DNA from: Hyphococcus sp.
GTDB lineage: Bacteria; Pseudomonadota; Alphaproteobacteria; Caulobacterales; Parvularculaceae
Length of the DNA: 64,000 nt
Direction of reading: 5' to 3'
Assembly: GCA_021776245.1 (NCBI GenBank)
Contig: JAJFGF010000014.1
Span: 1 to 64,000, forward strand
Shown: positions 1 through 64,000 of the stretch, in pieces
Position numbering within the stretch: the stretch's first letter is position 1
How the letters are laid out: every line of letters begins with the position of its first letter
Position numbers and translations under genes: made by a program
Notes under the pieces: model-generated
Seen by the model: the letters and a program-made list of their open reading frames with translations, nothing else
Told to the model about the DNA's origin: nothing
The model's database searches: none

Positions 1-58
1 CAGCTTCGACAAACGCATGAACGCGGGTGCGAAGATCAAGTGAATAGCTCTTTGGCAT
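1..58 (-). mobile_element. 5' fragment of an IS630-family-like transposase, truncated by the window edge
   Basis: Reverse strand from 58 reads ATGCCAAAGAGCTATTCACTTGATCTTCGCACC... = MPKSYSLDLRTRVHAFVEA, resembling the N-terminal HTH of IS630-type transposases (M-x-K-x-Y-S-x-D-L-R-x-R-V). Only 19 codons visible. Confidence 0.55.
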
Positions 59-211
59 GGCGAACCTCCTGACAAGCAGGAATCACACTTCGCAAGCCCA
101 GGGAATCCCTGTCGACTCTATTCGAACGCGAAATGCTCTAGCCATTTGGCAGTCCCGGAGTGTTGCAAGCCTTCCTATTTCCCGCGCTCAATTTGCGAAG
201 GAGAGACTGCA

Positions 212-1147
212 ATGGCGCGTTATCGAGAAGGTCTGCCGCAATTAGGCGATGAATTATTCCTGACTGATGGCGGCATGGAAACTGTGATGATTTTCCACGA
301 GCAAATTGATCTTCCCCATTTCGCTGCGATTGATTTGATGAGAACGAACGCTGGTCGCGAAAAAATCCGCGCCTATTATGTGCGTTATGCAGCAATCGCT
401 GCACGCTACAAGCGCGGCTTTATCCTTGAAAGCCCGACATGGCGGGCGAGTATGGATTGGGGTGCAAAACTCGGCTGTGACAAAGCCGAATTAGAGGCGC
501 TCAACAAAGATGCGATTGCGCTTTTGGCCGACCTGCGCGATGTATTTCCGCCGCAAAAGCCGATGGTTATTTCCGGATGCATTGGCCCGCGCGGCGATGG
601 TTATGATCCGGGCGCGATCATGAGTATCAAAGAGGCCGAAGCCTATCACGGGTTTCAGGCCGGTATTTTTGCAACAACACAAGCCGATATGATCACGGGA
701 ATGACGATCACTAATACGCCCGAAGCGATCGGCGTTGCGCGGGCGGCGTCACAAGCGGGCATGCCGGTAGTGATTTCCTTTACGGTTGAAACCGATGGCA
801 AGCTTCCGACAGGTCAAGCGCTCGGCGAGGCGATCATGGAAACCGATTTTGAAAGCGCGACGGCGCCGGCCTATTACATGATCAATTGCGCCCATCCGAC
901 GCATTTTTCGCGCGTCCTTGAAGAGGATGGGCCTTGGCTAAAGCGGCTCAAAGGCCTACGCGCCAATGCATCAAAATGCAGCCATGCGGAACTCGATGAA
1001 GCGGAAGTGCTCGACGACGGCGATCCGCTGGAGCTGGGCCGCGAAAACGCTGAATTGCGCCGGCTTCTGCCCGGGCTGACGGTGCTCGGCGGATGCTGCG
1101 GCACGGATCACCGTCATGTGGAGGCAATCGCCAAGGCGGCGGCATAA
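212..1147 (+). CDS. homocysteine S-methyltransferase family protein
   Basis: ORF 146..1147; start at 212 (MARYREGLPQLGDELFLTDGGMET) preceded by GGAGAG. Ends with the zinc-binding GGCCGT motif of the family. Confidence 0.9.
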   Translation: MARYREGLPQLGDELFLTDGGMETVMIFHEQIDLPHFAAIDLMRTNAGREKIRAYYVRYAAIAARYKRGFILESPTWRASMDWGAKLGCDKAELEALNKDAIALLADLRDVFPPQKPMVISGCIGPRGDGYDPGAIMSIKEAEAYHGFQAGIFATTQADMITGMTITNTPEAIGVARAASQAGMPVVISFTVETDGKLPTGQALGEAIMETDFESATAPAYYMINCAHPTHFSRVLEEDGPWLKRLKGLRANASKCSHAELDEAEVLDDGDPLELGRENAELRRLLPGLTVLGGCCGTDHRHVEAIAKAAA

Positions 1148-1157
1148 TTAGTTCACG

Positions 1158-2066
1158 CTACATTTTGTCGATAGTCGCCGCCGTTTTTGCGCGGGCTACT
1201 TTTGACGCCGGGCGGCGGCCAAGCTTTTCAGAAATCCAGACGCTGATGCGAACCAGGGCATCGAGATCGGCGCCTGTTTCAAAACCGGAATGATCGAGCA
1301 TATAGACAACGTCTTCCGTCGCCACATTTCCAGAGGCGCCAGGCGCGTAAGGACAGCCGCCAAGCCCGGAGACGGAGCTGTCGAATGTTCGAACGCCTTC
1401 TTCGAGCGCGGCATAGATATTTGCCAGCGCCTGACCGTAGGTGTCGTGGAAATGCCCTGCAAGCGCAGCGATTGGCACTTCCTCGGCAACTGCGCGGATC
1501 ATGGCGCGCGCTTCACCTGCCGCGCCAACGCCAATCGTGTCGCCAAGAGAGATTTCATAGCAGCCCATCTCAAATAACGCTTTGGAAATATTGACGACAT
1601 TTCCAAGCGGAATTTCGCCTTCATAGGGGCAACCAAGAACGCAGGAGACATAGCCGCGTACGCGGATGCCATCGGTTTTTGCAGCGTCTAAAACCGGCTT
1701 GAAACGTTCAAGGCTTTCGGCAATCGAAGCGTTAATATTTTTCTTTGAAAAACTTTCTGACGCCGCACCGAAAATCGCAACGGTATCCGCTTTGCCGGCG
1801 CGCGCGCCTTCATAACCTTTCATATTCGGGGTCAGCACCGGGTAGGAAACGCCGGGCGCGCGTTTGATCGTCGCCAGCACTTCGTCGGAGGCCGCCATTT
1901 GCGGCACCCATTTCGGCGAAACAAAGGCGCCTGCCTCGACAGTTTTCAAACCTGCATCAGCCAGCCGTTCGATCAACGCAACTTTTGTCGCGACATCGAT
2001 TGCCTGCTTTTCGTTTTGCAGACCGTCCCGGGGCCCAACTTCGACAATGTTGATTCTATTGGTCAC
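1158..2066 (-). CDS. hydroxymethylglutaryl-CoA lyase
   Basis: MTNRINIVEVGPRDGLQNEK...GCPYAPGASGNVATED; HMGL-like signature with the catalytic GGCPYAPGASGN loop. Confidence 0.95.
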   Translation of the reverse strand: MTNRINIVEVGPRDGLQNEKQAIDVATKVALIERLADAGLKTVEAGAFVSPKWVPQMAASDEVLATIKRAPGVSYPVLTPNMKGYEGARAGKADTVAIFGAASESFSKKNINASIAESLERFKPVLDAAKTDGIRVRGYVSCVLGCPYEGEIPLGNVVNISKALFEMGCYEISLGDTIGVGAAGEARAMIRAVAEEVPIAALAGHFHDTYGQALANIYAALEEGVRTFDSSVSGLGGCPYAPGASGNVATEDVVYMLDHSGFETGADLDALVRISVWISEKLGRRPASKVARAKTAATIDKM

Positions 2067-4108
2067 GCGCTTTCCTCAAATGCGACGAGTAAATCTCCGT
2101 CTTTCACCTGATCACCAGCTTTAAAATTATAGGCTTTGACGACGCCGTCATAGGGCGCCTTGATTGCGTGCTCCATTTTCATCGCTTCCATTAGAAGGAG
2201 CGGCGCCCCGGCTTCGATCGCGTCGCCGGGCTTTGCCGACAACATAGTGATGACGCCCGGCATTGGGGCGGTCAGCGAGCCTTCGCTGGATTGATGCGCG
2301 GAAATGCCCTGAAGCGGGTTCGGGAAGACGACATCCCAATGCCGGGCGCCGATCCAGACGCGCAGTCCGTCTCCATGAGGCGCAGCAAAAGCAGTAAATG
2401 TTTCACCATCGACGCAAAGGCGGATGGCGCCGTCCGTATTGGCGTTGCCGGAAAAAGAAAACTGGATCGGCGGCAAAATGTCGTGGTTTTCACGGCGTGA
2501 CGCGGCGGCGGCGTCAGGTTCCAATGTTGCATTAAAGGCATCGCCGTTCCGGGACAGTCGCAAAATCGCCGGGGCGTCGTCATGGGTAATCCATAGAATT
2601 TCATGGCGGGGCCGGTTAAGACGGAAGCCGGTGAGCGCCGGCCATGGGTCGTCGCTATGGGTCGCCGAGGCGGAACGTTTCGCAAGTGCGGCAGCGGCCC
2701 AGATTTTCGGGCCGATTTCTTCTTTGGCGAACAGCGCGTCATTGTGATCGTCTATAAAACGCGTCGAGACATGGCCCTTGATGAAATCCGGCGCAGCGGC
2801 GAGGGCGTAAAGAAATGAAGCGTTTGTTTCCAGACCGGCGACGCGGGTTTCAGAAAGCGCGGCCCGCATGGCGCCAAGCGCTTCGCCGCGTGTTGCGCCA
2901 TGCGTGATAACCTTTGCGATCATCGGATCGTAAAATGGCGTGATCGTCTGGCCTTCCTCGACACCGGAATCGATCCGCGCGGCTTGGTGTGGCAGGCGCA
3001 AAGTCGATAATGTGCCGATTGACGGAGCGAAATTTTGCGCTGGGTTTTCCGCATAAAGCCGCGCTTCAAAGGCATGGCCATTTTCGTGGATGTCGTCCTG
3101 CGTCAGCGGCAGGCCTTCGCCCGAGGCAATGCGCAATTGCCATTCGACAAAATCGAGACCGGTGACGGCTTCTGAAACAGGGTGTTCGACCTGCAGCCGC
3201 GTATTCATTTCCATGAAATACACGGCGCCTTGTCCGCCTTTCCCATTGCCGGTTTTTGGCCCCGATCCGGGATCATAGAGGAATTCCACCGTGCCGGCGC
3301 CGCGATAATCAACGGCCTTGCCGGCTTCGACGCCAGCCTGCAACAAATTCGCGCGGATCGTCGCGGGCATATTCGGCGCCGGGGCCTCTTCGATGACTTT
3401 CTGGTGGCGGCGCTGCACCGAGCAATCTCGCTCGAACATGTGAACGATATTGCCTTCACCGTCGCCGAATATCTGCACTTCGACATGGCGGGCGCGGGCG
3501 ATATATTTTTCGATCAGAAACCGGTCGTCGCCAAAGGCGGATTTCGCTTCGCGTTGCGCAGACTTCAGCGCGTCTTCGAGCCCGCTTTCTTTTTCGACAA
3601 GGCGCATGCCTTTGCCGCCGCCGCCGGCCGTAGCTTTGAGCAATACCGGATAACCGATGCGCTTGGCCTGGCGTTTGAAGGTTGCGACAGACTGATCTTC
3701 GCCCTGATAGCCTGGTGTTGTCGGCACCTTGGCCGCCTCCATCAGATCTTTCGCCGCCGATTTTGATCCCATGGCGCGAATGATTTTTGCGGTCGGCCCG
3801 ATGAATGCGACACCGGCTTTTTCCAGCGCCTCTGCGAAGTCAGCATTTTCTGACAAAAACCCGTAGCCCGGATGAACGGCTTCAGCGCCGGTTAATTTGA
3901 TCGCCTCGAGAATTTTATCGGCGTGCAGATAACTTTCCGCTGCCGGCGCTGGGCCAATATGCACCGCTTCATCGCAGGCGCGGACATGCGGTGCGCCTGC
4001 ATCTGCGTCGGAATAAACCGCAACCGTCGCCACGCCCATGCGCCGCGCAGTCATGGCGACGCGGCAGGCGATTTCTCCACGATTGGCGATCAGTATTTTG
4101 TTGAACAT
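2063..4108 (-). CDS. methylcrotonoyl-CoA carboxylase biotin-containing (alpha) subunit
   Basis: MFNKILIANRGEIACRV... biotin carboxylase N-terminus, ATP-grasp, C-terminal MEAMKMEH biotinylation motif; 4-nt overlap with the lyase. Confidence 0.93.
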   Translation of the reverse strand: MFNKILIANRGEIACRVAMTARRMGVATVAVYSDADAGAPHVRACDEAVHIGPAPAAESYLHADKILEAIKLTGAEAVHPGYGFLSENADFAEALEKAGVAFIGPTAKIIRAMGSKSAAKDLMEAAKVPTTPGYQGEDQSVATFKRQAKRIGYPVLLKATAGGGGKGMRLVEKESGLEDALKSAQREAKSAFGDDRFLIEKYIARARHVEVQIFGDGEGNIVHMFERDCSVQRRHQKVIEEAPAPNMPATIRANLLQAGVEAGKAVDYRGAGTVEFLYDPGSGPKTGNGKGGQGAVYFMEMNTRLQVEHPVSEAVTGLDFVEWQLRIASGEGLPLTQDDIHENGHAFEARLYAENPAQNFAPSIGTLSTLRLPHQAARIDSGVEEGQTITPFYDPMIAKVITHGATRGEALGAMRAALSETRVAGLETNASFLYALAAAPDFIKGHVSTRFIDDHNDALFAKEEIGPKIWAAAALAKRSASATHSDDPWPALTGFRLNRPRHEILWITHDDAPAILRLSRNGDAFNATLEPDAAAASRRENHDILPPIQFSFSGNANTDGAIRLCVDGETFTAFAAPHGDGLRVWIGARHWDVVFPNPLQGISAHQSSEGSLTAPMPGVITMLSAKPGDAIEAGAPLLLMEAMKMEHAIKAPYDGVVKAYNFKAGDQVKDGDLLVAFEESA

Positions 4109-4120
4109 GCGTCGGTCCGA

Positions 4121-4636
4121 TTAAACTTCAGAAAAAGCGGGATGATAGTCAATCTTGTGGGCTACGCTACTGGCAACGCCTGCACAATCAATCAATTGAA
4201 AAGCATCGCCTGCGTCTTGAACCGCCCAACGCATATTGAAGCTCGACGCCGGTTCAAAACCAAAACGTTCATAGTATTTCGGAGCGCCGAGCACCACGAT
4301 GAGTGCGGCGTCATTGCTGCGGCAGCCATGAATGCCATGTTCGACCAGCACCTTGCCAATTCCGCTGTTTTGGCTGCCCGGTGCAACGGCGACGGGCGCG
4401 AGGCCGAGCAGCAGGCCGCCTATAGCCGGATCTGCGGTGACATTGCTAAACGCGCAATAGCCGGTGATTGCGTTTCCTTGTTCCGCCGCAAATTCGAGAA
4501 CCATGGCTTTTGCCGCCCAGAGTTTTTCGACAAGCCGGGCTTCATCGTCACGCCCGAAGGCTGCGGTCAACACTGACAGGATGGCAGGCCGATCAGCTTC
4601 ATCTGGCGATCTTATGATGGGCGCGGCGATACTCAC
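4121..4636 (-). CDS. GNAT family N-acetyltransferase
   Basis: Compact GNAT-like protein with APVAVAPGSQNSGIGKVLVEHG (acetyl-CoA binding region); YhbS-like. Confidence 0.8.
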   Translation of the reverse strand: MSIAAPIIRSPDEADRPAILSVLTAAFGRDDEARLVEKLWAAKAMVLEFAAEQGNAITGYCAFSNVTADPAIGGLLLGLAPVAVAPGSQNSGIGKVLVEHGIHGCRSNDAALIVVLGAPKYYERFGFEPASSFNMRWAVQDAGDAFQLIDCAGVASSVAHKIDYHPAFSEV

Positions 4637-5436
4637 TTCCCGCCAGTCCAGACCGCTTTTCTTTTTTCTAAAAACGCGGTGATCCCTTCCTTGCCTTCTT
4701 TACTGGCGCGGATGCGGGCGATGCGCGCTGCCGTGTCATTCAACACGCCATCCTCAATGGTGCGCCCGGCGACAGCCTGGATCAGCGCTTTGGCTTCGCT
4801 CTGCGCAATGGGGCCGCAGGCGAGAAGATCGTCGAGAGTTGCACCCAGCGCACTCTCAAGTTCGGCGGCAGGTTTGATGATATGCAACAGGCCAATATTT
4901 TTTGCGGTCGGTGCATCAAAGCGTTCGCCGGTGATAAAATATCTCCGCGCCTGTCGCGCGCCAATCGCCTGAATGACAAAAGGTGAGATGACAGCGGGGA
5001 TCAAGCCGAGCCGTACTTCAGACAGCGCAAAAAAAGCATCTTCCGAACCGATCGCAATATCGCAGGCGGTGATCAGGCCAAGCCCGCCGCCCATCGCCGG
5101 CCCGTTCACAAGGGCGATTGTTGGTTTGGTCGAATGATAAATCGACGCCAGCATATGCGCGAGACGACGCGCATCGTCCTTATTTTCTGCGGGGGAGTAA
5201 TCAGCAACCTCGCGCATCATGTTTAGATCGGCGCCCGCAGAAAACGCCTTGCCCGCGCCAGTGAGGACGACCGCACGCACGGCTTCATTGGTGCTGAGGC
5301 GCCCCATTGCCTCGCAAATCTCTTCGATTAATTCCTGATTAAAGGCGTTACGCAAATCCGGCCTGTTCATGGTCAGCCTTGCGACACCGTTCTGATCGAT
5401 GGTGGTGGTGAGAAATTGTCCGGTCATACAATTCAA
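4633..5436 (-). CDS. enoyl-CoA hydratase/isomerase family protein (likely methylglutaconyl-CoA hydratase by context)
   Basis: Crotonase motifs AFSAGADLNMM and NGPAMGGGLGLITACDIAI; located between MCC alpha and beta. Confidence 0.88.
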   Translation of the reverse strand: MNCMTGQFLTTTIDQNGVARLTMNRPDLRNAFNQELIEEICEAMGRLSTNEAVRAVVLTGAGKAFSAGADLNMMREVADYSPAENKDDARRLAHMLASIYHSTKPTIALVNGPAMGGGLGLITACDIAIGSEDAFFALSEVRLGLIPAVISPFVIQAIGARQARRYFITGERFDAPTAKNIGLLHIIKPAAELESALGATLDDLLACGPIAQSEAKALIQAVAGRTIEDGVLNDTAARIARIRASKEGKEGITAFLEKRKAVWTGGK

Positions 5437-5444
5437 AAGCCCCT

Positions 5445-7052
5445 CTACATCCTGAAAACGCCGAATTTTGTTTCTTCAACCGGCGCACTCATCGAGGCCG
5501 ATAGACAAAGCCCCAAAACATCCCGCGTTTGCGCCGGATCAATGACGCCGTCATCCCAAAGCCGCGCCGAAGAATAATAGGGCGAGCCTTGTGCGTCGTA
5601 ATCGGCGCGGATTTTTGCTTTAAATTTTTCTTCTTCCCCGGCCGGCCAGTCTTCGCCGTTGGCCTCGGCGCCGTCACGGCGCACCGTGGCAAGAACGCTT
5701 GCGGCCTGCTCGCCGCCCATGACAGAGATGCGCGCATTGGGCCACATGAACATAAAGCGAGGGCCATAGGCGCGCCCGCACATGCCGTAATTGCCGGCGC
5801 CATAGGAGCCGCCAACAACAATCGTAAATTTTGGAACGCCTGCGGTCGCGACGGCGGTCACAAGTTTGGCGCCGTCCTTGGCAATCCCGCCTTCTTCGGC
5901 GGCGCGTCCGACCATGAAGCCGGTAATATTTTGCAGAAAGATCAGCGGAATTTTACGCTGGCAACAAAGCTCGATGAAATGCGCGCCTTTCTTGGCGCTT
6001 TCCGAAAACAAAATGCCGTTATTGGCGAGGATGCCCACGGGAAATCCATGCAGTCGCGCAAATCCGGTAACGAGAGTCGAACCGTAAAGCGGCTTAAATT
6101 CGTCAAAATCCGACGCATCCACCAGCCGTGCGATAATCTCGCGCGCGTCATATGGCTTGCGTGGATCTGCTTCCACAACGCCATAGAGTTCCTCTGCATC
6201 AAAGGCCGGCGGCGTCGGTTTCGTCATCGTTACTTCGCCGAGCTTCACCCAGTTGAGCCGCGAGACAATCTGGCGCGCAAGGCCCAGCGCATGATCGTCG
6301 TCTTCAGCGAGATGATCAACAACGCCGGAGATGCGCGTATGCGTGTCGCCGCCGCCCAGCTCTTCTGCTGAAACGATTTCACCTGTCGCGGCTTTGACGA
6401 GGGGCGGGCCGCCGAGAAAAATTGTTCCCTGCCTTTTGACAATGATCGCTTCGTCGGACATTGCGGGTACATAGGCGCCGCCGGCGGTGCAGGAGCCATG
6501 GACGACGGCAATTTGCGGAATGCCTTTGGACGACAAGGTCGCCTGATTGAAAAAGATCCGGCCGAAATCATCCTTGTCCGGAAACACTTCGTCCTGCATC
6601 GGCAGAAACGCGCCGCCGGATTCGACGAGATAGACGCAAGGCAATCGATTTTCGAGCGCGATTTCCTGGGCGCGTAGATGTTTTTTTACCGTAATCGGAT
6701 GATAAGTGCCGCCTTTGACGGTCGGATCATTGGCGACGATCATGCATTCAATACCGACGATGCGGCCGATGCCGGCGACAATGCCAGCCGACATCACATC
6801 ACCTGAATACATCTCCCAGGCGGCGAACTGGCCAATTTCGAGGAATGGCGCGCCCTGGTCCAAGAGCCGCGCAATACGCTCACGCGCCAACAGCTTGCCG
6901 CGCTTTTTGTGGCGCTCTGCGCGCGACGCGCCGCCGCCTTCTGCAACGCGATCAACATGATTGTGCAATTCATCGATAAGCGCTCTCATGGCCTTGTCAT
7001 TGGCGGCGAAGCTTTCCGAGCGTGGGTCGATCTTGGACTGGATGACAGACAT
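5445..7052 (-). CDS. methylcrotonoyl-CoA carboxylase carboxyltransferase (beta) subunit
   Basis: 535 aa carboxyltransferase; [55 protein letters not shown] typical of MCC beta. Confidence 0.94.
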
Positions 7053-7120
7053 GCGGCCAATCGTTTCCTTATTGTTTTTGAAGGTTTATCAAAGGGTTCA
7101 GGGAAAGGAAACCGGCGGCC

Positions 7121-7963
7121 ATGAGCCTTGAGATCATCCCCAGCGGCGAAGCCTGCGGCGCCACGATTCGCGGCGCCGATCTGACCAGGCCGCTCGGCGA
7201 TTCGACAGCTGCCGATATCCGGGCCGCCTGGCTCGACCATCATGTGCTTTCCTTTCCGGATCAGCCGATGAGCGACGATGATCTGGAACGCTTTACGCTC
7301 GCTTTCGGTCCTTTTGGCGATGATCCGTTTATCGCGCCGATTCCGGGACGCGACCACATTATCGCCGTGAAACGAGAGGCCGGCGAAACGAGCCCGGTCT
7401 TTGCGGAAACCTGGCATACGGATTGGAGCTTTCAGGAAAACCCGCCGGCAGGCACGTGTCTTTTCGCCATCACGATCCCGCCGAAAGGCGGCGACACGCT
7501 ATACGCCAATCAGCATCTGGCGCTTGAGAAAATGCCGGCTGATCTGCGCGCGCGCCTTGACGGCAAAAGGGCGATCCATTCTGCCCGTGCTGCTTATTCG
7601 AAAACCGGGGCCTATGGCGAAACGGATCGATCCGCGCGGTCGATGGACATTCGCCCTTCAGACGATGCGCAGACGGAACAAACCCATCTGATTATTCGCG
7701 CACATCCGGAAACCGGCCGTGAAGGCATTTTCGGCTGCGCGGGATATATCACCGGCTTTCAGGGGATGGCGGCGGATGACAGCATGGCGCTGCTGGGCGC
7801 GCTTTATCAATGGCAAACCCGCGAAGAATTTCAATATCGCCATAAGTGGCGGGAAAACATGCTTGTGATGTGGGATAATCGTTCGGTCTTACATATGGCG
7901 ACCGGCGGCTATCAGGGCCATGCGCGATTGCTGCATCGAACGACGATTGGCGCCCGAACCTAA
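7121..7963 (+). CDS. TauD/TfdA family dioxygenase
   Basis: ETWHTDWSFQENPP (HxD facial triad) and C-terminal WDNRSVLHMATGGYQGHARLLHRTTI. Confidence 0.9.
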   Translation: MSLEIIPSGEACGATIRGADLTRPLGDSTAADIRAAWLDHHVLSFPDQPMSDDDLERFTLAFGPFGDDPFIAPIPGRDHIIAVKREAGETSPVFAETWHTDWSFQENPPAGTCLFAITIPPKGGDTLYANQHLALEKMPADLRARLDGKRAIHSARAAYSKTGAYGETDRSARSMDIRPSDDAQTEQTHLIIRAHPETGREGIFGCAGYITGFQGMAADDSMALLGALYQWQTREEFQYRHKWRENMLVMWDNRSVLHMATGGYQGHARLLHRTTIGART

Positions 7964-7988
7964 GTTGCCTGTTCCGGCGTTGTCCGCT

Positions 7989-8477
7989 TTATGATTGTTC
8001 TGTCGCCTCAGTGGCGCAAATAATTTCAACTTCTTTCGCCACATGATCGCGGAAACTCGCTGCATATACGTCCTTATTGTCTTCCCACCAGTTGCGTATG
8101 CGCGGATTGGCAAGCATACGCCGCAATCGTCCAGCGGCGCCCTGCCATAGTTCCTCTTCAAATATGTCGTACCGGCGATGGGCGTGCAGCACTTCAAGAT
8201 GGCGAAACCCAGTGGCGACAAAATTTGACAGGCGCAAGCGCTGAGCAGCGCTGTAATCTTCCAGCGGCCTTTCAGTGTCTGTGAGAAGTTCCGCAAGCTC
8301 CGGGCTGTCGGTAACACGCCCCAAATTCTGCGCCAACAGTTGTGCGCTGTTCTGGGCTGCGGTCATCCTCGCAATGCGTGTCGAATAGCGCACTTGAACG
8401 CCGACGAATATCAGCGTTGCAACAACAGCAACAGCCTGAACGATGTCTGCAATGAGCGCGATATTTTCAAGTTGCAT
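7989..8477 (-). CDS. hypothetical protein with N-terminal transmembrane helix
   Basis: 162 aa ORF; hydrophobic IALIADIVQAVAVVATLIFVGV near the N-terminus. Confidence 0.65.
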   Translation of the reverse strand: MQLENIALIADIVQAVAVVATLIFVGVQVRYSTRIARMTAAQNSAQLLAQNLGRVTDSPELAELLTDTERPLEDYSAAQRLRLSNFVATGFRHLEVLHAHRRYDIFEEELWQGAAGRLRRMLANPRIRNWWEDNKDVYAASFRDHVAKEVEIICATEATEQS

Positions 8478-8535
8478 TTAACCCTCCTCCCGTTCCTATT
8501 GTATTTTGTAGAAGCGACGGAGTTGGTAAGCAACG

Positions 8536-8961
8536 TCAAGTCAGAGTTTGCAGCGCCTTGCGGAACGCATCGGGCAACGCTGTCGGTTTTCTTGTATTTC
8601 TGTCCACGTAAACATGCACGAAATGACCCTCGGCGACAGCTTCATCTGCGCCTGTTTTAAAGATCGCAAGCTCATAGCGTATTGATGAATTGCCGGTATG
8701 GGCGATGCGCAGCGCTCCTTCAAGGCCGTCAGGAAAGGCAATCGGCGCAAAATATTTGCAACCGGTCTCGACGACGAGGCCGATTACCGCGCCCTTATGA
8801 ATATCAAGCGCGCCGGAAGAAATAAGATATTCATTCACGATCGTATCGAAAAACCCGTAATAGGCGACATTATTCACATGGCCATAAATATCATTGTCGG
8901 CCCACCGCGTTTGCAGGGGCAATATGTGTTTGTAGTCATTGCGCGTCGCACGATCAGTCAT
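8536..8961 (-). CDS. acyl-CoA thioesterase (4HBT hot-dog fold)
   Basis: [46 protein letters not shown]; classic 4HBT motif. Confidence 0.88.
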
Positions 8962-9389
8962 GTCTTGCGGTCCTTTACAGGGATCACCAGCTTCAAGCCG
9001 GACCATATTTCGTCAACGGCGCAAACTTTGACGTCTACAAGGCCGGTTTTAAGCGCGTGATGGCGGATATCATTTTCGCTGACCGTTGATGCGACGCCGG
9101 ATGATTTTTTTGGCCAGGAAACCCAGATCAACCCATCTTGCTCCAGCTGTTTTTTCAAACTCGGCAGCGCTGCAATAAGGGCATTTTTGCTGGCGGTAAA
9201 AAAATGAACAAAGTCATAGGGTCCGCCGCTGATTCCGCGCGGCGTTTTGGCAATTTTTAAATGGCCCCAGTTCTGGAAATTATTGAGCGCAAGGATTGTA
9301 TCCGGAACAGCGACCAGGAGTGCTTTCTGGCCATCTTTAACGCCGCGTTTTTTAAGCAGCGGCGTTCCAGAATACCCGGCATCGGCCAT
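8958..9389 (-). CDS. DUF3052-like protein
   Basis: [32 protein letters not shown]; overlaps the thioesterase start by 4 nt. Confidence 0.75.
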
Positions 9390-9391
9390 TT

Positions 9392-10537
9392 CTAGAGGAC
9401 TTCCGTATACATCGCCAGCGCATCATCATAGGTGACCTTGCGCGGATTGTTGCGCAATACGCGCTCCGCTTTCATCGCGTCCTCCGCCATGCGCGGCAGA
9501 TCATTGTGGGAAATGCCAAGCTGGGTGAGGCGTCGCTCAACGCCGGTCGCCGTGACGATCTCAACCATCTTTGTAATAAATGCATCACAACGGTCTGCGT
9601 CGGAACCTTTGGCGCCGGGCGCGACAACATTCGCAAGCTCTGCATATTGATGCGCCGCCTTGGGCGCATTAAAGCGTAAGACAGGCTCCAGCATCAGCGA
9701 GTTGGAAAGCCCGTGCGGCACATGAAAAATCCCGCCAAGCGGATAGGCCATACCATGGACGGCGCCGACGGGCGAATTGGCAAAAGCCTGGCCCGCCAGC
9801 ATTGCGCCGAGCAACATCGCTTCGCGTGCATTGACGTCGCCCGGTGTTTCGCATGCGCGTACAATATTGGTCGAAAGGAGCTTTAACGCTTCGCGGGCCA
9901 GCGCATCGGAAACCGGGTTTTTGCGGTGGATATTAGTATAGGCCTCTATTGCATGAACCATAGCGTCGATGCCGGTCGCCGCTGTCACATGACGCGGCAG
10001 GCCGAGGGTCAGCTCGGGGTCGAGCACCGCCATATCCGGATAAAGATGATTATCGACAATGCCGATTTTTTCATCGGCTTCCGACGTAACGACGGAAATT
10101 GGCGTTACCTCTGAACCGGTGCCGGCGGTTGTCGGCAACAGCACCAACGGCATGCGCGCGCCGGTGACCTGATCCATGCCGTAAATATCTTCAAGACTTT
10201 GTTCGGAATTCATCAGGACCGCGACGAGTTTCGCCGTGTCCATCGACGACCCGCCGCCAAACCCGATGACGCCGTCCGCATTGTGATTGCGCGCCGCCTT
10301 GATCGCTTCCTTGACCCGCGGCGCCGGCGGATCAGCCGCGACATCATCATACATCAACACCTCCAGACCCGCATCCTTAAGACTGTCAAGCGCTGGCGCG
10401 ACGAGGCCTGCGTCGATCAGGCCTTTGTCCGTGAGAAGGATTGGCCGCTGCATGCGCGCTTTGACGAGTTCGCCAAGTTCCGCGCTTGAACCGGATCTGA
10501 ATATGATGTCGGAAACATTGTTAAAGGTGAAATTCAT
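9392..10537 (-). CDS. iron-containing alcohol dehydrogenase
   Basis: VIGFGGGSSMDTAKL, PTTAGTGSEVTPISV, and metal-ligand region HGMAYPLGGIFHVPHGLSN. Confidence 0.93.
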   Translation of the reverse strand: MNFTFNNVSDIIFRSGSSAELGELVKARMQRPILLTDKGLIDAGLVAPALDSLKDAGLEVLMYDDVAADPPAPRVKEAIKAARNHNADGVIGFGGGSSMDTAKLVAVLMNSEQSLEDIYGMDQVTGARMPLVLLPTTAGTGSEVTPISVVTSEADEKIGIVDNHLYPDMAVLDPELTLGLPRHVTAATGIDAMVHAIEAYTNIHRKNPVSDALAREALKLLSTNIVRACETPGDVNAREAMLLGAMLAGQAFANSPVGAVHGMAYPLGGIFHVPHGLSNSLMLEPVLRFNAPKAAHQYAELANVVAPGAKGSDADRCDAFITKMVEIVTATGVERRLTQLGISHNDLPRMAEDAMKAERVLRNNPRKVTYDDALAMYTEVL

Positions 10538-10562
10538 CGCGTTTTATTCCTTCATCGGGAAT

Positions 10563-12314
10563 TTAGTGAAACCGCACCAACCGTCCCGGTCGCGCGCCGG
10601 TGACTTTGTCATTCGCAATCACCTGTTCGCCCGCGACCAGTGTTGCGCGATAACCGGTGACCGGCTGCAACAAGCGTTGCCCGCCGGCAGGAAGATCCTG
10701 AACCATATGCGGCGCGCCAAGGCTGAGCTTGTCGTGGTCGATGACATTGATGTCGGCGCGGGCGCCGACTTTAAGTCTCCCGCGATCATTAAGTCCCAAA
10801 TAGTCGGCGCCGTCAGCGGTGAGCATCTGGACCGCACGGGGAAGATCGATTTTCCCGTGATCACGGTCGCGGCACCAGTAAGAAAGTAGATAGGTCGGGA
10901 AACTGGCGTCACAAATTGTGCCCACATGAGCGCCGCCATCGGAAAGCCCGAGCATGGCGTTCGGATGGGTCAGCATCTTATGGACATTTTCATAATTGAA
11001 TTCGGTGTAATTATAGATCGGGAAATAAATCAGCTGGCGTCCGTCAAGCTCTAACAGCGTATCGTAAAGTTTTTCCATTGCGGAAACGCCGTCGCGCCGC
11101 GCTTGCGCCCCAAGCGATTGATCAGCGGCTTGCTCATATTCCGGTTTGTCCCCAAGCCGGAAAAACTTATTGGCGACAAGTTCAATGGCGGCGATCATCG
11201 TATCGGCAATCGGCGGGACCGATGAACCTTCACCGGCAAGTTTTACCGGTGTTTCCGCCAGGCATTTTTCTTTAAACGCCTGATCGCGCATAATCGCCAC
11301 ACGTTCATCAAGAGATTTATCCTTTATCGCAATATAACTTGGTTGCGCCATCAGCGGATGAAAGGTGCATTGCAGGCCCTGGAAAACGCCGATGCCCCGC
11401 GGCGCCACCTGAACCCGGAAATCAACGCCGTCAGCGTTCAGGCGTTCTGTCGCCTCTAAAATACGCGACCATTGATCCGGCGCCATATCGCGCTGCATCA
11501 GCGATATCGATGCGGGCCGTCCGCCGGCGCGGACAAAACTTTCGACAACTGAAAATTCCTCATCAAACTGATCGCCCTCGCGTTCGAGGTTAAAATCGCA
11601 AACAATCTGCATGACGCCGCGATTCAGTCCGTCGAATGCGGCGGCGATGCCCGTCAGCTCCCGCGCGCTTGCTTCCGAGCTTGGCGTCCAGTCGCCGTCG
11701 GCGGTGCGGTGAACATCTGTGCGCCCGATTGAAAAACCCGCCGCGCCCGCTTCAAGGGCTTCGCGCAGCATGGCCCGCATTGTCGCAATATCGTCATCGG
11801 TTGATTGTTCAAAGGCGCTCGCACGCTTGCCCATGGCGTAAACCCGGATTGGATCGTGCGGAACCATCACTGCGAAATCGATGGTGTGGGGCATCGCGTC
11901 GATGGCATTCATATAGCCGCCGAAACTCTCCCACGCCCAAGTCAGCCCTTCGTGAAGCGCTGTGCCGGGAATATCTTCAACGCCCTCCATCAGACGAATG
12001 AGGCGGTCATGATCTTGTGGTTTGACCGGGGCAAAGCCGACGCCGCAATTTCCCATCAGAATTGTTGTGACGCCGTGATTGACTGACGGTCTCAGCTCTT
12101 CATCCCACGACACCTGCCCGTCATAATGAGTGTGAAGATCGATAAATCCGGGTGTGACGATGGCGCCTGCCGCGTCAATCTCGCGGTCGGCTGCGCCTTT
12201 GCAGTCGCCAATCTCTGCGATGCGGCCGTCTTTCACGCCAATATTGGCAAGTCGTCCTTCGCCGCCGTCCCCATCATAAATTTTACCGCCGGTGATCTTG
12301 ACGTCAAATGTCAT
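10563..12314 (-). CDS. amidohydrolase family protein (N-acyl-D-amino-acid deacylase-like)
   Basis: MTFDVKITGGKIYDGDGGEG...ITPGFIDLHTHYDGQVSWD; start taken at 12314, overlapping the upstream gene's stop (ATGA). Confidence 0.87.
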   Translation of the reverse strand: MTFDVKITGGKIYDGDGGEGRLANIGVKDGRIAEIGDCKGAADREIDAAGAIVTPGFIDLHTHYDGQVSWDEELRPSVNHGVTTILMGNCGVGFAPVKPQDHDRLIRLMEGVEDIPGTALHEGLTWAWESFGGYMNAIDAMPHTIDFAVMVPHDPIRVYAMGKRASAFEQSTDDDIATMRAMLREALEAGAAGFSIGRTDVHRTADGDWTPSSEASARELTGIAAAFDGLNRGVMQIVCDFNLEREGDQFDEEFSVVESFVRAGGRPASISLMQRDMAPDQWSRILEATERLNADGVDFRVQVAPRGIGVFQGLQCTFHPLMAQPSYIAIKDKSLDERVAIMRDQAFKEKCLAETPVKLAGEGSSVPPIADTMIAAIELVANKFFRLGDKPEYEQAADQSLGAQARRDGVSAMEKLYDTLLELDGRQLIYFPIYNYTEFNYENVHKMLTHPNAMLGLSDGGAHVGTICDASFPTYLLSYWCRDRDHGKIDLPRAVQMLTADGADYLGLNDRGRLKVGARADINVIDHDKLSLGAPHMVQDLPAGGQRLLQPVTGYRATLVAGEQVIANDKVTGARPGRLVRFH

Positions 12315-13228
12315 TGCTTCGCCTTTCGCCAGTCCAGAAATCGGAAGAAGGCGATCATAGCGCCGCCGGAAACGAAGTGCCAAACACCCCATACAGCTGC
12401 AATCGCTGCAGCGCCGCCGAGGCCATTCAACTGGCCGAGGAGGAGAACTACGGCAAGGCCGGCATTTTGAATGCCAACTTCGAATGTAAGGGAGCGCTGG
12501 CGCGCAATATCCTTCGATATCAGCCGCCCGGCGCCTGCGCCCAGCGCAAAAGCGGCGGCATTATGAGCAACCACGGGGACAGCGATCAGCATCCAACTCG
12601 CTTTGATCAGCGGCCAGAAACCGAGCACGCCACTGACGATTACAAAGGCGAGGATCGCTGCGCCGAGGATTGCCAGCGGGCCGCGTATGCGATCGGACAG
12701 TTTGGGAAGATAATGTGCGGTCACCATCCCCGCCGCCAGCGGCCCCGCGAGCAGGGCCGTCGTCTGCATAATGAATACCAGTCGATTAAAGTTGATGGTT
12801 TCCAGGAGGCCGGCTGTGGGGGGGTAAAGACCCGACCAGAACAAAATCGCCGCCGGCGTCCAAAAGGCGGCGATCACGCTCGATCCGGCAGTGAGCGAGA
12901 CCGAATAGGCGGTATCGCCGCGTGCGGCATAAGTCATAAAATTCGATACATTGCCGCCAGGGCAGGCGGCGACCACGATCATCCCGAGCGCAATCGACGG
13001 CGAGGCTTGGAGAAGGGCGGCGAGCGCCAGCGTGATTGCCGGCAGGCCAATGATCTGAGCGGCGAGACCACCCCAGAATTGACCCGGCGCGTCCCGTAGA
13101 AATGAAAAATGCTCGCGTCTCAAGCCCAGCGCGATCGCGAACATCATCGCCATGATGGCGAGCGCCAGCAATGTCTGTGCGGTAGGTTCAAGGACAATCG
13201 TGACTTGGTCGAGCGTTTCAGGATTCAT
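12311..13228 (-). CDS. bile acid:sodium symporter family (BASS) protein
   Basis: Multi-TM protein with MIVVAACPGGNVSNFMTYAARGDTAYSVSLT, typical of the SBF family. Confidence 0.87.
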   Translation of the reverse strand: MNPETLDQVTIVLEPTAQTLLALAIMAMMFAIALGLRREHFSFLRDAPGQFWGGLAAQIIGLPAITLALAALLQASPSIALGMIVVAACPGGNVSNFMTYAARGDTAYSVSLTAGSSVIAAFWTPAAILFWSGLYPPTAGLLETINFNRLVFIMQTTALLAGPLAAGMVTAHYLPKLSDRIRGPLAILGAAILAFVIVSGVLGFWPLIKASWMLIAVPVVAHNAAAFALGAGAGRLISKDIARQRSLTFEVGIQNAGLAVVLLLGQLNGLGGAAAIAAVWGVWHFVSGGAMIAFFRFLDWRKAKQ

Positions 13229-13237
13229 TTCTGCGGA

Positions 13238-13543
13238 TTAACCATTGACCGCGAAAAACAAAATCGCGCCGCGCGCAAGCAGCGTTGCCGCCAGGGTCGC
13301 GATCAGATTTTTGCCGCTCGCCCAACCGATCATCGCACCGAAGAAGGCGGCGCTGATGCTGGCGACCCAGAACCCGGTCGCATTGAAAATATCCAGAAAA
13401 ATCCAGACGCCGCTTGAAATTGCAAATGAAGCAAATGCGGCGACAATCAGATGAATGAGCAAATTGCTGTTTTTCAAACTTGAAGCGCCTTCCCTTGTGG
13501 CGTCAATGACTGGCGTTGGGATTTTAGTAAAAACCCCAGACAT
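13238..13543 (-). CDS. small hypothetical membrane protein
   Basis: 101 aa ORF with predicted TM segments; codirectional with neighbours. Confidence 0.5.
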   Translation of the reverse strand: MSGVFTKIPTPVIDATREGASSLKNSNLLIHLIVAAFASFAISSGVWIFLDIFNATGFWVASISAAFFGAMIGWASGKNLIATLAATLLARGAILFFAVNG

Positions 13544-14042
13544 AAAGGCGCGTCATAATTAGCGCTATCGATAAACCTATCCAGAGCGTCTGGCGCATGC
13601 GCAAATTCCCATACCAGGCCGGTAACAGCCCTGCACTTACATTGTTGAGATCTCGGAACAGCACATAAATCATTAGAAGAAGAATGATCAGATGGCGCCA
13701 AACGGCGCCGACCGATAAGAAAAATGTGCCGCTTGGCAGCATGACAAAGAGCGCTGCCAGCGCCACCAGAATGCCGGGCAAAAAGTTGTGGGCGTAGTTT
13801 GCATTCAAGCCTGCCCCTGCGCCGACGCCCGATAAATAAATGACAATAACGCCGCCATAAACAAGCGCGAACTGATGAAAATCAAGCGCGATATGTTGCG
13901 GCAGAACAACCGGGCTGAGCCACAAGGCGACTGCTGCAGCAATAAACGGGATTACGCCGTAAAGGCCGAGCTGTGTCATTTCCTCGCTCTGCTGCGCGGG
14001 CATCAGGCGCCGCCCTGCATCAAGGGTTGAATTGTCAGGCAA
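13524..14042 (-). CDS. DUF3429-like membrane protein
   Basis: LGLYGVIPFIAAAVALWLSP...FALVYGGVIVIYLSGVGAG; five-TM pattern. Confidence 0.65.
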   Translation of the reverse strand: MPDNSTLDAGRRLMPAQQSEEMTQLGLYGVIPFIAAAVALWLSPVVLPQHIALDFHQFALVYGGVIVIYLSGVGAGAGLNANYAHNFLPGILVALAALFVMLPSGTFFLSVGAVWRHLIILLLMIYVLFRDLNNVSAGLLPAWYGNLRMRQTLWIGLSIALIMTRLYVWGFY

Positions 14043-14093
14043 TTTACGAGCGTCGTCATTGACCCCTCCATAAGGGACAATAGCCTAAAAAAT

Positions 14094-14864
14094 CTATTTG
14101 CGGAACGCGAGCGATGCGACCCAACCGGCCAAAAGCGACAAGACAACGCATAAAATGCCATAAGAGACAGGCTGCTGGTGGGCGAGGTCGTAAATGCCTC
14201 GCTCGACGCCGACTTTGTTGACGTTAAGCGCTGCGCTGTCCTGTCCCAGCAACACGCCGTCGCGGTAAAGATAAACGGCAACGCTATAAATGCCGACAGG
14301 CGTCGTCGCGGGAAGGTCGACCTTGATTGAAAACAGTGCGCCTTTTTTGAAACTGACCCCGCCGACCCTGTCCTGGTAAAGTCCCTGATATTCAATTTCT
14401 GTCAAAAATGCGTTTTTGTAGAGCTCGTTATGCGCCGGCTCGGCGGCAATCCCGCTGGCTGCTTCGGCTGCCTTGTCCGCTGTAAATTCGATGAAATTTG
14501 CGCCAAGTCGATATGACGCCTGATCAGGCAGCGTTGCAATGTCAGTGATCGGGCGCGTCGCATTTGTCAGGTAAAGGCCGGGAGCCCCCTCAATGATATG
14601 CGTATCGCCCGGAGCCCATATCAGATTTTTCTTCTCAAGCCGGCGAATCCGGAATTTCGATGCGGGGCCGCGAATAACCGAAATGATGTCAATTGTTTCG
14701 GCCGGGTTTTCAACGCCGGTTACCGCGCCGAATAATGTCAAATGGGCGCCGGCAAATCCCGTATCGACTTCTACACGTTCGTCAGTAAGCGCAATGGCAA
14801 TGTCGGCGGCGCCGGCCGCTGAGACCGCCCACATCAAAAAAAGCGCGGCAAGTGCGAGCTTCAT
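14094..14864 (-). CDS. TIGR02186-like membrane-anchored protein
   Basis: Signal peptide MKLALAALFLMWAVSAAGA, C-terminal TM; overlaps the downstream end of a TauE/SafE gene, the usual context of this family. Confidence 0.7.
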   Translation of the reverse strand: MKLALAALFLMWAVSAAGAADIAIALTDERVEVDTGFAGAHLTLFGAVTGVENPAETIDIISVIRGPASKFRIRRLEKKNLIWAPGDTHIIEGAPGLYLTNATRPITDIATLPDQASYRLGANFIEFTADKAAEAASGIAAEPAHNELYKNAFLTEIEYQGLYQDRVGGVSFKKGALFSIKVDLPATTPVGIYSVAVYLYRDGVLLGQDSAALNVNKVGVERGIYDLAHQQPVSYGILCVVLSLLAGWVASLAFRK

Positions 14865-15775
14865 TAGAACGCCTCCATTATAAAGAGAGACGATGGCGCC
14901 GCCACAAGGCCGACCAAAAGCCGCGCGCAAACCGCAAGAACAATCAGCGCCAGGAGCGCGCGAAGATGTTCAGCTTTCAATTTGACGCCAGCGCGCGCGC
15001 CGAGCTGAGCGCCGATGACACCGCCCGAAAGCAACAGCAACGACAAAACAATATCGACCGTCTGGTTCGCTGTTGCGTGCAGGACGGTGGTGATCGCTGT
15101 CACAAAAATGATCTGAAAAAGCGACGTGCCGACGACGATATTTGTCGGCAGCTTCAAAATATAAAGCATCGCCGGCACCATGATAAAGCCGCCGCCGACG
15201 CCCATGATCGCGGCGAGAACGCCGACCAGAAATCCAAGTATAATCGGCGGGATCGGGCTGATGTAAAGTTGAGAACGGCGAAATCGCATAGCGAATGGCA
15301 TTGCCGCCATCCAACCAACGCTGCGATGTCTGCGTCGCCGGGGCTTAGCATCGGGCGAACGCAAAAGCGTACGCAAGCTTTCAGTCAACATCAGGGCGCC
15401 AATCAAGCCAAGAAAGACTACATAGGAAAGCGAGATCAGTATCTCGACCTGGCCGATTTCCCGTAAATATCGAAAGATCAATATCCCGACCAGAGCGCCT
15501 GCAGCGCCGCCAAGGACAAGAAATCCGCCCATCAGAAAATCCACGGTCTGACGCTTGAGATGCGCCAGCACGCCGGAAACAGATGAGGCGACAATCTGGG
15601 ATGCTTCCGTGCCCACAGCGACCGCAGGCGGAATGCCGTAAAATATCAATAGCGGCGTCATTAGAAAGCCGCCGCCGACGCCAAACATGCCGGACAGAAA
15701 TCCCACAGCGCCGCCCATCATCACAATGATGAAGGGATCGACTGGCATCTCCGCGATGGGGAGATAAATCTGCAT
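14864..15775 (-). CDS. sulfite exporter TauE/SafE family protein
   Basis: Duplicated GxxxGFLSGMFGVGGGFLMTPLL / GFLVGVLAAIMGVGGGFIMVPAML halves. Confidence 0.9.
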   Translation of the reverse strand: MQIYLPIAEMPVDPFIIVMMGGAVGFLSGMFGVGGGFLMTPLLIFYGIPPAVAVGTEASQIVASSVSGVLAHLKRQTVDFLMGGFLVLGGAAGALVGILIFRYLREIGQVEILISLSYVVFLGLIGALMLTESLRTLLRSPDAKPRRRRHRSVGWMAAMPFAMRFRRSQLYISPIPPIILGFLVGVLAAIMGVGGGFIMVPAMLYILKLPTNIVVGTSLFQIIFVTAITTVLHATANQTVDIVLSLLLLSGGVIGAQLGARAGVKLKAEHLRALLALIVLAVCARLLVGLVAAPSSLFIMEAF

Positions 15776-15932
15776 GATTGAAAATGGCCGGAACTATGGA
15801 ACGCTTTGATGCATTCTTATAGGCGCCGCGCGCCAGCGCCTGCAAGCGACGCCGTTTGTTTTTGTTGATGGGAATATGAATCGGGGGCGTTTCGCGACAA
15901 TAATCCGGAAACTACATTGTCTTGGAAAAAGT

Positions 15933-18785
15933 CTAGTTCGTCGTCGAGATTTCGTTCGCTGCCGGATCAGGCGTCTGAGGAGCCCAGGCGGCGATTGCCG
16001 CATCAACATCCTGGCGCTGCGCGGCGCTCAAGGCCACTGCGACGCCAGCAGCGAGTGGGCCCGCCTGCTGGTCGCCATTTTTTGCAGCGAGTGAATACCA
16101 ATAATAGGCTTGGCCTGCATCCTGAACAGCTGAAGCCGCTCCATCGCCGCTTGGATGGTAAATCGCGCCAAGATTATATTGCGAGTCCACAAGGCCAAAA
16201 TTTGCGGCGCGTTCAAACCAGCTGATCGCTTCTCTTGTGTCTGCTGCGCCGCCATCGCCCCGTGCGGTCATCACGCCGATGCGATGGGTTGCAAGGACAT
16301 TGCCCCCATTAGCCGCCCGGCGGAACCACAAACGCGCCTGCCCAAGGTCCTGATCAACGCCCTGACCGGTCTTGTAGAGCTCGCCAAGCTGTAATTGCGC
16401 CGGCGGGTAACCAAGTGCTGCGGCGTCCTGCAGTTTTGCAATCGCCGCGGCGTTGTCAGTATCGCTGCCTGCTGCGTTGAGGGCGGTCATGCTTTCCGTA
16501 TAAAGCGTACGCGGATTAATAGCCGGCGCCGTCGGCAGCGCGGCGACGATTTCGGTTCCGTCGTTTACCGGCGCAGTTACTGCCGGTTGCGATGCGGTGA
16601 TCGATGGCGGTGCGTTATTGGCGCCAGGTTTGAACACCAGATCCTTAACCAGGAAAAACAGTGCAGCGGCTGCCAGAATGATCGCCACGCCAAGAGCCAA
16701 GGTTACAGGCCTGGCCGTTACCGTCGCTTTGATCGTTGCAAAGGCCGCCTTGTCCCCGGTTTGCGGGTCGGCGAAATCCAAATCACTGGCCTCAGGTTTT
16801 TTATCGGCGTCGTCGGATTTATCTTGCCTGGCGAATCGGCTGGTTATCGACGCCAATGCGCCAGTAAGTTTTGCACTCAGTCCTTTTTTATCATTGCCGG
16901 CCGCCGCCGCTTCTGCGGCGTCGGTTTCCGGCGCGGCACCCTGCGCCGCCGGAGATTGATCTTGTCCATCTTCTTCAGCTTCAATGCGGCGTTTCTGGCG
17001 TGCGCGCGCAGCAAGGATCGCTTTTTGCTTTGGCGTTAATTTACGGCGTAATGGTTTGCCGCTTACGACCGCATGCTGCGTTGCTTCCTTCGCCCGTCGT
17101 CTGGCGGCTTTCAGATAGTCTTCTCCCTCGGCCTCAGGCGACGGTTCCGCAGAGAGGACCGGCGGCTTGCCGGCAAGCATTGCTTTGGCGGCGGCGCGAG
17201 CTGATTGATTTTCTGTTTCGGCGCTGGCAGGCGCCGCCTCTGTAGATTCGCCTGCAGTCTCCAGTCCTTGAGTTTCCGAATTCGCGGTTAGTGCATCAAG
17301 GTCGGCAAAAATTGAATCGAGATCGTCATCATCTTCTTCGTCATCATCTTCGTCACTTTCGGCCGCGTCCAAATCTGCTGCTTCCGGCGTCGATGACGTA
17401 TCCTCAACCGACTTGCTGCCGGATTTTCCGCCGCTGAACGCCTCTTGCACTTCAGAAAGCAACGCGCGCGCCTGGTTTGCCGCCGACGATTCGGATAGAT
17501 CGCCTTCGTCCGGTTCGCCTGCTTCTGGGTCGTCGTCGAAATCGAAGCTGAAATCGTCGCTTTGTTCGCCATCGGTTGCACCGGCCGCGACGGGTTCCTC
17601 GTCGTCATCGAACGAAAACGGATCTTCGTCGGCGTCCTCGCTGATCGCGGTTTCTTCAACCGTGTCTTGATCAGGGCCGGCGTCGCCAATCATGCGCTCG
17701 ACATCATCGCTGATATCAAACGCCAGCGGCGTTGCCGTTTTGGCCTCGGCTTCAGTTTCCTCGCCCTCGTCATTGTCTTGCGCTTTTGAGCCGGCGCCTA
17801 CATTTTCCAGCCGGCCGATCACATCGCTAAGAGAATCCTGCAGCGTTGCAATCCGTGCATCGGTTTCTTCGCGTGCAGCATCGATTGCGGCGTCAATATC
17901 GCTGCGGCTGGCTTCTCGACCGCTTTCTCCGCTTAATTGTTCACGCAATTCGGTCATCGTCTCGGTGACTTTTTGAACGCCTTCGGCGCTGCGCAACTCT
18001 GCGGCGTCAATCTGGTCTGCGAGTTTGGAAATGACGCCTTCAAGCGCGCGAATCTGATCGCCGCCGCGTTTGATTTCGTCGCCCAGGATGCGCAGGCGCG
18101 AGCCGGTCTGTTCGACAAATTCCGGATCAACCGAAGCTGCGGCGTCGTTCCTTATCTTCGTCGCTTCGCTTGCAATCCGTTCGGCGCGCGTGATGCGGGT
18201 TGAAAGGCCGTCAATCGCGTCTTTCAAGAATGCAACGCCTGACGAGGCGTCGCTGTCCCCGCCGGCCTGGTCTATGCGCGCGGCAAGTTCCTGAAGCTGG
18301 CGCTCATTTGCGTCAATCCGTTCAAGTGAGGTTTTATGCGCGTTATTGAACTGAACAGCGACTTGGGTCACCGCCTTTTCAAGTGCTTTTAACGCGTCAA
18401 CACGCTGGCGGTCGCCGCCGTCTCGCTCCAGCCGTTCGAGGCGGGCGGCGAGATCATCACTGGATCCTTCGGCTGGTTTGACGCGCTCCAGACGCTGTGT
18501 GCGCTCGACAACGCCGCCAATATTGCGCGACAGTTCGCTGACCGCGGCAGCGCTGGCGGATTCCATTTCTCCAAGCCGCTTATTCAGATGCTCTATGGCA
18601 GTGACCAGATCGGCTAACTTCAGCCCTTCGATCTCGCCATTGGAGCTTTGTGGATCGCCCGAAATATAGATCATTTGATTGAGCCATTCGCCGACCGTCA
18701 TGCCCTCGCGCCGCGCGGCTTCTTTTGCCGTCTCGCGAGCGTCGCGTTCAATTCCTTTTACGCTCCATGGGGCGTTTGATTTCAT
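15933..18785 (-). CDS. PodJ/Sel1-repeat-like polar localization protein
   Basis: MKSNAPWSVKGIERDARETAKEAARREGMTVGEWLNQMI N-terminus, coiled coil, long acidic disordered region, one TM, and C-terminal Sel1 repeats (AAALGYPPAQLQLGELYKTGQGV...). Start placed at 18785. Confidence 0.8.
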   Translation of the reverse strand: MKSNAPWSVKGIERDARETAKEAARREGMTVGEWLNQMIYISGDPQSSNGEIEGLKLADLVTAIEHLNKRLGEMESASAAAVSELSRNIGGVVERTQRLERVKPAEGSSDDLAARLERLERDGGDRQRVDALKALEKAVTQVAVQFNNAHKTSLERIDANERQLQELAARIDQAGGDSDASSGVAFLKDAIDGLSTRITRAERIASEATKIRNDAAASVDPEFVEQTGSRLRILGDEIKRGGDQIRALEGVISKLADQIDAAELRSAEGVQKVTETMTELREQLSGESGREASRSDIDAAIDAAREETDARIATLQDSLSDVIGRLENVGAGSKAQDNDEGEETEAEAKTATPLAFDISDDVERMIGDAGPDQDTVEETAISEDADEDPFSFDDDEEPVAAGATDGEQSDDFSFDFDDDPEAGEPDEGDLSESSAANQARALLSEVQEAFSGGKSGSKSVEDTSSTPEAADLDAAESDEDDDEEDDDDLDSIFADLDALTANSETQGLETAGESTEAAPASAETENQSARAAAKAMLAGKPPVLSAEPSPEAEGEDYLKAARRRAKEATQHAVVSGKPLRRKLTPKQKAILAARARQKRRIEAEEDGQDQSPAAQGAAPETDAAEAAAAGNDKKGLSAKLTGALASITSRFARQDKSDDADKKPEASDLDFADPQTGDKAAFATIKATVTARPVTLALGVAIILAAAALFFLVKDLVFKPGANNAPPSITASQPAVTAPVNDGTEIVAALPTAPAINPRTLYTESMTALNAAGSDTDNAAAIAKLQDAAALGYPPAQLQLGELYKTGQGVDQDLGQARLWFRRAANGGNVLATHRIGVMTARGDGGAADTREAISWFERAANFGLVDSQYNLGAIYHPSGDGAASAVQDAGQAYYWYSLAAKNGDQQAGPLAAGVAVALSAAQRQDVDAAIAAWAPQTPDPAANEISTTN

Positions 18786-19075
18786 CGTTTTCACCGTTTC
18801 CGCTGGGGCGGAATTCCCCTTTTTTTCGACCTTTGCGCCAGCAATCAGGATCGCCAAGGCGAAACAGTTGACGGTTAAAGTGCTTCGCGCATGTCGCAAA
18901 GCCAAAAACACGGCCACATGCGCCGCAGCACAACTTCCGGTCGTTAAAGAAAGGTTAAGGCTGATTCGGCGAACGGTCACATTTTTTCCGCGCTGCGATA
19001 TGCGCTTTCGCCTGCCGAATCATAGGTCTAGATTGAATGCGAGCGATAACCTTCCGACTAACGGAGATTTTCCCC

Positions 19076-20869
19076 ATGACGACCTACGCCGCCCCCCTAA
19101 AAGATATGCAATTCGTGTTGAATGACGTTTTGCAGATTTCGAAATATTCAAATCTGCCGGGTTTTGCCGACGCCTCGGAAGATGTGGTCGAAGCGATCCT
19201 CGAAGAAGGCGCCAAAATGGCCGCCAATGTCCTCCATCCGATCAATCAGTCCGGCGATAAGGAGGGTTGCACCCGCCATGATGACGCCTCGGTGACGACG
19301 CCAAAGGGATTTAAGGAGGCCTATCAGGTCTACAAGGAGGGCGGCTGGCAAGGGCTTTCCTTCGATCCCGAATATGGCGGGCAGGGCTTGCCGTACCTTC
19401 TTGCGGTGGCGGTCAGCGAGATGGTGTCGGCGGCTAATATGGCGTTCGGCATGTATCCGGGACTGGCGCGCGGCGCGGCGGACGCGATTTACGCGCACGG
19501 GACCGATGAGCAGAAACAGAAATATCTGCCGAACATGATCGCCGGCGAATGGGGCGGGACGATGAATCTCACCGAGCCTCATTGCGGCACTGATCTGGGG
19601 CTTTTGCGCACCAAAGCCGTTCCACAAGGCGACGGGGCGTATAAAATTTCCGGGACGAAAATATTTATCTCCGCCGGCGAACATGATTTGACCGACAATA
19701 TCATCCATCTGGTCATCGCGCGCATCGAAGGGGCGCCGGATGGCGTGAAAGGCATCTCGCTTTTCATTGTCCCGAAATTCCACGTCAATGACGATGGCTC
19801 CCTGGGCGAGCGCAATACAGTTTCCTGCGGCTCCATCGAAGAGAAGATGGGCATTCACGCCAATTCAACCTGTGTGATGAATTTTGACGATGCGACTGGC
19901 TATCTCCTCGGCGAGGAGAACAAAGGCCTGAAAGCAATGTTCACGATGATGAACGAAGCCCGTCTCGGCGTCGGCATGCAGGGAATGGCGATTTCCGAAG
20001 TCGCCTATCAAAACAGCGCCGCCTACGCCAAAGACCGGTTGCAGGGCAGGGCCCTTGTCGGAGGTCCGGCGGAACCGGATAAGCCCGCTGATCCGATTAT
20101 CGTCCACCCGGATGTGCGCCGCATGTTGATGGATCATCGCGCATTTACCGAAGGCGCGCGCGCCTGGATGTATTGGTCGGCGCTCCACGCCGACCTTCAG
20201 CATAAGGCGGAAGACGAGGCGACCCGCCAAAAAGCCGAAGATTACATGGGTTTGATGACGCCGATCCTGAAGGCTTATCTGACAGACAAAGGCTACGCCC
20301 ACGCCACCAACGCCCAGCAGGTGCTCGGCGGTCATGGTTATATTCAGGAATGGGGCATGGAACAATTTGTGCGCGATGCGCGCATCGCCATGATCTATGA
20401 AGGCGCCAACGGCATTCAGGCGCTTGACCTTGTGGGTCGCAAGCTGATGAAGGATGGCGGACGCGCCTGGCAAAGCTTTTTTTCGGAAGTCGACGAGTTC
20501 ATCAGCGACAATCAGGGTAATGAGGAATTAAAACAATTTCTTGACGGCCTTTCCTCCGCAAAAAAAGATGTTGAAGAGGCGACGCAATGGATGGCCGCCA
20601 ATGCAATGCAGAATTTCAATAATGCCGGGGCGGGTTCGGTCGATTACCTCAATATGTGGGCGCTTCTTTGTCTCGCCCATGGCTGGGCGCAGATGGCGAA
20701 GGCGGCAATCGAGAAAAAAGCGGCCGGCGACAGCGACGCCTTTTACGCCAATAAGCTGATTACCGGGCGCTATTTCATTGAACGCCTGCTGCCGGATACC
20801 GTGTCGCATCTGGCGAAGCTAAAAACCGGCGCCGACGCTATGATGGCGTTGCCGGCAGAGGCGTTCTGA
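19076..20869 (+). CDS. acyl-CoA dehydrogenase (large type with C-terminal extension)
   Basis: MTTYAAPLKDMQFVLNDVLQ...GGTMNLTEPHCGTDLGLLRTKA...GGHGYIQEWGMEQFVRDARI. Confidence 0.93.
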   Translation: MTTYAAPLKDMQFVLNDVLQISKYSNLPGFADASEDVVEAILEEGAKMAANVLHPINQSGDKEGCTRHDDASVTTPKGFKEAYQVYKEGGWQGLSFDPEYGGQGLPYLLAVAVSEMVSAANMAFGMYPGLARGAADAIYAHGTDEQKQKYLPNMIAGEWGGTMNLTEPHCGTDLGLLRTKAVPQGDGAYKISGTKIFISAGEHDLTDNIIHLVIARIEGAPDGVKGISLFIVPKFHVNDDGSLGERNTVSCGSIEEKMGIHANSTCVMNFDDATGYLLGEENKGLKAMFTMMNEARLGVGMQGMAISEVAYQNSAAYAKDRLQGRALVGGPAEPDKPADPIIVHPDVRRMLMDHRAFTEGARAWMYWSALHADLQHKAEDEATRQKAEDYMGLMTPILKAYLTDKGYAHATNAQQVLGGHGYIQEWGMEQFVRDARIAMIYEGANGIQALDLVGRKLMKDGGRAWQSFFSEVDEFISDNQGNEELKQFLDGLSSAKKDVEEATQWMAANAMQNFNNAGAGSVDYLNMWALLCLAHGWAQMAKAAIEKKAAGDSDAFYANKLITGRYFIERLLPDTVSHLAKLKTGADAMMALPAEAF

Positions 20870-20886
20870 TCGGTTTTGAGGGATGA

Positions 20887-21303
20887 TTAATCCGGCGGCC
20901 CGATAGTGATTGCCGCCGGATCAAGATCTTTGATCTTGCATTCCCAGATTGTGACAACGCGCCATCCCAGCCGCCTTAAGGCGGCGGCGTTTTTGCGATC
21001 GCGGGCTTTGTTGCGCGCGATTTTCTCGGTCCAATAGGCGCGATTGGTTTTCGGCACGCGTTTGCCGCGCTTGCAATTGTGCCCATGCCAGAAACATCCG
21101 TGAACGAATATCACCGTGCGGTGTTTTGGAAAGACGAGATCCGGCTTGCCCGGCAGATTTTTCACATTCAGGCGATAACGAAACCCAAGTGAAAACAGCG
21201 CTTTGCGCAGGGCGATTTCAGGTTTTGTATTCTCCGATTTGACCGCGCGCATAATCGCGGAACGTTTTTCCGGAGAAAAGACATCGGCGCGCTGCCGGGT
21301 CAT
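20887..21303 (-). CDS. vsr: very short patch repair endonuclease
   Basis: RSAIMRAVKSENTKPEIALRKALFSLGFRYRLN...PDLVFPKHRTVIFVHGCFWHGHNC; canonical Vsr motifs. Confidence 0.94.
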   Translation of the reverse strand: MTRQRADVFSPEKRSAIMRAVKSENTKPEIALRKALFSLGFRYRLNVKNLPGKPDLVFPKHRTVIFVHGCFWHGHNCKRGKRVPKTNRAYWTEKIARNKARDRKNAAALRRLGWRVVTIWECKIKDLDPAAITIGPPD

Positions 21304-21311
21304 TTACGCCG

Positions 21312-22445
21312 TCACGCCGCTTGGCGCGCGCGCTGTTTGAGCGCCGGCTCGAAAATATTCTCCGCAAGCCATTGCACGACGGGCGCGCAGACGCCGTCGC
21401 CGCAGAGTTTTAGCGCTGCGTTGGGGCTCTCCGGCAGGACATAGTCTTCCGGCAACCCCATCAGCCGCGCAGCCTCTCTCGGATTGATCAGCCGCGAGCG
21501 CACTTTGCCCTTTTCAATCGCAAATACGATCTGTCGCGACGATCCGCCGGCGGGCGTCCTGAGGCATCCCGCTACGCCGTCAAAGCGCGCTTCAACGCGT
21601 TGTACGGTTTTGCCGCCTTCAATCCGTGTACGTCGGAATGCGGCGCCGGCGCGCCGGGCCCCATGGCGCTGTATCGCTTCAATACGATCACGTTGGGTTT
21701 TGCTCATCATGTCGAGCAATGTTTTCGTTTTTTCCGGTCCGTGCCAATCTGCGGCGTCCCAATCAACGATATCTGACAGCCGGATGTTGCATCGGGCCAT
21801 CGGCGCCGCCGTCAGCCAGCGCCAGTGTTGCCGGACGTCAGGCGGCAGGTGATTGACCGCATCGCGGAGCGCCGCCGGCGTAGTTCCATTTTCCGGCGGC
21901 GAGGAGGCGAAAGACGGTTCGGCACCGGCGCCAAAACCGAAAATGAAAAGCCGCGGACGTGATTGCGGCGTAAATGTTTTTGCATCGAGTACGATGGCCG
22001 AAATATTGTATCCGGCGCGGCTCATGAGTTTGGCGATAGCAGCAAAGTCACGACCGCCATTTGAGGTTAGCAACCCCGTGACATTTTCCAGTGCAATGAT
22101 GCGCGGGCGGCGGCGCGCTGCAGCAAGGTCTTCGACAATTTTCCAGAACGCGAAAAACACACCGCTTCGTTTGCCTGCTATGCCGCTGCGCGCGCCGGCA
22201 AGCGACAAATCCTGGCAGGGAAACGAACCCCATATCAAATCGGTCGGCGTTTTTGGCAGTTGCGCAAGCGTAATTTTCGAAATGTCGTCTTCGATCAGAT
22301 CACTGCCGCCGAAATTGGCGCGATAGGCGGCGCATTTTTGCGGATCAATATCGTTTGCGAGACGGCAGCGCCACCGATCGCCGAGACCCAGGCGGGTCAT
22401 TCCGCCGCCAGCGAAAAATTCCAGAAAAGAAAAATCAGCGTCCAT
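21312..22445 (-). CDS. DNA (cytosine-5-)-methyltransferase
   Basis: FFAGGGMTRLGLG (I), GSFPCQDLSLAG (IV, PCQ), ALENVTGLL (VI, ENV), TPQSRPRLFIFGF (VIII), RLMGLPEDYVLP (X-like). Confidence 0.93.
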   Translation of the reverse strand: MDADFSFLEFFAGGGMTRLGLGDRWRCRLANDIDPQKCAAYRANFGGSDLIEDDISKITLAQLPKTPTDLIWGSFPCQDLSLAGARSGIAGKRSGVFFAFWKIVEDLAAARRRPRIIALENVTGLLTSNGGRDFAAIAKLMSRAGYNISAIVLDAKTFTPQSRPRLFIFGFGAGAEPSFASSPPENGTTPAALRDAVNHLPPDVRQHWRWLTAAPMARCNIRLSDIVDWDAADWHGPEKTKTLLDMMSKTQRDRIEAIQRHGARRAGAAFRRTRIEGGKTVQRVEARFDGVAGCLRTPAGGSSRQIVFAIEKGKVRSRLINPREAARLMGLPEDYVLPESPNAALKLCGDGVCAPVVQWLAENIFEPALKQRARQAA

Positions 22446-22655
22446 TGATGTTACTCAGTCCATTCTCGCCGCATTCCCGCCGCATTTATCCGCATACGCA
22501 TTAGTCGCCGCCGCAATTGCGACACATTCGCCGCGTTTTCGCCATATTTCAAGCATTTATCTCGCTTGAGCGTGATCTCGCTTTGATTGACGAACCGGTA
22601 TTTCTGACGCAAAACAGATGCGGGTGCTAGGGGCCTCGCGAGCAAGGAGAAGCGG

Positions 22656-23810
22656 ATGCCCTTGATGGAAATGGGACGCGCGGCGGCAGCCGCATCAACT
22701 GCGCTGGCTATTGCAATTCTGGCAACACCAGCTGCAGCAGCAGGTACACAGTCTAATTCAGTATCGACGCGGTCTGGCGTTGATAGCGTGCAGTCTTTTC
22801 AAGTCGCCATGTTGCAGAACGACCGGCGCGGCGGACGCGGTGATCGATCCGGTCGGCGCGGCGGCGGCGAAAGACGCGGCGACCGTTCAGGCAATCGAGG
22901 TAACGGCGAACGGCGCGCTGAACGCGCTGACCGGCGCGATAGCGGTCAGCAACGCGGTGAGCGCTCGGATCGCCGCCGCAGCGACGGTAATCGCGGCGCC
23001 AAGAATGGCGGGGAGCAACAACGCCGGGCAAACCGCAATGATGGGAAACGCCGCGACGCAAATGGCGGCGATCAAGGTCAACGCCGCGCCAATGGCAGCG
23101 GCGGCGGACAAAGGCGCGCCGACCGCAATGGTGGCGGCCGCCGCGACGCGAATGGCGGCGGTCAGGGTCAACGCCGCGTAAATGGCAGCGGCGGCGGACA
23201 GAGACGCGCTGACCGGGGATCAGGCGGACGTCGCGACGCAAATCGCGGCGGTCAGGGTCAACGCCATGCCAATGGCGGCGGCGGACAAAGGCGCGCTGAC
23301 CGGGGATCAGGCGGGCGCCGCGACGCAAATCGCGGCGGCAACGGCCACCGTCGGGCCGATCGCCGTTCAGGTGGACGCCGAGACGCTTATCGTGACGGCC
23401 GGCGGGATCAACGCCGCGCCGATCGGCGCCATGACCGCCGCTATGACGGCCGCCGGGGCGGTCGACGCCACGCCGATCGGCGCCATCGCCGTTCAGGATC
23501 TTACCGCCATCCGGGGCGGTATAGCGGACGGCATTACGGACATGGCCACGGACCGCGCGGCGGGCATGGCTATTACTGTTCGTTTCACAGTCTTTTCCAT
23601 TATTACACAGGCTATGACCCGCTCGGCTGGCTCTATGTAGATTTTGGATGGGATTACTATTCGAACAGCTATATCGGCAATTGTGATGTGGTCTCGCAGA
23701 CCTTTTATCGCCGTGGCCGTCAATATCGTGAAGTCGCGCTGCTTTGCTATGACAGCTATGGCTATGGTTATATCAAGCCGGGCAGCCGCCGCGTATATCG
23801 CGACTATTAA
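22656..23810 (+). CDS. secreted RG/RD-rich low-complexity repeat protein
   Basis: N-terminal hydrophobic stretch, then GGRRDANRGGQGQRRA... repeats and a non-repetitive C-terminus (YYCSFHSLFHYYTGYDPLGWLYVDFGWDYY...); followed by a strong terminator. Confidence 0.7.
   Translation: MPLMEMGRAAAAASTALAIAILATPAAAAGTQSNSVSTRSGVDSVQSFQVAMLQNDRRGGRGDRSGRRGGGERRGDRSGNRGNGERRAERADRRDSGQQRGERSDRRRSDGNRGAKNGGEQQRRANRNDGKRRDANGGDQGQRRANGSGGGQRRADRNGGGRRDANGGGQGQRRVNGSGGGQRRADRGSGGRRDANRGGQGQRHANGGGGQRRADRGSGGRRDANRGGNGHRRADRRSGGRRDAYRDGRRDQRRADRRHDRRYDGRRGGRRHADRRHRRSGSYRHPGRYSGRHYGHGHGPRGGHGYYCSFHSLFHYYTGYDPLGWLYVDFGWDYYSNSYIGNCDVVSQTFYRRGRQYREVALLCYDSYGYGYIKPGSRRVYRDY
22980..23420 (+). repeat. imperfect tandem repeats within the RG/RD-rich gene
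   Basis: Recurring GGTCAGGGTCAACGCC...AATGGC..CGGCGGACAAAGGCGCGCTGACCGGGGATCAGGCGG...CGCGACGCAAATCGCGGC blocks. Confidence 0.75.
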
Positions 23811-23835
23811 GCGATAGAACACCGATTAAGTTGAC

Positions 23836-23863
23836 GGGCGCCGGTTACGCCGGCGCCCTTTTT
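23836..23863 (+). terminator. Rho-independent terminator
   Basis: GGGCGCCGG-TTAC-GCCGGCGCCC followed by TTTTT, just downstream of the 23810 stop. Confidence 0.85.
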
Positions 23864-24002
23864 CTATTCTGGACTCTCATGCTTTCCAGGTATTTGGTTT
23901 TATCATTACCCCACTGCCAGCTTTGCCCGATTGAGCCGAATGAGTTAGGTCTCAGCGTCTGTATAATGACGACGCTATGCGGAATGGGGCCGACTGAAAT
24001 CA

Positions 24003-25058
24003 GTGCAAATTGAACCGGTCAATATTGTTCAGATTGCTATCGCATCGCCAGCAGCGATTGCCGCAGTGGGCCTGGCGGGACGACGACGCCTGAGAGCGAT
24101 TGCAGCGTTTTTGATTGTCTTCGCTGTGCATATGACCTTGAATTTTGTCGAAGAAACTGGAGCGTTGCCGCAGCCCGTTCTCGTCACGCCAGTTTTGAGC
24201 TTGCTATATGGACCTTTGATTTACCTGTTTGTTCGCGGCATAATTTTCAAACGAGAGCCGCTTGTTTGGCGCGACTTAATCCACGCCGTGCCCGCCATTA
24301 TTGCGCTGTTTTTCACCAATTGGCTTTTGCTCATTCGTTTCGCGACAATATTGAGCCTGGTTGGGTATGTGCTCGCCGTTATTTGGACCATTTGGCGATA
24401 CGACCGAGCGACAAAAACCTACCGATCCGATGCACAAGCATTGCGCCTTAATTGGGTGATTGCTGTCTTTGCGGGATTTGGCATTCTCACTACACTGGAC
24501 GTTTTGCGAATGCTGACCAGAGCGTCTCAAACTATGGAGTTTCAACAGGCCGCTTATGCGGGGACGTTGATGGCCGCTGCCAGCTTGTTGGGCGTGATGG
24601 TGTATTTCGCTGTCAAACGTCCACGCTATTTCAAGGGGCTGACTGACGAAGAATTTAGAACCCCCGAAGAGACGACTGATACTGCTGATAGCCCCAGTGC
24701 CGCCGAAAGCGAAGCATTTGCACAGATCGAAGCAATAATCCTGCGCGAAAAGCTCTTTCGTCAGCCCCATCTAACGCTTTTTGATCTTGCCAATCACACG
24801 CGATTGGCGGAACGAGATTTGTCCCGGCTGATCAACAAAGTCTCGGGGCGCACATTTTGTGATTACATAAACGCGTTTCGAATCGAAGAAACCGCCCGTC
24901 TCCTGGCTTCTGGGGACTTGCCAGAGAAAACAATTCTCGAAATAGCTTTTGACGCCGGTTTTACGTCGAAGTCGACGTTTAACGCCGTCTTTAAGAAAGA
25001 CAAAGGCGTAACGCCCTCAGAGTACCGGAGGCGTGGCCCGAACTTGTCCGAACAATGA
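24003..25058 (+). CDS. AraC family transcriptional regulator with N-terminal membrane domain
   Basis: Multi-TM N-half, then LFDLANHTRLAERDLSRLINKVSGRTFCDYINAFRIEETARLL...IAFDAGFTSKSTFNAVFKKDKGVTPSEYRR. Confidence 0.9.
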   Translation: MQIEPVNIVQIAIASPAAIAAVGLAGRRRLRAIAAFLIVFAVHMTLNFVEETGALPQPVLVTPVLSLLYGPLIYLFVRGIIFKREPLVWRDLIHAVPAIIALFFTNWLLLIRFATILSLVGYVLAVIWTIWRYDRATKTYRSDAQALRLNWVIAVFAGFGILTTLDVLRMLTRASQTMEFQQAAYAGTLMAAASLLGVMVYFAVKRPRYFKGLTDEEFRTPEETTDTADSPSAAESEAFAQIEAIILREKLFRQPHLTLFDLANHTRLAERDLSRLINKVSGRTFCDYINAFRIEETARLLASGDLPEKTILEIAFDAGFTSKSTFNAVFKKDKGVTPSEYRRRGPNLSEQ

Positions 25059-25156
25059 CGGCTCGATGGTCCGAATACATGATTTCGGACGACGCATCGC
25101 GCATTATCCCGTTCAATTGCCTGCCATTACCCACGGAATTCGTTTTGGAGGCTGCG

Positions 25157-25675
25157 ATGAACATCAAAACTTCACTCAATCTGCGCACTTGCGGCGCCTT
25201 GGCGCTGGTCCTTTCATGCGCCCTGGCGGGCGCTGCTTTGGCCAACGACGTCAACAAGCCTGGTGTCATTTCATTTGGCGCGTCGACAGCCGAGATGACT
25301 GCAGCCCTCGAATCATTTTGCCAGTCGCAAACGGTGAAACCGGTTGAGCCGCCGCAAATCCCGGGCGCATCAAAACAGAGCCAGATCGACTGTGCGGGAT
25401 TTAGTTATTTTGGAGCACCGCGGCTGGCCGAATTCGTATTTGCCGATGATGCACTAACGATAGTCTGGATTTTGACCGAAAAATCCGAAGAACAAGCGCT
25501 CGTAGCGGCGTTTAAGGCCACTTTCGGCGAACCGAGCCATGAAACGGCGGCAATTACCGCATTTTCCGGCAGCCGCGCCGCTATACGCAAAGATGTGCCT
25601 GAGGCGCTCTACTATTCTCAAAGTGTGGCAGCGTCCTATGACGCGTTCTTCGATCAACAGGTCGCGGATCAGTAG
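25157..25675 (+). CDS. hypothetical secreted protein
   Basis: Start at 25157, MNIKTSLNLRTCGALALVLSCALAGAALA signal peptide. Confidence 0.65.
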   Translation: MNIKTSLNLRTCGALALVLSCALAGAALANDVNKPGVISFGASTAEMTAALESFCQSQTVKPVEPPQIPGASKQSQIDCAGFSYFGAPRLAEFVFADDALTIVWILTEKSEEQALVAAFKATFGEPSHETAAITAFSGSRAAIRKDVPEALYYSQSVAASYDAFFDQQVADQ

Positions 25676-25755
25676 CGGCTTGGATCGCATTGACCAGAGG
25701 ACCCGACTCTGACGAAGGTGCGATTTGTTTTTGCATCCGTTTGGCGCGATCGATC

Positions 25756-26766
25756 ATGGGTTTAAAAAAACGCGCAATGGCGCGCCTGTTTCTGGCCTGG
25801 GTGCTTTCCGCCGCCGGGATGGCGGCGGTTGCATTATCCGCAACGCCAGACGCCCCCGGGCTCGTTGACGTTCAAATCGGCGAACGCGGCAACCAGACCC
25901 GCATCGCGCTTTTATGTGTGACACCCTGCAACATCGAAAAACGCAGCAATACGGAATTCGTGTTGCATGGCGTCGGGGCTGACCTTTCGCTTGATCTGAG
26001 CGCGCGCAGCAAATTCGTTTCCGCTTTCACAGCGGCGCCGAATGGCGACAGCAGTCTGATGCGGGTCAATGTGAATAGCGCTGTTGAATATGCAAATACC
26101 AAAACCTGCACGGTCGGCGGCCAGGCGGCGGCTTGCATTGATCTTTTTTTTGCGGCCGGGAAGACGCCCGGTGAAGTCGGCGGGCAGAGGGCGACAAGAC
26201 CGGCGCCGGCCGCCTATAAGGACCCGCCAGGCAACTCCGCAAAACCGGCTTTGCGCGAGGGCGCTGAGGAACGATTAAATAATTATGCGCAAGTTATGCC
26301 GCCGGAGCACTTAAAGGCGCCGCCCGTTGCGACGCTCGCGAAATTGCAGCCAGCCCCGGGGATTGTCGAAGTTGGCAAGCCAGCAATCCGCACTCGTGAT
26401 CCCATCCGCCCCGCCGCGGGCCTGAATTATGCGGCGCGGGTTCATTCCCTCCTCGGCAAGGATTTATCGGCAGCCTATTGTAACAACGCCCAGGCAACGC
26501 TGCAGGCCGATCCATGGGCGCTCGGCGCCATGGTCGATGTGGGGCTTTGCACTGCAGCGCGCGGCGAAGTGGCTGAGGCGGAGGAAATACTCACCCGCCT
26601 TCTCGAATATACGCCGGACAATTACGAAGCCCATGTCGGACGTGCGCTTATCGCGGTCGACGCCGGCGAAAAAAGCGTCGCGCGCAAATATTTTCAGGAT
26701 GCGCTCAATACGCCGCCGCCAATCGAAGAATCCAACCGCATTGTTCAGGCGATGAACGCGCTTTGA
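25756..26766 (+). CDS. hypothetical protein with signal peptide and C-terminal TPR-like region
   Basis: MGLKKRAMARLFLAWVLSAAGMAAVALSA; C-term EAEEILTRLLEYTPDNYEAHVGRALIAVDAGEKSVARKYFQDAL resembles TPR. Confidence 0.65.
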   Translation: MGLKKRAMARLFLAWVLSAAGMAAVALSATPDAPGLVDVQIGERGNQTRIALLCVTPCNIEKRSNTEFVLHGVGADLSLDLSARSKFVSAFTAAPNGDSSLMRVNVNSAVEYANTKTCTVGGQAAACIDLFFAAGKTPGEVGGQRATRPAPAAYKDPPGNSAKPALREGAEERLNNYAQVMPPEHLKAPPVATLAKLQPAPGIVEVGKPAIRTRDPIRPAAGLNYAARVHSLLGKDLSAAYCNNAQATLQADPWALGAMVDVGLCTAARGEVAEAEEILTRLLEYTPDNYEAHVGRALIAVDAGEKSVARKYFQDALNTPPPIEESNRIVQAMNAL

Positions 26767-26805
26767 TACGCTAGGCACCCGGATGGCGGCTCAACGCAAA
26801 AAATC

Positions 26806-27387
26806 TCAACCTCTTTGCTTCATTCTATCGCGCATCATCAGGTGAACAAAAAAGCGTCCCAGCCATTGGCCGCAGACGAGTGCGAGAACAGCAAGGCTTG
26901 CTGCAACGGGGATGGTCCACCCGCCCAACAGTTCTACCGCGTCTGCTGTGTTTTCTGAATCAATAATGCCAAAAAAATATGTGCCGTTGTCAGCATTGAC
27001 CCATAGACCTGCCAGTTCCGGCGTGACGACCTCCGCCACCGCAGTGAGTGCAAAACCCGCCGCCATCAAATAAAAGATGCCTGCGGCGAGCAAACCGAAG
27101 GCTGCCGTGATGCGGCGCGATGCGAGCGCGAGGAGTGCGCCGATTGTTTTTGTTGGGCCGCCATCCGTAAACGCCTCTTGCAGGCGGATTTCCTCGAAAA
27201 ATCCGCGCGCGCATTTTCCTGCGGGGCCGAGCGAGGCGAGCGCTTCGTCAAGGCGATTTTCGTCTTCGCGATGCTCTAAATGCGATCGGATTTCGAGCAA
27301 TATGTCATCTCGATCATTCTTTTCAAGACTCGATAGGGCGCGCGACAGCTCCCGGACATAAGTTTCAATTTTCTCATTCGATGTCAT
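26806..27387 (-). CDS. HAAS/DUF1700-type membrane protein
   Basis: YVRELSRALSSLEKNDRDDILLEIRSHLEHR N-terminal HAAS-like domain, C-terminal TMs; overlaps the PadR gene. Confidence 0.75.
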   Translation of the reverse strand: MTSNEKIETYVRELSRALSSLEKNDRDDILLEIRSHLEHREDENRLDEALASLGPAGKCARGFFEEIRLQEAFTDGGPTKTIGALLALASRRITAAFGLLAAGIFYLMAAGFALTAVAEVVTPELAGLWVNADNGTYFFGIIDSENTADAVELLGGWTIPVAASLAVLALVCGQWLGRFFVHLMMRDRMKQRG

Positions 27388-27722
27388 GGCGCATCTCCTA
27401 CGATCGTTGATAGTTGGTCTTTAAATCCGCTCCATGCGGCGCTCATCGTCTTCAGCGCCGCGCGGCCTTTCGGCGTAAGGCTGTATATTTTTTGCCCGCG
27501 TCCGCCGTTTTTTGGCGTTACCCAAACGCCTTTGACGCGGCCTTCGCGTTCAAGCCGGTTGAGCAACGGGTAGATGGACCCGTCGGAAAGCCCGATTTCA
27601 GGTTTTTGGGCAAGTTCATCAAGCAATCCGATACCCGACAGTTCCTGCTTTCTGAGCATCGCCAATACGGCCAGCTCAGCGGCGCCTTTGCGAAGTTGTG
27701 AGCTCCAGCTTTCGATGCTCAT
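27384..27722 (-). CDS. PadR family transcriptional regulator
   Basis: MSIESWSSQLRKGAAELAVLAMLRKQELSGIGLLDEL...LSDGSIYPLLNRLEREGRVKGVW. Confidence 0.92.
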   Translation of the reverse strand: MSIESWSSQLRKGAAELAVLAMLRKQELSGIGLLDELAQKPEIGLSDGSIYPLLNRLEREGRVKGVWVTPKNGGRGQKIYSLTPKGRAALKTMSAAWSGFKDQLSTIVGDAP

Positions 27723-27762
27723 AAAATAAATCTTTGGTCTGACAATATCTGTTTCGAGTGCA

Positions 27763-28641
27763 CTAATTTCGTCCGTCAAATGTGGATTGTCTTTTAGCGC
27801 CCGTATCGCGAAATAGCACCAAGACAAGAACCAACCCGGCGACAGGTCCCAAAAGGCCCGCGAGTCCGCCTTCTATGCCGAATGGGCCGCCGGTGATGAT
27901 TGGCGCCCCGTTGATCGCGAAAAGCGACTGCCTGTCTTGAATGACCTGGCCGGTAACGGCAAGGCCCAGCGACGCCTGTGCAAAGTTCCATCCGAAGTGC
28001 AGTCCGATCGGAAGCCACAGGCTTTTCGTTCGCAAATAAGCAAGCGAGAGCATTATTCCGGCGGCAAACAAATTCAAAAGACCAATACCTGCCATTGGCC
28101 AGGGTTCTCCAATAATTGCCCCATGGATCGCGACAAACAATACGGATGAAACAATAATCGATGTGACGATGGAATAGTGCTGAAGAATCGCTCGAAATAT
28201 GAACCCGCGAAACATCACTTCCTGAAAAACTGTATTCAGGAACAATCCCAGCGCTGTAGCGCCCAGAATCAGGCCGGTTGGAAAAGCCGCCCTTATATCA
28301 ACCGACGCCAAACCGCCCGCCCAAAGCGCCGCCAGCACAATTGCAATCATTGCAAAACCGAGAAGCGCGCCTGAGAGCGCATGCAGCGCGCTGACTGTTT
28401 TCAATAACCCAAACTCGTCAAACTTGGGACCCTTAAATGCTTTGCAAAGTAGGAATGCCGCCAAAAGCGCTGCCAGCGCTGACATAGCTTCAAGTGGAAT
28501 TCTTTCAACAGGTGTCAGGCTGGCGTCTGACGCTCCACCATGGAAACGCTCCATCCAGAATATGAGGGGCAGCGCAAGAAATGCGCCGAAAAGCAGCACA
28601 TACAAAGCAATTTTGCTGGAAACAGAAATAAATTTTCGCAT
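27763..28641 (-). CDS. CPBP family intramembrane metalloprotease
   Basis: FQEVMFRGFIF (EExxxR-like) and HFGWNFAQASLG motifs in a multi-TM protein. Confidence 0.85.
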   Translation of the reverse strand: MRKFISVSSKIALYVLLFGAFLALPLIFWMERFHGGASDASLTPVERIPLEAMSALAALLAAFLLCKAFKGPKFDEFGLLKTVSALHALSGALLGFAMIAIVLAALWAGGLASVDIRAAFPTGLILGATALGLFLNTVFQEVMFRGFIFRAILQHYSIVTSIIVSSVLFVAIHGAIIGEPWPMAGIGLLNLFAAGIMLSLAYLRTKSLWLPIGLHFGWNFAQASLGLAVTGQVIQDRQSLFAINGAPIITGGPFGIEGGLAGLLGPVAGLVLVLVLFRDTGAKRQSTFDGRN

Positions 28642-28854
28642 TTCACAAAATCCCTATACAGACAATAAAGTCGCCTCCGCGCAAAACCATGCAACAGGCT
28701 CAATTTGGCGTCCTTCTCAGGGCGTGTATAGCAATATAACTAACATTGCAATGCAAGGTAAGTGAGTCTTGACGCCAATGCGATGGACGGGGTGTTTTTA
28801 GCGACGGCGAGTTGCTTGACCCTTTCAAAAACCACGATTAGCGTCCGCCGCATC

Positions 28855-29793
28855 ATGACGAGTTTGAAGAAAAAACAATCCTTTCAGGGCCTTATCCTGA
28901 CGCTGCAGCATTATTGGGCCGACCATGGTTGCGTTATCCTTCAGCCTTACGACAAGGAAATGGGGGCAGGCACGTTTCATCCGGCGACGACCTTGAGATC
29001 GCTTGGACCCAAGCCCTGGAAAGCGGCCTATGTCCAGCCTTGCCGCCGCCCCACAGACGGGCGCTATGGCGCCAATCCCAATCGGTTTCAGCATTATTAT
29101 CAGTTTCAGGTGACGTTAAAGCCGAGCCCCGGCAATATTCAGGAACTCTATCTTGGCTCCCTTGACGCCATCGGCGTGGACCGAAAGATCCACGACATCC
29201 GTTTTGTCGAGGACGATTGGGAAAGCCCGACGCTCGGCGCCTGGGGGCTTGGCTGGGAAGTCTGGTGCGACGGCATGGAAGTCACGCAGTTCACCTATTT
29301 CCAGCAGGTCGGCGGTTTTGACTGTAAGCCGGTCACCGGCGAGATTACTTACGGGCTGGAGCGCCTCGCCATGTATGTGCAGGGCGTTGATAACGGCTTC
29401 GATCTTGATTTTAACGGCGCCGAAGGCGACGACGCGGTCACCTATGGCGATGTTTTTCACCAGCAGGAGGTTGAGTTTTCCGGCTATAATTTTGAGCTCG
29501 CCGATACCAATGTGCTACTTGACCAGTTCAAGGAAGCTGAAGCCGCATGCCTTTCGATTATCGAAGCCGGCAAGGCGTCGGGCAAATCATACGCCCTGCC
29601 GGCCTATGATCAGTGCATTACGGCAAGTCATCTTTTTAATCTTCTCGATGCGCGCGGGGTTATCTCCGTAACAGAACGGCAATCATACATTCTTCGAGTG
29701 CGTACATTGTCGAAAGCGTGTTGTGATGCTTGGCTCGATAGCCCGCAAGGGCGCACTGAGGGCGCTGGCGTCGTCGATTATGCGGAGGCTTAA
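28855..29793 (+). CDS. glyQ: glycyl-tRNA synthetase alpha subunit
   Basis: [78 protein letters not shown]-type sequence. Confidence 0.97.
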
Positions 29794-30267
29794 ATGGCGA
29801 AAGTTTCTCTTCCCCTGACAGGCGGCTGCCAATGCGGCAAGATTCGATACCGGGTTAGCCAGCCGCCATTGATGATTTATTGTTGTCATTGCACGAATTG
29901 CCAAAAGATTTCCGGCAGCGCCTTCGCCGTCTCGGCGACGATTATGGAAGCGTCGTTCGAATTTATATCCGGTGAGCCGCGTAAAACGACTTGGACCTCG
30001 GATGCGGGCAACCAGCGTTATGGATATATTTGCGGTGATTGCGGTACGCGCATCGTCCACGGTCAGGAACCGTCAAGCGGCGTTTTGAGCCTTCGCGCGG
30101 GAACTTTTGACGATACACGCTGGATTCAGCCGACCGGCCATATCTGGACCAAAAGCGCTCAAGGCTGGGTGAAGTTTGGCGCTGACGATATTTTGTGTGA
30201 CGGGCAACCCACAGATTACACGCCCTTTGTTGAAAAATTCAAAGCGCAAAGTCGCTTCGAAAGTTAG
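29794..30267 (+). CDS. GFA family protein
   Basis: GGCQCGKIRYRV...CHCTNCQKISGSAF...CGDCGTRI cysteine pattern. Confidence 0.9.
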   Translation: MAKVSLPLTGGCQCGKIRYRVSQPPLMIYCCHCTNCQKISGSAFAVSATIMEASFEFISGEPRKTTWTSDAGNQRYGYICGDCGTRIVHGQEPSSGVLSLRAGTFDDTRWIQPTGHIWTKSAQGWVKFGADDILCDGQPTDYTPFVEKFKAQSRFES

Positions 30268-30296
30268 TCCGCGCGGGCTTTCCGGGCGCGGATTTT
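30268..30296 (+). terminator. possible terminator hairpin after the GFA gene
   Basis: TCCGCGC...GCGCGGA followed by TTTT. Confidence 0.5.
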
Positions 30297-30408
30297 CCAT
30301 TACGCCATAAAAACACTCTGTAAACCAAGTAATCTCGGGGGGTTTGCCGGCTTTGCAACGCATACGAACAAGGCTAGAAATGCGGGCATAGACAAATGGG
30401 AGGGAAGA

Positions 30409-30816
30409 ATGCCCAATATATTTGGCCTCAAGCTGATCCCTGTTGCGTTGGCGACGATTGCGTTCTGGATGCTCGGATATGTTTGGTATGGCGTTGTGTT
30501 TATGAACGCGTGGATGGCGGGTCACGGCCTGACCGCAGATGACGCAAGCGGATTTGATATCTATATGGTTGGGGGAATTCTGACGACCTTTGTTCAGGTT
30601 GTCGGCATCGGGCTCGTGTTGAAATGGCGCAGCGCAGCTGATCTCGGGTCCGCCCTGAAAACGGCAGTTACCCTGTGGCTGGTTTTTGGTTTGCCGATCA
30701 CCATGTACGCGTATCTATATCTGCCGGCGCATAACTCGACTTTGCTGATGATCGACGCCTCGCATCTCCTGGTTGGGTGGGTGGTTTCAGCCGCCATTAT
30801 GGCAGTGATGAAATAG
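30409..30816 (+). CDS. DUF1761-like membrane protein
   Basis: MPNIFGLKLIPVALATIAFWMLGYVWYGVVFMNAWM; typical four-TM architecture. Confidence 0.75.
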   Translation: MPNIFGLKLIPVALATIAFWMLGYVWYGVVFMNAWMAGHGLTADDASGFDIYMVGGILTTFVQVVGIGLVLKWRSAADLGSALKTAVTLWLVFGLPITMYAYLYLPAHNSTLLMIDASHLLVGWVVSAAIMAVMK

Positions 30817-30843
30817 CGACAAAAATAGTGCATGATGAGGAGG

Positions 30844-30869
30844 GGGCGGCGCTCGCGCCGCCCTTTTTT
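30844..30869 (+). terminator. Rho-independent terminator
   Basis: GGGCGGCG-CTCG-CGCCGCCC-TTTTTT. Confidence 0.85.
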
Positions 30870-30883
30870 CATTGTGGGGCGCT

Positions 30884-31621
30884 ATGGCGAAATCAAAAAA
30901 GAAGAAAAACAGGAAATGGCAAGACCTTGGCCCGCTCGACCGCCTGACGCTGATTTTTCGCGGGCTGGCCTGGGGCGTTGCATTTCTGTTTGTCGGATCG
31001 ATTGTCTGGGCTGGCGTTTACCGCTTTTCCGAACCGCCGGGGACTTTGTTGATGCTTGAGCGAAAGCTTGCCGGCGAGGTCATCGTCCATCCCTGGGTGG
31101 GGCTTGACGATATTTCACCGCATCTCGTCGCCGCGGTTATTGCCGCAGAAGACACGCGCTTTTGCGTCCATAACGGCATTGATTTTGATGCAATTGATGA
31201 CGCCATGACCGAGGCTGAAAACGGCAAACGGTTACGCGGCGCCTCGACCATCTCGCAGCAGACTGCAAAAAATGCGTTTTTGTGGGGGGGCCGAAGCTGG
31301 CTCAGAAAAGGCGGCGAAGCGTGGATGACGATGGTCATTGAAACCTTGTGGCCAAAGCGGCGGATCATGGAGGTTTATCTCAATGTTGCGGAATGGGGCG
31401 ATGGGCTTTTTGGCGCTGAGGCCGCTTCGCGAAAACGTTTTGGAAAATCGGCGAAAAACCTTACTCCACAGGAAGCTGCGTTGCTCGCGGCGGTGTTGCC
31501 TAACCCGCATAAATGGCGGGTCGATCCGCCAGGACCGTATGTGCGCAAGCGTACGCGAACGCTCCGGGGGCGGATGGGTCAGGTGAAGCGCGACGGACTT
31601 GACGCTTGCGTGGCGCGATAA
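30884..31621 (+). CDS. mtgA: monofunctional biosynthetic peptidoglycan transglycosylase
   Basis: AAEDTRFCVHNGIDFDAI, GASTISQQTAKNAFLW, KRRIMEVYLNVAEWGDGLFGAE (GT51 motifs). Confidence 0.93.
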   Translation: MAKSKKKKNRKWQDLGPLDRLTLIFRGLAWGVAFLFVGSIVWAGVYRFSEPPGTLLMLERKLAGEVIVHPWVGLDDISPHLVAAVIAAEDTRFCVHNGIDFDAIDDAMTEAENGKRLRGASTISQQTAKNAFLWGGRSWLRKGGEAWMTMVIETLWPKRRIMEVYLNVAEWGDGLFGAEAASRKRFGKSAKNLTPQEAALLAAVLPNPHKWRVDPPGPYVRKRTRTLRGRMGQVKRDGLDACVAR

Positions 31622-31640
31622 TCAGTGAATGGAGAAAAAG

Positions 31641-31964
31641 ATGAGCGTGATTGCAATTGCCTGTTACCGGCCAAAGCCGGGTAAGGAAAATGATTTGCAT
31701 GGGCTGATGAAAATACATTTGCCGATGTTACGCGCTGAGAGGCTGGTCGATGACGGGCCGTCGCTCTGCGGATGCGCCAGGGACGGAGCGGTTGTAGAAA
31801 TGTTCACATGGAAGTCCCAGGAGGCTATTGATGCCGCGCACAAAAACCCGGCCGTGCTTGCCATGTGGGACAAATACGCCAAGTGCTGCGATTATGCGCC
31901 GGTAGCGGATCTGGCTGAAGCAAAGGATCTGTTCTGCCAGCTGACGCCGCTTGATCTAACCTGA
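31641..31964 (+). CDS. hypothetical protein (ABM-like dimeric alpha/beta barrel)
   Basis: MSVIAIACYRPKPGKENDLHGLMKIHLPMLRAERL...FTWKSQEAIDAAHKNPAVLAMW. Confidence 0.65.
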   Translation: MSVIAIACYRPKPGKENDLHGLMKIHLPMLRAERLVDDGPSLCGCARDGAVVEMFTWKSQEAIDAAHKNPAVLAMWDKYAKCCDYAPVADLAEAKDLFCQLTPLDLT

Positions 31965-31976
31965 AGGGAAGCTTGA

Positions 31977-32216
31977 ATGACCGACCCGGTGATCGCCCAA
32001 AAATCGCCCATGCCTGTCGATGTTGAGATGGGCAAATCCTATTTTTGGTGCGCGTGCGGCAAATCTGCCAAGCAACCTTTTTGCGATGGCTCTCACGCCG
32101 GCACAGATTTCACGCCGATGAAATGGACGGCGGATGAAACCAAGCGCGTGTTCTTTTGTTGTTGCAAACACACCAGCGGTCAGCCCTTGTGCGACGGCAG
32201 CCATAACAAGCTCTAG
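31977..32216 (+). CDS. CDGSH iron-sulfur domain protein
   Basis: Two CDGSH motifs: CACGKSAKQPFCDGSH and CCCKHTSGQPLCDGSH. Confidence 0.93.
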   Translation: MTDPVIAQKSPMPVDVEMGKSYFWCACGKSAKQPFCDGSHAGTDFTPMKWTADETKRVFFCCCKHTSGQPLCDGSHNKL

Positions 32217-32222
32217 AAACCA

Positions 32223-32669
32223 ATGACCAGAACAACGTCCGAACGCCACACTGATATCCTCAACGGCTATAAGGCCGGGGGCTCGCGCTTTAGCGATTGG
32301 GCGGAAGAACATCTCGGCAGCTTCACGTTGACCCATTGGGAATGGGGCGAGGTCAATCTGCGCTGGGATATTGATGATCGTTTTGTGATGCCCGACGGGG
32401 TGATGTTTGGCGGGCATATAGCCTCGGTCGCCGATCATGTGGCGGGGCTCACGGCGATGACGGTGCTGACCCAGGACAATGAGCGCTTCCGCACGTCGCG
32501 ATTGGAGACCAATTATTTTCGGCCCCTGACCATGCCGCTGGCGACCATTGAGGGCCGCGTTGCCAACGCCTCGAAAACCCTCATCCATGTCGAGGCCGAC
32601 TTTTACAATGCCGACGAAAAGCTCGCCGTGCGGATCGCCGCGGTGCAGGTGCGCCGGATGACGGGCTAG
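32223..32669 (+). CDS. PaaI family thioesterase
   Basis: Hot-dog fold with DGVMFGGHIASVADHVAGLTAMT and TNYFRPL. Confidence 0.8.
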   Translation: MTRTTSERHTDILNGYKAGGSRFSDWAEEHLGSFTLTHWEWGEVNLRWDIDDRFVMPDGVMFGGHIASVADHVAGLTAMTVLTQDNERFRTSRLETNYFRPLTMPLATIEGRVANASKTLIHVEADFYNADEKLAVRIAAVQVRRMTG

Positions 32670-32717
32670 TTTTCACGCGGCTTGCACCCTCGCCAAACCC
32701 TGCCTAGAACCCGGCCC

Positions 32718-34847
32718 ATGCCGGAATTGCTGCTTGAAATATTTTCCGAAGAAATTCCGGCGCGCATGCAAATGCGCGCCGCCGCTGAGCTTGAGCGCCA
32801 GATAAATCAGCGTCTCATGGATGCCGGGTTTATGCCCGAAGGCGTCAAGGGATTTGCCGGGCCGCGGCGCTTGACGGTCGTTGCGACCGGTCTGCCTGCG
32901 CGCCAGCCCGACCGGCGCGAAGAAAAAAAAGGCCCACGCGCCGGCGCGCCGGAAAAAGCTATTGCCGGGTTTTTAAAATCCGCAGGGCTTTCCTCGCTCG
33001 ATCAATGCGAAAAGCGCGAGGACAAAAAGGGCGCTTTCTACGTCGCGGTGATCGAGCAAAAAGGTAAGCCGGCGGCAGAACTGATTGCCGAATTCGTTCC
33101 GGAGATCATGCGCGGCTTTCCCTGGCCGAAATCCATGCGCTGGGGCTCATCAAGCGGCGATGACGGCGATTTCAAATGGGTCCGGCCGATCCATCGTGTT
33201 CTATGCGCCTTTGATGCAGAGATTGTCGATTTTGAAATTGGCGGCGTGTCGTCTGGTGACAAGACCCAGGGCCATCGCTTCATGGCGCCCGATGAAATCC
33301 AGACGCGCAGCTTTGAAGATTATGCGGCGAAACTTCGCGCGGCGAAAGTCGTTCTCGAAAGCCATGAACGCAGAGAAATCATCGCCAAAGACGCGGCGAC
33401 CTTGTGCAAAGCGCAAGGCCTGGAATTGGTTGCCGATAAGGGGCTTTTAAATGAGGTTGCGGGGCTTGCCGAATGGCCCGTTGCGATCATGGGCGCCTTT
33501 GATGAAAAATTTCTGGCGCTGCCTGACGAAGTCCTGACGGCGTCGATGCGCGGTCATCAGAAATATTTCTCGGTCAAAAATCCAAAAACGGGACGTCTCG
33601 CCAACAAATTTGTCTGCATCGCCAATATTGAAGCATCCGATGGCGGCAAGGCAATGCGTGACGGTTATGAGCGCGTGTTGACGGCGCGGCTTTCCGATGG
33701 CTGGTATCTTTATAATCAGGATTTGAAAAAGCCGCTCAGTGACCGCGTCGCCGATCTCGACAAGGTAACTTTTTTCGAAGGGCTCGGTTCGGTCGGCGAC
33801 AAGGCGCGCCGCGTTGCAGCGCTCGCCAAGGAAATCGCCCCGACACTGGGCGCTAAACCAGACATTGCGGAACGCGCGGCGATGCTTGCGAAAGCCGACC
33901 TTGTCACTGGCATGGTCCATGAGTTTCCGGAACTCCAGGGCGCGATGGGCCGCTACTACGCGCTGGAACAGAACGAACCCACTGAGGTCGCCGATGCGAT
34001 CCGCGATCATTACAAGCCTGCGGGGCAGGACGATGATGTGCCGACGGCGCCTGTTTCTGTTGCCGTAGCGCTTGCGGATAGGTTGGTTTCACTCTTTGCA
34101 TTTTGGAGAATCGGCGAGCCCCCGACGGGCTCAAGTGATCCATTTGCTTTGCGGCGAGCGGCGCTTGGTGCAATAAAACTAATGCTAACTTGCAATATTC
34201 AACTTTCGCTTACTCGAGGCGTGTGTGAAAAACATTTTGCATCCGGACTTGGGCCGCACACATATTCGCCCAGTAGGGAGTCGCAGCAAGATGCTGAGCG
34301 CAGAACCTTGCAGCACCTTCTTTCGTTTTTTCATGAACGCCTGAAGGTTTACCTTAAGGATCAAGGCCATCGTTATGATCATATCGATGCGTTGCTCACG
34401 GACACAGATGGGAAGTTGCAGGACGATCTGGTTCTCATCGTCAACAAACTCAAAGCGCTGGAAGCTTTCCTCAAAACCGATGACGGAACAAACCTCGCGG
34501 CGGCCTATAAACGCGCGGCGAATATTTTGAAGGCTGAAGAAAAAAAAGATAAGGCGGCAGCAGAACCCGGCGGCGTCAGGGCGTCGCTCCTGCAGGAGTC
34601 CCAGGAAAAATTGCTGTTTGCCGCACTGGCTGACGCCGAGGCGAAAGTCGAAAAGGCGGCGGCGGCGGAGGATTTCGAAGCCGCCATGTCGGCGCTTGCC
34701 CTATTGCGCGCGCCGCTCGACGCCTTTTTCGAAAAAGTCACGGTCAATGCCGATGATGCTGATCTTCGCGCCAATCGCCTGTCGCTCTTGGCGCGCCTGC
34801 GCGCCGCAACGAGCAGAGTTGCTGATTTTTCAAAGCTTGAGGGATAA
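32718..34847 (+). CDS. glyS: glycyl-tRNA synthetase beta subunit
   Basis: MPELLLEIFSEEIPARMQMRAAAEL...FPWPKSMRWG...GSSDPFALRRAALG. Confidence 0.96.
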   Translation: MPELLLEIFSEEIPARMQMRAAAELERQINQRLMDAGFMPEGVKGFAGPRRLTVVATGLPARQPDRREEKKGPRAGAPEKAIAGFLKSAGLSSLDQCEKREDKKGAFYVAVIEQKGKPAAELIAEFVPEIMRGFPWPKSMRWGSSSGDDGDFKWVRPIHRVLCAFDAEIVDFEIGGVSSGDKTQGHRFMAPDEIQTRSFEDYAAKLRAAKVVLESHERREIIAKDAATLCKAQGLELVADKGLLNEVAGLAEWPVAIMGAFDEKFLALPDEVLTASMRGHQKYFSVKNPKTGRLANKFVCIANIEASDGGKAMRDGYERVLTARLSDGWYLYNQDLKKPLSDRVADLDKVTFFEGLGSVGDKARRVAALAKEIAPTLGAKPDIAERAAMLAKADLVTGMVHEFPELQGAMGRYYALEQNEPTEVADAIRDHYKPAGQDDDVPTAPVSVAVALADRLVSLFAFWRIGEPPTGSSDPFALRRAALGAIKLMLTCNIQLSLTRGVCEKHFASGLGPHTYSPSRESQQDAERRTLQHLLSFFHERLKVYLKDQGHRYDHIDALLTDTDGKLQDDLVLIVNKLKALEAFLKTDDGTNLAAAYKRAANILKAEEKKDKAAAEPGGVRASLLQESQEKLLFAALADAEAKVEKAAAAEDFEAAMSALALLRAPLDAFFEKVTVNADDADLRANRLSLLARLRAATSRVADFSKLEG

Positions 34848-34940
34848 GGCCTCCGAATCGTTTTTTCGCTTTCCTGACGATCGCTTTAGCGTTCCTAGTT
34901 CATGCGGCAATTTCGGGCCTGGAGCGGGCGGTCCGCCGCG

Positions 34941-35074
34941 CTAAAGCAAAATGCAAATAACCGGAATCGGCATTTTGCTTTAGGTTCTTGTTTTCGCATG
35001 ATGTTTCCGAAAGTTTGGCGGCAAAGCCGCCGAACTTTCGCCGTTAAAGGCTTCGCCTTTAACTTTGCATCATG
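34941..35074. repeat. multi-hairpin intergenic element (three nested/tandem stem-loops)
   Basis: CTAAAGCAAAATGC/GCATTTTGCTTTAG (14 bp); CGAAAGTTTGGCGGC-AAA-GCCGCCGAACTTTCG (15 bp, one T-G pair); GTTAAAGGC-TTC-GCCTTTAAC (9 bp); outer CATGATG/CATCATG stem enclosing the last two. Confidence 0.8.
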
Positions 35075-35219
35075 GTCTAAGCCATGGCGCGTAATCAACT
35101 GGCCCGGGCATAGTCATTGCAGGCTCGGTGATTGGCGGTTTTTTGCCGCAAGAATCGCCCCAAATGGACGGCGCGCGGTTGCGACAACGAAACGAGATGG
35201 AAGGCAGTAAAGGGTAAAA

Positions 35220-37910
35220 ATGGGGAACGATCACATGAGCGGCCGGAAATGGGTTTACAGCTTTGGGGCCGGCGCCGCAGAGGGCGACGCCTCGATGAAA
35301 AACCTGCTCGGCGGCAAGGGCGCGAACCTTGCCGAAATGTCGAGCCTTGGTCTGCCCGTGCCGCCGGGCTTTACCCTCACGACCGAGGTCTGCACCGCCT
35401 ATTATGAAAATGATCGCCAATATCCCGGCGGTCTCAAAGATCAGGCCGACGCCGCTGTCGCAAAAGTCGGCAAAGCCGTCGGCATGATTTTCGGCGATCC
35501 CAAAAATCCGTTGCTGGTGTCTGTGCGATCGGGCGCGCGCGCATCGATGCCCGGCATGATGGATACGGTTCTAAATCTCGGCCTCAATGATGAAACTGTC
35601 AAAGGTCTCGCCGCGCTTTCCGGCGACGAGCGCTTTGCCTATGACAGCTATCGCCGTTTCATCCAGATGTTTTGCGATGTCGTCCTTGGCGTAGAGCACT
35701 ATGTTTTTGAGGAAATCCTCGAGACCTATAAAGAAGAGCACGACTATTTCCTCGATACGGATCTGACAGCTGACGACTGGAAGAAAATCATCGCCGGCTA
35801 CAAGGTTGCGGTGACCGCTGCGCTCGGCGCGCCGTTTCCGCAAGATCCCGGCGAACAGCTTTGGGGCGCCATTGGCGCCGTCTTCGGGTCGTGGCGCAAT
35901 GACCGCGCTGACACTTATCGCCGTCTCCATAACATCCCGGAAAGCTGGGGCACCGCGGTCAATATCCAGGCAATGGTGTTCGGCAATATGGGCGAAACAT
36001 CTGCAACGGGCGTTGCGTTTACCCGCGATCCTTCGACTGGCGCGAATGAATATTACGGTGAGTTCCTGATCAATGCGCAGGGCGAAGATGTTGTGGCGGG
36101 CATCAGAACGCCGCAGACGCTGACAAAGCGCGCACGCGAAGCCATGGGCGAAACTGCGCCGTCCATGGAAGAAGCAATGCCGCAGGCCTTTGGCGAACTC
36201 GCAAAGGTCTTTGACCGCCTCGAAAAACATTACCGCGACATGCAGGATATTGAATTCACGATCCAGCAAGGCAAGTTGTGGATGCTGCAGACCCGCAACG
36301 GGAAACGCACCGCAAAGGCTGCGCTGAAGATCGCCGTTGATTTGTGTGACGACGGATTGATCTCTAAAGACGAAGCGGTGATGCGGGTCGATCCGCATTC
36401 TCTCGACCAGCTTCTTCACCCGTCGCTCGACCCAAATGCGCCGCGCGATCTTATTTTGACCGGGCTGCCGGCATCGCCGGGCGCGGCGTCTGGCGAAGTG
36501 GTGTTCAATTCCGACGAGGCTGAAAGATTAAGCCAGGAAGGCCGCAAGGTTATTCTGGTGCGTGTTGAGACGAGCCCTGAGGATATTCACGGGATGCACG
36601 CAGCAAAAGCGATCATCACCGCCCGCGGCGGGATGACCAGCCATGCGGCAGTCGTGGCGCGCGGCATGGGCCGCCCATGTGTTTGCGGCGCCGGCGATCT
36701 TAAAATCGATGCATCCGGCGAGCATTTCAGCGTTGGCGGCCGCAAGGTCAATAAGGGCGATGTGATTACGGTTGAGGGCGGCGAGGGCAAGGTATTTCTC
36801 GGCGAAGTCGCTACCCTGCAGCCGGAATTGTCGGACGATTTTGCAAAACTCATGAGTTGGGCCGATGCGGCGCGGCGTATGCGCGTGCGCGCCAATGCTG
36901 AAACGCCCAACGACGCGCAAGTCGCCCGTGATTTTGGCGCCGAAGGCATCGGGCTCTGCCGCACCGAGCACATGTTTTTTGAAACCGACCGGATCATTGC
37001 GGTCCGCGAGATGATTCTTGCTGAAGACAAGGAAGGCCGCGAGGCGGCGCTCGCGAAACTATTGCCCATGCAGCGTTCGGATTTTGAAGAGATCTTTCGC
37101 GTCATGCGCGGCCTGCCGGTGACCGTGCGGTTGCTCGATCCGCCGCTCCACGAATTCCTGCCCCACTCCGACGAAGAGATTGAGGAAGTTGCAAAGTCTT
37201 CCGGTATGGATGCGCAAAAATTGAAAGACCGCGCCCACAAGCTGCATGAGTTTAATCCGATGCTGGGCCATCGCGGTTGCCGCCTCGGCGTATCCTATCC
37301 CGAAATTTACGAAATGCAGGCGCGTGCGATCATCGAGGCGGCGTGCGCGATCGCGGCCGAGACCGGCGAAAAAGTCGTGCCGGAAATCATGATCCCGCTG
37401 GTCGCCAAGCGTGAGGAGCTGGCGTTCTTGAAATCCCGCATTGACGCCGTGGCGGCGACAGTGCTCACGGAAAAACAGACTGAGTTGGACTATCTGGTCG
37501 GCACGATGATCGAATTGCCGCGCGCGGCGCTGACCGCCGATGAAATTGCCCGGGATGCGGCGTTTTTCTCGTTTGGCACCAATGATCTGACGCAGACCAC
37601 ATTTGGCCTTTCGCGGGACGATTCCGCGTCGTTTTTGCCGGATTACATGCGGCAGGGCATTTTCGACCGTGATCCCTTTGTCACAATTGACGAGCAAGGC
37701 GTCGGCGCATTGGTGGAAATTGCCGCCGAACGGGGCCGGAAAACCCGTCCCGATTTGAAACTCGGCATTTGCGGTGAACATGGCGGCGACCCCGATTCAA
37801 TCGCCTTTGTAGAGAGGGTCGGGCTCGATTATGTCTCCTGTTCGCCTTATAGAACGCCGATTGCGCGCCTTGCGGCGGCTCAATCAAACCTCCGTGACAA
37901 AATAGCCTGA
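35220..37910 (+). CDS. ppdK: pyruvate, phosphate dikinase
   Basis: KWVYSFGAGAAEGDASMKNLLGGKGANLAEM, GGMTSHAAVVARGMGRPCVCGAGDL phosphohistidine motif, C-terminal PEP-utilising domain. Alternative start at 35235. Confidence 0.97.
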   Translation: MGNDHMSGRKWVYSFGAGAAEGDASMKNLLGGKGANLAEMSSLGLPVPPGFTLTTEVCTAYYENDRQYPGGLKDQADAAVAKVGKAVGMIFGDPKNPLLVSVRSGARASMPGMMDTVLNLGLNDETVKGLAALSGDERFAYDSYRRFIQMFCDVVLGVEHYVFEEILETYKEEHDYFLDTDLTADDWKKIIAGYKVAVTAALGAPFPQDPGEQLWGAIGAVFGSWRNDRADTYRRLHNIPESWGTAVNIQAMVFGNMGETSATGVAFTRDPSTGANEYYGEFLINAQGEDVVAGIRTPQTLTKRAREAMGETAPSMEEAMPQAFGELAKVFDRLEKHYRDMQDIEFTIQQGKLWMLQTRNGKRTAKAALKIAVDLCDDGLISKDEAVMRVDPHSLDQLLHPSLDPNAPRDLILTGLPASPGAASGEVVFNSDEAERLSQEGRKVILVRVETSPEDIHGMHAAKAIITARGGMTSHAAVVARGMGRPCVCGAGDLKIDASGEHFSVGGRKVNKGDVITVEGGEGKVFLGEVATLQPELSDDFAKLMSWADAARRMRVRANAETPNDAQVARDFGAEGIGLCRTEHMFFETDRIIAVREMILAEDKEGREAALAKLLPMQRSDFEEIFRVMRGLPVTVRLLDPPLHEFLPHSDEEIEEVAKSSGMDAQKLKDRAHKLHEFNPMLGHRGCRLGVSYPEIYEMQARAIIEAACAIAAETGEKVVPEIMIPLVAKREELAFLKSRIDAVAATVLTEKQTELDYLVGTMIELPRAALTADEIARDAAFFSFGTNDLTQTTFGLSRDDSASFLPDYMRQGIFDRDPFVTIDEQGVGALVEIAAERGRKTRPDLKLGICGEHGGDPDSIAFVERVGLDYVSCSPYRTPIARLAAAQSNLRDKIA

Positions 37911-38061
37911 TTGCGCTCATAGATCATTTCAATTCGTTTCAGACAGCTTTTTCCCCAAGCGAATCAGTACTTTACAGGCTGATATCAGTAGTTAATAATA
38001 GATTAACGCACGCGGAATTCATTTGCGTGAGTGGGGCAGGGGCGCCATATAATGCCATGAG

Positions 38062-38087
38062 AACGCGCTCCGAAGGCGCGTTTTTTG
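38062..38087 (+). terminator. terminator-like hairpin between ppdK and the cell wall hydrolase
   Basis: AACGCGC-TCCGAAG-GCGCGTT with a T6 run. Confidence 0.65.
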
Positions 38088-38152
38088 CGTCTCTATGGAC
38101 GGCTGTTGCGTATCCCTTTTCGGGGCGTGGTGGAAAGAAAAGACTGAAGAAA

Positions 38153-38926
38153 ATGACGGCTCGATACGGACATAATGACCATGAGGTCAGCTGGACCATG
38201 CGCAGTCTTTTGGCTGCGGGTATGGTCTCTGTCTGTATTGTGGCGACGGCCATGCGGACCTCAGTCAATGCCGAGCGCGTCGAAGCCGTGGAAACCGCGC
38301 AACTGGCGATGGCTCAGGAAGCGCAGCTGGTTACTGATCTCGCCAATTATCTGGCGGCGGAAACAGCCGCTGCGCGCGAAGCGCTAGATGCGCCGCGTCT
38401 GAAGCCGGCGGTCCCGACGGCGGCAATGATGACGTCCACCGACGCTATTGCAGCGCTTGCAAATTTTGATTTCACCGAGCTCACCGTTGCGAAACTCGAC
38501 GGCGAAGAACGCGCCTGCCTGGCGCAGGCAATCTATTATGAGGCGCGATCGGAACCGCGAGTCGGCCAACTTGCTGTGGCGGATGTTGTTTTAAACCGGA
38601 CGCGGAGCCCGCTATATCCGAATTCGATCTGCGAAGTTGTGTTCCAGGGCGCCGAGCGCCGGACCGGTTGCCAGTTCTCGTTTACCTGTGACGGCGCTAT
38701 GCAGGCGCGACTGAACCAACGCAAATGGAAAGCATCGCAAGATCTTGCGGGCGCTGTCCTTGCGGGCGTGCGCGCGCCGGTTAGCCGCAACGCGACCCAT
38801 TATCACGCAACTTATGTGACGCCCTATTGGGCAAAATCGCTGACCCCGACTGCGACCATCGGCACGCATAAGTTTTATAAGTTCCCGAGCCGGCGCACCG
38901 TCGCTGCTGCTCCGGCGGCGATGTAG
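38153..38926 (+). CDS. cell wall hydrolase (SleB-like)
   Basis: CLAQAIYYEARSEPRVGQLAVADVVLNRTRSPLYPNSICEVVFQ...CQFSFTCDG; ORF extends to 38027 but start at 38153 preferred because a terminator-like hairpin lies at 38062-38087. Confidence 0.88.
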   Translation: MTARYGHNDHEVSWTMRSLLAAGMVSVCIVATAMRTSVNAERVEAVETAQLAMAQEAQLVTDLANYLAAETAAAREALDAPRLKPAVPTAAMMTSTDAIAALANFDFTELTVAKLDGEERACLAQAIYYEARSEPRVGQLAVADVVLNRTRSPLYPNSICEVVFQGAERRTGCQFSFTCDGAMQARLNQRKWKASQDLAGAVLAGVRAPVSRNATHYHATYVTPYWAKSLTPTATIGTHKFYKFPSRRTVAAAPAAM

Positions 38927-38927
38927 T

Positions 38928-39908
38928 TTATTCTGTCGCCAGACAGATTTCTTCGCCTTCTTCCGCAATATTAAAACCCGCTTCCCGAACCGTTTCACGC
39001 TCGCTTGCTGTGGGATCATGTAGCGGGTTGGTGTGGTTCATATGAATGAACCGCACTTTGGTTTTCTCATCAGGCGACAAAGGCGCGAAACGCTTCATTG
39101 AATGTGAAACAAAGGGATGCGGAAAGCCGCTCATGTCGCGGCCGGGAATTTCGCCATCTGCAAAAAACGATGCATCGAGATAGACAAAGTCGACGCTCGC
39201 GATCATCTCTTCTATGCGCGTTCCTTGATCGTCCCATTCCTCCCAGCTGTCGATATCAGGAATAAACAGCGCGGATTTTTCAGGTGTCTCGATTTTGTAG
39301 CCAACCACTTCGGAAAACTCCTGACGATGGGGAACCAGAAACGGCGTTACCGATATGCCATCGGTAAGCATTTCGGCTTCTCCCGCATTCATGATCGCCA
39401 GGGTGATGTTGTAATATTTGACGAGCTGGCTCCACGGGCCATTATTTGACAAATAATCGGCCATGCGCGGCATTGCATAGACAGGAACATTTTGCGCGCC
39501 AGCCGCTTCATGGCCGAGCATCATCAGCCCGGCATAATGGCCAATATGGGCGTGGGTCAGGAATACGCCGTCGAGCTGCACCTGCTTTTCATGGGGTGCG
39601 ACCAGGTTGAGCGCATGTAGTTGCTCCTTGATGTCGGGCGTCGCCTCAAACAGCCAGCGCCTCGGCGCCGCTTCTCGCCGGTCGATCAACGCCAGCGACG
39701 TTGCATGCCGCTTTAAAGAAGGGTCCGCCCAGGCCGGATCGCCGGAATTGCCGATCTGCGGTTTGCCGGCGTCCTGGGCGACGCCGAGGACGAGAAGCGA
39801 GATTTCGCATTGTCGCGCTTCTTCAACAGGGTGCGATTCGTCAGGCGCCGGCTCGCGGGAACAGGCCGCAAGGAAAGCCGCGGCAAGGGCGAGCGCGCCG
39901 CGCATCAT
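38928..39908 (-). CDS. PqqB-like MBL-fold hydrolase, predicted lipoprotein
   Basis: LALAAAFLAACSRE lipobox; LLVLGVAQDAGKPQIGN...FLTHAHIGHYAGLMMLGHEA. Confidence 0.8.
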   Translation of the reverse strand: MMRGALALAAAFLAACSREPAPDESHPVEEARQCEISLLVLGVAQDAGKPQIGNSGDPAWADPSLKRHATSLALIDRREAAPRRWLFEATPDIKEQLHALNLVAPHEKQVQLDGVFLTHAHIGHYAGLMMLGHEAAGAQNVPVYAMPRMADYLSNNGPWSQLVKYYNITLAIMNAGEAEMLTDGISVTPFLVPHRQEFSEVVGYKIETPEKSALFIPDIDSWEEWDDQGTRIEEMIASVDFVYLDASFFADGEIPGRDMSGFPHPFVSHSMKRFAPLSPDEKTKVRFIHMNHTNPLHDPTASERETVREAGFNIAEEGEEICLATE

Positions 39909-40753
39909 TTGAAATCCATCCCGAGATCAAGGCCGGGCGCCGAATGGGTGATCCAGCCTGACGAGATCACGTCAATGCCGGTCTCGGCAATGGCCCGAAC
40001 CGTCTCGACGGTCACATTGCCGGAAGCTTCCAGCACGGCGCGGCCATTATTGATCGCGACGGCCTTTTTCAAATCATCTGTAGACATATTATCAAGGAGG
40101 ACAACGTCGGCGCCTTCGTCCAGCGCTTGTGTCAATTGCGCGAGGCCATCCACTTCGATTTCGATTTTCACCATGTGACCGGCTGCTGCACGCGCAGCGC
40201 GCAACGCATTAGCGATGCCGCCCGATGCGGCGATGTGATTATCCTTGATCATCACGGCATCATACAAACCGAAACGATGATTGTGGCCGCCGCCGCAGCG
40301 CACGGCGTGTTTTTCAAACGCCCTGAGACCCGGCGTGGTTTTGCGCGTACAGGTAATTTTCGCCTTTGTGCCTTTTATGGAGTCAACCAGCGCAGCGGTT
40401 GCTGTGGCGACACCCGAAAGATGGCCGAGAAAATTAAGCGCAACGCGCTCAGCGGAAAGAATGCTGCGGGCCGTGCCTTCAATCCCCAGAACAATGTCAC
40501 CGGTTTCGACGCGTGCGCCGTCATCCTTTTCAATTGAAATGCGGACCGCCGGATCAACAAGGCGAAAGGCGGCCAGCGCCAGGTCTATTCCGGCGATGAC
40601 TCCAGATTTGCGCGCGGCAATGATTGCTGTTGAGGTCGCATTCGCCGGGATTGTCGCGGCGGTCGTGATATCGCCCGCGTCGCCGAAATCTTCGCGCAAA
40701 GCGCGCGAAACCACTTTGTCAATAATCAGCGGCGACAGGCGTTGCGCGGTCAT
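39905..40753 (-). CDS. nadC: nicotinate-nucleotide pyrophosphorylase (carboxylating)
   Basis: TRKTTPGLRAFEKHAVRCGGGHNHRFGLYDAVMIKDNH. Confidence 0.96.
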   Translation of the reverse strand: MTAQRLSPLIIDKVVSRALREDFGDAGDITTAATIPANATSTAIIAARKSGVIAGIDLALAAFRLVDPAVRISIEKDDGARVETGDIVLGIEGTARSILSAERVALNFLGHLSGVATATAALVDSIKGTKAKITCTRKTTPGLRAFEKHAVRCGGGHNHRFGLYDAVMIKDNHIAASGGIANALRAARAAAGHMVKIEIEVDGLAQLTQALDEGADVVLLDNMSTDDLKKAVAINNGRAVLEASGNVTVETVRAIAETGIDVISSGWITHSAPGLDLGMDFK

Positions 40754-42297
40754 TCGATATCCTCATCCTCATCGTCTTCTTCATAGGTTTCCGTTGCGCA
40801 GATTTCCGTATGAAAGGCTTCTTTTTCGGTTCCCGGAAAATCACTGCGGTAATGTCCGCCGCGTGATTCCTCGCGCATCAGCGCGCCTTGCGCAATCAGT
40901 TCCGCAGAGACCAGAGCGCTCTTTAGCCCGCTGGTCATCGCCGGATGGTCGTTCAGGTCCTCAATAATACCGAGCGTTTTGATCAGACTGTCTTGCGAAC
41001 GCAAAAGTGCGCAGCCCGATGACATAGCCGCGCGCAATCGCATCATCGCATCCGCATCTGCGGGTTTTGACGGCATCTCCATACGGTCGGCGGGGGCGCC
41101 TGGATCGGCCGGCTGGACAACTTGCTTGTCGCGCAATTGATCAGCGATCCGGGCGCCAAAAACTACAGCTTCCAATAACGAGTTGGACGCAAGCCGGTTG
41201 GCGCCGTGAACGCCGGTTGAGGCAACTTCGCCTAAAGCCCAAAGACCTTCAACGCTCGACTTACCGTCAAGATCGGTCTTGACGCCGCCCATATGGTAGT
41301 GGGCGGCCGGGGCCACGGGCATTTTCTCTGCTCGCGGATCGATGCCGGCTTTCTGGCATGCGGCAAAAACCGTTGGAAAATTTTCCGGGAACGCCGCACC
41401 AATCGTTTTCGTGGCATCGAGAAACGCGCCGCGCCCGGAAGCAATTTCCGCTTCGACGGCGCGGGCGACGATATCACGGGGCGCGAGATCTTTATCTTTG
41501 TGATATTCGCCCATAAAGGCGCGCCCGTCGGCATTAACGAGCGTTGCGCCGTCGCCGCGCAGGGCTTCGGTGGCGAGCGGCGCGGGATCGACGCCGATAT
41601 CCAGCGCCGTCGGGTGAAATTGCACAAATTCCGGATCGCGAATGATTGCCCCGGCGCGCGCCGCAAAGGCGAGCCCGTGTCCCTGTGCTGGTGTTGGATT
41701 GGTGGTGACGGCGTAAAGCCCGCCGAGCCCGCCGGTCGCCATCACGGTTTCCGCTGCGTCAAAAACCGCGCGCTCACCGGCTGCGACATCATAAACGAGG
41801 ACCCCGCCGACCGCGCCATGATCATCGGTCAGCAGATCTTCAACGACAATGCGCTCCAGAATAGTGATATGGTCGGCCTGACGCGCGGCCTTGATCAGCG
41901 CGGCCATAATTGCAACGCCGGCTCTGTCGCCCGTCGCATGGACAATACGATCCCGGCAATGGGCGGCCTCGCGCCCAAGTTTCAATTTACCTTCAGCGTC
42001 TCTGTCGAACGCAACGCCATAATGGATGAGATCTTCAACGGCTGCCGCGCCGCCATCAACAAGAAGGCTTGCGGCTTCCGCGTCTACGAGGCCTGCGCCG
42101 GCCTGTACGGTATCGGCGAAGTGCAAATTAGGCGTGTCGTTTTCGCCGATCGCCGCCGCCATGCCGCCCTGAGCCCAGGGTGTCGATCCGCCAAGCCCAA
42201 GCGGGCGTGCGGTGATGATTGTGACGGGCCGGGGCGCGAGTTTCAGCGCCGTATAAAGCCCGGCAACGCCCGCGCCGATGATAAGGATGTCAGTCAT
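40750..42297 (-). CDS. nadB: L-aspartate oxidase
   Basis: IIGAGVAGLYTAL, TPWAQGGMAAAI, HYHMGGVKTDLDGKSSVEGLWALGEVASTGVHGANRLASNSLLEAVVFG. Confidence 0.96.
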   Translation of the reverse strand: MTDILIIGAGVAGLYTALKLAPRPVTIITARPLGLGGSTPWAQGGMAAAIGENDTPNLHFADTVQAGAGLVDAEAASLLVDGGAAAVEDLIHYGVAFDRDAEGKLKLGREAAHCRDRIVHATGDRAGVAIMAALIKAARQADHITILERIVVEDLLTDDHGAVGGVLVYDVAAGERAVFDAAETVMATGGLGGLYAVTTNPTPAQGHGLAFAARAGAIIRDPEFVQFHPTALDIGVDPAPLATEALRGDGATLVNADGRAFMGEYHKDKDLAPRDIVARAVEAEIASGRGAFLDATKTIGAAFPENFPTVFAACQKAGIDPRAEKMPVAPAAHYHMGGVKTDLDGKSSVEGLWALGEVASTGVHGANRLASNSLLEAVVFGARIADQLRDKQVVQPADPGAPADRMEMPSKPADADAMMRLRAAMSSGCALLRSQDSLIKTLGIIEDLNDHPAMTSGLKSALVSAELIAQGALMREESRGGHYRSDFPGTEKEAFHTEICATETYEEDDEDEDIE

Positions 42298-42386
42298 ACG
42301 TGACTATGCCCGCGATTCGCCGGCGAAATCGTTCTCGCTCGGCAAGAGAGGATCCATTCGAGTTGGTTGAATAAACCGCGTAAATC

Positions 42387-43487
42387 CTAAACCCGCGATT
42401 CAATCGCCGCAACTTCGGGCGGGCGCTGATGGTTATACATCGACTGGCGCGTTAACGGGAGGGCGATCATGCGATCGATCGGCAGTCTTGCCTTTGCGAT
42501 AATCTCCGGATCAATGATCACTTCATGTTCCATGGTTTGAAAGGAGTGGAGAATTTTCGGCAGGGTGATGCGCTTCATATGCGGGCACAGATTACACGGC
42601 CGCACAAAATTTACCTTCGGATTTTCCAGCGCCACATTGTCCGACATTGAGCATTCAGTGATCAGCACCACGTTTTTCGGCTGGTTTTCCTTGACAAAAT
42701 TGCTCATGCCGCTGGTCGAGCCGGCGAAATCGGCTTCGGCGAGCACGTCCGGCGGGCATTCCGGATGGGCCAACACAATAACGCCAGGATTGCCTTCGCG
42801 AATTTCGCAAATGTCTTCTGCGGTGAAACGCTCATGGACTTCGCAGGCGCCGGCCCAGGTGACAATTTTGACATCGGTCATCGCTGCGACATTTTTGGCG
42901 AGATATTGATCAGGGAGGAACAAGACTGTGTCCGATCCCCATTCACGCGCAGCATATTCAACGACTTCAACGGCGTTGGATGATGTGCAGCAAATATCGG
43001 TTTCGGCTTTTACGTCTGCTGTGGTGTTCACATAAGTGACCACCGGCGCGCCGGGATATTTCTGTTTTAGAAGGCGCACATCGGCGCCGGTAATCGAGGC
43101 GGCGAGGGAACAGCCGGCGCGTAAATCCGGGATCAGGACGGTTTTCTCCGGGCACAGAATTTTTGATGTTTCCGCCATGAAATGGACGCCCGCCTGTACG
43201 ATGATATCGGCGTCAGTTTTTGCGGCTTCCTTGGCGAGTTGCAAACTGTCGCCGGCAAAATCGCCAACGCAATTAAAAATCTCCGGCGTCATATAATTAT
43301 GTGCGAGGACGACCGCATTCTTTTCGCGCTTTAAGTCATTGATCGCTGCGATATAGGGCGCATGAACGCGCCATTCGATTTCAGGAATAAATTGCGCGAC
43401 CTTGGGGTAAAGATAATCGGTCTTGCGCCGCACCTCGTCCGTATAGGCCAATGCGGTGTGGGTTTTTTCGTCACCAAAGGCAGGCAT
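42387..43487 (-). CDS. nadA: quinolinate synthase
   Basis: [37 protein letters not shown]...[12 protein letters not shown]. Confidence 0.96.
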
Positions 43488-43542
43488 GTTACGCCCCCGA
43501 TTTTGCCGCCCGCAAAACGCGCCAGGCGGCGGCTCCAGTTAT

Positions 43543-43561
43543 TATGCTCAACTAGAGCATA
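43543..43561. promoter_or_regulatory. perfect 7-5-7 palindrome upstream of nadA, candidate NAD-regulator operator
   Basis: TATGCTC-AACTA-GAGCATA, ~55 bp upstream of the nadA start, next to an AT-rich -10-like TATATG on the minus strand. Confidence 0.6.
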
Positions 43562-43679
43562 TATGGGGTTCAAAAAACGCCCCACAAGGGGGTTGGCGCG
43601 AACCCTAACCAAAAAAGATGACTGGTCAAGCAAATGCACGGATCACAAAATGGCTATTGGCCGTCAGAAAAACCAATAT

Positions 43680-43695
43680 GTAAGTCTTGACTTAC
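43680..43695. promoter_or_regulatory. palindromic operator 1 of the ArsR-type gene, overlapping -35
   Basis: GTAAGTCTTGACTTAC; contains TTGACT (43687-43692). Confidence 0.65.
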
Positions 43696-43714
43696 GGAAA
43701 TGGCTGCCATATAG

Positions 43715-43730
43715 GTAAGTCATGGCTTAC
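43715..43730. promoter_or_regulatory. palindromic operator 2, spanning the ArsR-type start codon
   Basis: GTAAGTCATGGCTTAC, same half-sites as operator 1; ATG at 43722. Confidence 0.6.
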
Positions 43731-44027
43731 GAAATAAAGTTTGAGGCGCTGGCGGCGCCCACGCGGCGGGCGGTTTTTGAAAAGCTCCGCGCTGGCCCCA
43801 TGGCGGTCAACGCGCTGGCCGAGGGCCTTCCGGTCTCGCGGCCCGCGATCTCACAGCATTTGAAAGTCTTGAAAGACGCCGGTCTCGTCAGTGAACGGCG
43901 TGATGGGGTTAAGCGCATTTACAGTCTCGATACGCAAGGCATTTCGGAATTGAGAGACTATTTCGACCGCTTTTGGGATGAGGCGCTTGAGGCTTATCAG
44001 CGCTCGCTTGAGGCCAGCGACGCCTGA
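43722..44027 (+). CDS. ArsR/SmtB family transcriptional regulator
   Basis: KFEALAAPTRRAVFEKLRAGPMAVNALAEGLPVSRPAISQHLKVLKDAGLVSERRDGVKRIYSL. Confidence 0.93.
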   Translation: MAYEIKFEALAAPTRRAVFEKLRAGPMAVNALAEGLPVSRPAISQHLKVLKDAGLVSERRDGVKRIYSLDTQGISELRDYFDRFWDEALEAYQRSLEASDA

Positions 44028-44044
44028 ACTAAGGAGGAGAGAAA

Positions 44045-44494
44045 ATGTCCACGACAACGCGCACAGAACCGATCGTCAAGAAACTGGCGTTGAATGCGCC
44101 AGTTGGGAAAGCGTTCGATCATTTCACCAAAAATATTCATCTCTGGTGGCCGATGGCGACACATTCCCTGTCGCTGGAAGATGCAGCAACGATTGTCTTC
44201 GAAGCCGCGCCCGGCGGGCGCGTCTACGAGATCGAGAAGTCCGGAAAGAAACGCGAATGGGGCCGGGTCAGCGAATGCGAACCGCCGCGCCGATTGGTTT
44301 TTTCCTGGGTCCTGGAAGCGCCGGATAAGGAAACGGAAGTCGACGTTCAGTTTGACGATCAGGGTGGCGGCAAAACAATGCTGACGCTTACGCATCGCGG
44401 CTGGGACAAGCGCCCTGATGGCGAGGAATGGCGCGGCAAATATAATCAAGGCTGGGACGGCGTGCTGGCCGCCTATCAACAAGGGCTGGCGTAA
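44045..44494 (+). CDS. SRPBCC/AHSA1 family protein
   Basis: VKKLALNAPVGKAFDHFTKNIHLWWP...RLVFSWVL...LTHRGWDKRPDGEEWRGKYNQGWDGVL; standard partner of this ArsR type. Confidence 0.9.
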   Translation: MSTTTRTEPIVKKLALNAPVGKAFDHFTKNIHLWWPMATHSLSLEDAATIVFEAAPGGRVYEIEKSGKKREWGRVSECEPPRRLVFSWVLEAPDKETEVDVQFDDQGGGKTMLTLTHRGWDKRPDGEEWRGKYNQGWDGVLAAYQQGLA

Positions 44495-44501
44495 CTGCGC
44501 A

Positions 44502-45329
44502 TCAATTCCCTTCGATCTCTCTGGTTTCACCGGGGTCGGTAAATAGATCGCCGCCAGCGCGTGCGCGCCATTGATCGCCATTGCCGCCTGCACGTTTTGG
44601 AACATGAACGCCGATCACATGATCCGCCGCGATAATGTCTTTCAGAATCATATCGCCGCGCTCAAGGCCAATGAACCAGTTCGGCGGGAAGGCGGCATGA
44701 GTCTTCCTAGCGTCAAAATGTGCTTGGTGGCGCGTAAAATCGGCGGGTTCCGGATCCGCATCGCCTAAATGCATGACCGTAACTTCGTCATCCAAGGTTA
44801 CGCGCCAGGCGAAATTTTGTATAGTTGGCCGGTTGCCCGCATGGGGTATTGCGACAACGTCGACGATCAGTGCGCCGACTTCAAAGCTTTTCGCCTCATC
44901 TTCCGGGTCAAGATCAAAACCATGAATGCGCACCATCAGCGGGTCATCTTTAGCGACGCCCGCCGCCGCAATTGCGTCATAGACTTGCTGTGATCCGTAA
45001 AGGTGGACGTTTTTATGGGCGCGCAAATAAGCGATAGCCGGCGCCGCAGTGAAATGATCCCCATGGACGTGGCTGACAAAGATTGCGTCGATCCTGTCGT
45101 AAGGGGCGGTCCCGGCCATCATCGCTGTGCTGATGTCGTCCGGCACAAGCGCATATTGACCATAGGAATTAGCGTAGAACGCATCGAACAGGATTTTTGT
45201 TTTGTCATGAACAATCATCACCCCTTCATTGCCGAGATAATGCGCGCGCGCTGGATCGTCATGGGCGGCGGCGCCTGCCGATAGATAAATGCCGGCTAAA
45301 ATAACGTGAATGAATAATCGCATGATCAT
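44502..45329 (-). CDS. secreted MBL-fold metallohydrolase
   Basis: RLFIHVILAGIYLSAGAAA signal; IFVSHVHGDHFTAAP and VAIPHAGNRPTIQNFAWRV. Confidence 0.85.
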   Translation of the reverse strand: MIMRLFIHVILAGIYLSAGAAAHDDPARAHYLGNEGVMIVHDKTKILFDAFYANSYGQYALVPDDISTAMMAGTAPYDRIDAIFVSHVHGDHFTAAPAIAYLRAHKNVHLYGSQQVYDAIAAAGVAKDDPLMVRIHGFDLDPEDEAKSFEVGALIVDVVAIPHAGNRPTIQNFAWRVTLDDEVTVMHLGDADPEPADFTRHQAHFDARKTHAAFPPNWFIGLERGDMILKDIIAADHVIGVHVPKRAGGNGDQWRARAGGDLFTDPGETREIEGN

Positions 45330-45360
45330 TGTCTCCTCATCAGAAACTACCGGGCGCACG

Positions 45361-46374
45361 CTAATCGTCAATGCGCCGCATGCGCGGTATGGTGAGGCCT
45401 GCAGCCGCGCGGTCGCGCAATCCTTCGCGATCAACGCGAAAAAGCGCGGCGGGGCGACCGCCTGCGTCCTGGCTGGTTCCGCCAGTCGGTGTGACAAAGC
45501 CCGATTTTTCGACGCTGCGGCGGAAGTTCTGCTTGTGAAATTCAAACCCGACAATGGCTTCCACCGTGCGCTGCAGCGCCAACAGCGTGAATTGCGGCGG
45601 CGTCATTTCAAAAATGACCGGCCGGTATTTGAGCTTTCCACGTAAGCGGCCAATGGCTGTCGCCAGCATGCGCCGATGGTCGGAAATCATCGGCGCGCCG
45701 GTTTCATTGCCTTGAGGTTTTGTTCCCATCGGCGGGTCGAGCTGTGCGCCCTTGCGGTCGCGCCAGGCTTCGATCACAAGCCCGGCCTCATACATCAGTT
45801 CATAGCGGTCAAGGGTGCGCTCTTCTTCCCAGGCGAGCCCTTCAAGTCCAAAGGCGATATTGGCGCGCCGCCGGCGCGCTGTTTTCTGCTTGTCACTGGC
45901 GCCGCTAACCCAGTCTTCCAGGGCTGGAATAATGCGCTCACGCAGGAGTTTTGGTTCTCCGCCGCGCCAGTCTTCCCAGGGAAAGAATGAATACCATTCG
46001 CGCCACACCGCTTCTTCGGCAAGAACAGCTGCGGCTTCCTGCGCCAAAGCGAGATAGCCAACCGATAAAATACGGTCGCTGGCCCCGCCGCTGGCGAGCG
46101 CAGCGACCGGGGCTTCGCGGCCTTTGTCGCCGAACGTATAAAGCTGCTCCACATAGCCTAGTGAGACATTGGTTTGCCGCTCCACCCATTCGCGTACGCC
46201 GATTTCAAAAGTGCGGTGTCGTTCTGGGTCGAATGGCCCATAGGGCAGGCCAAGATCACCTTCGCCGGTGCGCACGCACAGGGCTTTAGGGCGTTCGTCG
46301 TCAACCACCGCGAGCACCGCGTTAAGGGCGACAGCGACATTGGTGGCGATGGAGCGGGTGCGCGGGTTCTTCAT
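45361..46374 (-). CDS. NadQ-like NAD biosynthesis regulator (Nudix-type N-domain plus winged helix)
   Basis: VALNAVLAVVDDERPKALCVRTGEGDLGLPYGPFDPERHRTFEIGVREWVERQTNVSLGYVEQLYTFGD resembles the alphaproteobacterial NadQ/COG4111 group; C-terminal LLALQRTVEAIVGFEFHKQNFRRSVEKSGFV resembles the NrtR-type winged helix. Near nadABC. Confidence 0.72.
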   Translation of the reverse strand: MKNPRTRSIATNVAVALNAVLAVVDDERPKALCVRTGEGDLGLPYGPFDPERHRTFEIGVREWVERQTNVSLGYVEQLYTFGDKGREAPVAALASGGASDRILSVGYLALAQEAAAVLAEEAVWREWYSFFPWEDWRGGEPKLLRERIIPALEDWVSGASDKQKTARRRRANIAFGLEGLAWEEERTLDRYELMYEAGLVIEAWRDRKGAQLDPPMGTKPQGNETGAPMISDHRRMLATAIGRLRGKLKYRPVIFEMTPPQFTLLALQRTVEAIVGFEFHKQNFRRSVEKSGFVTPTGGTSQDAGGRPAALFRVDREGLRDRAAAGLTIPRMRRIDD

Positions 46375-46394
46375 CGCGCAATTCTATGGGCGAT

Positions 46395-46916
46395 TTATGC
46401 CGCGATGGGCAAGGTCACAATCGGCGCCCCGACCGTCGGGCAGCATGGGCAAAGGTCAAGGACCGCCCCGACCATGCGATCATCGCGGCCCAGAAGGGCG
46501 TCGGCTTCGGAGATCAGCAATAGATTCGGGTCGGCGTGAGGCGCAGCTTTCCGGAGACGCTCAGCGAGCTCTTTTTCGCAGCAATTATCTTCGATCGTGC
46601 AAAGGAGGATATAAGCCGCCGCCATCGAGCGGGCGACGCCGAGATGACAATGAATAAGGATCGGCGCTTTTGGATCGTCGCCCTTTGCCCAGCGCCGGGC
46701 AAGATCGACCAGCTTGCTGCAACGCGAAACGTCGCCATCGACGTTTTCTCCACGGCTGCAATTTTCGATCAATCGGATGTGATTTTCCGGCGGCAGCGTA
46801 TCAAAAACAGGCGGCGTCGGCTCATCCTTATCAAGGATAGAGACAACATGAGATGGCCCATACTTCCGAAAGGCTTCTTCGGAATGACCGAGGGAACTTA
46901 CGATAATCATCGTCAC
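46395..46916 (-). CDS. tyrosine phosphatase family protein
   Basis: ILIHCHLGVARSMAAAYILL resembles the HCxxGxxRS P-loop (HCHLGVARS). Confidence 0.85.
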   Translation of the reverse strand: MTMIIVSSLGHSEEAFRKYGPSHVVSILDKDEPTPPVFDTLPPENHIRLIENCSRGENVDGDVSRCSKLVDLARRWAKGDDPKAPILIHCHLGVARSMAAAYILLCTIEDNCCEKELAERLRKAAPHADPNLLLISEADALLGRDDRMVGAVLDLCPCCPTVGAPIVTLPIAA

Positions 46917-47077
46917 GCTAACATATTGGCTCCGGCATCAGGGGTGATCGGCCGGGCATCATAATACGACCATTGTTGAATCCCAAATAAGCCTCGTAAG
47001 CATTGATTGGAACGGTGTTCGCTATCACACACGCTTGATATCGCGCCGATGTTATCATGGTGCGCGGGGGAAAATTG

Positions 47078-47698
47078 TTAACAGCTGGACGCGCTCATGA
47101 GATTGTGAAATCGTTTGAGATAGGCGCTTTGCGCCTGGCCGGCGGTCGCTGTCTTTAGCTCAATTGGTGTGATGCCGTGCGGGCTCCCAAAAATTTTCCG
47201 CGCCTCGACAATATCAAATCCGGCCAATTGGGTCGCTTCGAAGAAAGCGCTGGCGCGATCGGCGCGTTTGATCAGTTTTTCGATTGTATCGGGCAAATCC
47301 GCCGGCAAACCGAATCGCAGATGGATTGCCTGCTGCAGGCGATGTTCGATCACTTTGTAGTGCCCGCCGAGCTGCGCTTTGAATGGCGAGATCATATCGC
47401 CAATAACAAATTCCGGCGCGTCATGAAGAAGCGCGGCGAGCCGCCATTTTACCGGCCAGCCGGGTTTCAAGACAGCGCAGAAATCCTCGACGATCAGCGA
47501 GTGCTGCGCGACATTGAATGGCAACGGTCCGATCGTCTGTCCGTTCCAGCGGGCAACGCGGGCAAGGCCATGGGCAATGTCGTCAATTTCGATATCGACC
47601 GGCGAAGGATCGAGGAGATCAAGGCGCCGCCCCGACAACATGCGTTGCCAGGCCCGGGGAGGGGCGTTTTTGCCGGAATTCGCTTTCTTCCCCGTCAT
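47078..47698 (-). CDS. HD domain (YfbR-like) phosphohydrolase
   Basis: PFNVAQHSLIVEDF, AALLHDAPEFVIGDMISPFK. Start 47698 or 47731. Confidence 0.85.
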   Translation of the reverse strand: MTGKKANSGKNAPPRAWQRMLSGRRLDLLDPSPVDIEIDDIAHGLARVARWNGQTIGPLPFNVAQHSLIVEDFCAVLKPGWPVKWRLAALLHDAPEFVIGDMISPFKAQLGGHYKVIEHRLQQAIHLRFGLPADLPDTIEKLIKRADRASAFFEATQLAGFDIVEARKIFGSPHGITPIELKTATAGQAQSAYLKRFHNLMSASSC

Positions 47699-47730
47699 CG
47701 CCAATCCTGCCCGTTTGCGAGGCGTTCGCA

Positions 47731-47782
47731 TAGCGCATTTCCGGAAAAGTGCAACGCGGTTTTCCGGAAAGAAATGCGCTAA
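47731..47782. repeat. long inverted repeat (stem-loop), part of a composite intergenic element
   Basis: TAGCGCATTTCCGGAAAA-gtgcaacgcgg-TTTTCCGGAAAgaAATGCGCTA. Confidence 0.8.
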
Positions 47783-47802
47783 AAATAATTTTTGGGCGTT
47801 TC

Positions 47803-47852
47803 CCGCGCGCGAAGGCGCGCTAACCAAAATCTTGACCGCTTTCGCGGTCGGA
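47803..47852. repeat. dispersed two-hairpin repeat, copy 1
   Basis: CCCGCGCGCGAAGGCGCGCTaaccaaaATCTTGACCGCtTTCGCGGTCGG; matches 59827-59876 at all but a few positions; hairpins GCGCGC-GAAG-GCGCGC and GACCGC-TTTC-GCGGTC. Confidence 0.85.
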
Positions 47853-48084
47853 AACTATAAACCGGGAACCACTTTATCTCGGAAACACCCGGGCAGAGCG
47901 ATAAGCCGCCCGCAAGCAAGCGATGAACCGTTTGCCCATTCGACGAATTGCGGTTTTTTTGCGCCGGAGCGGCTTGAGATTGCCCCCCGGCGCGCCCAAT
48001 ATTGTTAACAGTAAAGAGTTCAATCAACGAACCGGAAACGAAGAGAAAAGGCGAGCGGCGCGATCGCTCGAAGGGGTACCTGAA

Positions 48085-48462
48085 ATGGCGACCACTGACT
48101 ATGGCTCTGAACGAACACGCGGCGGCGGCGCCGCCTGGCTCTATGTACCAATCATTTTGATTCTGTTTTTAGGCGGCGCCATGTCCGTCGGCGCTTATGC
48201 TTACAATGACGTCGATCTTACGGTCATGGAATCGCTGGCGGCGGGCTTTGGCGGCCTCGCGGCGTTAATTGTCGGCCTCTTTGCGGCGGCGATCGGCATT
48301 ATTGTCGGCCTCATCGGCGCACTCATCGGGCTTGTCGCTGCAGGCGGCGCCGTTGCAATGACGCTGTTTATTGTCGGGTCGCCGATCCTGGCGATTATCC
48401 TGATCGTGATGTTGATGCGGCGTCCAAAATCTGATTGCCCTGACCCGGCAGCGCACGAATAA
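48085..48462 (+). CDS. hypothetical membrane protein (Ala/Gly-rich multi-TM)
   Basis: MATTDYGSERTRGGGAAWLYVPIILILFLGGAMSVGAYAYND...; start preceded by GGGGTACC; terminator downstream. Confidence 0.65.
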   Translation: MATTDYGSERTRGGGAAWLYVPIILILFLGGAMSVGAYAYNDVDLTVMESLAAGFGGLAALIVGLFAAAIGIIVGLIGALIGLVAAGGAVAMTLFIVGSPILAIILIVMLMRRPKSDCPDPAAHE

Positions 48463-48492
48463 CAAGACGGGGAAACACCCGAGAGACTAAAG

Positions 48493-48522
48493 CCGCCCTT
48501 ATGGCATTAAGGGCGGTTTTTT
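48493..48522 (+). terminator. Rho-independent terminator
   Basis: CCGCCCTTA-TGGCA-TTAAGGGCGG followed by TTTTTT. Confidence 0.88.
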
Positions 48523-48535
48523 CGTAAGCGATGTT

Positions 48536-49246
48536 TTAAGGTTGCGCCTCAAATAATAAATCGCAAACTCTGATCAGCCCGTTTTTGTCGACCGGCGCCG
48601 CCAACATATTTTTCATCTTAAATCCGCGTTCCCGCATCTCGTTGATCAGTTCCGGGAATTTGTAAGAATCTTCGAACCGTTTCATCACGCTTGCTTCGGC
48701 AATGACATAAGTAAATTTATTGAGGACATTATCCGCGCCTTTGAGGACTTCCATTTCAAAGCCCTCCGTATCGATTTTCAAAATCGATCCCGCTGGAATT
48801 TCCACATCCGATAAAATATTGTCCAATCTATCGACGTCGATCGTCACGATAGATTTTTCCTGTGGCATTTTGGTCAGCGCCGAACGCTCCAGCATGCTTG
48901 AACGCAATGGGTCGGCCTTTTCCACGGTGATCTCCGCCGCGCCTTTGGCGGCGCCGGCGGCGCATTTGATCAGCCGGGCGTTTCTTTTGGTGAGAATTTT
49001 CTGTTCGATATGCGCGTGGAAAACCGGCAGGGGCTCGATCAATAAAAGCTCGGCGTCTTTGAACATGGCATAGAGGACTGGTGTTCCATAGGCGACGCCC
49101 ACATCGACAATCAGCGGCGGCGGCGGAATATTCTTTAACGCGGCCCATTCAGGATAGGCGGTTCGGACTTTCAGACCAAAGATGTTGAGGGAGCCGATTG
49201 AGGAAAGTCTCAAGGCGCGGGTCCTTTTCAGGCATGGCAGGTTCAA
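48536..49246 (-). CDS. FkbM family methyltransferase
   Basis: VDVGVAYGTPVLYAMFKDAELLLIEPLP...ILKIDTEGFEMEVLKGA. Confidence 0.88.
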   Translation of the reverse strand: MNLPCLKRTRALRLSSIGSLNIFGLKVRTAYPEWAALKNIPPPPLIVDVGVAYGTPVLYAMFKDAELLLIEPLPVFHAHIEQKILTKRNARLIKCAAGAAKGAAEITVEKADPLRSSMLERSALTKMPQEKSIVTIDVDRLDNILSDVEIPAGSILKIDTEGFEMEVLKGADNVLNKFTYVIAEASVMKRFEDSYKFPELINEMRERGFKMKNMLAAPVDKNGLIRVCDLLFEAQP

Positions 49247-49279
49247 AAGACGGTCGGCCGATAAATCATATACCGCGTC

Positions 49280-51283
49280 TTATTCGCCTTTTTCGTCGTC
49301 TTTTTTTGGCTTTTGGCCAAAAATACTGTCGAGGAGACCAAGCGCAGTTTCTTCGGGGGTCGGTTCTTCTTGCGGTTCGGCATTGTCGCCCGCAGGCGCT
49401 TCTTCTTCCGCCACATTGCCGCCCGATACGCCTTTCAACACATCGCGTATTGTCTTCTGCGCGCCGCCGAGCACCAGCGCTTCCGCATCGATGCCGATGG
49501 TTGGCTTTGAAAACGTGCCGCCTATGCGCAATGGAATAGAGATGGAGCGCGCGCCTGATCCGTCGATTGTGTCCGCGGCGCGGGGGCTGAGTCGGAGATC
49601 TATGGTCTGTAAGGGGAGATTTACATTACCCTTGCCGGTCATGGTGAGATAGGGACCGGTCAACGTAATCGTTGGCGCATTAACAAGGCCGTCGGTAATT
49701 TTGAAATCTGACAGAAACTCAGAAAAATCGGTTTGTTGTGATGGTCCGCGCGCCTCACTTACGGCGCGCTGCAACGCGGCGGGATTGAATCCTTGCTGAA
49801 GCGATGCGACGGCGCGCGCGATCTTTGCAATATTGACGCCTTTCAACGCCCCATTGGCGATATCAAAGCCGCCGGCACCGTCCATCGATGACATGATCGC
49901 CGCCTGGCTGGCGCCGGTTGCGGTGAAGTTGAACTTAAAGCCGCCAAGCCCCAGGAGATTGTCGTGTTTTAAGAGATCAAGCGATAAGGGTTGCGCCTGC
50001 ACCGCGCCCATATCGAAGTTGCCCGAAAAAGACGGCTTTGCGCCGCGCGCGTTAACGACCAGCTGCCCCGATCCCTGACCGCCATACATTGCAAGTTCTG
50101 GAATGTCGGCAGTGAGCCGGCCATTGACCACAGTAATCTTGAGGCGGCTTTGGCCCATTGCGAGGTCATTGAGAAATATCGCATCCGTAGAAATGTCGAA
50201 ATCCGCGTCTACATTACGCAAGCTTGAAAAATTGATCGACGCTTCGGACCAGGCGGGAAAGCCTTGAGCATTTTCCGATGGCGGCGGCAGATACCGGCGC
50301 AGGTCCAGTTGTTCAGTAGACAGGACGCCGCCGGCTTTTGGGCGCGCGCCGCTCCAGTCGAACCGTAAGGCGCCGTGCGCGTCGATATCGTCAAAGGTGA
50401 TATCGCTGTTCGAAAGGCGCAGTGAATTCGCGCCGCCATCGACCGTACCCGCAAGTTTTAGCCGGTCAAATCCAGGCGCATCGGCGACATCAAGACCAAG
50501 CAGTGCGCCGAAGGCCGGCAAGTCCGGCGCGTTGAGGCGCACCGGTCCTGCATAGCCCAGTGTCTCGCCGGTATCGATAGTCAGGTCGGCGCCGAGGACC
50601 GCGTCATCAACCTTTAGATCGACCTTCAGATTGCCCGGTTCCCTGCGCATTAAATTGGACAGGCTGGTGAGAACAATATCGACCTCCGATGGGGCGCCCT
50701 GAAATAACATTGTGCCGCTCGCTTCCAGGGGTTCGGCAAGGCTATTGAGCGTGACAGTCAAATTCATCGCTTCGGCAGCGTAAGTTTTTCCTGCGGCTTC
50801 ATCGCTGAAGCGCGCTTTTCCATCAATGATGCGCAAATCGCCGAAGCGAATGTCCCGTGTTGCGCTTTCGTCAGTCGCCTCGCCGGGTTCATCGGTTGCT
50901 GCGAGGTTCCAATTGACGCTGCCGTCGCGTCCGCGCGCCAGAATAATATCAGGCTCCGTCAGAATGAAACGATCGACCTCTACAGCGCCTGACAAAAGGC
51001 TGAACAGTTTGACGCCAATATCGGCCTCGCCAACCCGCGCCAGATAAGCGCCGTCAAAACCATCCGCATTCGCAATTTCGAGGTCTTCGACGTGAAACGC
51101 CGTATGCGGTACAATTCGAAACGATAAATTATCGCCAATTGTCACCTCGCGCCCCATGGCGTTTGAAGCTGCAAGCTCAATGCGGCCCTTATAGGCGGCG
51201 ACGGGAATAACCCCTGGAGCAAAGACAAGAACGGCGAATGCAACGGCGATGAGGGCGACGAGGAAGAAAAGGATACGGCTCAT
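49280..51283 (-). CDS. AsmA family protein
   Basis: N-terminal TM, GREVTIGDNLSFRIVPHTAFHVEDLEIANADGF..., C-terminal ...GKGNVNLPLQTIDLRLSPRA; typical AsmA. Confidence 0.88.
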   Translation of the reverse strand: MSRILFFLVALIAVAFAVLVFAPGVIPVAAYKGRIELAASNAMGREVTIGDNLSFRIVPHTAFHVEDLEIANADGFDGAYLARVGEADIGVKLFSLLSGAVEVDRFILTEPDIILARGRDGSVNWNLAATDEPGEATDESATRDIRFGDLRIIDGKARFSDEAAGKTYAAEAMNLTVTLNSLAEPLEASGTMLFQGAPSEVDIVLTSLSNLMRREPGNLKVDLKVDDAVLGADLTIDTGETLGYAGPVRLNAPDLPAFGALLGLDVADAPGFDRLKLAGTVDGGANSLRLSNSDITFDDIDAHGALRFDWSGARPKAGGVLSTEQLDLRRYLPPPSENAQGFPAWSEASINFSSLRNVDADFDISTDAIFLNDLAMGQSRLKITVVNGRLTADIPELAMYGGQGSGQLVVNARGAKPSFSGNFDMGAVQAQPLSLDLLKHDNLLGLGGFKFNFTATGASQAAIMSSMDGAGGFDIANGALKGVNIAKIARAVASLQQGFNPAALQRAVSEARGPSQQTDFSEFLSDFKITDGLVNAPTITLTGPYLTMTGKGNVNLPLQTIDLRLSPRAADTIDGSGARSISIPLRIGGTFSKPTIGIDAEALVLGGAQKTIRDVLKGVSGGNVAEEEAPAGDNAEPQEEPTPEETALGLLDSIFGQKPKKDDEKGE

Positions 51284-51422
51284 GAGAAGTTTCTTGCACT
51301 CCAGGTTTTGAACAGCTGATCGCCGTAGTGGCGGCGGGGCATGATGATCGGGCGGAATCGCGACAGCGGCATGTTTACCTGAGAATCATACTCGCGCCCA
51401 TGGGGCGCTCATATGTCGGCGG

Positions 51423-51446
51423 CAAGGGGATAATCTCGGCCAGGCC
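51423..51446 (+). repeat. 24-bp direct repeat, left copy
   Basis: CAAGGGGATAATCTCGGCCAGGCC, identical to 53883-53906. Confidence 0.95.
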
Positions 51447-51574
51447 CGAGATTGTGCCATCAGAGCAAGTAGTTTAACGCATTGATATTAAACAACAAAT
51501 AACCATCGCCGGATGTGTATCAACCGGCATTGTTGCCAGAAAGACTCATAAGGAAATCTTTATATGAGTGCGCT

Positions 51575-51924
51575 GATAGGAACGCTTGCTCCTATCGATA
51601 TGCCCGGGCAATGATGGTGGGGATAAAAAGGCGGGCAACACCGCCAAGTCACTCGCTAACCCGACTAGAAGTTAAACGAGTATTGCTTCGGCCAACGTCG
51701 CGTGTGGGCACAAACGTGCTCCACGCGACCGAGCCGAAAGCGGATGTAAGCGCGAACAAATACAGGTCGCAACATAACATCCCTCCTTTCTGCATGCGGA
51801 AAAGAGCCCGCGCTCCGGTACGCCCCATGCGCCCGTGGCCGCGTACAGGCTGGGGCATGGCTGGAGTTGCAAAAAGGGCGGTGTCGCCCGGATCGACTCA
51901 AAATCTGGTCCGGCCTGAGAGTCA
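51575..51924. ncRNA. candidate structured RNA region (multiple stem-loops), strand undetermined
   Basis: Hairpins: GATAGGA/TCCTATC (51575-51596); GGCGG/CCGCC (51630-51645); GCTTCGGC..GTCGCGTG..GCAC-aaac-GTGC..CACGCGAC..GCCGAAAGC (51685-51741); GGGCG-GTGT-CGCCC (51877-51890); GACTC/GAGTC (51896-51924). Confidence 0.35.
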
Positions 51925-52083
51925 AGCGGAATTAGGTAATTCGGCTAAAACGGGGGAAAATAAAAGCAAGCTCAATCATTTTGAAGTCAATAGAGGCAAC
52001 CAACTTGACCGTTTCAACCACTAAACTGTTATTCTCCCGAATCGGGGCCTATGGTCCATGTATTCAACAAAGGAGAAGCATTG

Positions 52084-52389
52084 ATGGTCAACGACCTTCA
52101 GGAGCCAGCGGAGGTAAAGGTCTCAGACGAAGAGGCGAAAGCCATTGCCGACTTCCCAGCGACGTTTTGCAACAAGGTATACATTTCGAGCGACGGCATA
52201 ATGTTTCGAATGACTTTCGCGGATACGGGCGGAGACAATGTCGGTTCGCCACGAGTGCGCGCGGCTGTGGCGCTGTCCGCATTCGATGCGCAGAGGTTCT
52301 ACAATTTGCTTGGGTTAAAACTCGAGCGAGTCAGGATAGAAAAAGTAGAAGAGGGCCCTCCGCCGCAGAGCGGGGACGAAAATACTTAG
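52084..52389 (+). CDS. hypothetical passenger protein, possibly DUF3467-like
   Basis: MVNDLQEPAEVKVSDEEAKAIADFPATFCNKVYISSDGIMFRMTFAD...VRAAVALSAFDAQRFYNLLGLKLERV; AGGAGAAGC upstream of ATG. Confidence 0.6.
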   Translation: MVNDLQEPAEVKVSDEEAKAIADFPATFCNKVYISSDGIMFRMTFADTGGDNVGSPRVRAAVALSAFDAQRFYNLLGLKLERVRIEKVEEGPPPQSGDENT

Positions 52390-52459
52390 TACATTTGACA
52401 CAGTCAAAGCGGCCATCTCTGCAACAACAAATGAACAGCAGGATGGCAGCGCGCTTGGC

Positions 52460-52912
52460 GTGCTTACTACATTGTCGAGTGCTCAATATGATTCCAGAAC
52501 CTCTGGGACTGCCGTTCCACAACAGATTTTGTCTGTGCCGCCGGCCGAATATTATGCAGTCGTCTCAAGGGAAAAGCTTGTGAGGCTCGGTGAGACTAAA
52601 CGAGATCATTTGGGCGACATATTTTACACTTGCCTAGGGATTGTGGCTGGCGCCTCAGAAACAACAATTGATGCCGTGTCAACAGTGCTTGATGGGAACC
52701 CGCCAGGCGGGTGGCAGTTATTGTTTGCCATTATGTTTCTTGCATCATTTGTTGCAGGGTTAATATGTGCGGGCCTGTTCTTTACCCGTGGAAATCGGCA
52801 AGACAAATTGCTCAAAGAAATAATGAATCAGCCTACATTTGTTTATAACGATCTTGGAAACCTAGTGCCTTTCGATGAATCACAACAGGCGCATTCACGG
52901 TCGGAATCATGA
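52460..52912 (+). CDS. hypothetical passenger membrane protein
   Basis: GTG-start ORF with hydrophobic LLFAIMFLASFVAGLICAGLFF segment; frame remains open upstream of 52460, so the start is uncertain. Confidence 0.5.
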   Translation: MLTTLSSAQYDSRTSGTAVPQQILSVPPAEYYAVVSREKLVRLGETKRDHLGDIFYTCLGIVAGASETTIDAVSTVLDGNPPGGWQLLFAIMFLASFVAGLICAGLFFTRGNRQDKLLKEIMNQPTFVYNDLGNLVPFDESQQAHSRSES

Positions 52913-52918
52913 GTACAA

Positions 52919-53857
52919 TCAAGCAACGCTTTGACCAGCTTTTGCAACGGATGGCGCACGGCGCTCCGGCTTCGCAAACGCTTGCAAAAGGATCGGCAAC
53001 ATCAAGTGCTGAGACTTCCGAAGGTTCCAGCGGTACTCAAACTCGTGCAGGTAAGTCTGTAGATATTTCGGGGACACATGAATGTAAGTCCCCCGATAAG
53101 CGCCCTTAAAGATATTCCAGAAACCCTCAACAGTATTTGTATGAATGTTGCCGCGTACATATTCCCCGCGCGAGTGATTAACAACGCCGTGATTGTAACC
53201 GTATTCAATTAGGTTGCGGAATGCGCCGCCCTCATCGGTGGCGACGTTTGATCCGCGCTTGATGACTTTGACCATCTCAGGGACAACGGTGTTTTCCCGG
53301 CGGTCTTTAACGACGCGGGTTACGATTTCGCCGTCACGTTCGACTATGCCAAGGACGATGGTTTTGTCGTCTTCGCCTTGCTTGTCTTTACCGCCGACGA
53401 AAGCCTTGTCAGCCTCGACAATCTTGCGACCGGCACCGCCAAGCGGGCCTTCGCCATCAACTTCGCCCATATATTCGCGAATGAGGCGGGCCATGCGCCA
53501 CGCGGTCTTATAGGTCACACCCAATTGGCGCTCTAATTCTTTGGCGGCAACGCCGTTACGCGAAGCGCAGAACAGGAACATGGCGAAAAACCATGAATGC
53601 AATGACGTGCGGGACTTCTCAAAAGGGGTTCCGGCCTTTGGGTAGACCTGAAAGCCGCAATACTCGCAAGTGTAGGAGCCGCGCCCACGGGTCCGGTAAT
53701 AATGAGCGGACTTCCCGCAGGACTGGCATTCATGGCGGTCTCCGTACCGGGTCCGCATCAGGTGCTCAAGGCAGGCGTCATCGTCCGGGAATTGCTCAAG
53801 AAATTGCTTGTAGGTCGGTATTTTGGACACGAATCGGCTCCCTTGCTGATTGTCCAA
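52919..53857 (-). CDS. IS1595 family transposase (ISXO2-like)
   Basis: Zinc ribbon CQSCGKSAHYYRTRGRGSYTCEYCGFQVYPKAGTPFEKSRTSLHSWFFAMFLF, then DDE-like ...VEADKAFVGGKDKQ...VNTVEGFWNIFKGAYRGTYIHVSPKYLQTYLHEFEYRWN-type C-terminus. Confidence 0.95.
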   Translation of the reverse strand: MDNQQGSRFVSKIPTYKQFLEQFPDDDACLEHLMRTRYGDRHECQSCGKSAHYYRTRGRGSYTCEYCGFQVYPKAGTPFEKSRTSLHSWFFAMFLFCASRNGVAAKELERQLGVTYKTAWRMARLIREYMGEVDGEGPLGGAGRKIVEADKAFVGGKDKQGEDDKTIVLGIVERDGEIVTRVVKDRRENTVVPEMVKVIKRGSNVATDEGGAFRNLIEYGYNHGVVNHSRGEYVRGNIHTNTVEGFWNIFKGAYRGTYIHVSPKYLQTYLHEFEYRWNLRKSQHLMLPILLQAFAKPERRAPSVAKAGQSVA

Positions 53858-53882
53858 ATATAGGGATTCAGCTTACTTGTTT

Positions 53883-53906
53883 CAAGGGGATAATCTCGGC
53901 CAGGCC
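53883..53906 (+). repeat. 24-bp direct repeat, right copy
   Basis: CAAGGGGATAATCTCGGCCAGGCC. Confidence 0.95.
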
Positions 53907-53978
53907 TTCCTGGGACATTACGAGAACAAATATGGAAAAAATAATAAAATCAACACTATATATAGTCTTGTCATATGA

Positions 53979-53993
53979 GAACAAATAGCGTAC
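53979..53993. promoter_or_regulatory. candidate LexA (SOS) box upstream of recA
   Basis: GAAC-AAATAGC-GTAC, one mismatch from the alphaproteobacterial GAAC-N7-GAAC/GTTC pattern, 51 bp before the recA start. Confidence 0.5.
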
Positions 53994-54043
53994 ATCGGGG
54001 CTTCATTGACAGGGTGGCCCCCTGTAAGGCAACGGAGGCGGTG

Positions 54044-55138
54044 ATGGCCAAGAGTGATCTGAGATTAGTGGAGATGGGCGGCGTGGATAAGTCAAAGGCG
54101 CTGGAAGCGGCGATTTCACAGATTGATAAGGCGTTCGGCAAAGGTTCGCTCATGCGGCTCGGTGATCGCGACGTTGTTGAAATGGAATCAATTTCAACGG
54201 GCTCTTTGGGGCTTGATATCGCTCTCGGCATCGGCGGCTTGCCAAAAGGCCGGGTCGTTGAGATCTACGGCCCGGAAAGTTCCGGCAAAACGACGCTGGC
54301 GCTGCATGTTGCTGCGGAGACCCAGAAATTTGGCGGCACCGCAGCCTTTATTGACGCAGAGCACGCGCTTGATCCGATCTATGCACAAAAACTCGGGGTC
54401 AATCTTGATGATCTTCTGATTTCGCAGCCGGACACTGGCGAACAGGCGCTTGAAATTGCCGACACGCTGGTGCGTTCCGGCGCCGTTGACATTCTAATCG
54501 TTGACTCAGTGGCTGCGCTGACGCCGCGCGCCGAGCTTGAAGGGGAAATGGGCGATTCGTTGCCCGGCCTGCAGGCGCGGTTAATGAGCCAGGCGCTCCG
54601 TAAGCTTACGGGCTCGATTTCAAAATCCAATACGCTGGTTATATTCATCAACCAGATCCGGATGAAGATCGGCGTTATGTTTGGTTCGCCCGAAACAACG
54701 ACCGGCGGCAATGCGCTGAAATTTTATTCTTCGGTGCGTCTTGATATTCGCCGTATCGGTGCGATCAAAAATCGCGATGAAGTTGTCGGCAATCAGACCC
54801 GCGTTAAAGTCGTTAAAAACAAGGTGGCGCCGCCCTTTAAGCAGGTTGAGTTCGATATCATGTATGGCGAAGGCGTTTCCAAGACCGGCGAGCTTGTTGA
54901 TCTGGGAGTCAAAGCCGAAGTGGTGGAAAAGTCGGGCTCGTGGTATTCTTATAATTCTGAACGTATCGGTCAGGGCCGGGAAAACGCCAAGCAGTTCCTG
55001 AAAGATCATCCCGACATGGCGGACGAAATCGAACGGGCGATCCGCCAGAATGCCGGGCTTGTTGCAGAAGAGATGCTGACCGGCGAGAGCGACAGCGACG
55101 CCGAGACCGACGGCGTTGAAGCGGCCGAAGCGTCTTAA
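54044..55138 (+). CDS. recA: recombinase RecA
   Basis: [41 protein letters not shown]...[17 protein letters not shown]...; start at 54044. Confidence 0.98.
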
Positions 55139-55273
55139 ATACGGACCACCTTTACAAGCTTCGCCCGCGCATCTCTTTTTTGATGCGTGCGGCGAACGCT
55201 GTACTCAGGTCTTCCTTGCGCCTCAATGATGCGTCATGATCTCCGCGACGGGTGCGCATTTGTCATCGCATAT

Positions 55274-55321
55274 CAATTTGCACAAGCTACAATTTGCACA
55301 GGCCGTAATTTGCACAGGAGA
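55274..55321 (+). repeat. three 16-bp tandem iterons
   Basis: CAATTTGCACAAGCTA / CAATTTGCACAGGCCG / TAATTTGCACAGGAGA. Confidence 0.85.
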
Positions 55322-55326
55322 GACAA

Positions 55327-55695
55327 ATGATCGGATATGTTACGCTCGGCGTCAATGATATCGAAAAAGCGGCAAAGTTTTACGACGAGCTGCTCGGCGA
55401 AATGGGCGCCAAGAGATTTATGGAATCTGACAGTTTTGTTGCCTGGTCCTCGGCGCCGGGATCGCCGGGCGTTTCAGTGATCAAACCAAATGACGGCAAT
55501 CCGGCGACAGTCGGTAATGGCGTCATGATCGCGCTCGCTTGCGACAAGCCGGAAACCGTCGACCGGCTCTACAACAAGGCAATTGAGCTTGGCGCGACGG
55601 ATGAGGGTCCCGCAGGACCGCGCGGCGATAAATTCTATGCGGGCTATTTTCGCGATCTTGACGGCAACAAGCTCAACTTTTTTTGCATGACCTGA
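55327..55695 (+). CDS. VOC family protein (glyoxalase-like)
   Basis: MIGYVTLGVNDIEKAAKFYDELLGEMGAKR...YFRDLDGNKLNFFCMT. Confidence 0.9.
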   Translation: MIGYVTLGVNDIEKAAKFYDELLGEMGAKRFMESDSFVAWSSAPGSPGVSVIKPNDGNPATVGNGVMIALACDKPETVDRLYNKAIELGATDEGPAGPRGDKFYAGYFRDLDGNKLNFFCMT

Positions 55696-55879
55696 TGGGC
55701 CTTGCTGCGCGCCTGCCTCACCTGATCCTGCTACAGGATATGCCTTGATTGAGACCGTTTCGATTGGGTTGCGAGCTGATCTAGACGTGCAGGGCCTATC
55801 GACGCTAAGAGTTTGACCGCGTCAGCGCCGTTCATGCGGGCTGGCGCGGTTTCACATTGCCAGGCAGGCCGGAATTTCC

Positions 55880-58546
55880 ATGACGTCTCTAAAAGACATC
55901 CGTTCCCAGTTTTTGAGTTTTTTCGCGGCGCGCGATCACCAGATCGTGCCGTCTGCGCCGCTGGTGCCGCAAAACGATCCGACGCTGCTATTCGTTAATG
56001 CCGGTATGGTGCCGTTTAAAAATGTCTTTACGGGCGCGGAAAAGCGCGACTATGTCCGCGCCGCTTCATCGCAAAAATGCGTGCGCGCCGGCGGCAAGCA
56101 TAATGATCTTGATAATGTCGGTTATACGGCGCGCCATCATACGTTTTTTGAAATGCTCGGAAATTTCTCCTTTGGCGATTATTTCAAGGAACAAGCGATC
56201 GACGCCGCCTGGACCCTTGTCCATAAGGAATTTGGTCTGGCCGCGGACCGGCTTACGGTTACTGTTTATCACACGGATGATGAAGCGTTTGATCTGTGGC
56301 GCAAGATTGCCGGTCTGCCCGAGGCGCGCATTATTCGCATTCCGACCCATGATAATTTCTGGGCCATGGGCGATACCGGCCCATGTGGGCCGTGTTCCGA
56401 AATTTTCTATGATCATGGTGACGACATTCCGGGCGGCCCGCCCGGCAGCGCCGACGAAGACGGTGATCGATTTGTTGAGATCTGGAACCTTGTTTTCATG
56501 CAATATGAAAAACACGGCGACGGCGCACAAATTGATTTGCCCAAGCCGTCGATCGACACCGGCATGGGGCTTGAGCGGATCGCTGCCGTCTTGCAGGGCG
56601 TTCATGACAATTATGATGTGGATCTTTTCCGCACGCTGATTGCCGCGTCGGTGGATCTGACAGGGCGCAAGGCGGAAGGCGACGACAAACCGGCGCATCG
56701 CGTTATTGCTGATCATCTGCGCGCAACGAGTTTTTTGATGGCCGACGGCGTCGCCCCGTCCAATGAAGGACGCGGCTATGTTTTGCGGCGGATCATGCGC
56801 CGGGCCATGCGTTATGCCCACGGGCTCGGCGCAAAAGAGCCGCTGCTGACGCAACTTGCGCCGGTTCTTGTGCAGGAGATGGGCGGCGCATTTCCCGAAC
56901 TCGTCCGGGCCGAAGCGCTGATCGTCGAAACGCTGCGTTCTGAAGAAGAAAAATTTCGCAGCTTGCTCGAACGCGGTCTGAAACTCCTCAAGCAAGAGGT
57001 TGCGGGACTTGGCGATGATGAGCCATTGCCCGGCGCTGCTGCTTTTAAACTTTATGATACTTATGGCTTTCCTCTTGATCTGACACAGGACGCGCTGCGC
57101 CGCGACGACCGCGATGTGGATGCTGCAGGTTTTGAGACCGCGATGAAGGCGCAGCGCGCGGCGGCGCGCGCCGCCTGGTCGGGCTCGGGCGATACAGCGG
57201 ACGAAACCCTCTGGTTTGATTTGCATGACCAACATGGCGCAACAGAATTTCTTGGCTATATCCACGATGAGGCGGAAGGGGTCGTGCAAGCGATCATTCA
57301 CGACGGCGTGGGCGTCGACAAAGCGTCAGCCGGCGATAAAGTGGAAATCATCGTCAATCAATCGCCATTTTATGCAGAATCCGGCGGGCAGGTCGGCGAC
57401 GCCGGCGTCATTAATTCTGAGAACGGCGCTGTCGTTACGGTTGACGATGTTCAAAAACGCGCTGGCGCTCTTTTTAGCCATATCAGCCGCATCGAAAAAG
57501 GCGAGATCAGCGTTGGCGATGCGGTGCATCTCTCCATTGATGTTGAACGCCGCGGCCGGACGCGGGCGAACCACTCGGTAACCCATGTGGCTCACGCAGC
57601 GTTGCGCGAAGTGCTCGGGCCGCATGTGGCGCAGAAGGGCTCGCTCGTCGCGTCCGACAAAATGCGTTTTGATTTCACCAATCCAAAGCCCGTATCGTCT
57701 GAGGAATTGGCGGAGATCGAACGCCGGGTGAACGCGGTTGTTCGCCAGAACACGCCCGTGGAAACGCGCATCATGTCTTATGATGATGCGGTCGCTTCGG
57801 GAGCAATTGCGCTTTTTGGTGAAAAATATGACGATGATGTTCGTGTCCTGACGATGGGGCGGGCGCTCGATGGTGCTGACAAACCTTACTCAGTGGAACT
57901 TTGCGGCGGCACTCATGTGGCGCGTCTCGGAGATATTGCGCTCTTTAAGATCATCGGTGAAAGCGCTGTTGCCGCGGGTGTGCGCCGAATCGAAACGCTT
58001 ACCGGCGAAGCGGCGCGACGCTATCTCGATCATCAGGCGCAGCTTGCGCGCCAAGCGTCCGATACGCTCAAAACCACGCCCGAAGATCTGCCGGCGCGGA
58101 TTGAGGCGCTCGTCGCAGACCGTAAGAAGCTCGAGCGCGAACTTGGTGAAGCAAAAAAATCACTGGCGCTGGGCGGCGGCACCTCGTCCGGCGGCGATGA
58201 ATTTAGAGAGCTCGCCGGAGTTAAATATGCAGGCCGCGTGCTTGATGGGGTCGCAGCAAAAGATTTGCGCGGCCTGATTGACGAAACCAAAAAGAAACTT
58301 GGCTCGGGCGTTGCAGCTTTTATCGGCGTTAATGACGGCAAAGCGGCGGTAGCTGTTGGCGTTACGGATGACCTGACCGCGAAAATTTCCGCGGTTGACC
58401 TCGTGCGCGCTGGCGCAGCGGCGGTCGGCGGCAAGGGCGGCGGCGGCCGGCCTGATATGGCGCAGGCCGGCGGGCCCGATGGGGCAAAGGCGTCAGAAGC
58501 CGTTGAAGCGATTGCCAAACAGATCGAGATTGCCGCTGTCGCCTGA
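55880..58546 (+). CDS. alaS: alanyl-tRNA synthetase
   Basis: [49 protein letters not shown]...; HxxxH and CGGTH editing motifs. Confidence 0.98.
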
Positions 58547-58560
58547 GCGGCGGCGCCACA

Positions 58561-59769
58561 TTGCGGGGAGGACGAGCCCTGACGACATTAAAAGCGCGGG
58601 TTTATAAAGTGCTTGAGGCCGGTCATTCCCATGATTGGCAAAGCCGCACTTTTGAATTCTCGATGGCGGCATTGATCATCGTCAATGTCATTGCATTTAC
58701 GGTTGAAACCGTGCCGGCGATCCATAACCGTCATGCCGTTTTCTTTGCTGTTTTTGACTATGTTTCAATCCTGATATTTACCCTCGAATATGCAGCGCGC
58801 TTATGGGTCTGTACTGAGCATCCTCCTTTCCAGGGATTGGAGCCCTGGCGCGCGCGCCTGAAATTCGCGCGCAGTCCCTTTATGATTGTCGATCTTCTGG
58901 CGATCGCTCCGTTTTATCTCAGCTTCATGATGGTTGTGGATCTGCGTGTATTGCGGATTTTTCGCCTGTTGCGGTTTTTCAAACTGGCGCGTTATTCGCC
59001 GGCCTTCAACACCATGCTGCGTGTTTTGACGCGCGAGCGTTCGGCTTTGATGGGCGTCGCGATCGTGATGCTCGGATTGATTATTATTTCCGCCTCACTG
59101 CTCTATCTGGTCGAGGGGCATTTGCCGGGAAGCAAATATTCAACCGTGCCGGAAGCCATGTGGTGGGCGGTCGCGACCTTAACGACGGTGGGCTATGGCG
59201 ACGTTACGCCGGTAACGTCGCTGGGCAAGCTGCTGGCCGGTGTCGTAATGATCACAGGCCTTGGTTTTTTTGCGCTGCCAATCGGCATCATTGCCGGCGG
59301 CTTCATGGAAGAATTCCGGCGCAAGGAATTTGTCGTGACGTGGGGCATGGCGGCGCGCGCCTCGGTCTTTCGAATTTTGAACCCGCAGGAAATAGCGGAT
59401 GTGCTGACGGCCCTGAAAGCACGCACCGCACCCCCGGGGTCAGTGATTGCGGTTGACGGAGAAAAGCCCGGCGCACTTTTTATGATCGGGTCCGGCGACG
59501 TTGAAATCCGCGATGCAGATCGGCCGGAACTTGATCCTGTTAATCTCGGCGAGGGTGAGTTTTGGGGCGCACGGTCGCTTTTGACGGGCGAACAGGCGGA
59601 AACCGCAAGGGCTGTTTCAACCTGCGATTTGATTGTGCTGGATCAGGAAGACTTCAAGATGCTTTCGCGCACGCGTCCGCAGCTTTATCAGCGGCTTTTG
59701 AGCTGTCTCGCGGACGCAACCGATCCGTTCGCCGCACTGGCGGCCGAGAAAAAAGAAAGCGACGCTTAG
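58561..59769 (+). CDS. six-TM potassium channel with C-terminal cyclic-nucleotide-binding-like domain
   Basis: Selectivity filter TLTTVGYGDVTP, S4-like DLRVLRIFRLLRFFKLARYS, then CNBD-like ...GALFMIGSGDVEIRD...GEGEFWGARSLLTGEQAETARAVSTCDLIVL. Confidence 0.9.
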   Translation: MRGGRALTTLKARVYKVLEAGHSHDWQSRTFEFSMAALIIVNVIAFTVETVPAIHNRHAVFFAVFDYVSILIFTLEYAARLWVCTEHPPFQGLEPWRARLKFARSPFMIVDLLAIAPFYLSFMMVVDLRVLRIFRLLRFFKLARYSPAFNTMLRVLTRERSALMGVAIVMLGLIIISASLLYLVEGHLPGSKYSTVPEAMWWAVATLTTVGYGDVTPVTSLGKLLAGVVMITGLGFFALPIGIIAGGFMEEFRRKEFVVTWGMAARASVFRILNPQEIADVLTALKARTAPPGSVIAVDGEKPGALFMIGSGDVEIRDADRPELDPVNLGEGEFWGARSLLTGEQAETARAVSTCDLIVLDQEDFKMLSRTRPQLYQRLLSCLADATDPFAALAAEKKESDA

Positions 59770-59826
59770 ATCATCGGGCGAATAAATGGAATCACGCTAT
59801 GATCTATTTTCTTTGCTGCGCGCCGG

Positions 59827-59908
59827 CCCGCGCGCGAAGGCGCGCTCACTATAATCTTGACCGCCTTCGCGGTCGGGGGGCGAAAAACCGGTGTCCACGT
59901 TTTCGCCC
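59827..59908. repeat. dispersed multi-hairpin repeat, copy 2
   Basis: CCCGCGCGCGAAGGCGCGCTcactataATCTTGACCGCcTTCGCGGTCGG then GGGCGAAAA-accggtgtccacg-TTTTCGCCC. Confidence 0.85.
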
Positions 59909-59914
59909 GGCGCT

Positions 59915-60577
59915 TTAGTCGCGATGTGCCTGCGCAGCGGATTTGATCTTGATCCGGCCACCTGAAGATTTGTCGATATTGACGCGGGTGGGGTTGCCAT
60001 AAACAGAAACATGCCCGCCGCTGGATGCGTCGGCGACAACAGATTCGCGCACTACCAAAGCGCCATGCCCGCCACTGGAAACATCGATATTGGCGCTTTC
60101 GCAAACAAGCTCTGTGCCGTCGAGATTGGCCCCGCTGGAAAGATCGAGGGAGCACTTGTCGCAATTGCCGGTAATTTCCGCATAGGCGCCGCTGGATAAA
60201 TCCATTGCGAAATTATCGGAGTCTACATTCATTATCTTGGCGCGAGAGCCCGATGACGCGCCAAATCCATTAAGCGCCGGCACTGTTACCGTCACTTTGT
60301 AATCGGCTCGCTTGTTGTGCCAGCTGAGACGGTTCCACTCCCGTGACACCGACAATTCGCCATTTTTCACCCTGATCTCAAAATCGCTGAAATCCCCATT
60401 GCTGGTTTCAACGTTGATCGATTGGGCCTCGCCAACGGATGCGACAAGCTGGACCCCCGACGAGACGTCGATCCGGTCAAAATCCGGCAGGTCAAAATCA
60501 CGGCTTTCGGCGAACGCCGGCGTTGCTGCAATCAATGCTGCGCTGACAGCCGCCAGGGGTAGTGATCGGAATTTCAT
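59915..60577 (-). CDS. head GIN domain (DUF2807-like) secreted protein
   Basis: MKFRSLPLAAVSAALIAATPAFAESRDFDLPDFDRIDVSSGVQL...DLSSGA/DVSSGGHG/DASSGGHV repeats. Confidence 0.85.
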   Translation of the reverse strand: MKFRSLPLAAVSAALIAATPAFAESRDFDLPDFDRIDVSSGVQLVASVGEAQSINVETSNGDFSDFEIRVKNGELSVSREWNRLSWHNKRADYKVTVTVPALNGFGASSGSRAKIMNVDSDNFAMDLSSGAYAEITGNCDKCSLDLSSGANLDGTELVCESANIDVSSGGHGALVVRESVVADASSGGHVSVYGNPTRVNIDKSSGGRIKIKSAAQAHRD

Positions 60578-60755
60578 GACCAGCTCCATATCGGTCTTAC
60601 TCATAAACTGGCCCCATATGTGGCACGGGCCCCTGGAAATTGCGATAGGGCCTGCGGCAGACCGCCCTAAAACCGGGGGGAACAGGTCGAAAAATCGGCC
60701 GCGACCATGCCAAATCCGCCCAAATGTCGGCTTGTTGACGTTTTGCGGGGCCGGT

Positions 60756-61970
60756 TCAAGCGCCCATCGCCTTCTGGAAATTTTCATCCACTTTTTCAAG
60801 GAATCCGGTGGTCGTGAGCCATTTTTGTTCCGCGCCGATCAACAGTGCCAGATCTTTGGTCATGTGGCCGCCCTCGACGGTCTTGATCACCGTTTCCTCA
60901 AGCGTGTTTGCAAAACCGGTCAGCGCATCGTTGCTGTCCAGCTTGCCGCGATGGGCGAGGCCGCGAGTCCACGCGAAGATCGATGCGATCGAATTGGTTG
61001 AGGTTTCTTCGCCTTTTTGATGCTGGCGATAATGGCGCGTGACCGTGCCATGGGCGGCTTCAGCTTCGACGGTCTTGCCGTCCGGGGTCATCAAGACCGA
61101 CGACATCAGGCCAAGAGAGCCAAAACCCTGCGCGACTGTGTCTGACTGGACGTCGCCATCGTAATTTTTGCACGCCCAAACATAGCCGCCAGACCATTTC
61201 ATACAGGCCGCGACCATGTCGTCGATCAGCCGGTGTTCATAGGTCAGACCATGTTCGTCAAATTTTTCCTTGAATTCGGTTTCGTACATTTCCTGGAAGA
61301 GGTCTTTGAACCGGCCGTCATATTTTTTAAGGATCGTGTTTTTGGTGGACAGATAGAGCGGATATTTGCGCTGGAATGCATAGTTAAACGAGGCGCGCGC
61401 AAAATCGCGGATCGACGCGTCGAGATTATACATCCCCATATAGATGCCCGAAGACGGCGCATCGAACACTTCATGCTCGATCTCTTCGCCATTGTCGCCG
61501 ATCCATTTCATCGAAAGTTTGCCCTTGCCCGGGAACAACATATCGGTCGCCCGATACTGGTCGCCAAAAGCATGGCGGCCGATAATAATCGGTTGCGTCC
61601 AGCCCGGCACCAGTCGGGGCACATTGCGGATGATGATCGGCTCACGGAAAACAACCCCGCCGAGAATATTACGGATTGTGCCATTGGGCGAACGCCACAT
61701 CTGTTTGAGCCCGAACTCCTCAACCCGCGCTTCGTCCGGCGTGATCGTTGCGCATTTAACAGCTACGCCGTATTTTTTTGTCGCCTCCGCCGCCTCGATG
61801 GTGATCTGGTCGTCGGTCTCATCGCGCTTTTCGATGCCCAGGTCGAAATATTTCAGGTCGATATCGAGATAGGGATGAATCAGTTTGTCCTTGATCATCT
61901 GCCAGATGATCCGGGTCATTTCGTCCCCGTCCATTTCGACGACTGGATTTTCGACTTTTATTTTTTGCAT
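60756..61970 (-). CDS. icd: NADP-dependent isocitrate dehydrogenase
   Basis: [55 protein letters not shown]; eukaryotic/alphaproteobacterial type. Confidence 0.97.
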
Positions 61971-62107
61971 GAATAACCTACCGGAATTGTTATGGTGCGG
62001 CGCTGATTGCGCTGATGATGTGGATTGGCTTGCGCGGGCCTATAGCATTGGCGGCCTTGTGAGCAAAGGGCTTCAACAGGCTTTGGCGAGAAAGTGTACG
62101 GGCGCGA

Positions 62108-62881
62108 ATGAATGAGGTGCGATTGAGCCGGACGAGGGCGCAGGAGCGGGTTGCGCCGGCGCCGATTTTTGTGCTGGTCGAGCCGCAAATGGGTGAAAAT
62201 ATTGGCGCCGCCGCGCGCGCCATGTTGAATTTCGGCGTATCGGGCTTGCGGCTGGTCAATCCGCGCGATGGCTGGCCCAATCCCAAAGCTGCAGCCATGG
62301 CGTCCGGCGCCGCGTTTGTTATCGACCAGGCGCGCGTCTTTGAAACTGTCGATGAAGCCGTCGCCGATTGTGAGTATGTTATCGCTGCGACAGCCCGCCG
62401 GCGGGAATTAATGCTGCCTGTGCTTGATCCCGGCGAGGCCGCCGCGGCATTACGAAAGCGCGTTGAAACGGGTAAGAATTGTGCGATTTTGTTTGGCGGC
62501 GAGCGCAACGGGCTTTCCACCGACGATGTCGCGCGGGCGAACGCAATTTTGTCAGTCCCGGTCAACCCGGCTTTCGCTTCGCTCAATCTCTCACAGGCCG
62601 CGCTGATTGCGGCCTATGAGTGGTCGCGCGCCCAGGAATTTTCCGGAGTTGGAACGCCGCTGTCGGAAGAGCCGGCGGCCAGCCGCGACGATCTCGCGCG
62701 CCTTGTTGATCATCTTGAATCAGCACTTGATCGCGCAGGTTATTTTCATCCGCCGGAAAAGCGCCCGTCAATGGCGCGCAATATTCGTGCGGCGTTCACG
62801 CGCGCCGGGTTTACAGATTCCGAGGTTCGGAGCCTGCGCGGCGCCGTCAAAGCGCTGGCGAAACCAAAAAAACCATCATGA
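62108..62881 (+). CDS. TrmH/TrmJ family RNA methyltransferase
   Basis: PIFVLVEPQMGENIGAAARAMLNFGVSGLRLVNPRDGWPN...LFGGERNGLSTDD...LNLSQAALIAAYEW (SPOUT). Confidence 0.93.
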   Translation: MNEVRLSRTRAQERVAPAPIFVLVEPQMGENIGAAARAMLNFGVSGLRLVNPRDGWPNPKAAAMASGAAFVIDQARVFETVDEAVADCEYVIAATARRRELMLPVLDPGEAAAALRKRVETGKNCAILFGGERNGLSTDDVARANAILSVPVNPAFASLNLSQAALIAAYEWSRAQEFSGVGTPLSEEPAASRDDLARLVDHLESALDRAGYFHPPEKRPSMARNIRAAFTRAGFTDSEVRSLRGAVKALAKPKKPS

Positions 62882-63624
62882 CCGAAGATAAAATTGATCG
62901 CATCGATGACGCCGCAGCGCTTCATGATCACCGGTTCAAATATTACGACTTCGCCATGGCGGCGTTTGTAACGATCCTGATTTGTTCAAATCTCATTGGC
63001 GCGGCGAAGCAGGTCCAGTATTTCGAATGGAATATTGGCAGCTGGGAAGTGGGCGTCTTTGGCGCCGGCATTTTGTTTTTCCCGTTGTCGTATGTGCTCG
63101 GCGATGTGTTGACCGAAGTTTACGGCTATGCGCGGGCGCGCCGCGTTGTCTGGGCCGGTTTTGCCGCGGTTCTTTTCATGGCGTTTATGGCCTGGGTGGT
63201 TGTTGCGTTGAGGCCGGCCCCGGGATGGGGTGGGCAGGCGGCTTACGAAGAAGTATTCGGCCTGACGCCGCGTATCGTTTTTGCGTCGATCATTGCGTTT
63301 TGGGCGGGTGAATTATGCAATGCCTTTGTCATGGCGCGCATGAAAGTGTGGTCTGCAGGCAAGCATCTGTGGCAGCGCACAATCGGCTCGACAGTGGTTG
63401 GTCAGGGCGTCGACAGCTTGTTGTTTTATCCCATTGCGTTTTTGGGCGTTTGGCCAGTCCGCCAGGTGATTACTGTGCTGTTCACCAACTATCTACTGAA
63501 GGTTCTTTGGGAGGCGTTCCTGACGCCCGTCACTTATCGCATTGTTAACACGCTTAAACGCATTGAGGGTGTTGACGTCTATGACAAAGAGACAGACTTC
63601 ACGCCATTTTCGGTAAAGTCATAA
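62878..63624 (+). CDS. queuosine precursor transporter (YhhQ/VUT family)
   Basis: Multi-TM; LFFPLSYVLGDVLTEVYGYARARRVVWAGF and TVVGQGVDSLLFYPIAFLG motifs. Confidence 0.92.
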   Translation: MTEDKIDRIDDAAALHDHRFKYYDFAMAAFVTILICSNLIGAAKQVQYFEWNIGSWEVGVFGAGILFFPLSYVLGDVLTEVYGYARARRVVWAGFAAVLFMAFMAWVVVALRPAPGWGGQAAYEEVFGLTPRIVFASIIAFWAGELCNAFVMARMKVWSAGKHLWQRTIGSTVVGQGVDSLLFYPIAFLGVWPVRQVITVLFTNYLLKVLWEAFLTPVTYRIVNTLKRIEGVDVYDKETDFTPFSVKS

Positions 63625-63638
63625 AACAGGATAGTTAC

Positions 63639-64000
63639 ATGCGGGTGGTCAGGCTGGCTTTTTGTGTGGTTGTGTTCATTGGCGCCCAAGCCGAGGCAAA
63701 AGAGCGCGCGGCAAACGTAACAATTAATTTCAATACGCAATATGCTGAAAGCCTGCTGGATATCGCGTGCTCGAATAAGACTGTCGACGAAGCGGCGTTA
63801 CGGGACTCAAAACTTTTAAAAGCTCAAATCGCGCATCACGAGAGATTTGGCGAACGGTTTTCATATGAAAACTTCATCGACGGCCTCAAAAAAATAAGCC
63901 GATGTGAAATCCCGTCGCCGGACCCGTTTCGCTTTTCGGCGCTTGTCGAACGGCGCGATGAGATTGAGACCGCCATCCAATTTCTGCAGGAAAATCAAAC
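63639..64000 (+). CDS. hypothetical secreted protein, truncated by window end
   Basis: ATG at 63639, manually translated MRVVRLAFCVVVFIGAQAEAKERAANVTINFNTQYAESLLDIACSNKTVDEAALRDSKLLKAQIAHHERFGERFSYENFIDGLKKISRCEIPSPDPFRFSALVERRDEIETAIQFLQENQ; open to the window edge. Confidence 0.65.
   Translation, partial: MRVVRLAFCVVVFIGAQAEAKERAANVTINFNTQYAESLLDIACSNKTVDEAALRDSKLLKAQIAHHERFGERFSYENFIDGLKKISRCEIPSPDPFRFSALVERRDEIETAIQFLQENQ

Follow-up and report, generated by a model that had tools for sequence, protein, structure and literature searches.

In the window, the 64,000-nucleotide stretch of Hyphococcus sp. DNA analysed here, a block carrying a transposase gene lies between an asmA-family gene and recA. 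What is this block, does it move, and why does it sit beside recA?

A passenger-carrying IS1595 element beside recA

We found that positions 51447-53898 make up a complete IS1595-family element, with a single transposase gene and, as cargo, three small ORFs (Table 1); its own genome has one copy. A preliminary description of this DNA had reported an 8-bp direct repeat at both ends, related inverted repeats, an ISXO2-like transposase at one end and about 1.4 kb of additional sequence with two ORFs. Both copies of the repeat and all the other parts are present, the additional sequence amounting to about 1.4-1.5 kb, together with a third, short ORF that had not been listed. The terminal inverted repeats are 26 bp long and imperfect, with 18/26 positions matched. 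Two curated libraries assigned the transposase to IS1595 (Pfam DDE_Tnp_IS1595 PF12762, 1e-37; NCBIfam IS1595 NF033547, 1.1e-54, above cut-off). It also has an N-terminal zinc ribbon (Pfam PF12760, 6.9e-9, above cut-off), and its residues D150, D208 and E244 are invariant in the alignment of relatives; its true start may be the GTG at 53830 rather than the TTG. The DDE domain, the zinc ribbon, the 8-bp duplication and the terminal inverted repeats of about 25 bp place the element in the IS1595 family, among whose subgroups are ISNwi1 and ISNha5.

Table 1. Features of the element and its surroundings in the window
Feature	Positions	Strand	Basis or remark
asmA-family gene, flank opposite recA	49280-51283	-	Pfam AsmA 2.3e-33
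16-bp scar CAAGGGGATAATCTCG	51423-51438		identical to the right end of the element, located outside its left end
Left 8-bp target duplication GCCAGGCC	51439-51446		sequence
Cargo-side terminal inverted repeat	51447-51472	+	18/26 match to opposite end
G+C-rich long-range inverted repeat between left end and orfA	51632-51890		folding z -3.3 (+), -4.0 (-)
Cargo orfA, soluble product of about 101 aa (112 aa with a start at 52051)	52084-52389	+	AAGGAG ribosome-binding site upstream
Cargo orfB, about 150 aa; inspection shows hydrophobic membrane segments	52460-52912	+	start codon uncertain; the frame continues upstream
Conserved short ORF, 66 aa (MSTIKQRFDQLLQRMAHG...)	52909-53109	+	antisense to transposase 3' end
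IS1595-family transposase, 312 aa from TTG	52919-53857	-	Pfam, NCBIfam, alignment
Transposase-side terminal inverted repeat	53873-53898	-	contains -35-like part of the transposase promoter match
Right 8-bp target duplication GCCAGGCC	53899-53906		sequence
LexA/SOS box GGACATTACGAGAAC (GGACN7GAAC)	53913-53927		6 bp outside duplication; presumed targeting landmark, sequence match
Second SOS box GAACAAATAGCGTAC	53979-53993		closer to recA, 72 bp from duplication
recA	54044-55138	+	NCBIfam recA 2.6e-174; start judged by homologues

A search with the transposase in named genomes yielded 80 loci, the nearest relatives coming from Marinicaulis and other Parvularculaceae, which assigns the organism of the window to that family. 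Scanning these and further loci for inverted repeats with an exact 8-bp duplication on either side delimited 77 elements. They share a common plan of end repeat, transposase, cargo, end repeat and 8-bp duplication, the duplication having the same length in the 76 relatives of the window element, and the proposal of an IS1595-family element with passenger genes holds. The cargo is on the 3' side of the transposase in every one, and 92/116 cargo ORFs of at least 90 aa are on the strand opposite the transposase. Loci with the transposase alone had been named as evidence that would speak against this proposal; no such bare element was seen among the 77 bounded by target duplications.

The preliminary description had further suggested that the block moves as a unit. 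One relative, in genome G452, has two 100% identical 2434-bp copies of transposase plus cargo at two loci with different duplications (TAGAGTTA and TCGAGAAA), and therefore the transposase and cargo of that relative are co-mobile. In the closest congener with the locus (G030), asmA and recA are separated by 234 bp, exactly the length of the window gap after subtraction of the element and one duplication, so that the predicted empty site was also found. Because the window block has no second copy, its own movement is suggested by the target duplication, the inverted repeats and this empty site. With passenger genes inside the repeats in the window, and co-movement with the transposase in the relative, the element belongs to the passenger-carrying 'tIS' group. 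Plasmids and phages hold almost no close relatives: identity exceeded 42% in two plasmid records, and the phage matches were all distant. Such elements therefore appear to be mainly chromosomal.

Landing sites at recA, lexA and other SOS-like boxes

The location between asmA and recA had been given correctly in the preliminary description, but its significance had been missed, since the clade to which the element belongs uses this place. In a maximum-likelihood tree of 74 transposases, a 25-member clade (support 96/97) includes all 14 copies found immediately upstream of recA, among them the closest relatives of the window element, and no recA insertion was seen outside this clade in the same sample. 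The same clade also contains one copy at lexA (L063; NCBIfam lexA, 8.9e-52) and four at other SOS-like boxes. The recA insertions are independent and span many genera: their hosts are Parvularculaceae, Phyllobacteriaceae, Parvibaculaceae (Parvibaculum), Rhodobiaceae and others, they occur in both orientations with differing 8-bp duplications, and 76-206 bp separate the element edge from the first aligned RecA codon. A single ancient insertion at recA, vertically inherited and decaying, would explain why several species of the genus retain only remnants at the same place. However, the duplications differ, the element of G021 is oriented opposite to that of the window, empty sites exist in G030, G037 and G038-type gaps, and distant families have the same spacing, all of which makes this explanation extremely improbable.

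The SOS box of Caulobacter is GTTCN7GTTC (PMC9578287). Read outward from the element, the box is GAACN7GAAC, the alphaproteobacterial LexA operator, and we scored it in 152 flanks at each offset from the duplication, accepting 7 or 8 of the 8 fixed bases. An outward box was present at offset 6 in 15 flanks and at offset 7 in 5 (20/152). The background was 12 outward-box matches over offsets 100-385, or about 0.08 expected at the two offsets, a descriptive figure because the spacing rule was first noticed on the discovery set. The window box fits the rule (offset 6), and the empty site of G030 keeps an intact SOS box at the equivalent position. Six members of the genus, including G038 and G036, share the order of element end, 8 bp, 6-7 bp and box. 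Either half-site is sometimes imperfect while the other stays intact. All boxes were called from sequence alone, and LexA occupancy is therefore predicted. A second, recA-proximal box is found 72-74 bp from the duplication in other recA copies as well. In the window this box is located within an extension of the longest recA ORF, which begins at 53975, 69 bp before the start favoured by homologues; the extension (53975-54043) is probably not translated.

Since recA promoters are homologous to each other, the 14 recA cases are not fully independent with respect to spacing. Independent cases at offset 6-7 are found at lexA (L063), at genes for an SRPBCC-like protein (L069), a lipoprotein (L071) and a helicase (L203), and in the dprA-plsY gap (L072). 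A box at 6-7 bp is absent from six of the 25 clade members, four of these making up a Sphingomonadaceae subclade. Outside the clade, L102 comes near to a match (7/8) at offset 7. A prediction set in advance for four new order-level loci was supported in 3/4 for the landmark and in 1/4 for the exact geometry. L203 fits (box 7/8, offset 6), L205 (comM-like gene) and L206 (coaBC) have the box in reverse orientation at offset 4, and in L204 the duplication has decayed and the box is absent.

Taken together, these data make it very probable that the window element is an IS1595 passenger transposon of a clade that inserts 6-7 bp upstream of a LexA operator, mostly that of recA. An ordinary IS1595 passenger element with no target rule could also gather in a tolerated recA-asmA gap by survivorship, given that surviving inserts near recA must spare the gene and would therefore lie upstream of its promoter, and given that the asmA-recA gap of congeners holds other variable genes. 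Tolerance predicts scatter, however, whereas the independent insertions keep 6-7 bp, also at lexA and at unrelated genes, and other IS1595 clades in equally tolerant genomes are without recA insertions. We therefore regard survivorship as improbable.

Several further sites were observed. L203 and L204, from different genera, both lie before the same SUV3-like helicase gene (VLGPTNTGKTHLA...), which is perhaps a further preferred target. L100, L205 and L206, beside radA, a comM/YifB gene and coaBC, have an SOS-like box reversed at offset 4-5, a possible second targeting geometry. A separate IS1595 subclade from Sphingobium/Sphingorhabdus (L090, L093 and L114) is inserted at lexA, each copy having a duplication that starts AAGC and a perfect SOS box 26 bp away. 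A significant palindrome at the target was found in 9/53 non-SOS empty target sites, and other IS1595 clades seem to choose palindromes. Sites of this type are L180 (arms of 13 bp), L086, L087, L092, L082 and L107, and the targets of L086 and L087 carry the same GTCCGCTTTTGACCCAAAGCGGAC.

Candidate guides and re-use of the site

We infer that the operator guides insertion. The strand-transfer complex would be brought to the operator most simply by touching an operator-bound LexA dimer or, less likely, the transposition complex itself would read the GAAC half-sites. The 8-bp cut would fall just outside the LexA footprint, and insertion would thereby spare recA and its SOS control. The region upstream of recA would thus act as a safe, universal landing site, as glmS does for Tn7. 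We favour LexA as the guide, because one half-site may degenerate if the other is good, as expected for a dimer, and because the cut adjoins the predicted position of that dimer. The main rival is that the target is read directly from DNA, without LexA, by the transposase or the product of the short ORF. Some IS families choose DNA motifs, and the 9/53 palindromic sites suggest such selection in other clades here; we consider direct reading a serious possibility, although one with clearly less than an even chance. Among the boxes, either half can vary, as can the N7 spacer, and orientation differs as well (outward at 6-7, inverted at 4-5); both features would suit a bound dimer as landmark, but neither is decisive.

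A constant landing distance bears on another feature of the locus. The preliminary description had recognised the 8-bp duplication but missed that the exact direct repeat extends to 24 bp (CAAGGGGATAATCTCGGCCAGGCC, 51423-51446 and 53883-53906). We found an extra end of this kind (a 'third IR', offset 0) adjoining the duplication in 6/77 elements (the window element, L061, L062, L073, L114 and L171), scoring 12-16 of 16 against a background maximum of 11 and invariably located on the flank away from the SOS box. In addition, a solo scar is present in the congener G038, its single end separated from the box by 8+6 bp, and a decayed scar with equivalent spacing is present in G036. The landing site is thus re-used. 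In the window, an earlier element would have occupied this site and left the scar behind, and the repeat would be 24 bp long because it includes the 16-bp end of that older element. With a constant cut distance from the box, a second insertion would fall on the 8 bp used before and displace the first element outward, so producing the layout end-8bp-element-8bp-box, and the first element would later have decayed until only its end was left. We also considered that scar and element might stem from one transposition, the scar being a second end, and rejected this in favour of an earlier occupant, because the extra end is always box-distal and solo scars exist. IS30 and IS911 insert beside IR-like sequences, and their junctions resemble the end-8bp-end arrangement of the 24-bp repeat. 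They differ from the window clade, in which the SOS box would set the position and the older end would be that of the previous occupant.

Tn7 inserts at attTn7, at a fixed distance beside the universally conserved gene glmS, leaves the gene unharmed, carries variable cargo and re-uses its site. The window clade is similar in its fixed spacing by a conserved gene, its harmless insertion, its variable cargo and its repeated use of one site. It differs in having both orientations, an 8-bp rather than a 5-bp duplication, and a regulatory operator rather than a coding end as landmark, and the window element has a single transposase and no TnsABCDE genes. Because the multi-protein TnsABC(D/E) machinery is absent, the element works like Tn7 but is not a member of the Tn7-like group.

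Passenger-carrying IS1595 elements are already known, and the SOS-box landing rule is, provisionally, what is new. PMC5704250 (citing Siguier et al. 2009) describes IS1595 'tIS' elements with passenger genes, for example MTnSag1/tISSag10 and tISCpe8. The window element is like them in its DDE IS1595 transposase, inverted repeats of about 25 bp, duplicated target and passengers within the repeats, and it differs in that MTnSag1/tISSag10 and tISCpe8 are mobilizable, one with lincomycin resistance (PMC5704250). Unlike those elements, the window clade has a cargo that is uncharacterised or defence-like, replaced as cassettes and accompanied by an antisense short ORF, and it lands at LexA operators, as called from sequence. 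We found no description of IS1595 targeting of recA or LexA in the literature searched, a set outside which the core IS1595 family papers lie; a co-mention of IS1595, recA and LexA concerns the gonococcal drug response. Insertion sequences with a single transposase usually show weak target choice. If the landing rule is true, its base-level precision relative to a regulatory operator would amount to a new mode of targeting, and one of a simplicity that would allow reconstitution. Transposition would also be tied to the SOS system, insertions occurring at LexA-occupied sites, possibly in cells free of damage, and a search rule for such elements and their cargo would follow, namely to look upstream of recA and lexA.

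Cargo exchange and a conserved short ORF

The cargo of the window element matches no known system. Neither orfA nor orfB has a match in Pfam, NCBIfam or PADLOC, so that no such match identifies them as toxin-antitoxin or anti-phage defence genes, and essentially no homologues were found by pattern search and in 289 genomes of the class, making the two nearly orphan. Beside an 82%-identical transposase, G039 encodes a membrane protein together with a soluble one of about 100 aa, a pair that we likened to orfA/orfB by eye. The structured stretch preceding orfA has no Rfam, tRNA or tmRNA match and no counterpart seen in related elements, and may possibly be a structured leader or RNA. By a simple hydropathy rule, a membrane segment is predicted in a cargo ORF of 50 of the 77 elements. 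The majority of the relatives' cargo proteins match no family; those that are recognisable include IrrE/M78 peptidases (5), Panacea antitoxin domains (2), a DNA methylase, KilA-N and a match to a type IIG restriction enzyme. In the asmA-recA gap of G035 (L005/L130) there is a Panacea antitoxin gene with a 121-aa partner, and in that of G021 (L056/L070) a membrane protein with weak likeness to the Pycsar effector PycTM.

Elements with near-identical transposases can differ in their cargo. L061 and L062, both from Nitratireductor, are 96% identical over positions 1-959, and L106 and L138 are 92% identical over positions 1-1004, with unrelated cargo in each pair. In such comparisons homology ends just past the transposase and often resumes only in the last 24-29 bp. 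Because homology breaks off at the cargo, we conclude that the cargo is replaced as a block, or cassette. The cargo, partly defence-like or toxin-antitoxin-like and mostly made up of uncharacterised small membrane proteins, probably benefits the host or the element. A broader reading, to which we give slightly less than an even chance, is that of a LexA-tethered lineage at SOS promoters, swapping defence-like cargo cassettes between the end repeat and the antisense short ORF. Cargo swaps on a near-constant transposase, layered scars and a companion short ORF preserve a history of successive insertions at a single site and offer a source of uncharacterised, partly defence-like gene pairs.

The short ORF is conserved throughout these elements. 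It is typically 50-80 aa long and on the cargo strand, begins beyond the transposase stop and ends antisense within the transposase gene; the window copy overlaps orfB by ATGA. A profile trained on these same elements matches 74/77 of them, 66 antisense to the transposase end, with 1 match above the same threshold in 11,359 flanking ORFs as a control, and conservation is partly imposed where the ORF overlaps the transposase. Several copies are free within the cargo, 368-1008 nt from the transposase, and for this reason we rejected the idea that conservation is a by-product of the antisense transposase. The short ORF has no entry in Pfam or NCBIfam, and its product is modelled as one helix (residues 2-17) with a low-confidence tail (mean pLDDT 66.7). 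It may help in transposition, act as a partner of the cargo or serve as an antisense regulator. Its presence in nearly all elements and its travel with the cargo would also fit a target selector akin in role to TnsD/TniQ, so that the cargo would decide the site. This is unlikely, since clades with other targets have the ORF just as often and a single helix with a disordered tail is predicted.

The apparent transposase remnants of congeners were rejected as decayed transposase, and are mainly the short ORF. The ORF itself is broken in some of these species, and the remnants are therefore no sign of strong retention there. In L206, L070, L073 and L130 additional genes separate the short ORF from the transposase, placing it in the middle of the cargo, and L206 has two copies of this ORF; these arrangements look as if cargo had been added in layers beside the transposase.
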